From Stenocarpella maydis (taxonomy: Eukaryota > Ascomycota > Sordariomycetes > Diaporthales > Diaporthaceae): DNA of 64,000 nucleotides. The translations under genes and the position numbers were made by a program. Under the pieces are notes generated by a model. That model worked only from the letters and a program-made list of their open reading frames with translations. It ran no database searches and was not told where the DNA came from. This document shows positions 1-64,000 of the stretch, piece after piece. The stretch is taken from positions 349,550 through 413,549 of the forward strand of contig NQMI01000028.1 in NCBI GenBank assembly GCA_002270565.1, read 5' to 3'. Position 1 is the stretch's first letter. Each line of letters begins with the position of its first letter.

Positions 1-291
1 GCTCCTGAAAGGGAGGCCTTCCGCTCTTTTGCCCCCGACAGCGTCTCGCAAGCTTCTCACTCTCGCTCGTGGCATATCCCGCGATGCAAGCTGGAGGCTG
101 AGTCTGCTTACAGGAACTGGTGGACCCTTGGGACGCGGAAATACAATGTCAAATCTGGGCTCTACAGCATGGCGGATCTCGCAGGCTGCAAGTCGTGGGG
201 CAGAGGAAGTGCGAATCTTGGTCTGGGACTGTCACATGCGAGGCCCAAACCTGCCAACCCGCCACGAGCACCTCGTGACAATCGCCGTTGA
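1..291 (+). CDS. Possible 3' end of a truncated gene
   Basis: Frame 1 is open from the first base to a TGA at 289-291, giving 96 residues with no start inside the window. The peptide has mixed composition with aromatic and charged residues (a stretch reading YRNWWTLGTRKYN, later SGLYSMADLAGCKSW) and a Pro/Arg-rich tail, unlike the low-complexity frames around it. I do not recognise the family. It may be the C-terminal exon of a gene that begins left of the window. Chance openness in GC-rich DNA is the alternative, so this is only a candidate. Confidence 0.3.
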   Translation, partial: APEREAFRSFAPDSVSQASHSRSWHIPRCKLEAESAYRNWWTLGTRKYNVKSGLYSMADLAGCKSWGRGSANLGLGLSHARPKPANPPRAPRDNRR

Positions 292-2175
292 CGTTGGGCC
301 AGTCCATGGCATGGTTTCACACAAAGGTAAGCAAACAACAAAAACCAGCATCACGTCATGCCACCTTCCAGCTGATCGGGACTCTCCTTTTCCTTCACTC
401 GAAGCCAGCTGGCCCAGCCTGTTATCAATATCAACAACGTACGATAGCCGTTATGCAGGGATGAGAGAAGGACCAGACTATGACCAGAGGCGGCCGAACA
501 TACATACATACCTAGGTACACACGGCGAGAGCCCAACAATCGGGATACACGACACACGTACACACGCAGAAAAGCTCCAGTCCACCGCCCGGGCTAGCCT
601 GGGAGACCCTCGTATTTGCGCCTGGCGCGGTAGCAGCCGTCTGAAGTCGCGGGCGCACAAAGGACGCTGGGGTCTTTCCCGGAGGGCGCACATACACAAT
701 GACTCGCTGCTAGACTCGATCAAACAAGCCCCAGCCTCGGGGGAACAAGAAGACACAACGCTACCCCCCCCCCCCGTTTTTTTGTCTTTCGTCCCTATCA
801 CCATCCAGTGTATTGTCATACAGCTTTCATCAAATTGTGTGGGTGTTCCGGTTTCGTTGGCCCACTCGGCCGAATATTAATTGTGAGTTTTAGCTGGGTT
901 AAATAAAAAGGATTTGTTGTCCCGGTACGAGGTGAGGTTCTTCTTGTGGCGACACATTGGGTCGCTATTCTCTTGCTCTGGTATATGGCACAATGTCAAT
1001 TTCCATCTCCATCCACCCCCTCTCCCCCACATACCCTTCCGTCTCTGCTGCATTCGCTACGTTACACACCGTCGGGTTTCGAGCTGTGCTTCCCTTGTAC
1101 GGTGGGGAGGGGAGACACGCAGGGCACTCCGGCCCAGCACTAGGGAGGCAGGCAAAAGCTGGGCGTAGGAGGCGGGTGCTGTACTCGAAACAGGGCGGCC
1201 CGCTGGTGTAAGCTCCATCGCCTTTGTCCTTTTTGGGCAGTCAGTCGTTGTTGTCGGTGCCTGCTGTTGCTGTGTTCCGGTGGTACAGCATCGCCAGGAC
1301 CCAGGCCAGAGCCGGCCAGCCAGGCCAGCCAAGGCCCCGTGGTGGCCGGGTAATGGACCATTCGTCGGAGGTAATGGTGGCGATAGTGGCGGGGCCACGA
1401 GGGCCCATCTGGGGTTGTCGTGTTGGGTCGGCTACCTCGGCGCAGTTGGGATATGCTGCCCAGGCGCGGTGATTCCCCATCTGGACGCGTGGAACGGCAT
1501 GTGGCAATATGTTCTCTGCGGACGTATGCAGGAGAGGAAATCATCCGGGGGAGGGGGGGTCTGGCTGGCAGCACTGCTTCCTGCACCTTGCTGCAGCCGG
1601 GGGTGGGAAAAGCTGGGAAGGGGAGTGAAGCATATATTCTGTCTTACGAGGGGGAGGCGTGACAGTGGGTTGGGCAAGTTGACATGGGTGAGACCCGTTA
1701 ATCTACCTGTGCGACCCGGGAGGCAAAGGTCGGGGAGATCATGGCTGGAGGGCCTGGGGGAGTGAGGGAGAGGAGCTTAGTGCGGCTTTGAGCGCGGCGT
1801 CAGAGACTGGTCTCCAGAGGAATGGTCAGTTGTCAAGGGCGGTACTTTAAAGTCGGTTGTCACCGCATATGTGAGGACAGTCTGGAGCTACTGTGTCGAT
1901 CCACGGTCTTGTACTCGGTGCTGTGCAGACATTGATGACGTCGAGTGAGGCTCGTGACAGAACAGAAAACCACTTGGCCCAGGTGAGAAGAAAACCCGGG
2001 CTTCGGGGGATAAATATATATGCCCTCCTGATTAATGTAGCTTAAAGTTCAGGAGGTGCACCAAATAGAAGCCACCAAACCACCCCAATCGAGCGAGCAC
2101 TCGGTAGCAACTAGCCTGTTACAATAATACCGGCGAGGTTCTCATCGAAAGTACACAGAATCGGCGCCATGCCAC

Positions 2176-2206
<31 letters not shown>

Positions 2207-2599
2207 ATGCCTCCGTCCATTCCATGCAAGAGCCCGTGTCCCAAAACGCCACCTAATGCCCCGTCCGACTGTTCCGCGTGAACAAGAGCTGGTCCATGCC
2301 ACATGCGATGCGATGCCATGCCATGCCATACCATGCGAGTCCGTGATGCGCCTGCCCCCTTCCCGCCTGCACCAACAGTATGCATCATGCTGTGCCCTGA
2401 CGCCAGCGGGGGTTCCCTGAGGACTACCCAGTCTATCAGACAGAGCCACACAGCCTGTCACGGTACACAAAGGGCCAGGCCCCATGTGAAGACAACATGA
2501 CATGGACGCCCACCCCCCCCCCTTCACCCGGGAGCAAACAGTTCGTTCCTCTCAAGGCATCCCCACCCGAGGTGGCGTCCGCCGTCCCCGGTCCGCCCG
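292..2599. other. Intergenic, no supported gene
   Basis: Open frames here lack domain signatures and overlap in several frames, as expected for GC-rich non-coding DNA. Short homopolymers (C or G runs near 765-775 and 1545-1557) and a long A run (2176-2204) are present. No tRNA or rRNA was recognised. Confidence 0.5.
2176..2204. repeat. A29 homopolymer
   Basis: An uninterrupted run of 29 adenines lies about 400 nt beyond the stop codon of the BRCT gene. On that gene's strand it is a T run, so it is not a processed poly(A) tail of that gene. Its length will be error-prone in most sequencing data. Confidence 0.95.
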
Positions 2600-3229
2600 T
2601 CACGAAGCCGCCTTGGAGAAGGCGCCGTAGACACTCGGCTGCCCCTTGGAAGCGACCTTGAGGTTTGTGAACCTCGCCTCGGGCAGCCGGCGGCCAGCCT
2701 TGACGCTTTCGAGGACCCTATGGGCGATTAGTTGCAACTCGGACGCGGAGAGGTCCAGGATATGTGGCGAGAAGAGAAAGGTGCACGAGACACCATGGCC
2801 CGGCAGTGCGGGCTCACGGAGCAGTGTGTCCAGGACTCTGGCATCGGGCACTCACCATTCAACACCCACGTACTTCACGCCACAGCCCCCAACCCGCCCT
2901 ATCTCCTTCTCCAGCTTCCTGCCCGCGAGCCCGCCGCCGGCGCCGCCGCTTGGGCCCGAGGGTTTGCCCAGGATGACGTGGGTCACCTGCCTCCTACCCA
3001 GGTGTATGGACATGCGGGCGCCGTTCTGGGCGAGCAGGTGCTTGAGCTTGTGGTCCGATATGAGCGGGTGTGTGCTCCCGTTGACGTAGACGACCAGGCT
3101 GTCGAATATCTTGCCGATGCTGCTCGCGGCCTCTGCCTCTGGTGCTGCGTCGCCGTCTTGCCCTTTGCCTCCCACCGGCGTGTCCTCCCTCGGAGTCTGC
3201 TCCCCGCCCCCCGGCGACCTGCTCCCCGG

Positions 3230-3269
<40 letters not shown>

Positions 3270-3592
3270 GTTGCGCTTGCACCCTGGGCCATGGTGCCGG
3301 GCTTCCTCAGCATGTCCACAACGCTGTTGGTGGCCCTTGCCCTGACGTCCTTGGGGGTGAGGGCCTGCCGCTGGTCGTCAAAGTCCTCGGAGCCGGCGCC
3401 CACGCGGTCAGACAAGCGGTCGCCGCCCGTAAGCTGGTCCTGCAGCTTCCAGGTGCGGTTCTCCCGCCAGCCCTGGGGGCCTCTCGTCTCGGCGCGCTGG
3501 TGGCCGAGGGCAACCGAGTTCCACGGGTCGAAGTTCCGGCCATACTTGGGCTCGGCTGCCTTGGTTACGGTTGGCTTCGGTGGCGGTGGCAT
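2600..3592 (-). CDS. BRCT-domain protein (single REV1-like BRCT)
   Basis: Two exons, 3592-2856 and 2717-2600, give 284 aa. The 138-nt intron (2718-2855) has a GTGAGT donor, an AACTAAT branch and a CATAG acceptor. Splicing removes an in-frame TGA and joins VGVEW to VLESVKAGRRL, the usual BRCT tryptophan helix. The chosen start is MPPPPKPTV; an upstream non-ATG extension is open but unlikely. The N-terminus carries a YGRNFDPWNS-type segment, and a pure Ser run sits near residues 110-120, encoded by a triplet repeat. One BRCT domain spans about residues 162-262 (FDSLVVYVNG, THVILGKP, GVKYVGVEW). BRCT domains bind phosphopeptides or DNA ends in DNA-damage responses, so a nuclear role is inferred. 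No polymerase domain follows, so this is not full-length Rev1. It is isolated, with no genes within 2 kb on either side. Confidence 0.85.
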
Positions 3593-4345
3593 GGTTTCCC
3601 GTGCGTAGGAGGCAGCGGCCCTCGAGCAGAGGCAGCTGATCAATGCTCGTTCGCCACTGCACTGGTCCTTGCGAGTTTGCCACGGTCCTTGCTATCATCT
3701 GGCCGTCATTCAGTTGTCGTGAAAGGATCTTAGGCTGCCTCTGTCGTTGCCATGGGTGACGCCACGACACGGTCTTCCCGCGCGTCCTAGTGGCGTTTCC
3801 GAGGGGCGCCATCTCCCCCCGCCGTCATCCCGCCTCGCGAAATCACATGAGCAGCAATGTCAACCCGTCTGTCTAATCTTGCATGCGCCCCCGACGTCCT
3901 CACTCACTCACTCACTCGCTCGCTCACATTTTGCCACGGCTCATAACGACTACAGCATCGCGAGTCCCATGACTTGGGGGTCGTGCGCGGTCGGATTATG
4001 CCTCTCGGCAGGCCGTCCGAAATGAAACGGATGCCCCTATATCTCGTACACACGGGATCCCCATAACCTGGCCGGCTTGTGGCCTTGTCACCGGGATTTG
4101 GTACCATTCCGCGCCCAGCCCGAACGTCTGAGAGAGAGACACAGGGAGACTTGAGAAAAAGAAGCTCAAGGGCTCTCCGTCTTGTGTAGCATCGCCTGCC
4201 GCTGATCACGGCGTCGAAACAACGCCCTGCAAGGCATATGCACAGTTGACATAGACATGACATCGAACATGGCTTGGGGGGTTGCTCTGGTCCAGGTCTG
4301 GGGCTGGAGCTAGAAGGGGGGCCGGCACATACGGCCTGACAGCAG

Positions 4346-4431
4346 CACAGCAGAGCACACAGCAGAGCACACAGCAGAGCACACAGCAGAGCACACAGCA
4401 GAGCACACAGCAGAGCACAGCACAGCAGAGG
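4346..4431. repeat. 12-bp tandem repeat
   Basis: About six to seven near-identical copies of ACAGCAGAGCAC in tandem, degrading at both ends. On the minus strand it would encode a CALLCALL-type peptide, but no gene context supports translation. Confidence 0.9.
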
Positions 4432-4709
4432 CACAACAAGTCAGACCACCACGGCATGTCTCGGTCTCACCCAGCAGGTTTTCCATTCCTTTTGGCTCGG
4501 AGCCCGAGTCTCACCAAGTCTGAGCCTGAGTATGAGATGATTGATGATGGGCCGACGACATCCTGCACGCAGTACCAGCGACAGCAATAGAGAACCCAGA
4601 AACCCGGGACAGCCTAGAAGCATATCAGTGGACCCGCACTCATCTGATTGCATACCCGCCTCAAGGTTCGGTCGTCCAGCATGCTGCGCTGTCAATCATA
4701 CATCCCGTA

Positions 4710-4740
<31 letters not shown>

Positions 4741-4751
4741 TTATATTTATT
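4710..4751. repeat. TTTTTA microsatellite
   Basis: Successive T4-5A units give a short, strongly AT-rich block inside otherwise GC-rich DNA, followed by G-rich sequence (4754-4770). Confidence 0.85.
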
Positions 4752-5929
4752 TGTTGGGGGGGAGGGGGGTTTGAACATGTTGCTCTGCAAGCGCCAGCCC
4801 TCGTGTGGCCACTGGTGGAAGCACGACGGCAGCCGCAGGTTTGAGGTGCTAATGCTGGGAGCCCCAGTCAAGCATGCGGTGGAAAGTAGTTATTCCCAAC
4901 TCTTGTCGTTGCGTGCCGTGCTCGTCAAGGTTTCTCGCATATCAGACCAGACACGACCAGGCTGGACCACACCACAACACACACACCACTCTGGATAGAA
5001 TGGAGCGGCATCGCATCACACAAGACAGGGTCCAGGGGCAATACCCAGGGCCAAGGCCCAGGCCGGTGGCAAGCCAAGGGAAGAAAGGGACACTCCCGAC
5101 CATACCACAGGGTCAGTGTGTTCTGTTCCACGATTCTGGCTGCAGGCCGGCCCCCCTCGTCCTCGTCCCTTCGTCCCGTCCCCAGGCCAAGCAGGCCCCG
5201 ACTGATCTCCCGCCTGACCCCTCCCCTCCCGAGAAGGCGTCATGCACTGCGGGAAAGGACGCGCATCTTGGGTTGGTTTCGGAACCCGTGCATTGTCAAC
5301 AAGGGCGGGACTGAGGCGCTGCAGTGGCGCACGTCCGTCGCCGTCGTATTCAAGGCTGTCTGATCTGACAAGTGATGATCGCACCGGCAAAGGGGACTGG
5401 GACTGGGAGGAGGGAGGCGACAGCGGCAGCAGCAGCAGCAGCAAAGCGAGGCACGTCCTGTCCAGCCCGCACCCGCCATCCCAGCCCGGCACGTTTTTTC
5501 CTTCTTGAACCCCGTTGCTTCCCGTCATCCAACAGCAGACGGGTAGGCGAGGCGAGGCGAGGCAAGGCAGGGCAGGGCAGGGCAGGGTAATATGGCGAGG
5601 GTGGTTGTCTATGCCTGCTGTGGCTGCCTGCCCTTGCTGTACTCGCCCACACTGCTGCTTTTACACGACGAGCAGGCCTCCGGATGTCCAGCCATGCTCC
5701 TCCCGGACGCGGGACAGTGACCAGCACCTCTTGCCCAATACCGAGATACCGGGCTGTATGACCCTCAAAGCATGGACGACATGTTCGCGCATAATCCATT
5801 GTGTTAATCATGCGTTGCCCGTTCTTTTGCCCCCGTTGTGATTGCTGCCGGGGTTTACTGCCGGGGCTGACAGCATGGTCACTCGGTGGCTCGCCAAAGC
5901 CCTGCTCTCCTCCTCCTCCTCCTCCTCCT

Positions 5930-5930
5930 N
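5930..5930. other. Ambiguous base N at inverted-repeat boundary
   Basis: The only N in the window falls exactly between a TCC triplet run (5908-5929) and the first base of the left arm of the large inverted duplication. This placement suggests a contig join or an unresolved junction. Confidence 0.95.
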
Positions 5931-6597
5931 GTCGACAAAACCCCCGGTCTCACAAGGTGCTGACGAAAAACGGGCGACCCCGGCGCCTTGTTGTGTGGCC
6001 CCGGAGAGAGGAAGGGGGCTTCTCCCTCCCCCCTCGTGCTTATGCCGCTGCCGGTGCTGCTCCCGGCTGCACAGTCCGTGTTGTGCTTGCCATCCTGCGG
6101 ATGCAGGTATGATGCGCATAACGGGAAGGCAGGGCGGCGGCGGCAGTAGCAGCAAAGAGGAAAAAAACCGGAGCTGCTGCTGGTGCTGGTGCTGGTGCTG
6201 CTGCTGTGCGCGTCCGCGGCAGCAGTGGGCCGGGTGTCTCTACACTACTAGTCTATGTAGTGTACTCCGCGGTACATGGCCAACGACCGACCCTTTTGTG
6301 CCTTGCTTGCCTGCTTGCTGCTGCTGCTGCTGCTGCTTCGCCGATCTCTTACCCCGGGGTCTCTTCTCTCTATATTTTGTATATTTGCCCTCCTCGGTGT
6401 TTGGTGGGACTTGGTGTGAAATGCCTTTTATAGCACCTGGACCACGGGGCGGCCCTCGTCCCACTCCCCCGACCGTCGGAGGGATTGGGGGGTTAGTAGG
6501 AGAGGGAGGATGAAGGTGTAACGACGTCTCTCTCTATCGAGCTGTGGCTCCCTGCCACGGTAGCCCAGTTTACTGATGCTTGCTACGCTGCTGCTAC

Positions 6598-6660
<63 letters not shown>

Positions 6661-9475
6661 CGCTGTGCTATGCGATGCGGATGCGATGCTACTGGCGATT
6701 TGTACATTAGACAGGGGGGGGGGGGGAAGGTACCCGAACCGGCCTTCTTCCTCCTCCTGTCTGGGCTGTATGACCTCAGCTGGATCGAACGCCTTTTCTG
6801 TCCGACCGGGTCTCGCTCTTCTGTTCACGGCCAATCCTCCTGGGCGGAAAGGAGCGCGCCATTTCGATCGGCGCCCTCCTTCCAATGGCAAACTTTATCC
6901 GGCCTGCGAGACCAAGGCAAGCAGCCCGCGGCCGGGAGAGCGATGCAACGGTAGTTGGGTTCATGCAGGTTGCGGCGGCGGCGCGTTCTCACACTGGGCC
7001 CGGCTGGATCGCTGATGGCTGGGCTGGCTGCTTGGCTGGTGAGCAGCAGCGGCCTCGGCGTTGCTACTGTTGCTACTATTGCTACTATTGCTACTATTGC
7101 TACTATTGCTACTACATATATACTGCTACAGTATCGTTGCCATACATAGCTCATCAATTACTCCCCTTCCCCCCCACCGGTTATGCTGTACCACGGCCGG
7201 CTGCCACGGGGCCACATACGCGCCGCGCTGCTGCTGCTGCTGCTGCTGCTGGTGCGTGCCCCCTTCGCTGCTGTGCCAGCGTCGGTCAGATTGGGGGACC
7301 TCGCAGATCACGCGCGCTGTGGTTGGCCCCCGGGGGGGGGGGGCGCTGTCGTGCAGTACAATAATGATGGGAACGGTCAGGCCCGTTGAACGGGGGTGCA
7401 GTTGCAAAAAAAAAAAAAAGCCTATCTCGATGTCTCGCATGTCGCTCCGGGGGGGGGGGGTTGTAACGCTCATGGGCGGTGGTATTATCTCCTCTCGGTT
7501 CGAGAATTTGAATCTCGCCATGTTTTCCCTTCTCGACACCTTCCCTTCCAAGCGCCGGCGATCATGACCTCTTCTCATCAGTGCGTCGGATTATTGACTC
7601 TTGTAACGTAGATGGGTACAGCACCCCAGGAGACAGTGTTACGTGCGTGCTCTACATGGTGTGGTGTAATAGGCGCAGGGGGATGGGGTGTGATGGAATC
7701 GTCCGAGCGCGCTCGGACGATTCCATCACACCCCATCCCCCTGCGCCTATTACACCACACCATGTAGAGCACGCACGTAACACTGTACCTGCTGCTGTAC
7801 CCATCTACTTTACAAGAGTCAATAATCCGACGCACTGATGAGAAGAGGTCATGATCGCCGGCGCTTGGAAGGGAAGGTGTCGAGAAGGGAAAACATGGCG
7901 AGATTCAAATTCTCGAACCGAGAGGAGATAATACCACCGCCCATGAGCGTTACAACCCCCCCCCGCCGGAGCGACTTGCGAGACATCGAAATAGGCTTTT
8001 TTTTTTTTTGGCAACTGCACCCCCGTTCAAGGGGCCTGACCGTTCCCATCATTATTGTACTGCACGCCTGCTCCCCCCCCCCCCGGGGGCCAACCACAGC
8101 GCGCGTGATCTGCGAGGTCCCCCAATCTGACCGACGCTGGCACAGCAGCGAAGGGGGCACGCACCAGCAGCAGCAGCAGCAGCAGCAGCGCGGCGCGTAT
8201 GTGGCCCCGTGGCAGCCGGCCGTGGTACAGCATAACCGGTGGGGGGGAAGGGGAGGAATTGATGAGCTATGTATGGCAACGATACTGTAGCAGTATATAT
8301 ATAGTAGCAATAGTAGCAATAGTAGCAATAGTAGCAATAGTAGCAACAGTAGCAACGCCGAGGCCGCTGCTGCTCACCAGCCAAGCAGCCAGCCCAGCCA
8401 TCAGCGATCCAGCCGGGCCCAGTGTGAGAACGCGCCGCCGCCGCAACCTGCATGAACCCAACTACCGTTGCATCGCTCTCCCGGCCGCGGGCTGCTTGCC
8501 TTGGTCTCGCAGGCCGGATAAAGTTTGCCATTGGAAGGAGGGCGCCGATCGAAATGGCGCGCTCCTTTCCGCCCAGGAGGATTGGCCGTGAACAGAAGAG
8601 CGAGACCCGGTCGGACAGAAAAGGCGTTCGATCCAGCTGAGGTCATACAGCCCAGACAGGAGGAGGAAGAAGGCCGGTTCGGGTACCTTCCCCCCCCCCC
8701 CCTGTCTAATGTACAAATCGCCAGTAGCATCGCATCCGCATCGCATAGCACAGCGCACACATACACACACACACACAACACCACTCATACGCACAGATTT
8801 TTATAGGAGCAGCAGAGCAGCAGCGTAGCGCAGCGTAGCAAGCATCAGTAAACTGGGCTACCGTGGCAGGGAGCCACAGCTCGATAGAGAGAGACGTCGT
8901 TACACCTTCATCCTCCCTCTCCTACTAACCCCCCAATCCCTCCGACGGTCGGGGGAGTGGGACGAGGGCCGCCCCGTGGTCCAGGTGCTATAAAAGGCAT
9001 TTCACACCAAGTCCCACCAAACACCGAGGAGGGCAAATTTAGAACAAGAGAGAGAAGAGACGGCGCCGTAAGAGATCGCCGAAAGCAGCAGCAGCAGCAG
9101 CCAGCAACAAGCGCAAGCAAGGCACAAGGGTCGGTCTTGGCCATGTACCGCGGAGACACTACATAGACTAGTAGTGTAGAGACACCCGGCCCACTGCTGC
9201 CGGGACGCGCACAGCAGCACACCGCCCAGCACCAGCAGGCAGCGCTCTCCATAATTCGCTCTGTCGCCGCCCGCCTGCCCGCACATGCAACACCATCCTG
9301 CATCCGCAGGATGGCAAGCACAACACGGACTGTGCAGCCGGGAGCAGCACCGGCAGCGGCATAGCACGAGGGGGGAGGGAGAAGCCCCCTTCTCTCTCCG
9401 GGGCCACACAAAAGGCGCCGGGGTCGCCCTTTTTCGTCAGCACTTGTGAGACCGGGTTTTGCGACGGGGGGGGGG
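5931..9475. repeat. 3.5-kb inverted duplication (giant imperfect palindrome)
   Basis: The left arm 5931-7709 is followed with no spacer by its reverse complement, 7710 to about 9475. The centre lies between 7709 and 7710 in GAGCG|CGCTC. Around the centre the arms match almost base for base (7581-7709 against 7710-7838, with a few substitutions). Further out they differ mainly in homopolymer and microsatellite length: the A run near 7406 against the T run near 8000, the G runs near 7330, 7450 and 6715 against their partners, and a long GT run at 6615-6652 against a short disrupted CA run near 8766-8777. The outermost part, about 6100-6210, is the most divergent. Neither arm holds a recognisable gene. 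Either a real fold-back duplication or, more likely, an assembly artefact. Confidence 0.9.
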
Positions 9476-12400
9476 GGCGGACGGCGGCGGCTGGCTGGAT
9501 GGATGCAACACAAACGGAGTAGAGCTGCTGCTGCTGCTGTCGTTGTTGTTTCCCATCACACCCCCGCCAGCCCGCCAGCCCCACGGGTCGGTGTTGGACG
9601 GTCCAGACCAGGCTGTACGCCAGCCAGCCATCAATCGATGGGGCCAGCTAGCCCACCATCTCGTCCTCCTCGCATGATCGTCATCAACAACAAGAGGGCC
9701 AGGTGGGGAGGGGGGTGAGGGCAGCTTCTCGGGAGACCTGGAATATCGTTGCCAGCCCAAAAATAAGAGACAACACCACCACACACACCCGGGCGCAACC
9801 CACACACCCACACACAAGCTACACTAATAAGTAGTGTGGAGGGACAACGCACATCGTGCCGCAAATACCACCTCGCTGAGCATCATTGCGGCCCTCGCCC
9901 ACACGGAGGGAGCCCTTGGAGGGCTGGGCACGCGGGACAGACAAGATTGGAACCACTCCTCCTCTGCTGAGTTGTCTAGTGTCCTTCCGCCCCCCCCCTT
10001 CCCTCTACATCTCTTTCTCGTCTCCCGGCCCGGCAGCTGGATGAGTTGTACGTGGTCGAGACAAGAGAGAGCCCATCGCCAAAAATGGCCGAATGGGAGG
10101 GGAGGGGGGTGCGAGGAAATTATATGGGACCCCATGCCCCTCCCCACCATCATCTTTCCTGAGCCAGCCGCCCAGTACAGTAGCGCTCCTGTACGCTTAA
10201 CCTAGGTGCAGCCCGGCCAAATGTCCTGTGCAGTTCCGGTGGCCTCGCTTGTGCAGCCAGGTGGCCACCGACCCTCCCTTTCCCGCTTTTCCCTTCAGGC
10301 GATGGCATACCCTGGCACTGCTGCCCTGCCCTGCACGAGTGCGGCGCGGCTCCGTCAACGGGACCTTGCTTCATCGGGATAGCTAGAAGACAGCAAATAC
10401 GTCTTGACAACCGCCCCCCCCCCCACAAAGGAAAAAGAGAGGGAGAGGACATTTCTTCCCGCCCCTCCTGGCAGGACGACAGGGGGTTCAGGATGCCTGC
10501 ATGCGCTCAAGGCAAAGACATGCTGGTGTCGACGTCGTCCTCCCGCCCAGACATGCAGGCTCCTCCGTCACAGCTGCAGCAGACACGCGCTCGCAAGCCT
10601 GTTTCGCAACCTTCTTGTTCCTCATGCTTGTCATCTAACACGACGCGACGAGCCGCGAGATCGCTGTCTTGAATCGGACATACATGGCCGGGCAAGAAAC
10701 ATGCAGTTTGGTGTCAGCCAGCCATGGCAAAGGGTGCATGAACTGCCACAGGGTGGTGTGCATATGGGCGTGTCTGTCCGGCTCTGCTCTGCAAACAAGA
10801 GCAGGCCAGGCAGTCCAGGCCGCCAGAGTGACAGCTCAATCAACGCCGGTTACGTCCCTGTCGTGGGCTCTTGTGTGTGTTTTGCAGGCTAATGTGCGGA
10901 CATGTCACGCCGTATTGTAATTGCATGCGGGAGGAAAAAAACAGTCAAGGGCAGGAAAAAGGCCCAAGGCCAGATCGCCCGCACAACACAACCCCTGTCA
11001 TGCCGGACGGGGGCTACTGCTGCCACGGCGCTGCACTGCAGCTATCCCGACAGCCCACGCCTGCGGGCGGAAGCTGGCGGGGGGGAGGCCTGGGCCTTGG
11101 GCCCTGCAGATGGACATCCATCCCAGCACGCGAAGTACGCGGTACATGCTGTCTGCACGTACACCACATTTGCAAGCGGCACTGTTGCCGTACAGACACG
11201 GGCAAGTTATCCCACCGGGACAGGCGACGACCAGCTTGCCGAAAAGGGCAGACGACAGGTTGAGATGGACGCCCAGGGGACGAAGAGAAAGAGTGGCTGG
11301 GCCCTGGGGCTGGGTATTTCGTGCGTAGACCGTTGCGAGAAAAAAAAGCAAGTTCCAATATAACGAGGGTGCCTGAGGGTCACAAGAGATGTGCGCCACC
11401 CCCCATCAGCTTTTTCGTCAGTTGTCTCAAACCCGAGATCCTCCACGAGCGGGACCTTCCCAACCCAGCCCGCGACTCTGGTCATCTGGCCTTGCCGGCG
11501 AGTGGGACCGAGAGACCAAAGAGGTCATTTTTCATCATTTGTACGGTGCTGGGCCCTATCGTCATATTCGAGTCGCTTATTCGGCTCATCGTCCCAGTTC
11601 TCCAACCGGAGAAGGGCGCGAGCCACACATACTATTACACAGTAGTACTCCTCCACATGTACTAATAGTGTGTATACCACGGAGTGCATACATAGTATAT
11701 GCATGGCGGCTGGCAGGGCACCGCCTCGACGTCACGGCCGACGCACACCGGTTGTTCCAAATTGGGAGCAGGGTTGGGGTCCCAACGGTCCAGGGCCAGC
11801 CCGCCGAGATGAGCGATTCCGAAGCGGTCCAGCCATCGCTTTCCACGTGAGGTGCTCATCATCATCGACGGCCGGGCGGCCAGGCGGCCAAAGCTCCTCC
11901 TCCTTGTTCGACTGAGAGACACCGCACGGAACAGGGGGCCAGGGGTCAGACGCCGAACGCGATGCTGGCTGGGCGGCGGCGGCCAGGGAGGAGAGGAAAA
12001 GGAAGAGGGAAAATGGTGCATTTTCCCGAATTTCCATTGGCTGGGGTCCCAGTGCTAAGTTTGGCTACCCCAATCGGCTCTTGTCAGCGCCCCGGGAGCC
12101 TTGATAGGGCCGCCCCCGGCCGTGTTCAAGAAGAGCGGTGAGATGTGCGCTAGGCTGCTTCGGTGTCTGGATATCACCTCACCAAGAGGCGCCCGTAAGA
12201 GAGACCACGGTGCGGCCAGCGTCGAGCTACCAACCCTGTCGGCACTGTGAGGCGGGCGGCGGGCGGGAGTTGTACATTATACATGGCCCGGTACGACCTC
12301 ATTTGTCAGATACAATGGCTGGCTCTGACATGTGAGGCCTGCGCAGGGCTCGAGATCTCCTGCTGGGAGGCACTCATGACATCGGCACGCTTCTGCCATG

Positions 12401-15400
12401 CAAGATTGGCCTCCCGTGTGAGCCCACTCACGGCTAATCTCCCTCGGCGTGCCATCGTGCTTCGTTGCCCGTTTGGGCCGTCTCTCAATGGCTGCTGCAG
12501 TGTGCACAGTAGCCTCTGTGCAGAGGCAGTTCGTGGCGCAAGGGGAGATCCGAAGCTTCTTTTACATGAGACCGTTGGCCTGAGTAGCTGCAGAAGCTTG
12601 ACAACCCCGAACGACCAGATGGGCTACTCTGTGTATATCGCAGCAAATGCAAGCTTGCAACGCGGGCTTGACTCTCACCTCGGATGCACACCTGGTGATG
12701 ACGGTGTTCTCGATGATGCGCTCCCGAGCCACCCTGCCAAGCCAGCATAGTCATCCGCATGTCGTGCTCTACAGCGAATCTCAGGTCCTCGACGGTCTGG
12801 AGTCGTGATCACCTCACCGCCTTAGCAGACAGGAAAAGAAGGTGCTCTGTGAGAGCTAGGACCGAAGCCACATCTATCTGGCCCGTGAGTTTTACCACCC
12901 CCCACCCTCCGGGGCGTCCGCCGGGGGGGGGGGCAAGAGATAGTGTAGCAGCATCTGATTCCACTTCGAAGCGGAAGGCGGACCGTCTTGCAGCCTTTCT
13001 CTGTAGCAAGATGGGGTACTCTCTCCGGCCATATGTTTTGCATGAGATGGTCTGACTCTCCAGCCGTGGCACATACTCGGACCCGAGTGACACGCATTGA
13101 CAGTCCTGCTGACATGTAAATAAAAAGCAAAGATAGAAGTGGCCGGCAAATTGCCGTTCATTGTAGCTGCTGGAGTCGTCTTCCTGTCACCCTCTTCGGA
13201 AGGATGTACCCAGAGGTACTCCATACTTCCCAATCTCTTGGATTTCCCCTCATTGATACTTTCCCCAACTTGAGGCCGTACGGGAGGCGCCAACGTACCA
13301 ATGTGGGAAAACTTATGGTGTGGGCTTGAAGACGTGGTTCTCGTTGATTGGATTACTTGTGGCTGCTACTCGTGACCGCGATCAACGACATCGGGAGCTG
13401 GCACGACCTCAGAGGGACCCGAGGCCCTACCAAGCTTCCTGAGACGGGGTGTCTCTGGTCCCGGCCTGTCAGTTCTTGCAGCCAGGCAATAGACTGCCAG
13501 ACTCTCTGAGTGGTTCATCAGTCGACTGCCATGAAGTGCGTTATTGGGAATCATCTCATGTCTTTGCGATGGTACCCGTGCGTGTGGTCTGGACGATCAC
13601 CACCGTGTCTGGGCATCGACACCCCCAGGTTTGCCAATGAATCCCAGAGCTCGAGTGACGGGCTGAAGAGTGTGCCTTGCAGGCTGAAGAATATGCCTTG
13701 CAGGCTAAGCTGCTGCCATCTTAGGTAAAGGACGTGCGTCGGGATCGGCACAATCGACTTCGAGAGGGCATCCTCCTGACCTTTTCGTCGACAACTGCCC
13801 TCAAGCCTTCGAGACACGGCAGGTGAGTGGCCGCAGCCGTCTCTCAGGCTCTGGAATGGTCAGCTTTGACGCACAGCGTAACACCACGACACAATTGTGT
13901 CAATACGGAATTCAACCGCCGTATTGCATCTATCTTGCTGATAAGATAAAACAGTCTCACCATGTTTGGTGCTCCCGCGACAGGCGACTCCACCGTACAG
14001 TAAGTACATGGTGGTGATATTACAGCTGGTGGGCTGCCCATAATGCGAGGCGCGTGGTGAAAGGCTACGGAGAGACCCGTGTCGTTAGTGTACCGATTGC
14101 CTGCCTACTATCAGGACGGCACAATCTAGCTCCAAGAGGTTAGTAGTGTAGAGATAGCCATGAGGGGGAGCAGCTGAAACATCCAATCTTGGCACCGTGG
14201 ATCTCACGCCCCGTCAAGGGCCATTGATTGGACAAGTTCCAGACGCACATAGCCGCTGTGCATTTGCATGCAAGTGTTGAAGACCACCCGCACTCTACCC
14301 CTGCTCAAGCGCATCTCACGACGAGAACTACACGAAAGAGGGCTGCAGGGTCCAGTGAACGCCCGTTGCCGTTGGGATGGGCCAGTCAAGGAAAGGTGCA
14401 GTCGCATCCCGTACCTGCGCAGGCCCGCAACTGGACGCAGGCGCAAGTTGCAACAGACATACCTCATCCACAGCCACCGTTATTCCTGAGCTAAAAGGCA
14501 ATCCAAGGTAATCAGATCGTAGGCGGAGGAACGTGTGGCCCCCGAAGCTCCAGAGCAGGAGGAAAGGGAGACGATGCTCCGGTCACGGGGTGACAAGATA
14601 CAATTGTGCTCGCTCCATTGAGCCCATCCTGGATCCGAGGTACTCTGGCCCCAGCTGCCACTTAAGGCGGACGTGTTTATCGCGCAGCAGGGTCCTGATC
14701 GCACCAACGCCTGTGGCTCGGTGTGGCGATGTCGAATGACGTCTTGCGCATAACCCTAGGGGTCTACCCGGCGCCGTTGAGGTTGTCTTTATTCCTGTTT
14801 CGAATCGACCGCCTGACGGCTTGAATTCTCCTACATCTGGAGTCCGCAAGGTTGTCTCGTACCGTCGTGCCTATGCTTATGGAATCATTGCATGGGGCCA
14901 GGTTGATATCGGGGATGCGTGCAGCTTGGCAACGCCCTCGCGAGTCATTCCGGTTCCCATCGCAGACCTCAACCCCATGGCATCTCTCACGCCCATCCGT
15001 GTGAGCCACCTGTGACCCCATCATCTGATGAAGGCTCCCGAAGAAAGCTTACCGCAACCTTGTCTTGAAGGCAACCAGCGGCAGATCCGCCGAAGTCCTG
15101 CAAGTAAAATGATGGGCACCACACAGACATGATTCTCCGCACCCCTTGGAACCGAATGATCGAATCGTTCTGGCAGTGCATACAGTTTGGATCGAACCGT
15201 TGAAGTAGAGCAAACAATATCGTGGATGGCAGAGTCTGGGCCTTCTCCCGTGAAAGCTCTTCGGTGTCATGCCTGATGCAGTTGCCCCGGATGTCATGCA
15301 GTGCGGGGCGTGAGGTTCAAAGTCCACGGCTCACTGAAAAGCACATGACGAGCAGGCTCACGCGGAGGGGTTGCGGGGTTCCCAGTCTTCCTCTCGCAAC

Positions 15401-18400
15401 TCACTGGGAAAGCTGGCAGGTCCCCAACACGCTCCGTGCACAGCTCAGCTTTATTCTGAAGAGCGGAAGCCAACCAAAGCTGCACTGAACGAAGGGTTGG
15501 CAAGCGTTTCTGGTTTGATGCCTATCTGGCATGGGTGCAAAGACGTCTCGGTAGCCAAGCGACGTGGGTGAGAATGGCTTGGTCTCGCAAAAGATTTGCG
15601 AACTTGAGGACCACCGCCCGGAAGGCGCCATTTTACATATGGTCGAGTCTGAATGATCAAGTCGGACTTAATCACCAAGTCCACTCTCGTTCAATATGCT
15701 GTACTAATGGTAGCATTTGACCATCGAATGGCGGGGGGTGGAAGTTGGACAACAACAATGTTGCCTGCCTGACATTGTTTACCACTTAATTGTGTTTGAC
15801 GAAAGTCTGCAATGTCAGTATCCCGCTAATGTACTGCGGGAAGAGTACAGATCCGTCCCCACTTGATGATCGCCAAAAACCTGAGACCGAGGAGCCAGTC
15901 AGTAGCCCTGGTGCCGGTACGAAGTCTTGAAAGTAACTCGTACTGAGCTGGGGAGGGGTGTCGACAAGAAAACACGGAACGCACGAGCCCTCGAGCCCAT
16001 CGGCCCACCCACCCACTGGCCCGCTCAACCTCTGCGCAACTTGTCATGGGGCCTCGGGCCACTGTGCGTCGCGGCTCGAGATACGTTTGAAAGAGGGTCC
16101 AGGGCAGCCTGGCAGCCTGGCTGGGGTGTAGGGGTGCAACCGAACAATAATTTAATCGACACCGGTACTACAGGATCCGAGCTGCATTCAAGGGAGGGCT
16201 GGAGAAGGTTGGTCTGACTTGGCTCTTTGGCCGTCACAGGAGGCTTCCCATGGCATGCTCGCGGTTTAGCCCCTGTCGACAAGTTGCTTGTCGAGGCAAC
16301 CACCAGTCCGCGCTGATCAGGAGCTGGAATAGACCGTGGCGAAGGAGCACGCTATCCGGCTATTATGGGCCCATATCTTCTTCTCTTTCCAGTGCCGTTG
16401 ATTACGGCGTTTTTTTACGTTTGCGATGTAGGAGGAGTGCGCGAGGACCAAAGTGCCAGCTCACCGATCGAGAACATGGGATTTACCCTGGGATATTGCG
16501 AAGGCCTCGCAGGAGGTGTTTGTCCCTGTGCACGTGCTCACTGCGGTCGTCGTCCAGGAGCCACTTCGAGGCGACGGGGGATCTACCGAATGCATATTGT
16601 TGGTCGCTACTTGAGGTGTCAACTCCCTTCTGAGGGTGTGCTCTCTTGGCTTGCGGGAGGACCATGCCTAGACATAGGGAGGAGCCTTTTACCGGCGAAT
16701 GCTTGGAGGAACGAGATAAAGAGTTGATAATGGCGATGGATATGTTTTAAGCGGAAGTTTTCTCGTGTGGAAACAGCTTCCTCTCGATGCTGGGGGCAAT
16801 AGCAGACGAGCAGTGATCAACTTTGTAAATATGCACGGATTCGTTCCCAAGTGCGAGAATTGCTTGTCTGGCTGGGCGAGGTGCCTCCACATCCGCACCC
16901 GCACCCGCACCCGCACCGCACCTGCAGCTGCAGCTGCAGCTGTGGACGGGATACCCCCAGCCTGTCCGCCTGCAGGGCCCTACGCCACAGACGGAGAGGA
17001 TGCACATTCTAGCAGTATCGGCTTGCATTGTGTGATTTCGATTATAGGTGCAAGCGCCCGGGATCTTGCATGGAAGCCCACAAGTGCAACTCCACGGCCA
17101 GCCTAGGCCCCCACGCAGGCCTGAGGTGATTAATAAGAACGAGATGGTCGCAGGCTTCTCTGGAAGCAGATGACTGTCCCCAGGTTAGAGGTTGCAAACA
17201 GCGCCGGCGGCTTATTACTTCAGCCAGTGGGCCCTGACACGAGCGCGGCCGCAGCGTCTGGCCCGCTGTAACAATGCCACCGGGAGCTGACGAGAGCGTT
17301 GAGTCGCGCTATGCTCAAGGGGGCGAGAACCCAAATGCCCCGCTAAACTTAAACTTGGCGCTACGGTAGCCGTAAGCGCGATGATCTACTGGTGCGCAGA
17401 GACAATCAGGATTGCCCCGGATGGGAGGGAGGGGGCGGTAAGACGGCCAGAGAGAACATGCATCCGGGATGAAGCATGCCACGGATCTGACGCTGTGGCT
17501 GAACGATTCGACCGAGAGTTTTGACTCGAGGCTAGAGCATGTTGGAATGGCTCTGGGTGGAGGCCATGAACGACGAACTGATGCCTAAGCTTCGCATGGT
17601 ATGTTGGGTCGCAGGGTGCGGCAAGAAGGGCGAATGGCAACCACAGCTGTTGTATGTTGAGTGTTAGCGAAGTAGACCAAGGTTACGAAACTAGATACTA
17701 GATGTTGGCTCGGTGGAGAGATTATGTATTGTATCTAGGCCAGAACAGTGCAAGAGTGAGCGTCGGTGTTGGTGTCGCACGCACAGACAATGCGATGGGC
17801 GGCGTGTGTGGGTTCCCGTACGGATGGATGATGCACATACGGCTTGACAGGCGTCGCTTGGGTCGTGCATGGTCTGCATATGCACAAGCTATGCATTGCA
17901 GCAGATAGGGTTGGAAGACGGAGTCGGAGAGGGCGAGGACGAGGATGGATGAAGAGTGAACGAGACAAATACAAGGGAGGAGGAGGAGAAGGATCTACAG
18001 CAATTCTGAAAGCCAAGAAGCAAACAATGTTCATTAGAGTTTTGGTTGTTTGGAAAAGCCGTCGTGATGCTCCTGTTGGTCGTGGCTGATGTTGTTTCGA
18101 GGGCACTACAGAGGATGGAGGATGGACTATGAGAGTACATTGACATTGTACATTGACATTTACCTACCGTACTCTGTACGGCCGGCCAGCCAGCCAGCCA
18201 GCCAGCCTGTCATGTCAATCTGCCAGCCCACTGCAGGCGTTCCTGCCCGTTTTTTGCATTCATCTTCTGTTGCCAAATTGCTCTCTCTCACTTTGCATGT
18301 ATCTTTAATTTTCATCCCGGCGGGCAGTTGACCTGTCCGTCTGTCCGTCTGTCTGTCTACAAGTACCCACGTACCCACGTACCTCTCTTCCCAACGAGCT

Positions 18401-18477
18401 GCAGGGCGGCCAACATGCAGTCAGGCCGTGCAGCACCTTCAATGTCGTATGTACTGCAACAGTCAGTCGGTCAAGTC

Positions 18478-18566
18478 GCTCGCCAGCACCATCGCCAGCA
18501 CCACCAGCACCACCAGCACCACCACCACCACCAGCACCACCACCAGCACCACCACCAGCAGCAGAG
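18478..18566. repeat. CACCAGCAC trinucleotide-type repeat
   Basis: A run of CAC and CAG triplets with a 9-bp higher-order period, ending in CAGCAGCAG. Read as protein it gives His/Gln or Ser/Thr tracts, but no flanking coding sequence is recognisable. Confidence 0.85.
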
Positions 18567-20526
18567 AGCATCATCCCGCACCCATGCATCCTGCATCCTC
18601 CATCCTCCACAACGGCTCCCCTCATCCATGACCCCCTGGCTTCTCATCTCGGATCCCAGATCCTGGTGTGTCGCCTCGAGTGTATGTACCTACTCCGTAC
18701 TGTGTGATGCACTGAACTGAACGAATACCAGTAGAAAAGAAGTCCCTTTCGATCCTTCATTGGTCGACTGATGCTCGCCCCCAAGCCCGTCTCGTTTCGT
18801 CTCATCCCGTCCGGCCTGGCTTTCTTACCCACTTGTGCTGTACTGTACGGCCTTACACCACTGTACTGTAAGCTGGCGCGCGCCCCGTCCGATGTCTTGC
18901 AGGGCAAATCCATCCTGGCAGGCCTCGAGTTGCCACCGTCACAAAAAGGCACGGTCCTTTCTGCAGCGCGGAGGCGAACAACCTCCGCATCAAGGGCAAC
19001 CTGCCGGCAGCACAAGCGGGCCTGCCCGCTATTGGATCTGGCATATGGCCGGACGCCTGTGCGTCCCGCAGCAGAAGCGCCCCTGGCGCCAGGGCTTCTT
19101 CACTTTGCAGCTCTGCAGCTTGTCAGGCTTGTCGGTGGGTATTCCCAACCTACCCAGTACCCACAAAGGTCCATAACGCAATATTGTTCACATTACTTTT
19201 ATTAATTGTACACTACAGCTCCTGTCTATTCAACTCTCGTCACCCCGTGGTGGGTCCCGTCGACCATCGTCGTCACCAGCCAAGAGAGAAGCCGGGACTC
19301 CGAGCCGGAGAGGCCCACGTCGAGCGGCCCATAAAGCGGCCCAGCTGCCCAGCCCCTTGCGAGCCTACTTGCTGTACACTACTCGTGCGCGCCCAGCAAA
19401 CGAAATCCAAGCCAGGGGCGGGGTTTCTCTCGCGCCTCGCGCCTGGCAGTGGCACTAGTGTAGGCGACTCAGGCCGCGCTGGTGTGCTGTCGCTTACCCT
19501 ATGCATCTACTGCAAATGAATACCACTTCCACACCGAGAAGTAACCCCATGGCGAACAGTGATAATACAATATCCGAGCCTTCTCTCTTCAACTGTTTGC
19601 CCAACATCAGCCCAGCGTTGCTAGATTAGTCTGCGAGCCCAAAGACCAGTGGTGCCATCCCACTACATCTGACACTCGCACTGACAAGGGCTCTCGCAGA
19701 TGAATTTGTTCGCTCCACTGGTGCTGTGCCGTACACGGGGGTTGAGGGGGGCTAGCAGCACTTTTCGGAAGTGCTCTTTTCATTGGGTGCATGACCAAAT
19801 CACTATACCGTTCAAGATCACCTTCCTCACACTCCAACGCCTCTGCGACTGAGCTTGTCCATGTACGTTGATAGGAAGCTTGGATTCGACAACACATCGA
19901 CCGTACTTGAATGGCCGTCGACAATCAGCAAGGCTGAGCAAATGACCCAAGCCACTGGCACTCTGGGGATCGTTGAAGCATCCAAGGAACCAGGGGAGGC
20001 TGGCGTGCCGATGCTCGCTTCATGAGAACATTCGCGGCAGCGGCCCCTGCTTTGGCCAGTGCTCGACGAGCAGGGAAGATTGGCGAATGCGGCATGGCAT
20101 TGCGACGCTACAAGGACTGGCTGAGGTACGCCCTATCCTGCCAGCCTGCCCACTCGACCTCAACTAATCGCTGACGGATGACCATGCACACTATTTGGTG
20201 CTGGTACTTGGCCTTTTGTGCCTGTATCTTGCGAGCTCCATCGAGGCCTTGGTCATCGTTTCGGTTCCAGCCGTGTTCTCTGGTGGGCAACCGCAAGTCT
20301 CGCAGCACGATTCAAGAAGGAAGTTTAATAGATGCCGCAGTTGATGACTACCTGATCAACTCGACCCGATCGCGCTTGGCCAGTCCAGTCGGTCAATTCG
20401 ATGGCCTCAGACCCATAACCACAAGTGCATTGTCCTCAATAAATGACACTCTTTCTACGCCGCCAAGTCTTTCAAACGCACACCCCCCGGGTGCCAAAAT
20501 GACCGGGTTCTGTAGCGATGCGCAGC

Positions 20527-20577
20527 CCAATAGCCAATGGTTGCGTCCAATGGTTACAGCCAATGGCTGCAGCCAAT
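20527..20577 (+). promoter_or_regulatory. Array of five CCAAT pentamers
   Basis: CCAAT occurs at 20527, 20534, 20547, 20560 and 20573. The last four are spaced exactly 13 bp apart inside imperfect copies of a CCAATGG-plus-6 unit. CCAAT is the core bound by the fungal HapB/C/E (NF-Y) complex. No gene starts within 3 kb on either strand, so a target is not evident. It may be a distal element of the stuA-like gene, or simply a minisatellite. Confidence 0.5.
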
Positions 20578-23338
20578 GTCCAGAAGAAACCGTGTATTTT
20601 CGGACGGCCGTCACTGTCCACTTCTCGAACCGCTCGAATTTTGTGATTCGCTGATAAAGACGAAAGCTGGCCAGGGTGGCACGCCGATCCCTTCCTGGCA
20701 GGCCTGGCCAAAGAGCGGCACAGTAAAGCTGCAGGCATGCAAGACTGTGTTTGCGCAACTTCAGTCACGGTTGAGGTGGCTTCCAGCCAGCCTTTTAGAA
20801 AGGTGGCAGACTATGACGATGCCCCCGACGACAGGCGAGAGGGTGGAGAGCATCAACACAATGACGACAGCAGTCTTACTCTCCGCCGGCCTGTGGGGTG
20901 GCCGGTGGCTCTCCTGTTGAGAACCGCGGATCCGATCAAATTTGACCATGGCTTTCCTCGGAACCAACAGTCAGCAGGAAGAGATTAGGGACTACTCGCG
21001 AATCCGACAACCAAACATTGCCAAGGGATTGCCCTTTAAAAGCCGAATCGTTCAATGCTCGAGGCCACGAACATTCCAGGCTTGGACCGAGCCTGGAGGG
21101 AGCGTGACAGAGCATGCGGACGGTAACACGAAGTTGTGGGCGAGGGCCGGTACACGCGCTATTTCAGTGAGCGGCTAGATAACTCTAACGAAAGAGCCGG
21201 GACAATTGGCTTTTTCTGGAGCGCTTCTCTTCCCATGGAATCGGCAAAGACAGAGTTTACGACCAAGACTAGACAAGGAAAGGCTGCCGCCCTCTCAACC
21301 AAACCGCTCTGATCATCCCCAGGGCACGGCCAGCTGCTCACAATTTTTTCATGGTCAAGCCTCGTCCGTCTCCCGCAGCTGCGCGGCATCCAGGTTACTT
21401 GGCCAGCCGCCATCTCGATATGCCGGCAAACGCAGAGGATGGCGGGTGGCTCAACCGTAACGTCCGTCAGCACCAGCAGCGAGGCCGCGAGGAATGATGG
21501 AGGGCTGGACACAGTGAGCGGTGGCAACAGATTCGCACTTTACTGGGTCCGTGGACGTTGTTGTGGCCGAGCCCAAAATCCCGGGCATAGGCCCTCACCC
21601 GGCCCCTCCACCCCCCACACGCTTATATCCACAGGACATCCTTGCCCGCCCACTTGATCCAGCAGAGTCCAGCCAACAGAGAAAAAGTCAGGCCAAAAGT
21701 CGCTCACCCCTCTTCCTCGGTGCAACCCTATACTGTCACGCCTCCCCCTGCTTCCTTATTCCTCTTTGGCCCAGGGAGGAGGGATGTAGGAAAGGCCCTC
21801 GTATGCTGAGTTGCCACACGACTTCCCGGAGGGCATTACCCATACCGCGAGCAATGGCCTTTTTCTCAACGGGGCTAACTGAATGGCATAGTCCACTAGA
21901 GCACAATGAACAAGAAGCCAACGGTCAGGGCAAGCAAGGTTGGTTCCGTCACTGGCCTCGTGGCGACTGACCCCTTCTCAGCTGAGCCGGGCTGGCTGGG
22001 AGACACTGGATCAATGCAAGCAATAAGGTACGGATCGCAGTTGACGCAGTGCTGGGTATCGCGAACCGATGATGGTCCCAACGTAGGACCCACACCATCC
22101 TCGCCCACAACCTCGCCCAGAGCAACCCTGCGTCTCAATCCATGTACTGACTGCATGGTGCATAGTACCGTGTACCACGGCCGAGCCAAAGTACTCGCTA
22201 CTTACAGCCTGTCTCTCCTTTCCTTTCCTAAGCCCACGGCCCACGCCCCTCCATCACCCTCCCCTACCCCCTCCTCATCCTCACCCCCAGCCCGGGCCGC
22301 AGCTCAACCTGGACCGGGGGGGCCCAACGTCGTCCTCGTACCCACTCCCCGCCCACCTCTGACCCCTGCGGGCCCAATGGAGAGAGCCCGAAGTTTGAGC
22401 AACTGAGAGTCTGAGCGAGGCAGCGAGGCAAAAAGAGGCTGCTACTGACAGGCCTGATGACACCAGACTCCACCAGGGGCCCTCTGCCCGCCCGCGAATG
22501 CAAACCGTGAACCCTGTCCTTGATATGAGGGAGGGAGTGACTGGACAGCTTCGGAGCAGGTGCCACTTTGTGCCATCAACACCGTCCATACCCCCCCCTT
22601 TTTGCCATCCCACCCGCTACCCTGACCCATCGTGCCCATCCACCCACCCACCACCCAAGTCCAGCCGCTATCTCAGCGGCCACTCCTACAACAACGCTGG
22701 TCCAGACAGCTATCCTCGCCTGGCCGACCCGGCCTACCTGCCCGCCACCTGGGGCTTGCCTCGCTACCATACAAAGTACCGTGGCACGGTACATGAGTAC
22801 GCAGACGTGCATACATACTTACTCTATACATACGTACATACGACAATACATGCAACTTGGGCCTGCCTTGGGCCCCTCCTCTCCCGTGCTCACTGTGCCA
22901 GTTTGTCCCCAGCCCAGCCCAGCCCGGTCCATCACATCCTATCCTACCCCAGCACGCAACAAGGCTCGTCGTGGAGGATTCAACCACCCCAGTGAGTTCT
23001 CTCTCTTTTTTTGTTGCTGGGGCTAGACTTTCCAATTCTAATCTAAGACCACCCGTCGTAGCGTTGACCAGAGATCACCCTGGTCGAGAGACTGAGCAGT
23101 GGCCCGGGCCAGGTTTACACTAGTTCTGTTTTCTCTCTGATCTACCTTGACCTTCCCCGTCACATCCTGTCCTCCATCAACCTCAAGCTCTCTTCTCACC
23201 ACCGCTAAAGTCATCCCCGGGATCTTGTCTCATTCTCCTCTGCCTCTTTAACCTCCCCTCTCTCACTCTCCCCGCCCTCAAGTTGGTTGTCCTCTGCAAT
23301 TGCTTGCGTGAAGATACCATCGAGCAACCCGGCTAAAG

Positions 23339-23490
23339 GTGAGATTCAACTACCTCTCGCCCCCACATATGCACAGACAAACAGCTTGTCAACCGTCACC
23401 TGTTCGAGCTGCGCTCGCGCATGTCCCCCGTCCCCCATTGCACTGGCACCGCGGAACTGAGAGCTAACTACCGTTTGCAAATCCTTCTAG
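23339..23490 (+). other. Probable 5'-leader intron of the stuA-like gene
   Basis: A 152-nt segment starts GTGAGA after GGCTAAAG, contains a GCTAAC branch-like site about 20 nt from the end, and finishes CTTCTAG. All three signals fit fungal introns. It lies 519 nt upstream of the proposed start codon, within pyrimidine-rich sequence typical of leaders. Confidence 0.5.
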
Positions 23491-23666
23491 AGACCAGACT
23501 TTGTTCTAGGCTTTCTCTACTCGCCTTTTGCGAAGTCCGAGTCCTCGACAACCGCTCATCTAACGGTGCTGTGGCTAACTGGATAGTCAGCGCCCAAAGC
23601 TTGCGACGGGCCCAAAAAGTCCAAAGGACCGCATCCCTATTCCATACCGTGGCCCTTGGAAGCGAA

Positions 23667-24017
23667 TGGGTCTGAATCACCCGTCCTCGGACACCAATTT
23701 CAACTCTGCTGCGTTCCAGAAACTCCGGAGAGTCTGCGAGTTTCTATGAAAGGTTCTTGAAGGACCCTCGTTCACGTCACGACCCGTTACGATACAGCGC
23801 TGCCATAAGTTGCGATTCACGCCCGTCCGCCTTGCATCCACGCCAATTGCCATTCTGGAAATTAAACAAAGGCCAATTGCGTTCCCTGGCGGCTTCGTGT
23901 CATTCTTCGCCATCACTCAGCGGACCTGGTCGTCTTCTCGTTTGTTGTCTTGACCTGTTTTGTGGCCTGATTGGCTCGCCTGACCGTTCTTGGTCACGCA
24001 ATAGTTTTCATGCTTAA
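23667..24017 (+). promoter_or_regulatory. Upstream ORFs in the stuA-like leader
   Basis: An ATG at 23667 opens a 116-codon frame that ends at TAA 24015-24017, overlapping the proposed main start (24010) in another frame. Inside it, ATG at 23746 opens a four-codon mini-ORF ending at 23760. Both would impede initiation at 24010 if included in the transcript. The Aspergillus stuA leader is known to contain a regulatory mini-ORF, so translational control here is a reasonable inference. Transcript boundaries are unknown. Confidence 0.45.
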
Positions 24018-26328
24018 CGACAGAAGCACCGAAAGGCTGGATCTACCGTCGATTTCCCAGGTACCGACCCGGGGTCAGGCTGATTTTCCATACTACAACG
24101 CACCGCGCCCAGCGTATATGCCCGAGAGGTTACCTGCCCTGCCTCCAGTCCACTCGCAGCAGGCATACTCAGCCAGCACGGGATCACCCCCCGGCAGCTC
24201 CCTCGGTTCTTCGACGAGCTCACACGCAGGGTCTCATTCCTCTTATACGTCAGCTGCCCCGTCAGTCGGAGCCAAAACACCCCCCACTCCGGTGTCTACA
24301 GAGTATCCTGCCATTCCAGGATCAGTCACTGCCGGAGGCGGCTACGAAGCATACCCAGCGATGAACCAGGCACCGCACCCAGATCCTAACAACATGTACT
24401 ATCCGCCACAACCGCATATGCCCGGAGGCTCTGCACCACCCCCGGTCACCTCGTCGATGGCCCATTATCCTAGTGCGCAACCTCCCCTGTTGCAGCCTGG
24501 CCCTGCACAGTACTCCGCGCCTCATCCATATTCTCAGTATGGATACGCAAATGGACTCACTTCTCCGCCCGCGGCTCCCGTGTCAGGTGGGATGCCACAA
24601 AACGTGCTCCCGCTCCCAGGGCAGCCTGGGATGCCCAACCAGTACAGCGGGTTTGATACCACTGGCCAAGTGGCGCCGCCAGGCATGAAACCCAGGGTTA
24701 CGGCAACGCTCTGGGAGGATGAGGGCAGCTTGTGTTTTCAGGTTGAGGCCAGAGGTATCTGTGTAGCGCGTAGAGAAGGTAGGCGCTCGCAATACATCAT
24801 GAGTCACATCGCATCAACACTAACCCTTTTGCAGACAATCACATGATCAATGGCACCAAGCTTCTAAATGTTGCTGGAATGACCCGCGGCAGACGGGATG
24901 GGATCTTGAAGAGCGAGAAGGTTCGCCACGTCGTGAAGATCGGGCCTATGCACCTGAAGGGTGTCTGGTACGCATACCATCAAGGCTGAAAAGACCCCTG
25001 AAGTGGGAACCATTTCTGACGGTGCAAACAGGATCCCTTTTGAGCGGGCCTTGGATTTCGCCAACAAGGAGAAGATCACCGAGTTGCTGTATCCCTTGTT
25101 TGTGCACAACATCGGTGCGCTGCTCTATCACCCTACGAACCAGAATCGGACAACACAAGTCATGCAGGCTGCGGAGCGTCGCAAACAGGAGCAGCAGACG
25201 CAAATGCGCAATGCACAGCCTCCGGCACCACTCCCGTCCCTCCAACAACAGACTCACCATCACTCAATGGGCCTCCCGCAACCTCCTCTGTCATCTCACG
25301 GCCGACCCTCGCTCGACCGTGCACACACCTTCCCTACGCCACCGACAAGTGCGTCCAGTGTGATGGGGAGCATGGGAGGAGAGAACTACCAATGGCCACA
25401 GCAACAGGGGATGAATGGCTCTCAAGGTACTCATTCCATATCCATCGATACTAGCCTTAGCAACACTCGCTCAATGCCCGCAACTCCAGCCACGACGCCT
25501 CCTGGAAGCAGCATACAGAGCATGTCTTCCTACCCACCTGCGACCCAGCCATACGACAACTCCCGGCAGTACAACGCCCCACCACTGCAGTCACCCTACC
25601 AGCCTGCAAACACCAGTCCGCAGGACCGCTCCATGTACACGCAGCAGAGCAACTACGTCAAGAGTGAGATGGGTCCACCCTCAAGTCGCCCTTCAATATC
25701 AGGTCTGCCAACCGATCAGGACAACAAGCCGGCCAACGGCTACTCGAGTCAAGCCAGTGAGCATGTGACCCAACAAGGCCCCGATGACGAGGCAGACCAC
25801 GAGCACGAGGCCGAATACACACATGATCGGAGCACATACGACACGGGTAACAGCCAGTACAACTACAGCGCTCCACCTCTTGCCCCCATCCAGTCTGACC
25901 ACCCCCATCTTTCTCCCGAGATGGCCGGGTCTGCAGGCCACCAGGCAGCCTCTGGCCGGTCGACGCCGCGGAGCGCCGCCCCACCTCAGGCGTACTACCA
26001 GCAACAGGGCTACAACACGTCACCGCGAACGTCAACGCAGCCCAGCATGTACAACGTCGTGAGCAATGACAGGGGCACCACAAATGGCGACTACGCATCG
26101 CATGCCGATATGAACAACTCGATGCAGAACGGCTACGCGCCTGCGCCCATGAACGGCACATCTGGCGGGATGAAGCGTGGCCGGGACGATGACGAGGAGC
26201 AACGGCCCTTGAGCGGCGGCCCCGGTATGGACATGAAGCGGCGGAAGACGCTGGCACTGGATACGACGCCCGCGCAGGGTGTGTACCAGCCTGCACCTGC
26301 GGTTGCCGCTCCCACACGGCGACGCTAG
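24010..26328 (+). CDS. stuA: APSES transcription factor, StuA/Asm-1 type
   Basis: Three exons, 24010-24778, 24835-24967 and 25032-26328, encode 732 aa. Both introns are short (56 and 64 nt). The first junction restores [15 protein letters not shown]; the second restores [15 protein letters not shown]. The APSES DNA-binding domain spans about residues 226-337, with [14 protein letters not shown] and [19 protein letters not shown], essentially the StuA consensus. It is flanked by Pro/Gln/Ser-rich regions. The C-terminus has [10 protein letters not shown] followed by MKRRKT, a bipartite nuclear signal. The family controls conidiophore morphogenesis, sexual development and secondary metabolism through a bHLH-like fold. 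Start choice is uncertain: Met118 (24361, MNQAPHPD) resembles the start of known Fusarium proteins, while 24010 adds a coherent Pro/Ser-rich extension beginning [17 protein letters not shown] long gene-free upstream region and upstream ORFs suggest complex regulation. Confidence 0.93.
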
Positions 26329-29300
26329 GACTTGGGTGATGTGGCGTGTGCGTTTACCACATTCTTGACTGCGGCCTGGGTTTTAAAACGATAGAGGCGT
26401 TGTGGCAGTTCTTTTCGGGCGTTCGAACTGATGAATGACGGAATGGCTAATGCTCAAAACACACACGACTGTGGTCTATACCGACGGCCCCAACTCGACC
26501 TGGAGAATCAACGCCAGAACACTCCCTTCTCGTTCCTGGCTTCCGGCCAACATTTGTATTCCCCCCCCCCATTGCCTCCTTTTCACTTTGACCTGGCGCC
26601 ACAAACGGCACCTCAGCAAGCAAGCACACATACGATTCATCGACATGTTCCGCTCTGCACCAGACGCGATGATGACGCTCACGACACGCGGAAAGAAAAG
26701 TATCATTTCCGAACAACTTTGTGTTAAACCCCTACCATGATGGATGTACACGGTTGACGAATTATGGAACATGCATGAGAGGTCTTATCACCGCGACAGA
26801 GAGGAGAGAACCTTGTCATCTGCATTTCCCGGCTGGCAGCATTAGGAGGACGGGAGAGGTGAACCGCGTGCCTCGCCAGTTTCCCCCTTGTTGGATGTTC
26901 ACCTACATTTAAGCTGTTCTTCTCAGCAAGCCAACCGCGACCGCATCTTCTCCTCTCCTGCTCTTTCTATGTTTCGTGCGAGGCAAGCAGATCTACAGCG
27001 CCGAGCTGTAGCCTACGGCCGGCCAGAAATGGCAGGGACAGCCGGGCGAGTCGGCAGCATATCTCGGGGGCCGAACTCGACGGACCATCGCCTTGTCTAT
27101 CCAAAGGGCCAGGCGGCCATTGGGGGCGCCCGGTAGGAATGGCGGTGGCGTGCGCAACGCCCGCCCGAGCTTCGAGGCCTCTCTGAGCCGAGGTCTGTGG
27201 GTCGTCATGTCACGCCACCACGACAACTTTTTGCCTTGTTGGCGGCTTCTTTTCATTTTCATTCTTGTCTCGAAATCGGCCACCGGTGATGACTTAACGA
27301 CACATTTGATTCTACTCAATGACACCGAAAAGCAGTGAGTTATTGTTTTTGCAGGGGAGACAGGAGATGCGGGAGGGACAGGTGTGCATTTGGTAGGCTA
27401 GTGTGGGCTGAAGGGAAGGAGTCGGGGGGACGTGGTGACACAGACGAAAACCACACCCCCCTTTCCACCCTCTCTCATACCTCAAGAGAAAGACTTTTCC
27501 ACAGTTTTGCTGCTGTGTCTGGATATGGAACCTGTTGAAGCCGACCTCTTCTGGCCGGCGGGGTTATCCCCGGCAGCACAACATCTCATGTAACGAGCTT
27601 ATGACAGGGTGGGGGTTAACTTATTCTTTCTCATGTTTTCCTCATTTTCTTCTTTTCAACACCTGCTCTGTGGTTTTTTTTTCTTTTCTTATGGTGATTT
27701 GTGACGGCGGGAGGATGGGAGGGAGGAGGGAGGGAGGAGGGAGGGAAAAAAGGCCCCTCCTGCTGGGCACTCTTTTTTCGACTCTCTTTCTTTTTCCTTC
27801 TTGGGAGAAACCAAGTGACAAATACAAACAAGAACTAGACGATTTGAAAATTACCATTAATGTGTCATAAACTGCTCTCCGTCCCACTGCCTGCCTTTTT
27901 TGTGAGTGACTTAATTGTGTAAGGCGGTGCTTGCCCGTAGACTCCGTTCCGAGTTGTCTGTGTGTAATAGTGATGCATAACACGACTGGGCACCGCAGGG
28001 CCAATGTGTATATCTACATGTAAATCCACCCCCTGAGGCTGCTTTGTTGGTTGTTCTGATGGTGGTTGTGAAGGCGTTCACTGGCATTCCAAGCATTAGA
28101 AGGTTGGTTGGCGGGCGCGGGACGGGACACGGGATACGGGAGCGTGCGGACCTGAGATGCGTGCGAAACAACGGTTCCCCCGCTGTCCCTACCATGTACC
28201 CGTTTTTTTCTTTGTTCCTTTGTCACCTTTCTCTCCCTCCCTACCTACATACCTGGCCTGGGGGTTCTAGAAAGCCACGCCTGCCTATCGCCTTCTCTGC
28301 ATTCCAAGCGTGGCGTTCTTTTAGTCTGCACATCGGGGGTTGACGTGTTTTCCATTTCATCTCATTTATTAGCTGCGCGTACATGTGTCATTTTCTTTGT
28401 TCCCCAGGTCGGCCATCCCCGGATAGGGCAGATATTGCGCTTCCCTCCTTTGTGTCCGCCTGAGGTGGTGCTTGGGTGGTATTGCGCAGGCGACCTGGAT
28501 TGGCTGAGGCATATGCTTCTGTGCGGGTGTTTCGAGATGTCTTGTGTGTGTTTTGGTAGTCGTCGCCGGGCCTAGTCGGGGGGAGGGGGGTCGCAAGAGG
28601 TGATGGGGCATACAAATGTACCCGTTGTCTTTTCAGACATGTTGGTTGTTATTTGTTTCGTGGATGACGGGCCATCCATGTTGGGGTCTGCGGAATTCAT
28701 GTCATGTGTTGGGTGCATGTGTCTCTGTGTGCGTGCGTGTGCCTTGCATATACAAGTAATGCATGTGGACAGCCGTTGGAGCCGTCAGCCTGGTCTGAAT
28801 TGAGTCGTATTTGCATTGCATCATGTGCGTGTTGGATTGGATGTATGCATGTCTCCCACATCTGTCAGTGGTGTGCAGTAGTGGTAGTAAACGTGCATGC
28901 ATTACCGTGCCACGTTATGTTTATTTGTTTTGACGGAACCGTGTTTCCCCTCACCCGTCGCCAATGGGTTGGCTTCCTGGCTGATAAACCAGGCCCATGA
29001 ACAACATAAGATGATGTGATGATATAACTGATGCTAATGATATATGAGATGGAGGAACAAACAGCAGCAGCCTTGGAAAACTAGCAGGACGGCATGGACG
29101 CACGTGCCACCCTTCATTCCGTTCCGCTGTCTTTTGGTTTATCGTCCGTTGCCGTGCCGATGGCCCCCTCTCTTGTTGCTCTTGGGATGGCTCCCACAGC
29201 TGCGCTACTCTCATCCCTGCAGCAGTACTAAGTAGCAGTAGTATTGGCCCGGGAGAGGGAGAGGAGAGAGCGGAGGGGGGGGGGCCAAAGGGGCGGAGAG

Positions 29301-30013
29301 GGAATTGGGGGTGCCCTCCACCGGTGATGATGGCAGTAGCTAAGCTGATGGCCTTAGGGTCTGAAGATGCATGTTTGTGTGTGTCTTTTGTCGCCTCGTC
29401 TGCCGGAGGAACCTTGGAAGGCGTAGGTGGTAGACCCTGATGCTTTTGCTCCGTCTCGTCCTGTCGCGTCACCCGTCAAAGCGCAAAAGACGCCAGATCC
29501 AACCCCTTCGCTCTCCATCCCACTCTTGCTCCTTGCACCTTGACCTGAACACTCGGCCCTCACTCTCCCTCCCTGCCGCCGCGTCCCTCCTGGCTCCTCT
29601 AATCTAATCTAACGGGCACCGCACTAATTAACCCATACCCATAACCACCCACTTCTTACATTGCGCCCTACCACCACCACCCGGTCTGTGTGTGCCTGTC
29701 CGGTTGCACCCCCGACTTACGCCACCCCTATTGATCGCCCCAGATCCCCAGGGCTCCAGAGGCCAGAGGCCAGACGGGACAGGGCCGGCGCGATACACAG
29801 GAGACGAGACGGGACGAGGCGAGGCGAGGCGAGCGACAAGTCGAGAGGACCAGCCATATTCGATTGCCCACTTTCGATATTCCCGCGTCTGTCACTAGTC
29901 GACTCGAACGATCCCTTCGGTCACAAAATAACATAACACAAACACAGCACCCAAGACAGCACACCCACCCACACACTCGCCCTGTGCAGCCAGCCCCAGC
30001 TGTGCACCCGCCC
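26329..30013. other. Intergenic, no supported gene
   Basis: The 3' flank of the stuA-like gene and the 5' flank of the coiled-coil gene, both on the plus strand. It contains purine-rich GGGAGGA repeats near 27716-27746, G runs near 29274-29283, and a CA-rich leader just before 30014. No domain-bearing frame was seen. Confidence 0.5.
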
Positions 30014-32440
30014 ATGGGCTCTCCTCTCTCGCCAATGCACCACGCGGCACCTAATGGTTCTGCCACGTACGTCGACGACATGGAAGACCAATTCGAGGAC
30101 GCCCTCGAGTCCCATACCCACTCATCCCCCTCCCAACAGCGCCGCTCCACCGGCGCCGACAGCCTGGATGGCGCCAGCTCACCCTTTGTCGCCAGCGTCG
30201 ACGGCCAGAGCCAGTCCTCCAACCAGGAGAACCTCTCGCCCTCAAAGGAAAAGCGCCGCTCCAGGATCATGTCCGGCTCCGAGATCTCGCCCCTCAAGAT
30301 GCTGCAGCGCTCCAGCACCGACGGCCCAATACCAGAGGCTGACGAGAAGCTGGCCCCGCCCGCCCCAAAGAGCCCGCGCAAGTCCGTCTCTCCCATGCGC
30401 CGCTTCCCCGTCAAGATAAACAACTCCTCCATCGACTCCACCCCGAGATCCCGACCGCAGTCCATGCATGCTGCACCGCGGGAGCGCCAGATGAGCCTTT
30501 CCGAGGACCCATCGCCGCCCGCCCCGCCTGCAGCCACAACCACAAACGGGACCACCCACGAGAAGGACATGACCCTGGAGGAGGCTATTGCACAGAACCC
30601 GGGCGTAAGACAAGCGATCGAGATATTCGAGGACTCCATCAGCAGCATAGATGATGATGACGAGGACGATGACGACAACGACAGCCGTCTTGAGGGGGAG
30701 CGTGGCACCGTCAAGGGCCCTATGGACGCCCAGACGCCCCCGAGCGACAGCCAGGACGAGACCGCAGGCGACGAGACCATGTTGAGCACCTTTAGCAATT
30801 TCTCTGCCATCCCCAACATGACCACCTTTGCCCGCCTCGGCGGCCGCACGCCAACTCAGATAGCACGCGAGGACCCACGCCGCGAGTCCAACTCCACTAA
30901 CCTGCTTGACTTTACCGACAACCTGCGCTTCCCCGGCGGAGGCCGTACCTCCCCCACAAAAAACCTTAGCATGGCAGACGCGAAAAAGACCCCCCAACGA
31001 CAAAACATCGCGAACCTGCTGGACTTTGACATCCCTCCAATGCCCACCCCACGCAGCCTCCCGAGCATCAGTGCCCGGGAGCTCGAGAGCCTCAAGTCCA
31101 ACTTCATGTCCGAGATCAGCAGCCTCAGGGCAACCCTGAGCGGCAAGGATGCCGAGGTCATCTCGCTGAAGACGGCCGTGGCCGAGGCCGAGAAGCGCGC
31201 CGGCGAGACCATGGAACACCTCCGCGAGGAGCGCAGCATGAGGGAGCAGTACAGCGAGGAGAAGGACATGTGGGAGAAGCGCGGCCGCGAGATGGAGACT
31301 GTGCTGCGCCAGGTGAAGGAGGAGATTATGAAGACGAACAGGGAACGCGAGGAATTCGAGTCCAAGCTCGAGGAGTCGGAGGGCCGCCGCGAGGCCGCCG
31401 AGATGATGGCCCAGGAGGCAGAGGCGAGGATGGCCTCCATGCGCGCACGCGAGGCCAGCGCCGAGGCCGCGGCCTCCCCAGGCGGCCTCAAGAGCCCCGG
31501 CAGCCGTGCGTCCCAGCGCGAGATAGAGATCGCGGTGGAAAAGGTGGCTAGGGAGCTCCACGCCGCGTACAAGAAGAAGCACGAGGACAAGGTTGCCGCG
31601 CTCAAGAAGACGTACGAGAGCCGCTGGGACAAGAAGCTGAGGGAGCTCGAGGGCCGCATCGAGGATCTGACCAAGGAGAACGAGGAGCTCAAGCTCGGGC
31701 GCGACGCCACCATGACCAAGGCCGAGTTCGAGAGGGCCGCCGTCGAGGAGGAGCGCAAGGCCCAGGCCATCAGGGACTCGGCCCAGATCAAGGAGCTGCA
31801 GGCCGAGGTAGAGAAGCTCGAGGCGGTAGTCCGTACCGTCCAGGACGACAACGCCGACCTGAGGCAGCAGCTCGAGAGCGAGCGCGTCGAGAAGGGCGAG
31901 CTGGTCACGCTGGCCGAGGAGCTGATGCAGGTGCAGGCCCAGCAGCAGGCCGCCGCCGCACAGCAGCAACAGCAAGAGCGCGAACAGCAGCAGCAGCAGC
32001 AGCAGCAGAAGCAACAGTACGAGCAGCCGCCGCAGCTCCACGTCCCCTCCGCGACGCCCAAGCGCGTGGCGCAGCGAGCCTCCGCACCCGTGCCGGCCAG
32101 GAACAACACCACCGGCGGCGGCTTCTCGCGGCCCTCGACCGTGACCCCCAAGAAGGCTGGCGCCAGCCCGAGTGGCATCCCCGGCACGACCAAGCCCGGC
32201 TACCGTAACAGCATGATCGGGCGCCCGGGCGGCGGCGGCCCGCCCCCACTCTCGGGGCTCAAGCCACCTGGGCAGCAGTCCAAGATCGGCGGCGGCGGCG
32301 TCGTCGGCGTGGCGCCCGCGCACGGCCGGACGCAGAGCAACGTCAGCGGCATCGCGAGGCCCGGCAGCGGGCTCGCCAGGCCGGGAGGGCTGATGAACTC
32401 CATCCAGCAGATGGGGAACTACCGCGGGCGCGGGGACTAG
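30014..32440 (+). CDS. Long coiled-coil protein with SxIP motif, probable microtubule/spindle-pole factor
   Basis: A single exon of 808 aa. The first ATG of the open frame is at 30014, downstream of a CA-rich leader. Residues 1-350 are Ser/Pro-rich and disordered, with an acidic Asp run near 215-222, a TFARLGGRTPTQ segment and two NLLDF motifs. Residues about 350-640 are almost continuous heptad-like coiled coil (Glu/Lys/Arg/Ala-rich). A Gln-rich block follows. The tail is basic and Ser/Pro/Gly-rich and contains SGIP at 720-723, an SxIP motif of the kind that binds EB1/Mal3 at microtubule ends. Similar fungal proteins are often labelled M-protein-repeat or spindle-pole-body coiled-coil proteins (compare Aspergillus SNAD). 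That assignment is by architecture only. The cytoskeletal role is inferred. Confidence 0.75.
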   Translation: MGSPLSPMHHAAPNGSATYVDDMEDQFEDALESHTHSSPSQQRRSTGADSLDGASSPFVASVDGQSQSSNQENLSPSKEKRRSRIMSGSEISPLKMLQRSSTDGPIPEADEKLAPPAPKSPRKSVSPMRRFPVKINNSSIDSTPRSRPQSMHAAPRERQMSLSEDPSPPAPPAATTTNGTTHEKDMTLEEAIAQNPGVRQAIEIFEDSISSIDDDDEDDDDNDSRLEGERGTVKGPMDAQTPPSDSQDETAGDETMLSTFSNFSAIPNMTTFARLGGRTPTQIAREDPRRESNSTNLLDFTDNLRFPGGGRTSPTKNLSMADAKKTPQRQNIANLLDFDIPPMPTPRSLPSISARELESLKSNFMSEISSLRATLSGKDAEVISLKTAVAEAEKRAGETMEHLREERSMREQYSEEKDMWEKRGREMETVLRQVKEEIMKTNREREEFESKLEESEGRREAAEMMAQEAEARMASMRAREASAEAAASPGGLKSPGSRASQREIEIAVEKVARELHAAYKKKHEDKVAALKKTYESRWDKKLRELEGRIEDLTKENEELKLGRDATMTKAEFERAAVEEERKAQAIRDSAQIKELQAEVEKLEAVVRTVQDDNADLRQQLESERVEKGELVTLAEELMQVQAQQQAAAAQQQQQEREQQQQQQQQKQQYEQPPQLHVPSATPKRVAQRASAPVPARNNTTGGGFSRPSTVTPKKAGASPSGIPGTTKPGYRNSMIGRPGGGGPPPLSGLKPPGQQSKIGGGGVVGVAPAHGRTQSNVSGIARPGSGLARPGGLMNSIQQMGNYRGRGD

Positions 32441-34457
32441 GGAGCGTCGCGCCGGCCTGCGTCTTGGAATCGCTGATGGGGGATGGCCTAGTAGCAGTGG
32501 AGCAGGGCATGGAGTTGCGAGAGAGCGGTTAGCAGGTGATATTGCGGTGCGCTGAATATTTTATTGTTGTGCAGCAGCAGCAGCAGCCGTGCGTGCCTGC
32601 GTGCCTGCGTGCCTGCGTGCACAGGGAGCCCTTGACGGGCTTGATGACTATGATATGATGTCGTTATGAAAGGGAGAAAGAGACCCCGGAATGGATTGCT
32701 GGCGTGATGCGTGTCTTACCACACAAGCACCTTTTATGCGTTTTGCTGAGTAGAGGAGAGCAGGTGGAAGTAGAGTGGCGGGTAGCGAGTGAGCGAGCGA
32801 ACGAGTGCAGCAAGGAAGCGAAAGATCAGACCAAAAGTGCCCCCCTCGGTGCAGAAATTGCCTAACAGGGCGGACAGAGTGTGATACCGGACAGAGACTG
32901 GATTCCAGGTGTGCACCCACGCGCACATACATCGTGGTGATTCGCCGGACGGATCGACTGTACATAGAGAGGATACTTGAGCGAGCCGACACTGCCCGGC
33001 CCCCTCCTCATCGGGGCCTTCTTTGGGTAGCCAGTCAGTCAACTTGGAGTTTCTCTGTCGATCACCCCAAACCATCCCACTTTTCTTTTCTTTTTCTTTT
33101 TCTTTCTCTGTTTTTGTTTTTTATTTTCATTTTTAATTTTTTTTTTAAAAAAAATTTCTTTCTTCGAAGCACCTTCAGGATACCTACGTACTAACTTGCA
33201 CTACTTGTTCTATCCTGGGGCCCGGCCCTTCTTATTGGTGATTACCGTTGGTCCCTTTTGCCTGCATGCCGCTTGTTTCCCGCTCCTAAGTACCTACCCC
33301 CTGGGTGTTTGTGTATATGTCTATATGTATTTATGTTGTTACATGTACATGGCATATGTTTTTGCTGGGACGGGTGCATGGTGGTTGAGGACTCTGGCTA
33401 GCTGGCTGGCGTTTGGGACCTAGGTATGTTCCGGGTTTGTGGCTTGGGCTGCTGGTTCGTGTCGGCGACGATGTTCGGGCAGGCCCTGTGGGCTTGCTCT
33501 GTATCGTTTACTGGAGGCGGGGAGGTAATTGATAGGGGGTACAAGTAACTAGTGAAGAGAATCGAACAGTATCGGGGTGATCAAGGTTGTTCATGGACTG
33601 GCACGCTGTCGTGCCCGCCTGCCCCCGCGAGGAACCGTGCTCCACCATTGGAGCTGCTTCTGCGTCTGTGACGTCCGGTTGGCCCCGTGGGTGGCTCTGA
33701 AGTGGACTGCGTTTGGTGGCGAGACCATATATGCGGTTCGTCTCCCCTGTGCCCACCCCACACGGCCGAGAAAGTTCTATGAGGCATGTATTCGTCGAGG
33801 AGCGAGGCAAGTGTCAAGTGCCCTACGACGGAGCTCGATAGCTCGTTCAGTGTAGAACGAAAACCACATATCTGTGTATTGTCCACGCTTGTCTGAGAAT
33901 ATGTTGGATTTGATGTACATACATAGTCTTCACGGTCTTAGTATGGGCTCGGGCGGGAAGAAAAGCGCGTATTGGGTATTCCCCCCCACCCCCCTCCGCC
34001 CCCAACAAGAAAAAAAAAGTCACTACCTAGGTACGCTCTAGACAAGACACAAAGGTGATCGTGTCTTTCTGTCGCGTATGCGTCTGGCACGGCAAAATCA
34101 CTCCACGCTGATGCCAGTGAGTACCCCGGCTTCTGCCCAGTGCTCACCGCAGTGTTGCTCATCCAGGAAGGACATATCGTTCAAGCCTAAGCTCTGTGTC
34201 CTTGAGTCTCTTGTCGAGCTGCTCTTGCAGGTGTTGACGCGTAAGAGAGGATTCCCACTGAACGAAAAGAGGGAATTTACTTGTCAACAGCGTGAGAGAC
34301 TTGATGAACCCAAAGTGCGATCCGCCATGCCAATTGATTCCCCAGAGAGGTCGGTCTCCATGTCGGATGTCGACGGCAAGTAGTCCATGAGTCTCTCGCC
34401 CAGCTACCAACCGCCCGAGCACGAAAACGCGCCCTGGTGCGTTCACATTATCGATGG
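32441..34457. other. Intergenic, pyrimidine tract, no supported gene
   Basis: The 3' flank of the coiled-coil gene. GTGCCTGC units occur near 32588-32618. A long T/C tract ends in a T run followed by an A run (33078-33154). Short runs of C or A occur near 33980-34017. No coding frame is convincing. Confidence 0.5.
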
Positions 34458-34946
34458 TTAGAGTGCGAGGTCGATGAGGCTTCTGGGCAGAAATTCGTAG
34501 GATGCTTGAGGCAACTGCAAGTAGGTGGGGTCTAGGTGTTCCTCAGAACGAGGCATTTTGTTGATGAAGGACATGTAGTTTTTGGCCATCGACGACGCGC
34601 AAATCTTTAGACTGAAGACGGGGATGGGGAGTCGGTGGTTCAAAAATGGCTTGTTCATGGCGGTAATCCTTTCGATGTCACGACGGTGGATGACTGTGAT
34701 AAATCCATCTGAGGCTTGTCGAACCTGTTTGTTCATGTCTTCTGCCAAGCGAGAAATGACTACTAGGAAGAGCCAATTCTCGTCCCCGATTTGAGGAAGA
34801 AGACTGAGATCCAAAAATGACCGGAATGTAGGATATAAAGGGCGGCGGCCTGATCTCGATGCAGTGGCGAGATAGCTATTCTCTGCATTATGAATCTCCA
34901 CACGATTGACACTGGTATATCGATCGTTGCGGATGAGGCTACTCAA
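34458..34946 (-). pseudogene. Unrecognised open frame, possible gene remnant
   Basis: A minus-strand frame of roughly 160-180 codons without a convincing ATG start. Its composition is protein-like (LFLVVISRLAEDMNKQ, FLNHRLPIPVFSLKICASS). It lies directly downstream of, and on the same strand as, the broken bromodomain-like gene, and is preceded by a plausible acceptor (GTGTTTAG, ending near 35008). It may be a further exon or piece of that decayed gene, or an independent relic. I recognise no family. Confidence 0.25.
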
Positions 34947-35096
34947 CAGGCGATCGAATCCGTGCTTATCAGCATCGGAAGCGGGCTGTTGGGTCGTGGT
35001 TTCCTAAACACTGGCAGTCTTCCAGAAATGATGTGTCTGTCTCCTTATGACCATCGTTGGATCTACTGTACAGCAACCTATGGTACCGTCCCAAAC

Positions 35097-37090
35097 TCAA
35101 CGAGTATCATCGACCTCCTGCCTGAGCTGCCCGTACTCATCATCATTGCTTGGCTTCCTCTTCCGCTTCTTTCCTTTTCGGTTGTCGTTCTGTTGCTTCT
35201 CCTCTGGGATAAACTTTGCAGCAATGCTATAAATATACTTTCCGCGATTTCACTCCGGCTTCCCCTCCCAGTTGATTATTATCTGAAGGCGTGCGAGCGC
35301 TGTAAGCCACTTGCGAGTGGACTCTTCATCGTGTGCTCGGTAGTCCCACAGCTTCCCGGGGATGCCCATTCCTCCCATCATGGCTGTGATCGCCAAAACG
35401 TCGAACTTGTACTGGTGCTTATCGGCCTCAAAGGTGCTCACGGAACTGCCACCGACGAGAGTCGCTCCCTCGGCCAACTTGCGAAGCCTTCGAGTGATGG
35501 AGTTGGATGAGTACTGAGGGTCCCAAGATCTCAGTTGATCAACCATCTCCTTCACTTGGTTCTTTGCCTCCTCGGCCAAGCAGATTCCATCCACCCACGT
35601 CTTTGCGCTGTCCTTCGCCTCGTCGAGGTTGCCAATTCCCCGTGTGTTCATGCCAGTCCTCTTCTTCTTCACGGTGGTCTTCCTTGTCGTGACGGCAGCG
35701 CGAGTCTCGTACTTTCGATACTGACGAGTAACTAATGACTCCCAATGACCAGTGAGAGTATCAGGCGATTTGATGGCACTGAAAAATTTAGGCACGACCT
35801 CGAAATTGTCCGGGAGGTCAGATTGAGTACGTCTGTAGGTCGTGGGCAGACGTTTCATGGTACGCGTCTCATCACCAGGAGCATTTTTGAGGGACCCCAG
35901 ACAGGACTGGTGCGGACGATTCTGGTGGAAGGCACTTCCCGACACCGTCAGCATGCACGGGCCGGGCATCACGGTTGATATTTTTCTCTAGAGGAGCGAT
36001 AGAGTGTCGTTTTTGTACATGTCCGTCCTCGGACGGGGTCCCGGCCTTTCGCTTTCTGTTCCTGTTCAATTGAGCAGAGCTCACACTGCCCGAGGATACC
36101 TGGCTGGCCACCCGCCGAGCAGACCACGCATGCTTGAAAATCCTCAACAACTGCTCAGCTGCCATGCGGGCAGGGCTGGCAGGGGGGTGGAGCCTCTTGC
36201 AATCTGCAATCATGAGGTTGAAATCTGTGTTGAATGAATCCACCGAGGTGTAAGGCCCGCTGGCAAGGTTGACATCAATGACGTCCAAACACAGTGGTTG
36301 TGTCGTCTCCGCATGACGCGAGCCAGCACTCGGAGCGGCTGGATTACGGTGCTTGAGGAAATATCGGTTGTACTGCTGGTGTTTCTCGGCCATGAGTTCA
36401 GCCAAGTCGCTTTGGCAATGCAAGAGGTCTGACCGGTCATTTCCCACAGTATTTATGGAATGGGTGTCAGGGCCGGGGCCCCGCAACTGATGATCTTGAG
36501 TAGGTGACTCGCGAGGGTCATCGTGCCTCTACTGCACATTCTCTTGAGGGGCCGAGGACAGCGCGGGAGAGGAAGCAGACCGGGGCTCCTTGGGACCTTG
36601 TTTCGGGGCAGAGCCCAAAGCAGCCACAATGTCTTTGATCTGATTGAAACAGATCTTGTAAGCCCTCAGCTCATCCTCGGCTGATGAGGCTCGCTGTGTG
36701 GCTGATCTAAGGTCAGCCTGAAGATTCTTGTTTTTCTGTTTAGTAGCGTCTAGATCCTGTCGTAAGATTGTGACCTCCCGATCTCGCATCAAAAGATTCT
36801 CTTCTGCCTTTTCCAAATTTTGTCTTGCAGCCTTGAGCGCAAAGCTCTCGTGTCCTTGATTAGCCTCATCTCTTCGTACTTGGTATTTGCATCTCGCTCT
36901 AGCATTGAGTAACTTTCTGAAAGATGGGATGCGTCGCGCTCCTGTTCCAGCAGTTCTCTCGTAGTGTCGCAAATTCGTCGATAGGGGCGGTACGCAGGCT
37001 GTGGAGATCGCGCTGCAGTTTCTGGTAGAGCTCATTTGCCTTGGCCCTCGCTTGATCAAGCGGCGACTGCCCGGGAGCCTGGGAGCTCAT
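35097..37090 (-). pseudogene. Broken coiled-coil / bromodomain-like gene
   Basis: A protein-like trail runs on the minus strand from ATG 37090 (MSSQAPGQSPLDQARAK) to TGA 35097, but it changes frame three times and meets in-frame TAG (36529-36531) and TGA (35250-35252) codons. Two frame changes, near 36955 and 36855, fall inside one continuous coiled coil and each fits loss of one base. The third, near 35886, fits one extra A in an A run. In order, the trail encodes a coiled coil, a bromodomain-like helix set (CLDVIDVNLASGPYTSVDSF then DFNLMIADCKRLHP and an FKHAW ending), a basic linker, and a Lys/Arg-rich C-terminus. The TAG could be removed by a 51-nt candidate intron; the frame changes could not. 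It is either a true pseudogene or an intact gene spoiled by indel sequencing errors. Confidence 0.6.
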
Positions 37091-37400
37091 CTTGGAGATG
37101 GAGTCCTGCCGCGAGATGATGGCGACTGTAAAAAGGACTCGATTGCGACGTTTTGTGGTGGAATGATCCAGTATTGTGACCTGAACAGAACAAAGACTGC
37201 CGACAGATGGTATTCTCACGTCGATGTAAGAGGCACTCCTGGGCTGGTTAGTGCGGTGAAATTTAAGGCTGGTGCTTGAAAGAAAGGAGGAGAGGAGGAG
37301 AGTAGAGGAGCAGAAGAGTAGAGGGAAAGAGAGTAGGAGGGTAGGAGAGTAGGAGAGTAGGGGAGACGAGGAGAGGAAAGAGGTGGACAACGTACAGGTC

Positions 37401-39792
37401 TTAGAGCTTCGGCCTCCCCTCAATGGCACGATGTGCGTCGCCTCTCTGCCCAAAGTACTTCCTAATAGCGCCCCTCGCAGTATCAACAACACTAGCGTCC
37501 TCAACCGTGCCGGGGACGCTGACGTTCTTGTCAAAGTCCCCGTGGACGGCGTTCTCGAGTAGCTCACGCAGAACTCTTCGTAGGGTCTTGCCTGATCTTG
37601 TCTTTGGGATGATGGGTTTTGAGGTCGTAGTGGTCCTGATCATGCCACCGAGCGACGCGATCGGACCGACTTGGGTGCGGACGAGCTTCTGGATCTCGGC
37701 GAGGAGTTGACTATCGTCAATGGTGCTGCGCGAAGAACTGAGGACGAAGGCGAAGGGGAGCTGGCCTTTCATGGAGTCGGGGATACCGACTACGCATGCC
37801 TCGGTCACACGGGGGTGGGATGTGATTGCTTGCTCGAGTGTGCCTGGGAATGGTTGCAAGTCAAGTTGTGGGCAACTCGCGCTGTGAGGGAGAGACGGGA
37901 GGGGACAGAAGGGGAGGCAGGTGGTGGTGGTGGTGGTGGTGGTGGTGGAAGAGTATGGTGGAAAGAGGGCCGTAGGTCCAAGGATGTAGCTGAGAGGCAA
38001 GGAACTTACCCGTACTTAAACGGTGGGCTGCAACGTTGATAATGTCGTCTGTAGAAATGATCAGATGAAAGAAATCCCCTGCAGCAAGGAGGGTATCAGA
38101 AAGTAGAAACTTACCAGTGCGGGCCATGATGTGGACATAGCCATCTGTGTCTACGATGCCAGCGTCACCAGTGTCTAGCCATTTCCCGTCAAATCTCTTC
38201 AGATATCCTGCGTAGAACCCCTCCTCATCCTCCCACAGGGTCCGGAAAGCTGTTGGGGCAAGGGGCGCCTTGAGCACTATGTTTCCCATCTTTCCCTTCC
38301 CAACCTCACTTCCCTCGTCATCTACAACGCGAATGTCAAAACCTGGCATTGGCTTGCCAGCACTGCCAGGCTTGACGGGAAGCGGTGGTTTCGCCTCGAC
38401 TTGCTTCACAACATGAGGCGTCATGGAAATCCCCGTCATGGGTGACCCAGACTCGGATGACCACCAGTTATCGATAACTTTCCCACCGCCCACTCCTTCA
38501 TCACCATACCTCCCGAGCAGTTCCTGGTGCATGGTGACGATGGCCGGCTCAGACCGTTCACCCGCTAGGAACATTGCCCTGAGCGACCTCAGCCCGCCCC
38601 TCTCACCAATCTTGGTGATGTGCTTATTCTGCGGGTCATCCTTGCGAATAGCCCGGAGTGCAGTCGGTGCCGTGAACATCGCGTTCACCTTGTACTCCTC
38701 GACCACCCGCCAGAACGAACCGGGGTCAGGCGTGCCGACTGGCTTGCCCTCATACAAGACCGTGGCAGCCCCAACGAGGAGAGGACCGTACAGCGTGTAG
38801 CTGTGAGACACGACCCAGCCGATGTCGCTGAAGCAAGCCATCTTTTCAGACATGGTCCGTCAGCCCCGCATTCTCCCTGTTTATTACGAGAAATGGAGGG
38901 TACTCACAACATCGGCGGGCCCTTGAATCCCAAACATCTGCCTCATGGACAAACTCAGGCCGACGGCATGGCCGGCAGCGTCTCGAACGACGCCCTTGGG
39001 CAGACCAGTCGTGCCACTGGTATAAATCACGTACACCCCGTCGGTGCCCCTCACAGGGACGCACTCCTTGACCCTCTGGCTCCTCAACTTCGCGCTCCTC
39101 ACGAGGCGATTCCAGTTCAGCTCGCCCCTCGCCCTATCCAGCGGGTGCCAGGCCAGCTGCTCGCGCTGCCACACCACCGTCCGGGGCGTCTTCCACGACG
39201 CGAGCCTCTCCGCCTCGACGAGGTAATCCCGGTACGGAATCGGCGGCTTGTTGCCGTCGATGCCACAGGACGCAGTCAGAATAGCCCTGGGCCGTGAGGC
39301 ATCGATGCGCTGCGCCAGGGCGTTGGGCGCAAAGCCGCCAAAGACAACGGCATGGATCGCACCCAGCCGCGACACGGCGAGCAAGCCGATCAGCGCCGCC
39401 GGGACCATGGGCATGTAGACCATGACGGTGTCACCCTTGCCCACCCCCTCGGCCCGCAGCACCGCCGCGAGGGCCTCGACGTCGTCCAGCAGCTCCGCGT
39501 AGGTGATGCGCTGTTTTGTGCCCGTCACGGGGCTGTCGTACAGGATGGCCGGGCGGCCGCCGTTGCCAGCCTCCACGTGGCGGTCGACGCAGTTGTAGCA
39601 CGTCGAGATCTCGCCGTCCGGGAACCACTCCCAGTGGTCATGGGTCTTGTGCGACTTGGGCAGGGTCTTGGTATACCTGCGCAGGATGGTTGAGGGCTTC
39701 TTATGCCAGTGGAGGTGGTTTGCCTGCTCGGCCCAGAAGGACTCCGGGTCCGCAAGGGACGACGCGTGGAGTTGGTCCTGTGGGTGCGACAT
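37401..39792 (-). CDS. Short-chain acyl-CoA synthetase (propionyl-CoA synthetase type)
   Basis: Four exons, 39792-38908, 38841-38115, 38048-38010 and 37843-37401, give 697 aa. The introns are 66, 66, 39-flanked 38 and 166 nt in position order 38842-38907, 38049-38114 and 37844-38009. All junctions keep frame and rebuild family motifs (GPADV-MACFSDIGWV, MART-DDIINVAAHRLSTG-TLEQAI). It activates a short carboxylate to its acyl-CoA with ATP. Residues 255-268 hold the AMP-binding loop YVIYTSGTTGLPKG; NWWSSESGSP matches the acetyl/propionyl-CoA synthetase signature; PKTRSGKTLRR carries the conserved C-terminal catalytic, acetylatable Lys. DIGWVVSHSY and YEGKPVGTPD favour the PrpE/ACSS3 branch over canonical acetyl-CoA synthetase. 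The last intron contains a GGT/ACC triplet run (37918-37948). The next upstream gene, an MFS transporter, is on the same strand. Confidence 0.9.
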
Positions 39793-40384
39793 GATGATTC
39801 CGAGGACGACTTGGGTGCGGATGGGAGTGGGAATGCCAACGACTGCCGGGCAAGGCAGTAGTTGAGCTTGGCTACCTGGACGTCCGGACCCCCACGATCC
39901 CGTGCGAGCCAGGTACCAAACAAACCCTTGAGTTGTTTGGATGGCACGCAGACAGGTGCCCGTGGTTGGTCTGTACAAATGGGAGATTTCGGACGGCGAG
40001 GAAGACAGCAAATCTGACGCTAAACATACAACAATGGGAACATGCAAGATATACTGCAGACATGGATGCGCTCACGCCGAGGTTATCTACCGGCTGCAAG
40101 GGCGAATGGAGGGCTGACGAAAGCTCCCCCCCGCATTCGCTTCCCCATCCCCGGGCTGCTTACTTACTACCCCAGACACGGACGACCGGGCTGCCGGGAC
40201 GGTGGCTTCATCGGCTTTATTCTCAAGGTTCAGGGGTCCTGCCTCACATCCAGGGAGGCGCAGGTGTAGTGCCGTCGGGTCTTACCAGATTCAATCAAGA
40301 CCACGCTCATACTTTGATATTGTGTATAGGGTTGGAAATCATGGGACCTGAAGGGTGCGTGATGCACGGCACGAGTTATATCCG

Positions 40385-42386
40385 TCACCTGACAGCCGCC
40401 ATCTTCTCATCCATTGTCTTCCTCCACTTGGAGCCGTTCCTTAACAGAAGCCATATGCCCACGTTGCTCGTGACCCACGCAATCAGCGCGACCGTGGTAC
40501 ACAGCCACCCCACGCCCATTGCGCGGATCAACGGCTCGGTCAAGACCACCCCCAGGCAGCTGAAGATATTTCTGACAAAATTGTTCAGGGCTATCCCGCT
40601 TGAACTCTTCTTTGGCATAAACTCGGTAAGCATTGTCGCACTGGCGCCGAATACAAGCATCGAGGCAAAGCCAAAGAAGAAGTTGGCCACCATGGGCGCA
40701 AGCCAGAAGACGCCCTTGTCCGCACACCACCCGAACCAGAGCATCGCAGCCGGGTACATGTTGGCCGCGAGCCACGCGTTCTCGCGCAGGCGGTCCTCGG
40801 GCAGGAAAACAAGCCTCCCCTGCGCGTCGTACCGCCCGGCCCTCTTGGCCTCGCGGAGCATGATGCGATCAACCCATCTGCCCCCCAGGAGGGAGGAGAG
40901 GAAGTACCCCAGCGAGCTGGGGATGTAGAGCAGGCCCACGACGATGATCGGGAAGCCGTAGGGGTCCCGCGAGAAGGTGCTCTGGATGGATATGTTGAGG
41001 ACGAAGAGGGCACCGAAGGTGACGGCCGCGAACCCGACCGTCAGGGCCACCGGCGGGAACCGCAGGAACACGATGCACGAGAGCGGGTCGATGAAGGCCT
41101 TGCGCAGGAGTACGGCGCCGCGCTTGGTCTTTACGGCGACGGACTGGCGCGTGGACAGGCGCGCCAGGCTTGTTGTGCGGTCGAGGTTGCCGCTGTCCGG
41201 GTTGGTTGTGGCGGCACCTGCGGGCGCTGCTGCTGGTGGCCTGCGGCGGGCCAGCGTCTCGGGCAGGAAGAAAAGGATGCTGAGGAGGTTGAGGCCGCCG
41301 AAGCACGTCAGGAACCACATGGTGCTCTGCCAGCCGAAGCCCTGGGCAAGAGCACCTCCGATGATGGGTGCGAGGAGAGGGCCCATGAGGGGGCCGAGGT
41401 AGAATATGCCTGATGTTGATGGGTTAGCAGGCAGGTCTAGGCTGCACCCTTTTTCAGGTGACTGATACGCACCCATCGCCCGGCCCCGCTCAAAGGGCTC
41501 CCACAGATCAGCAATCGTTCCAGCACCGACAGCCTGGACCGACGCCGCAGCGCCGCCGCCGAGGACGCGAGAGACAATCAGCATGGAGATACTGGTGCTG
41601 ATGGCACTCAGGACGCTGAAGACGACAAAGAGGCTGAAGGAGACGACGTAGATTGTCCTGCGGCCCAACGTCTCCGAAAAGGACGACCTGTAGGTTGGTG
41701 AGACGACATGAGAGGGGGAATGGCATGTGTGGGGGTCAGAGAGACATACCACCACAGCGGGAAGATGCTCATACTTAGCATGTAAAAGGCCACCGAGAAA
41801 TTTATAATGGTCTCAGAAGTATGAAAATACTCGGCCATCTCGGATAAGGCGGCTGCCGCACAGTCAGCAACTGCAAGGCCGGCGTCCTCCTCGGCCATCC
41901 CAGGGAGCCCGTGTACGACTTACGATAGAAGATGTTGGACCCGAGAGGGCTTCCAGCGGCAGCTGTGGCCACAATGGTGGTGATCATCCATTTGGTCTTG
42001 CGTGAGTAGTCGTACGGCCGTTCCACCTCGGGGATGAGCGTGAGTTGGGCAAAGAGGCCTCTCCTGTCCTTCCGGGGGACAACGACGAGGGGCCGTGATC
42101 TCGCCGAAGAGGCGCGGGAGTGAGACCGGCTCAGCACGCCTTCCGGGGGCACCCCAGTATTGAGGCCCTCGGGCCCTTCGGGGTCTGGGTCGTGATGCTG
42201 GTCATCCTCCTCGTCCTCGTCGACAGAGTGCTGGCGCGATTTACTCTCTGCAGTATGCTGAGAAGCCGTATCACTACCGCCTTGTTCCGGTGATGGTGCA
42301 ATGTCGCTAGTGGTTGCTCTCTTTTCCTGGTCCGCAGTTCCGAGGGACGCATGATTTACGGCATCGCCCTCGTTCTTTTCTGCCAT
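40385..42386 (-). CDS. MFS transporter, DHA1 (12-TM) drug/polyamine:H+ antiporter type
   Basis: Four exons, 42386-41924, 41852-41750, 41687-41473 and 41409-40385, encode 601 aa; introns are 70, 62 and 63 nt. Each junction continues the transporter sequence (SNIFY-PALSEMAEYFHTSETI, FPLWW-SSFSETLGRRTIY, GRAMG-IFYLGPLMGPLLAPIIGG). About 140 N-terminal residues are hydrophilic, acidic and Ser-rich, a cytosolic tail. The membrane part follows, with the motif-A-like loop SETLGRRTIY and the motif-C-like GPLLAPIIGG of drug antiporters. A hydrophilic loop near the middle (RRRPPAAAPAG) separates the two six-helix halves. Proton-coupled export of small molecules at the plasma membrane is inferred from family; the substrate is unknown. 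Tandem orientation with the acyl-CoA synthetase may be coincidental. Confidence 0.9.
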
Positions 42387-43706
42387 GGCCAAGCCCGGAA
42401 CCTAGTGAATCGGGGGCCGCGACCGGCGCCGGTAGGGGCGACCTGGGATCGGAATGAGCCAAGCCACCTCACCTCGTCGGGTCGGAGTGCGGAGGCGTTA
42501 GTTGAGAGGACTGGTGTAATTCGATAGGAAGGATATCGCAGCATATATTCCTGAACAGATTGTAGCCCAAGCCGGGCACGGAAAGCGTGTGTCGGGCGGT
42601 TCAAGCCGATGGAAAGCAATAAAGACTTGTCTTCGGCCGCGGGGGGGGGGGGCAAGTGGCGATGAGGAGTTAAAGGCCCCAGGATAATAGATGTGTCGGT
42701 AGATGGCCGGAAATAAGGAATAACGAACTGGGCACGCTTCGCACCAGAACTCGGCCACGCTAGCTGGCTAGGTGAAAAGGGGTGTGCCGCCTCGTGCCTT
42801 ATACCCACTTTAGCCTCTCGGGGCTGCTCATGCAGGCCAACAAGGTGCATCCGGCGCTGGCAGTCTTTTTCGCCGACAATGATGGGCCTGACCGAGGTCG
42901 CTCTCCTGCATCATGGGCACCTTGTCTGCCCCATCCCCCACGGCTTCTTGCGGGGTTGGCCCCCTGGTATGAGGTGTAGCACCACTGCCTATGTGGCCGA
43001 ACGCGGCAAAGACGGCACCTCCTAGGCCGAGTGCTGGCAGCGCTGGTAGCATGGCCGCGGCTTTTTTTTTTTCTTTCTCTTTTTTCTTTTTTCTTCTTTT
43101 TCTTCTTCTTTTCTTTTTGATTTTTCTTTTTTTTGATGCGCAGGTCCGTCTGTTCGCATGGGCACTAGGCACATGTCGGGCGTTGCACGTCACAGTTGGG
43201 TGGCTGGCGGATTCGGCTGCTCGCGCAAAATGGATGCCGAACAACGCACGGACCATATCCGGCCGCGACCGGACCGGGGAACGGCTGCCCTGCCGGAACT
43301 GACCTGCCCCCGCAAAGTACGAGGTACGGAGCACCCAGTCTAGCACCCTGCACGTCGAGGGCGACTGTGGCTTTGGTGCGAGTTCGTGCTCCGAGTCAGG
43401 CACTCCCTCGTTCAGTTCGCCAGAATAGAATCGTTCGGTCTGCCAGGCGGTTTTTGTTGTTCGTCCTGCTTGCTTCCAGGCTCGGATGCACTGCCACCGC
43501 CTAAGCCTCGATCGGGAAGCGCTCGGCTCCGACCAGGGCGGGTCGCACCGCGGCCGGCTTGCTGACAGCCACAGCTCCACAACCACGAGGCAGAGCCTTT
43601 TCCCCTGTGATTTTGTTTTCGGGCTTCAGCCTTGCCACGTCCAGCCCTGGCTGTGCTCATGAGTCCTGGTTACATTCCTCAGCCGCAGACCGACCCCGCC
43701 CACGAC
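42387..43706. other. Divergent intergenic region
   Basis: A shared upstream region of the MFS transporter (-) and the proline-pathway gene (+). It contains a C/G run near 42640-42652 and a long T/C tract (43063-43136). An ATG at 43659 is in frame with the downstream gene but probably lies upstream of the true start. Confidence 0.6.
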
Positions 43707-45059
43707 ATGTCCCTTGCGAGCTCAGGTGCCGCCGAGGCTGCACGGGCTGCCAGGTCGGCCTCGCACCTCCTCGCCACCCTCCCCGTCGGCGCCCGCAACG
43801 ATGCCCTGGCAGCCATCCACGACTCCCTGGCCGCCTCCAAGGACGCCATCCTGGCCGCAAATGCCAGGGACATGGAGGCTGCCCGCCAGGCCGCCGCCGA
43901 CGGGCAGCTGTCGCAGAGCCTGGTGTCGCGCCTGGACCTGGCCAAGGCGGGCAAGTGGGAGGACATGTTGAAGGGGATCCTGGATGTGCGCGCCCTGCAC
44001 GACCCCCTGGGCGTCGTCGACCTGCGGACCAGGCTGGACGACGGCCTGGTTCTGGAGCGCCTGACCTGCCCCATCGGCGTGCTGCTCGTCATCTTCGAGG
44101 CCCGCCCCGAGGTCATCGCCAACATCGCCAGCCTGGCCATCAAGTCCGGCAACGCCTGCATCCTCAAGGGCGGCAAGGAGAGCACCCACAGCTTCGTCGC
44201 CATCTCCACCGCCATCTCTGCCGCCCTGGCCCTCCCCGCCGTCGCCGTGCCCGAGGCCGCCGTCCAGCTCGTCACCACCCGCGACGTCATCCCCCAGCTG
44301 CTCGGCCTCGACGCCTACATTGACCTCGTCATCCCCCGCGGCGGCAACGACCTCGTGCGCTACGTCAAGCACCACACCAGGATCCCCGTCCTGGGCCACG
44401 CCGATGGCCTGTGCTCTGCCTACCTGGACCGCTCCGCCGACCCTCAGATGGCCGCCGCTGTTGCCGTCGACTCCAAGACGAGCTACCCGGCCGCCTGCAA
44501 CAGCCTCGAGACCCTCCTGGTGGACGACGGCGCCCTGGACGGCGTCTTCCCCGCAGTCGCCGAGGCCCTGCTCGCCAGGGGCGTCACCCTCCGCTGCGAC
44601 GCCCGGACGAGGGCCGCCGCGGCCAGGCTGCCCTCCACGGCCGGCGGCAGGGTGGAGGACGCGCACGAGTCCGACTTCGACACGGAGCACCTGGCCCTCG
44701 TCCTGGCCGTCAGGGCCGTCTCGGGGCTGGAGGAGGCGGTGGCACACATCAACGCGCACGGGTCGCACCACACGGACGCGATCCTGACCTCGGACGAGGC
44801 GCAGGCCGAGCGCTTCATGGCGGCTGTCGACTCGGCCGGCGTGTACTGGAACGCGTCGACGCGCATGGCCGACGGCATGCGGTACGGCTTCGGCACCGAG
44901 GTCGGCATCAGCACCAACAAGATCCACGCCCGCGGGCCCGTCGGGCTCGAGGGCCTGACCATCTACAAGTACAAGGTCCGCGGCACCGGCCAAGTGTCGG
45001 CTGTCTACGGCGAGGGGGAGGGAAAGAAGCGCTTCCTGCACGAGAGGCTGCCGTTGTGA
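43707..45059 (+). CDS. PRO2: Gamma-glutamyl phosphate reductase (proline biosynthesis)
   Basis: An intronless gene of 450 aa. It reduces gamma-glutamyl phosphate to glutamate-5-semialdehyde with NADPH, the second step of proline synthesis, in the cytosol. The whole length matches the ProA/PRO2 family: CPIGVLLVIFEARPEVIANI and SGNACILKGGKES in the NADPH-binding half, the catalytic cysteine at about residue 264 in SYPAACNSLETLL, and the C-terminal FGTEVGISTNKIHARGPVGL. The start at 43707 (MSLASSGAAEAARAARSASH) matches the family N-terminus; an in-frame ATG at 43659 would add 16 residues. Codon third positions are strongly G/C. Its 3' end faces the oxidoreductase gene with 202 bp between stops. 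Confidence 0.96.
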   Translation: MSLASSGAAEAARAARSASHLLATLPVGARNDALAAIHDSLAASKDAILAANARDMEAARQAAADGQLSQSLVSRLDLAKAGKWEDMLKGILDVRALHDPLGVVDLRTRLDDGLVLERLTCPIGVLLVIFEARPEVIANIASLAIKSGNACILKGGKESTHSFVAISTAISAALALPAVAVPEAAVQLVTTRDVIPQLLGLDAYIDLVIPRGGNDLVRYVKHHTRIPVLGHADGLCSAYLDRSADPQMAAAVAVDSKTSYPAACNSLETLLVDDGALDGVFPAVAEALLARGVTLRCDARTRAAAARLPSTAGGRVEDAHESDFDTEHLALVLAVRAVSGLEEAVAHINAHGSHHTDAILTSDEAQAERFMAAVDSAGVYWNASTRMADGMRYGFGTEVGISTNKIHARGPVGLEGLTIYKYKVRGTGQVSAVYGEGEGKKRFLHERLPL

Positions 45060-45261
45060 GGCGCCTGCGGTGGGGTTTCACGGCATGCGGGCTGGCGTGA
45101 GGCGCTCGAGGATGGGGAAAGGTGTCTTGGATCTCAAAAGGGGCATGATGGCAGACAGGAAGGAGCAGCAGGGGACCAGCCCTCCTGGGGTGCACTCGTG
45201 ATATTCCCAGTAGAGTCTGACTAAAGCTTACCTGCAGCTGCTAATACATGGTGGCACACAC

Positions 45262-46334
45262 TCAAGGCACAGTACAGATGATCTTGCCTCTGGTGACGTT
45301 CCTCTCCATCAGCCGGTGCGCCTCCTGGATCTCGTCCATCCTGAAGACCCTGTCCACAAACACCTTGAGCTCCCCGCTCACCATGTCCGGCACGTACTTT
45401 TCGAGCATGTCCCGCAGCCTGCCCTGGTACTCCTCGTCCCGCGCGCGCAGCGAGCTGCCCTCCCAGCGGATGCGCTTCACCAGCAGCTGCGCGACGTTGA
45501 GGTCCTTGAGCTGCGCCCCGCCCAGGAAGGCCAGCTGGACGATGCGGGCCTCGCGCGCCGCGCAGTCCAGGTTCTTCTGGGCGTAGCCGCCGGCGATGTA
45601 GTCGACGATGAGGTCCGCGCCCGCACCGCCGGTGGCCTCCAGGACGCCCTCGCACCAGTCCTCCTCCCTGTAGTTGAAGGCCCTGGTGACGCCCAGCTCC
45701 CCCTCGAGGAACGCGCACTTGTCGGCGCTCCCGGCCGTGGCCAACACCCGCGCGGCGCCCGCGCGCCGGCTGAGCTGGATGCCCGCGATGCTGACGCCGC
45801 TCGCGCCCGCGTGCCAGAGCACCGTCTTCCCCTCGAGGTCGCCGAACCCGGCGACAAGGTGCACCGCCTGTGCGGCCGTCATGAAGGTCTCGGGCACGCC
45901 GGCGGCCGCCTCCCACGACAGCCCGCGCGGCTTGCGCAGCAGCATCTTGGTGCTGGCGGCGATGTACTCGGCGTAGGCGCCGCCGTAGGCGAGCCCAAAC
46001 ACCTCGTCGCCTACCTTGAGGCCGCGGCAGTGGTGCGGCTCGTCGGACCCGAGCGCCTCGACCGTGCCCGAGAACTCGACCCCCAGGATGGGGCCGGCCT
46101 GCGGCGGGAGCGGGTAGTGGCCCTCGCGCTGGAGCAGGTCCATGCGGTTGAGCCCGAAGGCCTTGACCTTGACCAGGGCCTGGTGCGCCGAGGGTGTGGG
46201 CTTGGGAACCTCGGCGTTGATGAAGAGGTTTTCGATCGGGCCCTTGCCGCCCTTGATGTCTGCTCCGGGTGTGAGTGCATGATGGATCCACCCCGAGGGG
46301 CTGGCTTACCGACTGCTTTCATGTGCTCAGGCAT
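45262..46334 (-). CDS. PIG3-type NADPH quinone oxidoreductase (MDR family)
   Basis: Two exons, 46334-46310 and 46259-45262, encode 340 aa. The 50-nt intron joins MKAV to DIKGGKGPIEN. A Met at 46322 is an alternative start. The protein has the zinc-free medium-chain dehydrogenase layout: an N-terminal GroES-like domain (LNRMDLLQREGHYPLPPQAGPI, LGVEFSGTVEALG, VGDEVFGLAYGGAYAEY), then a Rossmann domain with WHAGASGVSIAGIQLSRRAG and a TAGS-type NADPH-binding segment. The spacing and LNRMDLLQR/AGASGVS motifs resemble human TP53I3 (PIG3), which reduces ortho-quinones. No structural-zinc cysteine cluster is seen, which separates it from alcohol dehydrogenases. It probably acts in the cytosol in quinone or carbonyl detoxification. 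It is convergent with PRO2. Confidence 0.9.
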
Positions 46335-47718
46335 CCTGGGCTGTCTGTGTGCGGGTTGTTGAGGTGTATGTTGGTTCCTCGTGGCTCTCTGTCCAGGCCG
46401 GCTGCCGATGGTCTTGTGTCCGCACTGGTGGTCAAGACGGATGATGACGTTGACGTGAGGATCAAGCTAGCAGATGAGGCCAGGAGTGGGACTTGGACAA
46501 AAGAACCGACATTCGCATGACGTTATCACGGCTTCGTCTCTGGGGCTTACTAATTGTGCTTGAAATCTTTCAAAGAGGCCCGCACGAGAACCTGGGCTAG
46601 AATGTCTCCGTGCCGGGACGGCCGAGAAAGTGGGGTTTCACAAACGGAGACCGGGGAACGGAGCACGCAGCACGCAGAACGGGCACAAGAGCCTCGGCAC
46701 TCCGTTCGGGACAAGTTCGATGCCGACGGTTGGACAACCCACGGCCTCACGGCCCTTCAAATTTTTCAAGATGGTGTGTGTCCCTATGGCATAGCTGGCT
46801 GGCTCTTGTCGCCATTGAGCAGTTGGATGGCCCATCCTTCTCGCAGTCGCCGTCATCGACACAAGCGACTGACAACTGATAAATCTATCAGGTATTTGAG
46901 AGATGGTCTAATACTCCCGTCTATTTGCGCCTGGTGAGAATGCAGTCGATATCGGATATGACCTGCGGCTGCTGGGGTCCGGAACCGATGGGTCATCTCC
47001 CGCAACCATCTCACGGCTAAGTGGCCCAGGCGGATGTTGGGCACCGCAGTACCCAGCACTATAGATGCTGTGGCTGCGGAGTGGAAATACGCGCAAATGC
47101 TCACATGTCTGGAAATGACAGTTTGCTATTCGTCCAGGATAAGTCTATAACGGGGTCTTACCACTACTAATATTTATATCCTGATTAGTCTGTGGGAGAA
47201 TCCTGACCTAGAGAACTTAGGGGCTCTAGGAAGGCGGGCCCTCCCTCTAGGGGCCCTCCCTCTAGGGGCCCTCCCTCTAGGGGCCCTCCCTCTAGGTATG
47301 TGGAGGTCCTCCTCTGGATAAATACGATGGCCCCTCCCCTGGGTATGTAAGGGCCCTTCCTCTAGGTATATGGGGGTCCCTCCTCTAGGTCCTTGGAGAT
47401 CTCTCCTCTGGGTATATAGAGAGCCCTTCCTTTAGGTATAGAGAGGGCCCTCCCGTTAAGTATATAGAGGGCTCTTCTTTAGGCGTACGGTGGCCTTCCT
47501 CTGGGCGCTTAGAGGGCCTTATTAGGTGGCGTGGAGAGGGTTTGCTAAAGGAGTGAGTGGAGTAAGTCATGAGGGTGAACCCCCTCCACGCCTCTTTCAG
47601 CCGTATCACTTGGATGAATAGCTCCCAGGGCCCTGGCAGGGGCCTCCACCTGGTGTATTTTAGGGTTCCTGGCTTGAAGATGACTCTATCAGGCTACATA
47701 TGTACCCTGGTAGTCGCC
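46335..47718. other. Intergenic with minisatellite
   Basis: It lies between the oxidoreductase 5' end and the 3' end of the next MFS gene, both on the minus strand. The only notable structure is the CCCTCTAG-based repeat at 47226-47500. The 46930-47200 part is less GC-rich. Confidence 0.6.
47226..47500. repeat. GGGCCCTCCCTCTAG minisatellite
   Basis: Four nearly perfect 15-bp copies (about 47238-47297) grade into longer degenerate units of 25-35 bp that keep CCTCCTCTAGGTAT/CCTTCCTTTAGGTAT cores and an inserted GTATATAGAG segment. The unit contains palindromic GGGCCC and CCTCTAGGGG cores. No coding frame spans the array sensibly. Confidence 0.85.
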
Positions 47719-49576
47719 CTACCTAGCCACAGCAGGCGACTTCCCAATAACGCCCAACCCTCGAAGCCCCACCAGTATCAGTCCAAATGCCGTGAGCCCA
47801 AAAGCAAAATTCACCCAGCAGCCCGCCCTCAGCCCTTGCAGGGAGGCCTCATCCCAAGGCTGCACTTCCCGCACCTCCTGGATCTCAACGCCCTTTTCCC
47901 TGGCCATCACGGCCATCTGCGCAGCCGTCGCGATAGCCAAGCCGACGGCGCGGCCAAGCTGCATTGTCGTGAACAGCAGGCCTCCGCCGAGCGCCTGGTG
48001 CTCGGGCGGCAGGGTAAGCGATGTGAAGAGCGCCAGGCAGGGGCCCAACATGTCGGCGCCAAAGGTTGAGAGCATCATGGCCCAGAGGCCGTATGCAAAG
48101 TAGGAGGTTGTCTTTGGGGGGATGGGCACGGCGAAGAGGAGTGAGGAGGTACTGACGCAGAGGGCAGAGGTGAGGAGGAGCTGAGATGCCGGGATGCGAA
48201 GGAGCAGCTGGGAGGCGATGGCGGCTGTGATGATTCCGGTTACTCCTGTGGGAATGAAACGAAGCGTTGTTTGGAGAGGGGATAGGTCCTGGTAATCCTG
48301 GTAGAAAGTTGTTGTGAAGATGAGGAAGCCGTTGAAGGAGGCATTGAAGAGGGCGTTGGTGAGTAGGGCCACGCCGAAACGCCGGTCGGCACCAAAGATG
48401 GAGGGTCTCATGAGTGGTGTGCGTGTGGTTTTGGTCTCGAGGTGGCGCTGCCAAAGAATAAAGGAGGTCATGAGGAGAAACGATAGTACGATGAGTGCTG
48501 GAACCCAGGCCGTTGACCATCCAACGACATTGCCTTCGGTCAGAGCAAATAAGAGGCATATGAGGCTGATGGTGACAAGGGAAGCTCCAAGCCAATCCAC
48601 TGTTCCTCGGGCTGATATTTTCTCCTGGCGAGCAACCTGTCTGGGAATTGGAATCACGAATACTGCCACAATTGTCACAACTGCAGCGAGCATCGCCATG
48701 ACACCGAAGACCCATTTCCAGTTTGCGAACCCAGCAATGACGCCCCCAGCAATATTGCCGAAGATACTTCCCAATGGGGCGCCGGCGGCTAGGATTGTTG
48801 CGAATTGGGTCTTAGAATTGGCCTGGTTTGTATTAAGCTAAGGGGTCGATGTTCTCGGGACTCACAGTAGACAGTAAATGCATATGTCCTGGCCTTTCCG
48901 GGCAAGAAAGAGGTACCCAGAATACCGATCGCTGTCGGAACGTTGGCGGCGGCGCCCTAGAGCAATCAACACAGGGTCTCAACGTCAGAATTCGTCTTAG
49001 GAAAATCCTCACAAGCCCTTGTAGCCCTCTGAAAACATCAAACGAAATTTCGTTGGGCAAGAAAGGGTTCGCAGCTGTCGTAAGAGTCATCCAGGCGGTT
49101 CCGAGTATAAAGACGTTGCGTCTGCCGTAAAGATCCGCGATCCTCCCCCACAAGAGGAGAAAGCAGCCGAACGTAAGCATATATGATGATACCACCCATT
49201 GCATTCGGCTTGCTGGTATTCCCAAATCTTGTGCAATTGTTGGAAGAATAATGACGGCTGATTGAACAGCAAATGTCTGTGATTCATGTCAAGAAGGAGG
49301 GCTTCGCTCAAGTGGGAACTGATATAGACTTACATTCAGGAACGTTGCTCCTGTTACCGTTGCCACGAGGGCAATAGACTTTGCATTTGGGGCGGGAAGT
49401 GATGGTGATGAGACCGAGTCACTGTCTGCATTTTGCTCTGCTTGGGGCTCGCTGCCCATAAATGCTTCAGACCTGTCTGTTGATGCCTCAGTTTGTGCCT
49501 TGTCGGGTAGTCCGGGAAGATTGCTTGTAGACTTTGTCTCCTCATCAGGAGAGTGTTTTTCAGTGCTAGTCCTCAT
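47719..49576 (-). CDS. MFS transporter, DHA2 (14-TM) multidrug efflux type
   Basis: Four exons, 49576-49334, 49276-49013, 48956-48866 and 48788-47719, encode 555 aa; introns are 57, 56 and 77 nt. Junctions restore TGATFLN-TFAVQSAVIILPTIA, FRGLQGL-GAAANVPTAIGILG and YAFTVY-SAGAPLGSIFGNIAGG. The first ATG of the frame is 49576. About 65 hydrophilic N-terminal residues precede the helices. WVVSSYMLTFGCFLLLWGRIADLYGRR carries motif A, and SAGAPLGSIFGNIAGG is the motif-C region of 14-helix drug:H+ antiporters. Efflux of a small hydrophobic compound is the family role; the substrate is unknown. It is divergent from a cytochrome P450 across 938 bp, which could reflect co-regulation of modification and export. 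Confidence 0.9.
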
Positions 49577-50514
49577 TGGAATGGTAGCCAACGTCAAACG
49601 AAATTCGTAGAATTCGAAGCTGATAAGTTCCTTGAACGGAATTGAATCATGTTCCAATGTCGCTGGTGTTATGAGATATCTAGGCGGATCGCTCCTTCCA
49701 GCATTTCTTTTTCCAGTTTAGCCGAGTCCCCAAGATTCGTAATTAAGTACGGAAGGCCCTTGATTGATGACGGCGTATGTACCTACGCGATCAATCGCAA
49801 AGCGCAGGGAATCAGGGACGCAATATGATCTGCACGTAGATATGCAAAATGGATGACTACCGAGGATGCCGATCCGGTACAGAGACTCGTGGACAAGGCG
49901 ATTAAGGTTATAAGCTATACTTGTACAGGGGAGCGATCCGGTCCGCAGTATATGAACCTGCTTCGCGATAGGGTTTCGATTGTCGTGAACCTTGGAAGTG
50001 TGGAACGATGTCGGTTGGAGCTGCAATGCCACTCAGTGACCCCGCGCCCCCATGCGGATTGTACTTCGGGGCCAGGCGTCTTTGGCCAGACCATTGCCCA
50101 CAAGAGTTCTTGTTACCTAACACGATGCAAAATTGTTTCACCGGAATTCTGCATCGAGGTCTTTGGGCTGGACAAGCGAGTTGGAGGTGCCGGGTAACTG
50201 AACCAAAAGGCTGGCCATGGGCTGATCAATGGAAGGGTCACTTCAACCCCCTGTAATTACATCCAGGTAGGTACAACACAGCCAACGCTCCTGGATTGCA
50301 TTATATCGTGGGCTTTGCTTGTACCTACATGGATATCTAGGTATTATTATGGGGATCCAAGTGTACTACTACTGCCAACTCGCGTCTGCGGTTGCTGAGC
50401 TCGATAAATTGGGAGTCTGAAAGGGCTTGCTTTCCCGTCGTATTTGCCCTTGATCACTGCACTGGCAAAGACCAACATCAACGTGGATTCCTGCCAAACA
50501 TTCACGATTCCAAC
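49577..50514. promoter_or_regulatory. Divergent promoter region, MFS / P450
   Basis: 938 bp between the starts of the efflux transporter (-) and the P450 (+). No gene-like frame was seen. The P450-proximal half has several GTACCTA/TAGGTA-like words (for example 50268-50272 and 50340-50344). A shared promoter is inferred from geometry only. Confidence 0.45.
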
Positions 50515-52212
50515 ATGTACAGCACCATCCGGGACATGTCCTGGGCTTGCAGCGAGCATCTGCGGCATTACCTGCTCGCCCCCAGCCCCGTTCTGTTCGC
50601 TTTGTTCTGGCTCTGGAAATACTTGTACCGGCCTTATGCGTCGCCCCTGGCTCGCATTAGAGGCCCAGATATCAAGCACTGGTTCTACGGATTCCTCAGT
50701 CCATCCGAGGCAAGAGGATTCCAGATGTCACCGAAGCTCCTTGAGTACTGTTCAGAGTATGATGGGGTTTGGTATGCAACCTTCACAAATCGCAGGCCAA
50801 CACTTGTCCTCGGGGACCAGGAGGCCATCAATTATGTTCTGAACAATGCTCAGACGTACGTGAGATCCGAAGCTCAGATGCGGGTGACAAGGCTCCTCTT
50901 CGGGGAAGGTCTGGTGGGCGTAGACGGTGCACAACACAAGAAACAACGGAAGGTAGTCGGCCCAGCTTTCAGCAGCGCCGCGGTAGACGGGATGGCTCCC
51001 ATCTTTTACCTGATGGCGGAGAAGCTGGCCAGCAACTGGGCAGCTGAACTGGCAAAAGACGACAGGTTCGAGACAAACGCCTATCGGGATTTCGAAGCCT
51101 TGTCCATCGACATCATCGGGCTGGCAGGCTTCAAGTACGACTTCAAGTCCCTCCAAGGGGAGCGGTCTGAATTGGAAGCAGCCTTCGTCAATGTCACCAA
51201 GAGCGCTGCCACAGGCTCTGTGTATGCATCATTGAGAGCACAGTTCCCGATGGTTGGAGCGCTCGGTCACTATATGAGCAGTGAGCAGATCCAGCTCGAC
51301 CGCCACAAGAGTGATATTGAGACGATCAGTGAGAGGCTGGTCCAAGGAGCCAAGAGCACGATGATGCAGTCAGGCCAAAAACCTGACCAGAACGGCAACC
51401 CCCAGAGCCATCAGAACAAAGACATCCTGACGCTCCTGGTACGGTCCAACATGTCAAGCGAGGTCAAGGATCGTCTGCCTGAAAAAGAAATTGTCTCTCT
51501 GGTCCCGACATTCCTCTCTGGCGGATATGACAACAACGCAGCCGCCATGTCCTACGCCGTCTACGGCCTGGCACATTTCCCCGAAACCCAGGCCCGCCTC
51601 AGGGACGAGCTCGCGCACCCCCCAGAAGGATGCTCCGACTGGCGCAGCAGCCTCCGCGCCCTGGACTCCCTGCCTTACCTCGACGCCGTGACGCGGGAGG
51701 TCCTCCGGCTGTACAGCCCGGCGCACTCGATCCCGCGCACCTGCGCAGCGGGGGACATGATCCCACTGGGAAGGCCGGTCCAGCTGCGCGACGGCACCTG
51801 GACCCAGCAGGTCCGCATTGCCGCGGGCGACGACATTGTCATCCCGCAGAAGTGGATGAACATCGACCCGGCCACGTGGGGCGCCGACGCCCACGTGTTC
51901 AGGCCGGAGCGCTGGATCGAGGACCACGCGCACCCTTACTACGCGGGCGGGCTGGCCCCCGGGGTCCGGAATTGCAAGAGCTCGGGGTGGAGCCACCTGA
52001 TGACCTTTTCGATCGGGCCGAGGAGTTGCATCGGATACAGGATGGCAGTGGCAGAGTTCAAGGTCGGCCTGGCGGTTCTGGTGTGCAAGTTTGACTTCTT
52101 GGAGCATGATGATATGAGGCACGTCTATGGGGAGGTTCAGATTGTTGATAGACCGCGTGTTCGTGGCAGGAGTGGTTACTGCATGCCTGTATGGGTCAGA
52201 GCCGCACGATGA
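50515..52212 (+). CDS. Cytochrome P450 with atypical I-helix
   Basis: An intronless gene of 565 aa from ATG 50515 (MYSTIRDMSWAC). A hydrophobic N-terminal anchor (LFALFWLWKYLY) precedes a Pro-containing hinge, placing it at the ER membrane. The heme loop FSIGPRSCIGYRMAV has Cys505 as the thiolate ligand. ExxR is EVLR at 395-398, and FRPERW is the PERF-like motif. The I-helix reads FLSGGYDNNAAAMSY (about 333-347). The usual (A/G)GX(D/E)TT has Asn340-Asn341 in place of the Thr pair, so the conserved oxygen-activating alcohol is missing. Known P450s lacking this Thr include isomerase/dehydratase types and substrate-assisted hydroxylases. The substrate is unknown. It resembles fungal P450s of the CYP3/CYP5-like clan used in secondary metabolism. 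No polyketide, peptide or terpene synthase is in the window. Confidence 0.92.
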   Translation: MYSTIRDMSWACSEHLRHYLLAPSPVLFALFWLWKYLYRPYASPLARIRGPDIKHWFYGFLSPSEARGFQMSPKLLEYCSEYDGVWYATFTNRRPTLVLGDQEAINYVLNNAQTYVRSEAQMRVTRLLFGEGLVGVDGAQHKKQRKVVGPAFSSAAVDGMAPIFYLMAEKLASNWAAELAKDDRFETNAYRDFEALSIDIIGLAGFKYDFKSLQGERSELEAAFVNVTKSAATGSVYASLRAQFPMVGALGHYMSSEQIQLDRHKSDIETISERLVQGAKSTMMQSGQKPDQNGNPQSHQNKDILTLLVRSNMSSEVKDRLPEKEIVSLVPTFLSGGYDNNAAAMSYAVYGLAHFPETQARLRDELAHPPEGCSDWRSSLRALDSLPYLDAVTREVLRLYSPAHSIPRTCAAGDMIPLGRPVQLRDGTWTQQVRIAAGDDIVIPQKWMNIDPATWGADAHVFRPERWIEDHAHPYYAGGLAPGVRNCKSSGWSHLMTFSIGPRSCIGYRMAVAEFKVGLAVLVCKFDFLEHDDMRHVYGEVQIVDRPRVRGRSGYCMPVWVRAAR

Positions 52213-54394
52213 ATGAAGATTACTCTGTTCCTGTCCTTTACCTTTTTCCTCTCATGTAACCTATTTGGCTAAACGGCTACCGGCAGGGCTTACTGTCAAG
52301 GATAATCTGGCGCTGATGGACACGGCTGTGTGGTGTGGCGTACTACTACTATTAGTAAGTAGTGTGATAGGCTTGACTCGTGGGTCCATTAACTGACTAT
52401 CTGGACAACTATGCTTTGGTGCTTTTACAGCTGGTATTCGTCGTCGTCGTCGTCGTCGTCGTCGTCTAAGGGGTCGGCGGCGGGGCTCGTACCTAGTATC
52501 TTGCGAGAGTTACTTGATCCCTAGGTAATCATGGCGGTTGACGGCGCGAACAAAGAAAGGTACCCAGGTAATCCGACGGGCGATCACCCGCAGCCTTCTC
52601 AGCATGAGTGGGCCGGCTAGGCGGGGCCGACCTGGCTTGCCTGCGCGAAGACGACAAGATGCTCACTGCTTGGCGAAGGTGTGTTGATGCATCAAAAATC
52701 AGGACCATCTTGAAAGATGTGCTGTGGCGGTCTTGGCCCCGCCGGGCGGGCTGGGGGAAATTGCGCACCCGCCCAGGTGCTGGGATGAATACGACGAGGG
52801 ATCTCTGGGGATGGGACGTGCTCATTGACCCAAAGGGCAGCGGTTGGAAGGAATCGCTGGTATTGAATGCTGATGGGAAGGCGAAAGGGGTCTCTGATAA
52901 ACGTCTGCTAGCAGGAGTGGGAAGCGGAATCCGACCGCGTAAGCTGATGTCCCTGACTGTGTAAGCCACTCGCACTTACATAGCGTAGATTATAAAACAG
53001 ATTGTCTGTGCCGCTGTGCGCACGGTTTCTATGCCGAGATGTGAGCGAGACATGGTCGCTTGGCAGTGGTCTCGGATGGGACCGGCTGGAGGTGTCTGCA
53101 TCCCGCTCTGGAGGCCGAACTAGACGTGTAGACTGGCTGAATACCGTATTGCTATTAGCAGAACCAGGTGCATCCAAGTCTCTCTCGCGATCCTTGGTGT
53201 TCATTTCCGCTCATGGCAACAAGCCCTCGGGCCAGCTGCAGTGATGGCCGTGAAGTCCACGAGCAAGCCTGGGGTTCTAGAACTATTGATCGGACTGCCA
53301 AGCAGGGGTGGGCGCAGATGCACTAATATCCGAACCACCGGCAGGGAACAGCACAAGAACCAAACAATGGCAGCCCACAGCCCAGAATAGATTGCACCAA
53401 TGAGCAAACCAAGGTTTTCTTGGTAAAGTTAGACGGCGTGCTAGGCTACCGAATCACGGCCGTTTGGTTCCTGGCGCGTTGCGCTCCATGGCGTCCGACT
53501 CGACCAGGCCGGCTGGTGGTGACCTGCAGCCGTACCCCAGCTTCGGGGCCATTAGTGCTCCGTAATAATAAACGGTCGTACTGGCAAGCCGCATACATGC
53601 ACACATCCTTACCAGAGCGGCCCAGATGCTGTCACCTGCGCAGTCTGGAGGCGAGGATAGACCGTGTACGCACGCGTAAACGCGCACACACCTGCAAACT
53701 CAGTCACCACTCAGGATGAACTAAGCAACCACATCTGTCGGTTCAGGGTTTGGCCTGTCAACGACGATCCAAGATCTGGAGAAGGGCCCTGGGTCAGCTC
53801 CGCCCTGCCCTGATCAATGCCCAGTCGGACCCATCCAGCCCATCATCCATCTCTCAGCCTGCCAAGCTTCTCGTTTCGGATCACTTCATCTCATCTCAGC
53901 ACACCTTCTCCTCTGCTCAGTCTTGTTCCCGCCTGCTGGGTAGACAGACTCTCGTGCCGCCTCCCTCGTCCCACCCAGCCGCCCGTGCAACCTTGAGAGG
54001 CCAGGCAGGCACATCGCGGCTGTTGGGCCGACACGGCTGGAGCTGACCACCAGGACCCGAGGTCCCTTTTTCTGACTCCTTGTCGATGGGGCGGGTGGAT
54101 GGCCCTCCCGTCAACGGCTGCTGGTGTGGGGCCATGCCATGTTGTGATTCGGCGCCCGTTAAATAACCTGTCGGCCAAAAGCAGCCAAAACCGGATCCTG
54201 CACAGACGACCGCCCAGGGTGGCCCAGGTGGCGCCCCTGCAGGCTACACAGTACGGAGTACACTACAGCCCCTACTGGCCGCCCCTGCCCCCTGCCCTCT
54301 GCCCTCTGCCCTCCGCCCTCCGCCATCTCGCCTGCACCGTCCCATGGCTCAAGCCCACCTAATCTCCCGACAACAGCCCCATCGCTGCCTTTTG
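52213..54394. other. Intergenic, no supported gene
   Basis: Contains a GTC triplet run (52439-52465) and an imperfect hairpin of ACTACTACTATTAGTAAGTAGTGT near 52344-52367. Open frames lack domains. Confidence 0.5.
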
Positions 54395-54402
54395 TATATA
54401 AG
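54395..54402 (+). promoter_or_regulatory. TATA box of the GPI-protein gene
   Basis: TATATAAG lies 243 nt upstream of the start codon, followed by a CT-rich stretch (54430-54480) and CACAA/TCACT-rich leader sequence. This is the layout of strongly expressed fungal secretory genes. Consistent with high expression, but not proof of it. Confidence 0.55.
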
Positions 54403-54637
54403 AAAGACAATGGCTTCGTGCACTGTCGCCTCGTGGTCCCTCCCTCCCTCCTCCTTCCTCCTCCACCCTCACACTCACTACCACTCGCTACAACCCTGAC
54501 TCTCGAGTCAATTTCATTCGTTAAACAGCTCTCATACCAAGACCAAGGAACGGCAGTTCGCTCCCTCTCCCCGCCCGACCACTTACTATAGTCACTCTTC
54601 CGAGTCTCTAATTTTAATACCCGCCCCGACCCTCAAG

Positions 54638-55323
54638 ATGAAGTTCTCCGCTGCCGCTGTTCTCGCCGTCGCCGCTGGCGCCTCCGCCTGGGAGAATGTC
54701 ACATACACCACCGAGGTCGTCACTGCCATCACGACTTTTTGCCCGGCCGCGACTACCCTGACTCACGCTGGCACCACCTACACCGTCTCCGAGGTACGTA
54801 AAAAGGGGGGGGGGAGAGGAACATTGCCTGACCCGGCCCATATGCTCGACCAGACTTGTGGTGACATGGTTTCCCACTTGTTGCGAAAATACGTCGCGAC
54901 CGGGGCAGCGCATATCTCGAGGACTGGGACTTGTGGACTCGTGGCTAACCAACTGACAGGCCACCACCCTGACCATCACCGACTGCCCTTGCACCATCAC
55001 CAAGCCCGTCACCACCGTCACCTCGGTCGCTTGCAGCACCTGGTGAGACACCCAAAACAACATGACTGCGCACTCGGAACGCCATGCTGATATTTGCAAC
55101 CTACAGTGCTGTTCCCAGCCCCCCCGTCTACCACAACGGCACCACCCCCGCTGCCGTCCCCACCAACCCTGTCGGCACCGGTGGCGGCTCCGTCCCTACC
55201 ACCACCAAGCCCGGTAGCAGCCCCCAGACCTCCGCGCCCGTCACTGCTGGTGCTGGCAGGGCTGCTGCCCTGTCCGGCGCCGGCCTGGCCGGCGTCCTGG
55301 GCCTGGCCGCTTTCTTCCTGTAG
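54638..55323 (+). CDS. Small GPI-anchored, Cys-containing secreted protein
   Basis: Three exons, 54638-54793, 54960-55042 and 55107-55323, give 151 aa; introns are 166 and 64 nt with GTACGT/GTGAGA donors and ACAG acceptors. A signal peptide (MKFSAAAVLAVAAGASAW) is followed by a short Thr/Val-rich domain with two Cys pairs in CPAATT, DCPCTIT and CSTCAVP contexts. Then comes a Pro/Ser/Thr-rich stalk, likely O-glycosylated, and a C-terminal small-residue omega-site region plus hydrophobic tail (GAGLAGVLGLAAFFL) typical of GPI attachment. N-glycosylation sequons occur at NVT and NGT. It belongs to a common fungal cell-wall/clock-controlled-type small protein class. A structural role at the wall is inferred. 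Confidence 0.85.
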
Positions 55324-57973
55324 ATCTCAAGAACTTGACAGGGAGAGGATCCGGTTGGAACACCACGTAGGACGACCTATTTAGAGCGGCAAAGGATACC
55401 CGGCATCTTAACTTTTCCTCTTCTTCTTCTGCATCGCCTATTTGGAGTTTGTGGACGGCCATCGCGTTGCAGGGAGGATGTACGGGTCCTTCTTTCTCTG
55501 TAATTGGTTCCGGATGGAGGGGGTTGATGTGTTTTGTCCATCTTTGCCTTCGATCTGTCAGAGCCAACTAAACTCGCCAGTCTAAGGCCACGCACAGGAA
55601 AGAAAGAAAGATACCATTCTTCGAGCTCGATATCTGGAGGAATCCCCAGAGGGTCAACACCGACAAGAGGCAACTCGTTTGTTCTCCTTTGGCGGACCCG
55701 ACAATTCTAAATTCCTTCCTCACTATACTTTTTTTCTCACAGCGCCGAGCTGCGGATCTTCTCCGAGAATTCTGCTGCTGGGCGTTTTTATGGCCCTCCT
55801 GTTCGATGTACAATTTCCCAGTGTGTATCCACAGCACCAGACTAACCTGTGTACATATATCTCTTTTAGATAGGTGGGTGGGCTAGATCTGGTGGCTGAT
55901 ACGTCGTTCTATACATACACACTGCTGGGAGGCCAGTTTTGGTCCGGCACAGAGATAACTTCCTGCCCTCCCGCCCCTCCTCCTTTACTCTGTGAACTAT
56001 TCCTTGCTCTTCGCTCTCGGGGGCGTAGGCACTCGCTTGCGCCGGTTGTGTCAGGAAGAAGAACATGTCTCGGGCACGGTCGATCATGTGCCACCACAAT
56101 GGGTTCATTATCCAGAGAAGTGCTTTTGCTTTTGGATTCAACCGGTCTGGTGGGAATTGCACGGGGCTCATGGTCTATTGCTCGTGCTCGCCTATCACTG
56201 CCTTTCTCTGACGGGGTCTCTGGCATGGTGGCGTACATCTCTATAGTCTTGTCAGGGAGGGAAAGACGGCGTATGGCGGTTTTCGCTTCGGTGTGGGACG
56301 CTTGAAGGAAAAGCAGATCGGACGTCTGCAGGATACTTTGTGCCATATGACGAGACGCAACTCCTTCCGGGGCGGAACAAAGCATCTCTCGGTGGGCCTC
56401 CCTGGAGGAGCAGGGATCGTGGATATGGCGGACGCCCTATTTCCTTGTGCCGATGGTACCGAGCCGGAGGGGATTCGAGTGGGAGAGCTAGCCAGCCCGT
56501 TAGATCCGGGCCAAGGCGGACAGTGAAATTTGCTCATGCTTGGTTTTGCTTGCTGCACGCAACCTGACTGATGCATGAAGGTGTGATATTTGGCTTGGGC
56601 CATTCTGGGGCTGGAGGGGTCAACGTCTGAAGAATGTTGGAGTTGAGTTACTCTCTTACTGGCCCTTATTGTCCGACACCCCGCGATGAGGAGAGTGCGT
56701 ATAACCCTTGGTGATCGGGGCCTAGAGGGCGCGGCAGTCTCATTGACGGAGAAACGTAATGGGGAAGTGAGGACCTAAGTATGTAATTTGTCGAGAAGTC
56801 AAGGACCTCTGGTACTTGTTGGTTTACCAAGAATTCAAGAGACTCCACCCATCTTGTCCTTTTCAGTTGAAAAGACAGAGGACCCCAATGTCTCAATGAA
56901 TCCAGGTTCCCAGCATTTGCTTCGCACTTCTGCCTTTCCTGAGTTCCTCAATTCCCGCTTCCCTTTGTACGCTTCCAGTTGTAGTGAACCAGACCAAGTC
57001 GGCGGACGGATGGCAAGTGTGTCGTCCGATTCTAGACTTCGGCCCAGCACTGGGAGCTCGTGGTTAAACTGAACATGTTGAGGCTGGACATAATTCAGCT
57101 AAAGGCTGACGCGGGGAACAGCAAGTTCATGGGAAATGGTACTCAAAAAGGAAAGAATAATTAAAAAGAAAGAAGACAAAAACAGAGCAGATGAGCATCA
57201 AAAAGAGAAGAACTCAGCTCCCACTCTCTTCTCGCGTCCTGCCACCTCATTCGGCGCTACAGCACGTCCCTCCTTTTGGTACTTTCACCTTTCGAGGGGC
57301 TTTGATATATGGGCTGCCCTACTTGATCTCAGTTTACATGTTTGATCACACTTGACGTGACTGAGCTGTCAGCATAGCTTTATACTCATCAAAAGGGCCG
57401 ATTACACAGCGACAGGAGCAGTGCTAGCATAATTGCATACTACTAGTGGTCGCGGAACCAAAACTTGTTGAGATCCCACTCAACATAAACTCATAAATCC
57501 ATCTTGATCACTGTTTGATGAACCCCAAGACACTATTACGTTCTTGAGTATAAAGGCAAGGTGAGATATCATCATCTCTGACAGCTAGGCTTTCTTAAAG
57601 TTATATCCATACAATCTTATTCCAATCCAATCTTATAGCAACCAGCTATGGCTACCACCTAATTAGGGACAAATATAAAAACCTGGTCTCCAATACCCCA
57701 GCACTTACACCCCTACGGGAGGCCTGGCCGAGTAAGCATGGCTGACTGCAGCTGTAGTGGTTTTGCAGGAGGCACTTAGCCTGTTTTGTCAGCTGTGCTT
57801 CCTCCAGGCTCCCAGATTAATTCGACAAGGATTCGTTCTACGTTGCACATCCTCAAACCTCAGCCACCATCACGTTAGCCACGAGCCCACTCTCACAGAC
57901 TGCTTCACAATGCCCATCCACAATTTCCGTTCACGCTACACGTAAAGTTCCGAAGCAGAAACGAGGAATTAGC
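55324..57973. other. Intergenic, turning AT-rich
   Basis: The first 1.8 kb is ordinary intergenic DNA without a recognisable gene. From about 57130 the composition becomes AT-richer, marking the start of a compositional change that continues to about 61 kb. A short leader with CACAA-type words precedes the SDR start at 57974. Confidence 0.5.
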
Positions 57974-58759
57974 ATGGCGCCAGCCCAGTTCAAATTCATA
58001 AACAAGCTCCAAGGCCGACGTGTCCTGATCTTCGGTGGTACCTCTGGCATCGGCTACGGCGTTGCCGAGGCGTGCGTCGAGCACGGGTGCACAATTATCC
58101 TCTCCGGCTCCAATGCCCCCAAGCTGGGCGATGCTGTCCGCCGCCTGAGGACCTCATACCCGCACCTCGAGTCGTCCCAGATCATAATCCACGCCTGCGA
58201 CCTCTCCGACAAGGATGCGCTCGACTCCAACGTACAACGGCTCCTGTCCGTCGTCACCCGCGAGACGAGGAGCAAGATCGACCATGTCGTGTTCACGGCC
58301 GGCGATGCCCGCTCAATCAAGTCGTTGTCGGAAGTCACCGTCGAGCAGTTCGAGAAGAACCAGGTGGTTCGCAACATCGCCCCGATCATCATCGCGAAGC
58401 ATCTGCCGCAGTACATGACGAACACCCCCGACAGCAGCTACACCCTCACGGGAGGTTTCATCTTCTCAAAGCCGCCGCCTGGGTTTGGCCTGCAAGCAGC
58501 CACTGGCATCGAGGGCTTGGCCAGGGGCCTTGCCGTTGATATGGCGCCTATCAGGGTAAACCTGGTCGCGCCGGGTGTTATCAAGACGGAGGCCATAAAG
58601 AATGTACCGCAGCAAGTGCTTCAGGCTCTCGCCCGGGCGACGACAATTAAGAGGCTGGGCCGGCCAGAGGATATTGCTGAGGCTTATTTGTATTTGATGA
58701 AAGATGGCTATGTCACTGGCAGTATCATAGAGTCAAATGGGGGAAGGCTACTGGTTTAA
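57974..58759 (+). CDS. SDR-family protein lacking the catalytic Tyr/Lys
   Basis: A single exon of 261 aa, starting MAPAQFKFINKL. The Rossmann fold carries an intact dinucleotide loop (GGTSGIG at 21-27) and a conserved Asp-Leu adenine contact (CDLSDK). In the active site, where classical SDRs have YxxxK, alignment to the following EGLARGLAVDMAPIRVNLVAPG places Gly172 at the Tyr position and Ala176 at the Lys position. The preceding GGFIFSKPPPGFG fits a known SDR subgroup with KPxPG and no YxxxK. Cofactor binding is likely; classical oxidoreduction is doubtful. It may be a non-canonical reductase, a scaffold or a decarboxylase-type enzyme. It is followed directly by an AT-rich relic region, so it may sit in a remnant metabolic cluster. 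Confidence 0.85.
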   Translation: MAPAQFKFINKLQGRRVLIFGGTSGIGYGVAEACVEHGCTIILSGSNAPKLGDAVRRLRTSYPHLESSQIIIHACDLSDKDALDSNVQRLLSVVTRETRSKIDHVVFTAGDARSIKSLSEVTVEQFEKNQVVRNIAPIIIAKHLPQYMTNTPDSSYTLTGGFIFSKPPPGFGLQAATGIEGLARGLAVDMAPIRVNLVAPGVIKTEAIKNVPQQVLQALARATTIKRLGRPEDIAEAYLYLMKDGYVTGSIIESNGGRLLV

Positions 58760-59239
58760 GGTGGGCGGCCCCCATGCCTTTTCGGTCGCCTGAACATAGG
58801 ATATTCCCGTAGAAAATACACCTACCTCCTAATATAACTTAACAAGTATATTTTGATTTTTATTAGAAAAGCATATCTCTTTATTATATTTAAAAATTCT
58901 AAATATTTAATATAAAAATAAGTAGGAAATTAATTTAAAACTATTTTAAAAATATTACAAATATAATACCCCTAACCCAATAAGGGAGGTCCCATTATAT
59001 AGACTGCACTGGAATCCAGAAACTTATTCTAAAATTCTACATTTGTTTTTTTATTAGGAACATGCATATAGCTATAAGAGCTTCTGCTTCTTTAATTCTC
59101 CCCCCTCTCAAGCCCGATTCAATCTTTCTTTATTGTTTACCATATTTGAAATTGCCTCCAAGTAGTGTTCCTGAATCCTTGATGGGAGATATGAATTCAA
59201 AACTGCTCTACCTATGTTTTGCAACCTGAGAAACCGTCT
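58760..59239. other. AT-rich, RIP-like relic
   Basis: From about 58820 to 59130 the sequence is strongly AT-rich (runs such as TTTAAAAATTCTAAATATTTAA), in contrast with the GC-rich genes on both sides. TpA dinucleotides are frequent, as expected after repeat-induced point mutation. No coding remains are readable. Confidence 0.6.
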
Positions 59240-61160
59240 TGGGAAGTCGGATCTACCCTGGGCCTGCTTATGAGCAGAAGCATACCCGTGGTTTCGGCGC
59301 AGCTCAAGATGCCGACAAGGCGTGTGCAGACATCAAGTCGCAGGTCTCAAGTGCCACTGTGCCAGCGAGGTCATTGATGGCGTTGGTGAGTCCTTCCTGC
59401 ACCATGGTGGCTGCTTTGGGTTGCAAATAGAACCCACGGAGATGATCTGCTGCGGCCTTTAAAACTGATTATAGCTGTGGCTGAGCTCCCGCTGATGGAT
59501 GATGCCCATCACTGGTTCACCGAATCTAACAGCGAGACACCGACTTGTGTTGTCGAAGTTGGTCCCCCAGCCGACACCTCTGTTGCTGTAAGAGTCTGGC
59601 GTCCAATGTGCGAGACTCTGGAAAGGCTGACAAAGTATTGAATGAGCATCTAGATGACTGCCATTGCCACTCATGGTGTTACGTTCGCCCTTTATAGCGC
59701 GGGTCATGCTTCAAACAAGGGGTTCTCAAGCACGACTGGGGTTCGCATCATCTTCAAACGGATGAACCAGGTGGTTCTGTCTGCCCATAATCCCCCAGTC
59801 GAAATCGGCATGGGGAACACATGGGCAGATGTGTACGACAAATTAGATGGGACGGGAGTCAATGTCGTAGGTGGGAGACAGGAGTCAAAGGACCCGGTGT
59901 AAAGTTGGTGGGTTTACGCTCGGTTGAGGCTATTCCTGGTGAGTACGATGATTATGCGGTGTTACGATCTAAAACTATGTATACTGAGCTGAAAATACAG
60001 GAAAACAAATCGGTACGGCCTCATATGCGGTAATGTTGTTCAATTCAATATTGTTCTACTTGTGAGGTCCCTCCTCATGGCCAGAAACGCCGGTCCTGAA
60101 GCTGATTTTTATGATTTAGAATGGGAAGATCTTCACAGCATCAGCATCTGTGAACACAGACCTCTTCTTCGCACCCATAGGCGGTCTGGACCGTTTTGCT
60201 GTAGTAAATTCTGCGGTTGACGGCACTCATTTACAAACCAGCGAAGTTTATGTAGGTTCGGCCTTCCGCTCTCTCATTTCTACCAACGCGTGTGCTGAAT
60301 ACTTTATCACAGGCTGGACCAATAACATATGGAGCAGGCCACATCAAGTTGATGCCGTCTTGAACGCCACCTAGGCTTTCTCTCATGTCAACAATGATCC
60401 AAAAGCCCAAATTATCACCACGATAAATGCGACGCCTATTGGTCTTGCCGCGCTGGTTCTTTTCTTTTACGATGGTCCGGATGCTGGTACAGCCCTCAAC
60501 ATGTTCGACGGAGTAGATAACGCAATTAACCTTGTTAGAGCCCAGTCTTTCTCAACTTTTGCGTCCACAATCGACTCTACTATCGTACCGAATCCCCGTG
60601 GAACATTCAATAGCATCTCAGCAACGAAGACCACGCGAACCTTTTTGGCTGCTCTTAAGAACCAGACATCAGTTATTACTATTAAGATATTGATGTTTCT
60701 GTATAAAGTGCTGAAGCTGATTGAATACAGTATCTCAGTTCACAGGGGCACAGCGGTCTGCTGCTGAGTCATGATATCGAGCCATTCCTGCAATACGGTG
60801 CACACGCCACAGAGAGTGCCTATCCACATGAAGCTTCACCCTGTCCCGTAAGCAGCTTGAATCTCTGTATTTTGGTGCTTTGACTGATTTTTACGAAGCT
60901 GAGCCTTGACCTCTTTTGGGGATTGGCCTCTGACGATCAGTTGGAACGACGCAATGGTCAATGCGGTCTCCGAGCTCAAAGAGGTTGCGATACATGAAGG
61001 CATATTTGGTGAGACTGCTGCCGTCTACCACGGTTATGCCATTGCAGCAACCCCTGCCGAGAAGCTGTATGGGCCCGTTAAAGCTGCCAGGCTACGTGCA
61101 ATCAAGACCAGCATTGATCCGAACGGCATAATGAATCTAGCTGGAGAATTCAACATATAG
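59240..61160 (+). pseudogene. Decayed FAD-linked oxidoreductase (BBE/PCMH type)
   Basis: Fragments in changing frames follow the order of a berberine-bridge-type FAD oxidoreductase. They begin with CADIKSQVSSATVPA, then HWFTESNSETPTCVVEVGPP. Next is GHASNKGFSSTTGVRI (the FAD-binding loop region), then VEIGMGNTWADVYDKLDGTG followed by VNVVGGR. Dispersed pieces follow, and a good C-terminal end (AARLRAIKTSIDPNGIMNLAGEFNI with TAG at 61158-61160). Stops and frame changes interrupt every part. The segment after VNVVGGR seems to be missing much of the FAD domain. No functional protein can be read. The intact ancestor would have oxidised a small secondary metabolite, suggesting that a cluster was once here. 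Confidence 0.8.
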
Positions 61161-61358
61161 TTTGTAAGGCAGCATAGTGCAGATAACAGACCCACATTAA
61201 AATTATTGATTGGAAAGCATTTGACCATTAGTTATGCGCGAGACTACAGTGAATATTCTCCATTGTGAGGCTCCTCCACCATAGAACCTGGAACGGTTTC
61301 GACCGGCCTCAGCGGTTTCTCTCTTCTTTGTCTGCAAAGGGCAGTTGTCTCCTCGGGC

Positions 61359-62477
61359 CTACCACTCTGGCTCCTTCCTGTCACCACCATTACAGCCCCC
61401 GTTGCCGCCGACAGCCTGCGTTTTGCGCCATTCATAAACACCTCCTCTCTTTTCAAAGGCTCCCTTATCCCACCTGACTTGCTTCATAGCTTGATCCACC
61501 CCGACGTCGAGTATGGAATCGCTCTTTTTCATCGGGCCGTCACCCTTATCGAGGAAGCGCATACACTCGTCCAAAAGCAGATAGCTGCCAGCCATGGTTT
61601 GGTTATCTTCTGGCACAAAACACGATAGGTGTTTATGTTTGTCGCAGAACGTCTTCCACTGCCCCTGCGAAATTAGATATTTCCGCGCGTCCCGCACGCG
61701 AGTCTCGTCCTCATTTTCTCCCTCGACAATCAAGCACTGAAAAACCTTCCACCGGAACGGCTTCAGCTCCGCAATTTGCTCCGCCATGTCCTCGCCCCAA
61801 TTGTAAGAGTTGACAACGGTATTGAGCTTGAACAAGATGCCGTATTTCCTGCACCATTCGGCGATGCGAAACACCTGTTCCGCGTGGTCCTCATCGCCAT
61901 GGCTATTCTCGGCGCGCCCGATCGAAGTGTTGGTTTCTGGGACAAAGGAGTCGCACGAGATGGCTAGGATGTCTAGGTGCTGGCCGTGCTCGCGGAGGAA
62001 CTTCTCGTGGACTTTTTTTCCGTTGCTGATAATAGAAACGCTCTCGAGGTCTAGGACTTCCTTGCAATACAACAGTAGCTGCCCAAGGAACTTGGGGTGT
62101 AGAAAAGGCTCGCCGCCGGCAATGTTTAGTTTTCGCATGCCGGCCTCCTTGAGGAGGCGCAGGCCACGCTTGGCTTCAGCTAAGGGGAGGATGTAGCCGG
62201 AGGTATTGGTGTGGAAGCAGAACCCGCAGGCGTAATTGCATTCGCGGGACGGGAAGTAGTTGACGGACACGGGGACGTCTGGGCCGTCAGCTGCGTGCGG
62301 ACCTAAGTTCCCGGTGGTCTCTTTTCCAGAGTAGGCGATGCGGTATTTCTTGGCGGTGCCGTGGTGGCGGAAGAGATAAGCTGAGATGAGTCCCAGAAGG
62401 GCCATGACCAATATGAATTCTGGCATGGTTGAGAATACCGCCAGGATTAGCTGGCCGAATGATGATAGGATTCCCAT
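61359..62477 (-). CDS. RSAD2: Viperin-like radical SAM enzyme (ddhNTP synthase)
   Basis: An intronless gene of 372 aa. Viperins reductively cleave SAM and dehydrate a nucleoside triphosphate (CTP in vertebrates) to the 3'-deoxy-3',4'-didehydro form, a chain terminator for viral polymerases. Visible features: a hydrophobic N-terminal segment (about 19-37), as in the ER/lipid-droplet helix of animal viperin; the radical-SAM cluster motif CNYACGFC with Cys80, Cys84 and Cys87; LPLAEAKRGLRLLKEAG; the SAM-contact GGEPF at 121-125; the viperin hallmark LDILAISCDSF; RWKVFQCLIVEGEN; VPEDNQTMAGSYLLLDECMRFL; SILDVGV; and KRGGVYEW. These are viperin-specific, not merely radical-SAM. A Gly/Asn-rich insert follows Trp350, and the chain ends in Glu-Trp, as animal viperin ends in Asp-Trp for Fe-S assembly. 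It is divergent from a nucleotide kinase. Nucleotide substrate unknown. Confidence 0.95.
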   Translation of the reverse strand: MGILSSFGQLILAVFSTMPEFILVMALLGLISAYLFRHHGTAKKYRIAYSGKETTGNLGPHAADGPDVPVSVNYFPSRECNYACGFCFHTNTSGYILPLAEAKRGLRLLKEAGMRKLNIAGGEPFLHPKFLGQLLLYCKEVLDLESVSIISNGKKVHEKFLREHGQHLDILAISCDSFVPETNTSIGRAENSHGDEDHAEQVFRIAEWCRKYGILFKLNTVVNSYNWGEDMAEQIAELKPFRWKVFQCLIVEGENEDETRVRDARKYLISQGQWKTFCDKHKHLSCFVPEDNQTMAGSYLLLDECMRFLDKGDGPMKKSDSILDVGVDQAMKQVRWDKGAFEKRGGVYEWRKTQAVGGNGGCNGGDRKEPEW

Positions 62478-62886
62478 TCTCTTTGATAGCCCCCTCGCAG
62501 GACGGAGTCAGGCTAGGGAGCCAGTCTTGTTGATTGCAGCTTGGTTCAAGGTGGTCGGACGGACGTCTTTTAGTTCTATTACGGACCAGCTGTTTGCTAT
62601 TTGAACTGAGTGAAGTACGCCACGGACCAGGGGTGAATGAGCACAACAACAAACAACTGCAGTGATGTAATAATGTTTCGGTCTGGTGTGCCCCTCGCAC
62701 GGCCACAACACAAACACCTGGGCACCTGCAGCTACGGCAACAGCAGCCTTGGAAGGTAGCAAGCACCGCGGACGCCATGAGCTAGTTTTCCCTCCTTGTG
62801 CGCGAGTTCCACATCTTTTTCTTTCCCAACGTCCCTTGCAAGATCATCTTGGGTATGCATTGGCCGCCGCCCGAATACGAACGAAC
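62478..62886. promoter_or_regulatory. Shared 409-bp divergent promoter, viperin / NMP kinase
   Basis: The two start codons point away from each other across 409 bp with no intervening gene. The plus-strand frame upstream of 62887 is open but has no ATG, so 62887 is the first start. A single compact spacer implies shared control. I see no motif that I can name with confidence. Confidence 0.6.
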
Positions 62887-63716
62887 ATGACAGTTGCGAT
62901 GGATCCTTCAAAGAGGCAGAAGTCTGCCGTCATTTTCGTCCTCGGTTGGTCCACGTGTCTCGGGAAAGTAGAAGAATTCTGCTGACCATCTCGATAGGAG
63001 CACCTGGATCAGGCAAGGGGACGATATGCGACTTTCTTGTGCGTACTTACAGTCTTTCGCATTTCTCCGTGGGAGACAACCTGCGCACCTGGATGCAGGC
63101 GAATCGCGAAACGCCGCTTGCGGCTAGGATCCAGGAAAAGCTTGACCGTCAAGGGTTTCTCACATCTGTGGAACTGAATCCATTCCTGGGCATTGCCATG
63201 GAAAATGCAATGAGGCAGGGCGAGTCAAAAGGGATCCTGATCGACGGCTTCCCAAGGTGTGAGGAGCAGCTCAATTCGTGGGCAGAGTGGCCCTTCCAGG
63301 AAAGGCTTCCTTTGGTAAGTTTGTGGTAAGGGAGATGGGAAACCTGCATGCTCCAGCCGGTTGACCGTAGCACGCAGAGGGGCGATTCCAAGCCCGATGT
63401 GGTCTTGTTACTCAATGTAACGAGGGAGATTGCAGAAGCGAGGTATCTCGCCCGGGGTCGCGATCACAACGACAGTGCGGACAGATTCGCGAGACGATTC
63501 GCTGAATACCTGGCCGAGGGACCGCCTGTGGAACGACACTATCGGGAAGCAGGTCTACTAATCGAGGTAAGCCGCACAATTTACCTAATACATCTGGCAT
63601 TTAGTCTCACCAACTTCCAGGTCGATACCAATGGCACGAAGGAAGAGAATATCGCACTGCTCAAGAAGACGCTAGAAGACAGCACTCTTTGGAGCCATGC
63701 GGTCGTAGACCAATAG
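62887..63716 (+). CDS. Nucleoside-monophosphate kinase, UMP/CMP-kinase-like
   Basis: Four exons, 62887-62944, 62998-63314, 63378-63566 and 63621-63716, encode 219 aa; introns are 53, 63 and 54 nt. The first junction rebuilds the P-loop, VIFVLGAPGSGKGT (Gly20-Thr28). Other family marks are HFSVGDNLRTWM (NMP-binding loop), GILIDGFPR (99-106), and the LID/Arg region RYLARGRDHNDSADRFARRF. VIFVLG and the short LID match UMP/CMP kinases rather than long adenylate kinases. The enzyme should phosphorylate an NMP with ATP, probably in the cytosol, as no targeting peptide is evident. It differs from housekeeping Ura6 in several loops (for example FLTSVELNPFLGIAMENAM), so a specialised paralogue is likely. 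The second intron has two AGs 7 nt apart; only the distal one (63377) keeps frame. Its partner is the divergent viperin. Confidence 0.9.
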
Positions 63717-64000
63717 ACAAGGTCGGATTTCATTGTATGAGCATTTCAAGTTACTCAAAGGGGACCAAACCGAAGTACTAGCTGGTTTCGTTTTTAATCC
63801 GGCCACAATTCGTTTTTTCTTTTTCTTTTTCTTTTTCTTTTTTTTTTTTTTTAAAAAAAAAGGAGATACAGCGGCCGATTCATGTAGTCGTAAACGCTAC
63901 AATTGTGGCAATAGTAGTGTGCAACAGCACACTGGTGGGCTATCGCTACAGCCACCATACTGTAGCCAGAGGGCGTAGTTGCTTACTAAGCAACTACCAC
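63717..64000. other. 3' flank with T/A tract and stacked inverted repeats
   Basis: A T/C tract ends in a T run then an A run (63812-63861). Within the last 85 bp are three perfect inverted repeats: AGTGTGC/GCACACT (63916-63933), GCTACAG/CTGTAGC (63945-63966) and an 11-bp arm GTAGTTGCTTA/TAAGCAACTAC around one base (63975-63997). The window ends 3 bp after the last. Confidence 0.7.

Follow-up and report, generated by a model that had tools for sequence, protein, structure and literature searches.

The right end of the window, by which we mean the whole stretch of 64,000 nucleotides of Stenocarpella maydis DNA that was analysed, carries a viperin gene and a nucleotide-monophosphate (NMP) kinase gene that are divergent, with start codons 409 bp apart (Table 1). 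The original prediction, made from the letters alone, had named a full-length viperin with several quoted motifs and an intact kinase starting 409 bp away in the opposite direction, and both were confirmed, since the 372-aa protein passes NCBIfam NF038283 and the 219-aa protein passes Pfam PF00406. The kinase coding sequence (62887-63716, plus strand) consists of four exons separated by short introns, all of them GT..AG (62945-62997, 63315-63377 and 63567-63620). A chance open reading frame can be discarded for either gene, as each of them matches a curated family and has numerous relatives.

Table 1. Features of the divergent viperin and kinase genes (positions in the window)
Feature	Position	Strand	Remarks
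Viperin (RSAD2-like radical SAM enzyme), 372 aa	61359..62477	-	Single exon; hydrophobic N-terminus; C-terminal Trp
Intergenic region, 409 bp between both ATGs	62478..62886		Presumed shared divergent promoter, from the coordinates
Kinase exon 1	62887..62944	+	Our own splicing
Kinase exon 2	62998..63314	+	P-loop GAPGSGKGT completed here; NMP-binding Arg49; DGFPRC motif
Kinase exon 3	63378..63566	+	Short lid; Arg147, Arg151, Arg153 and Arg165
Kinase exon 4 with stop codon	63621..63716	+	Our own splicing

The 312 contigs of the genome assembly total 53.5 Mb, and the window ends where its contig (C198) ends, so that 284 bp are visible past the kinase stop. The last ~100 bp of the contig (63900-64000) are a high-copy dispersed repeat found in at least 40 other genomic places; it begins ~185 bp 3′ of the kinase stop and is perhaps the end of a mobile element. 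GC content between 56000 and 64000 is ~0.50, compared with mostly 0.55-0.60 elsewhere in the window, and GC3 is 0.68 in the viperin gene and 0.61 in the kinase gene versus 0.93 in the one canonical kinase compared. RIP as the cause of the low GC is unsupported, with TpA/ApT ratios of 0.66-0.80 in four 2-kb bins from 56 kb. The stretch left of the two genes carries an SDR gene and FAD-oxidase-like fragments as well as genes for a cytochrome P450 and for MFS transporters. The fragments are open frames between 59400 and 61160 that, from the impression given by their translations, resemble pieces of a berberine-bridge-type FAD oxidase; the two pieces scanned had no Pfam match, and the region is thus intron-rich or decayed.

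Viperin and a kinase subfamily of its own

The viperin carries the radical-SAM motif CNYACGFC (CxxxCxxC) together with all of the other motifs that had been quoted for it. It scores 242.7 bits against the NF038283 cut-off of 180 and stays below the cut-off of TIGR04278 (388.8 versus 450 bits, E 2e-116, positions 40-342 of 347); we class it as a viperin, though outside TIGR04278, because it passes the broader model. It also matches all three pVip models of PADLOC (pVip, 222 bits), and the nearest solved chains, which are viperin-like, are 9dfn (363 bits over residues 67-354) and 7n7i and 6b4c (345 bits), the latter two presumably from the fungus Trichoderma virens. Its closest relatives among the matches listed are from Diaporthe ilicicola and Colletotrichum. 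A profile search of the genome gave one further place, at 27.6 bits over 54 positions, and since that match is weak the window gene is the sole evident viperin in this genome.

When the window viperin was aligned with 120 listed relatives (n = 121), 127 positions were at least 95% conserved, including C80, C84, C87 and GGEP, and the chain ended in Trp in 105 of the 121 sequences, in Phe in 10 and in another residue in 6. A C-terminal targeting motif for cytosolic iron-sulfur assembly (CIA), with viperin named as a client, is described in PMC13082141. Judged by sequence, the C-terminal aromatic residue fits this type of targeting signal; the window viperin ends in Trp, but its -2 residue is Pro, which lies outside the [ILM] targeting consensus. 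C362, which lies in the C-terminal tail just ahead of the terminal KELEW, shows conservation of at least 95% in the rows having that column.

The kinase scores 75.5 bits against the Pfam ADK (PF00406) cut-off of 26.8 and falls below that of PF02223 (19.3 versus 27 bits, with no stretch passing alone), which bears out both parts of the earlier claim, that the fold is that of adenylate/UMP-CMP kinases and that the protein is unlike CMPK2; a CMPK2-like identity is thereby rejected. It also falls below the cut-off for UMP-CMP kinases, TIGR01359 (97.3 versus 207.6 bits). The P-loop and the NMP-binding and lid residues are present and conserved (Lys26, Arg49, Arg106, Arg147, Arg151 and Arg165). Residues were counted in 108 full-length rows of the clade to which the kinase belongs and in 41 other kinases, each position being scored in the rows that cover it. 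In the clade, the phosphotransfer residues are nearly invariant: Lys26 in 101/103, Arg49 in 103/104, Arg106 in 102/105, Arg147 in 108/108 and Arg151 in 107/108.

In UMP-CMP kinases, the Asn after DGFPR reads the base. The window kinase differs from them in having Cys in place of this Asn and in having Trp51. Cys107 is found in 93 of 105 clade rows, and Asn occupies that position in 26 of the 41 other kinases; Trp51 is found in 100 of 103 clade rows and in none of the 41. Gln110 is less distinctive, being present in 103 of 104 clade rows and also in 15 of the 41. Because part of the UMP-CMP base-recognition signature is absent, neither UMP nor CMP can be assigned as the substrate, and with an altered base pocket the bases used by the kinase and the viperin may not match. 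The adenylate/UMP-CMP kinase fold that had been proposed for this protein thus stands, refined by the lack of part of that signature, and fold comparison does not tell UMP-CMP kinase from adenylate kinase 1.

The canonical UMP-CMP kinase of this genome is encoded on contig C296 and is 28% identical to the window kinase, so the window gene is not the housekeeping UMP-CMP kinase. The genome also encodes, away from the window, two adenylate kinases with a long lid. From these comparisons, we conclude that the window gene is a paralogue additional to these and that its product, which has kept the predicted catalytic residues, belongs to a separate subfamily. The separation of the clade from other kinases has weak local support (0.445); its best matches outside the clade are mostly eukaryotic UMP-CMP kinases among the matches listed, and the closest relatives among the matches listed are again from Diaporthe ilicicola and Colletotrichum. 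Further ADK-type pieces occur on contigs C26 and C39; the one at 36127-36420 of C26 has an altered P-loop and DVFPR replacing DGFPR and may be an NMP kinase that has decayed or been repurposed. The window kinase is ~8 residues shorter than its Colletotrichum relatives, and in-frame tail codons are recognisable past its stop (63714-63740). In the C. karsti model, this tail is predicted to be disordered (pLDDT under 50), and a conserved hydrophobic tail as a clade-wide motif was rejected, being present in only 28 of 108 rows.

Linkage in other fungi and shared gene history

Linkage in relatives was scored when a viperin and a clade kinase lay on contigs of exactly equal size (using the longest contig per protein cluster), with or without support from locus tags, and it therefore means a shared contig or neighbouring tags; strand and spacing are readable for the window pair only. 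We compared 120 viperins listed of 2125 found with 134 listed clade kinases, and 45 of the 120 viperins matched a kinase. One match was dropped as a coincidence (4,076 bp, from different sources and at different places in the trees), and Diaporthe batatas was set apart. This left 43 pairs, 35 of them in named ascomycetes of three classes and 8 on other contigs. When the kinase values were shifted by ten small offsets as a control, 2 matches were obtained in all, or 0.2 per offset. Among the 35 named pairs, 20 are on contigs of 500 kb or less and 9 on contigs of 100 kb or less.

In 13 pairs, the two genes carry consecutive locus tags, as in Diaporthe citri (INS49_000051/52), Orbilia oligospora (TWF788_005949/50), Fusarium poae (FPOA_11787/88), Diplodia seriata (SLS55_003138/39) and Elasticomyces elasticus (LTR17_000128/129). 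These 13 fall in the Sordariomycetes, Dothideomycetes and Orbiliomycetes, with lineages looked up for ten species. In D. batatas, the viperin and the kinase are on one chromosome but 1094 tags apart, and are thus unlinked at the scale of genes, and in Arthrobotrys conoides a further clade kinase lies on a different contig. For 75 of the 120 listed viperins, no listed kinase lies on a contig of equal size, a number inflated in part, though not surely in full, by partners hidden by the 90% clustering and by the comparison of listed matches. Solitary fungal viperins likely exist. The matches of the two genes to their families are far beyond chance, and their relatives sit together in many fungi. 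A lack of linkage in related fungi, given with the original prediction as grounds for refuting it, was thus not borne out: linkage is seen in 35 named ascomycetes, 13 pairs among those kept having consecutive tags, and D. batatas and the 75 unmatched viperins are exceptions.

To compare the histories of the two genes, we used tree distances for 36 rows (the 35 named pairs and the window), and the viperin and kinase distances correlate with r = 0.906, a value reached in 0 of 5000 permutations, although some correlation is expected from the relatedness of the species alone, and the departure from taxonomy that the two trees have in common weighs more. With pairs from beyond the named organisms added, r is 0.80 (0 of 2000 permutations as high). 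In both trees, the window sequence and those of Glomerellales and Diaporthales fall together with two Dothideomycetes, Byssothecium and Massariosphaeria (support 99/94 for viperin and 98/97 for the kinase, where Zopfia also belongs to the group), and this mixed group stands apart from Hypocreales, Xylariales and other Dothideomycetes. The trees disagree on Zopfia, which is placed with Orbiliales in the viperin tree (93/78) but not in the kinase tree. The bootstrap of the kinase tree is unsettled and Recurvomyces forms a long branch in it; the careful kinase tree omits two kinase models, those from D. ilicicola (125 aa) and from contig lgn_78115 (139 aa).

AU tests, on groups that are taxonomic but were chosen after the first tree had been seen, reject the Sordariomycetes as one clade (viperin p 0.0008, kinase p 0.011) and the Dothideomycetes as one clade (viperin p 4e-5, kinase p 0.007). 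The Xylariales were not rejected (p 0.20 and 0.42, respectively), and a transfer between Xylariales and Lepidopterella or Diplodia, at which the shape of the trees hints, is accordingly not significant. The 4,076-bp pair is still present, ungrouped, in the trees and AU tests and is excluded from the r of 0.906. Because both trees reject the fungal classes alike, the pair either moved horizontally or was duplicated and lost as a unit, and by either route, horizontal movement or the sorting of old copies by loss, these trees would mean that it was inherited as a unit.

Relation to known viperin-kinase pairings

In vertebrates, the RSAD2 (viperin) gene adjoins CMPK2, whose product is thymidylate-kinase-like. 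The window locus resembles this arrangement in that a viperin likewise lies beside an NMP-kinase gene, and differs from it in that the fungal kinase fails PF02223 and passes PF00406; for this reason, the fungal pairing appears separate in origin from RSAD2-CMPK2. Prokaryotic viperins (pVip) have known kinase-associated or kinase-fused forms (PADLOC PDLC02904 and PDLC02905); no PADLOC model matched the kinase of C. karsti. The statement that many prokaryotic viperins neighbour nucleotide kinases stands as to the association but is too broad as to "many", since a review (PMC11249213) puts a CMPK2-like gene next to 15% of bacterial viperin genes; the same review gives human viperin and CMPK2 separate prokaryotic origins. 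From 126 prokaryotic relatives, of which 80 were kept, we examined 20 loci with E ≤1e-17 and found a kinase adjacent to the viperin in 2, both of the PF02223 (thymidylate-kinase) type. No ADK-type gene was found in the flanks of these 20 loci by profile and P-loop pattern (best frame, E 0.026), and joint inheritance of the pair from prokaryotes is unsupported. The viral contigs searched yielded 4 distant relatives and no fungal locus.

With a partner drawn from another kinase family, the viperin-kinase pairing looks convergent, and an independent origin, which had been raised as a possibility, is the best reading. The association itself is already known, and the fungal form with an ADK-type partner is a new variation on it. 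We found no description of a fungal viperin-kinase pair, nor a statement of the role of viperin in fungi, in the literature searched, which comprised titles and the starts of abstracts and lay outside the main viperin papers.

A candidate nucleotide module and its alternatives

Our favoured reading, which we consider probable, is that the two genes form an independently assembled functional module making 3′-deoxy-3′,4′-didehydro (ddh) nucleotides against RNA viruses or retroelements. Animal viperin is anchored at endoplasmic reticulum (ER) or lipid-droplet membranes through its N-terminus. The fungal viperin, held at such membranes in the same way, would turn a nucleoside triphosphate into a ddh chain terminator, and the linked kinase would phosphorylate the matching NMP, raising flux, or alternatively re-phosphorylate ddh-NMP recovered from RNA; a nucleoside diphosphate kinase would complete either route, and mycovirus or retroelement polymerases would be stalled by the ddh product. 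The pair would have been built in fungi from an adenylate/UMP-CMP-type kinase, apart from the thymidylate-kinase-like proteins that partner viperin in vertebrates and bacteria. The catalytic motifs, the separate kinase subfamily, the recurrent linkage and the shared history point to such a module, within which the immune role is a hypothesis; comparative support for the functional unit originally proposed thus comes from linkage and history, but a matched kinase is missing for many of the fungal viperins listed.

A bolder version, which we offer tentatively and hold to be somewhat improbable in full, makes the pair a horizontally mobile two-gene immune cassette of filamentous ascomycetes. Here, viperin and a purpose-evolved NMP kinase handling its substrate or ddh product would have been assembled apart from both RSAD2-CMPK2 and the prokaryotic operons and exchanged jointly across orders and classes, and the remodelled base pocket would set which ddh-nucleotide is made or recycled.

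Viperin is among the clearest cases of an immunity that spans the tree of life, and PMC10732462 regards the viperins of eukaryotes as ancient and as antiviral. If the module is real, a recurring partner from another kinase family would mean that viperin-kinase coupling evolved more than once, and repeated coupling would suggest a general chemical need, either substrate supply or salvage of the analogue. It would also suggest a nucleotide-based defence assembled by fungi themselves, and it offers a concrete gene pair for asking whether fungi counter mycoviruses with chain-terminating nucleotides.

The kinase could instead serve ordinary nucleotide supply under stress, being co-regulated with viperin through a shared promoter and not touching its substrate or product. 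Such a role would suit a protein that matches ordinary short-lid NMP kinases in fold and catalytic residues and whose base-pocket signature points to no single base, but canonical UMP-CMP kinase and adenylate kinases are already encoded in the genome, and both the clade-wide marks such as Trp51 and a gene history in which the kinase tracks viperin speak against it; we regard linkage of this purely regulatory or physical kind as rather unlikely. It is also unlikely that the pair belongs to specialised metabolism and makes an exported ddh-nucleoside, as an antimicrobial or a signal, with the kinase adjusting phosphorylation or protecting the producer. Fungal metabolite genes are usually patchy in distribution, with histories that depart from the species tree, and the neighbours to the left of the pair are of kinds that would suit such a pathway; only viperin and the kinase, however, are shown to be common to the 13 consecutive-tag pairs, and the relatives of the viperin have retained both the targeting residue at the C-terminus and the conserved core of an intracellular enzyme. 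Least probable of all, and disfavoured, is that the genes are chance neighbours whose functionless linkage was kept by slow rearrangement. The exceptions (D. batatas, the second A. conoides kinase and the viperins without a matched kinase) are what this would lead one to expect, but consecutive tags occur in three classes, linkage extends to 35 named organisms where 0.2 coincidences are expected, and viperin and kinase depart from taxonomy together.
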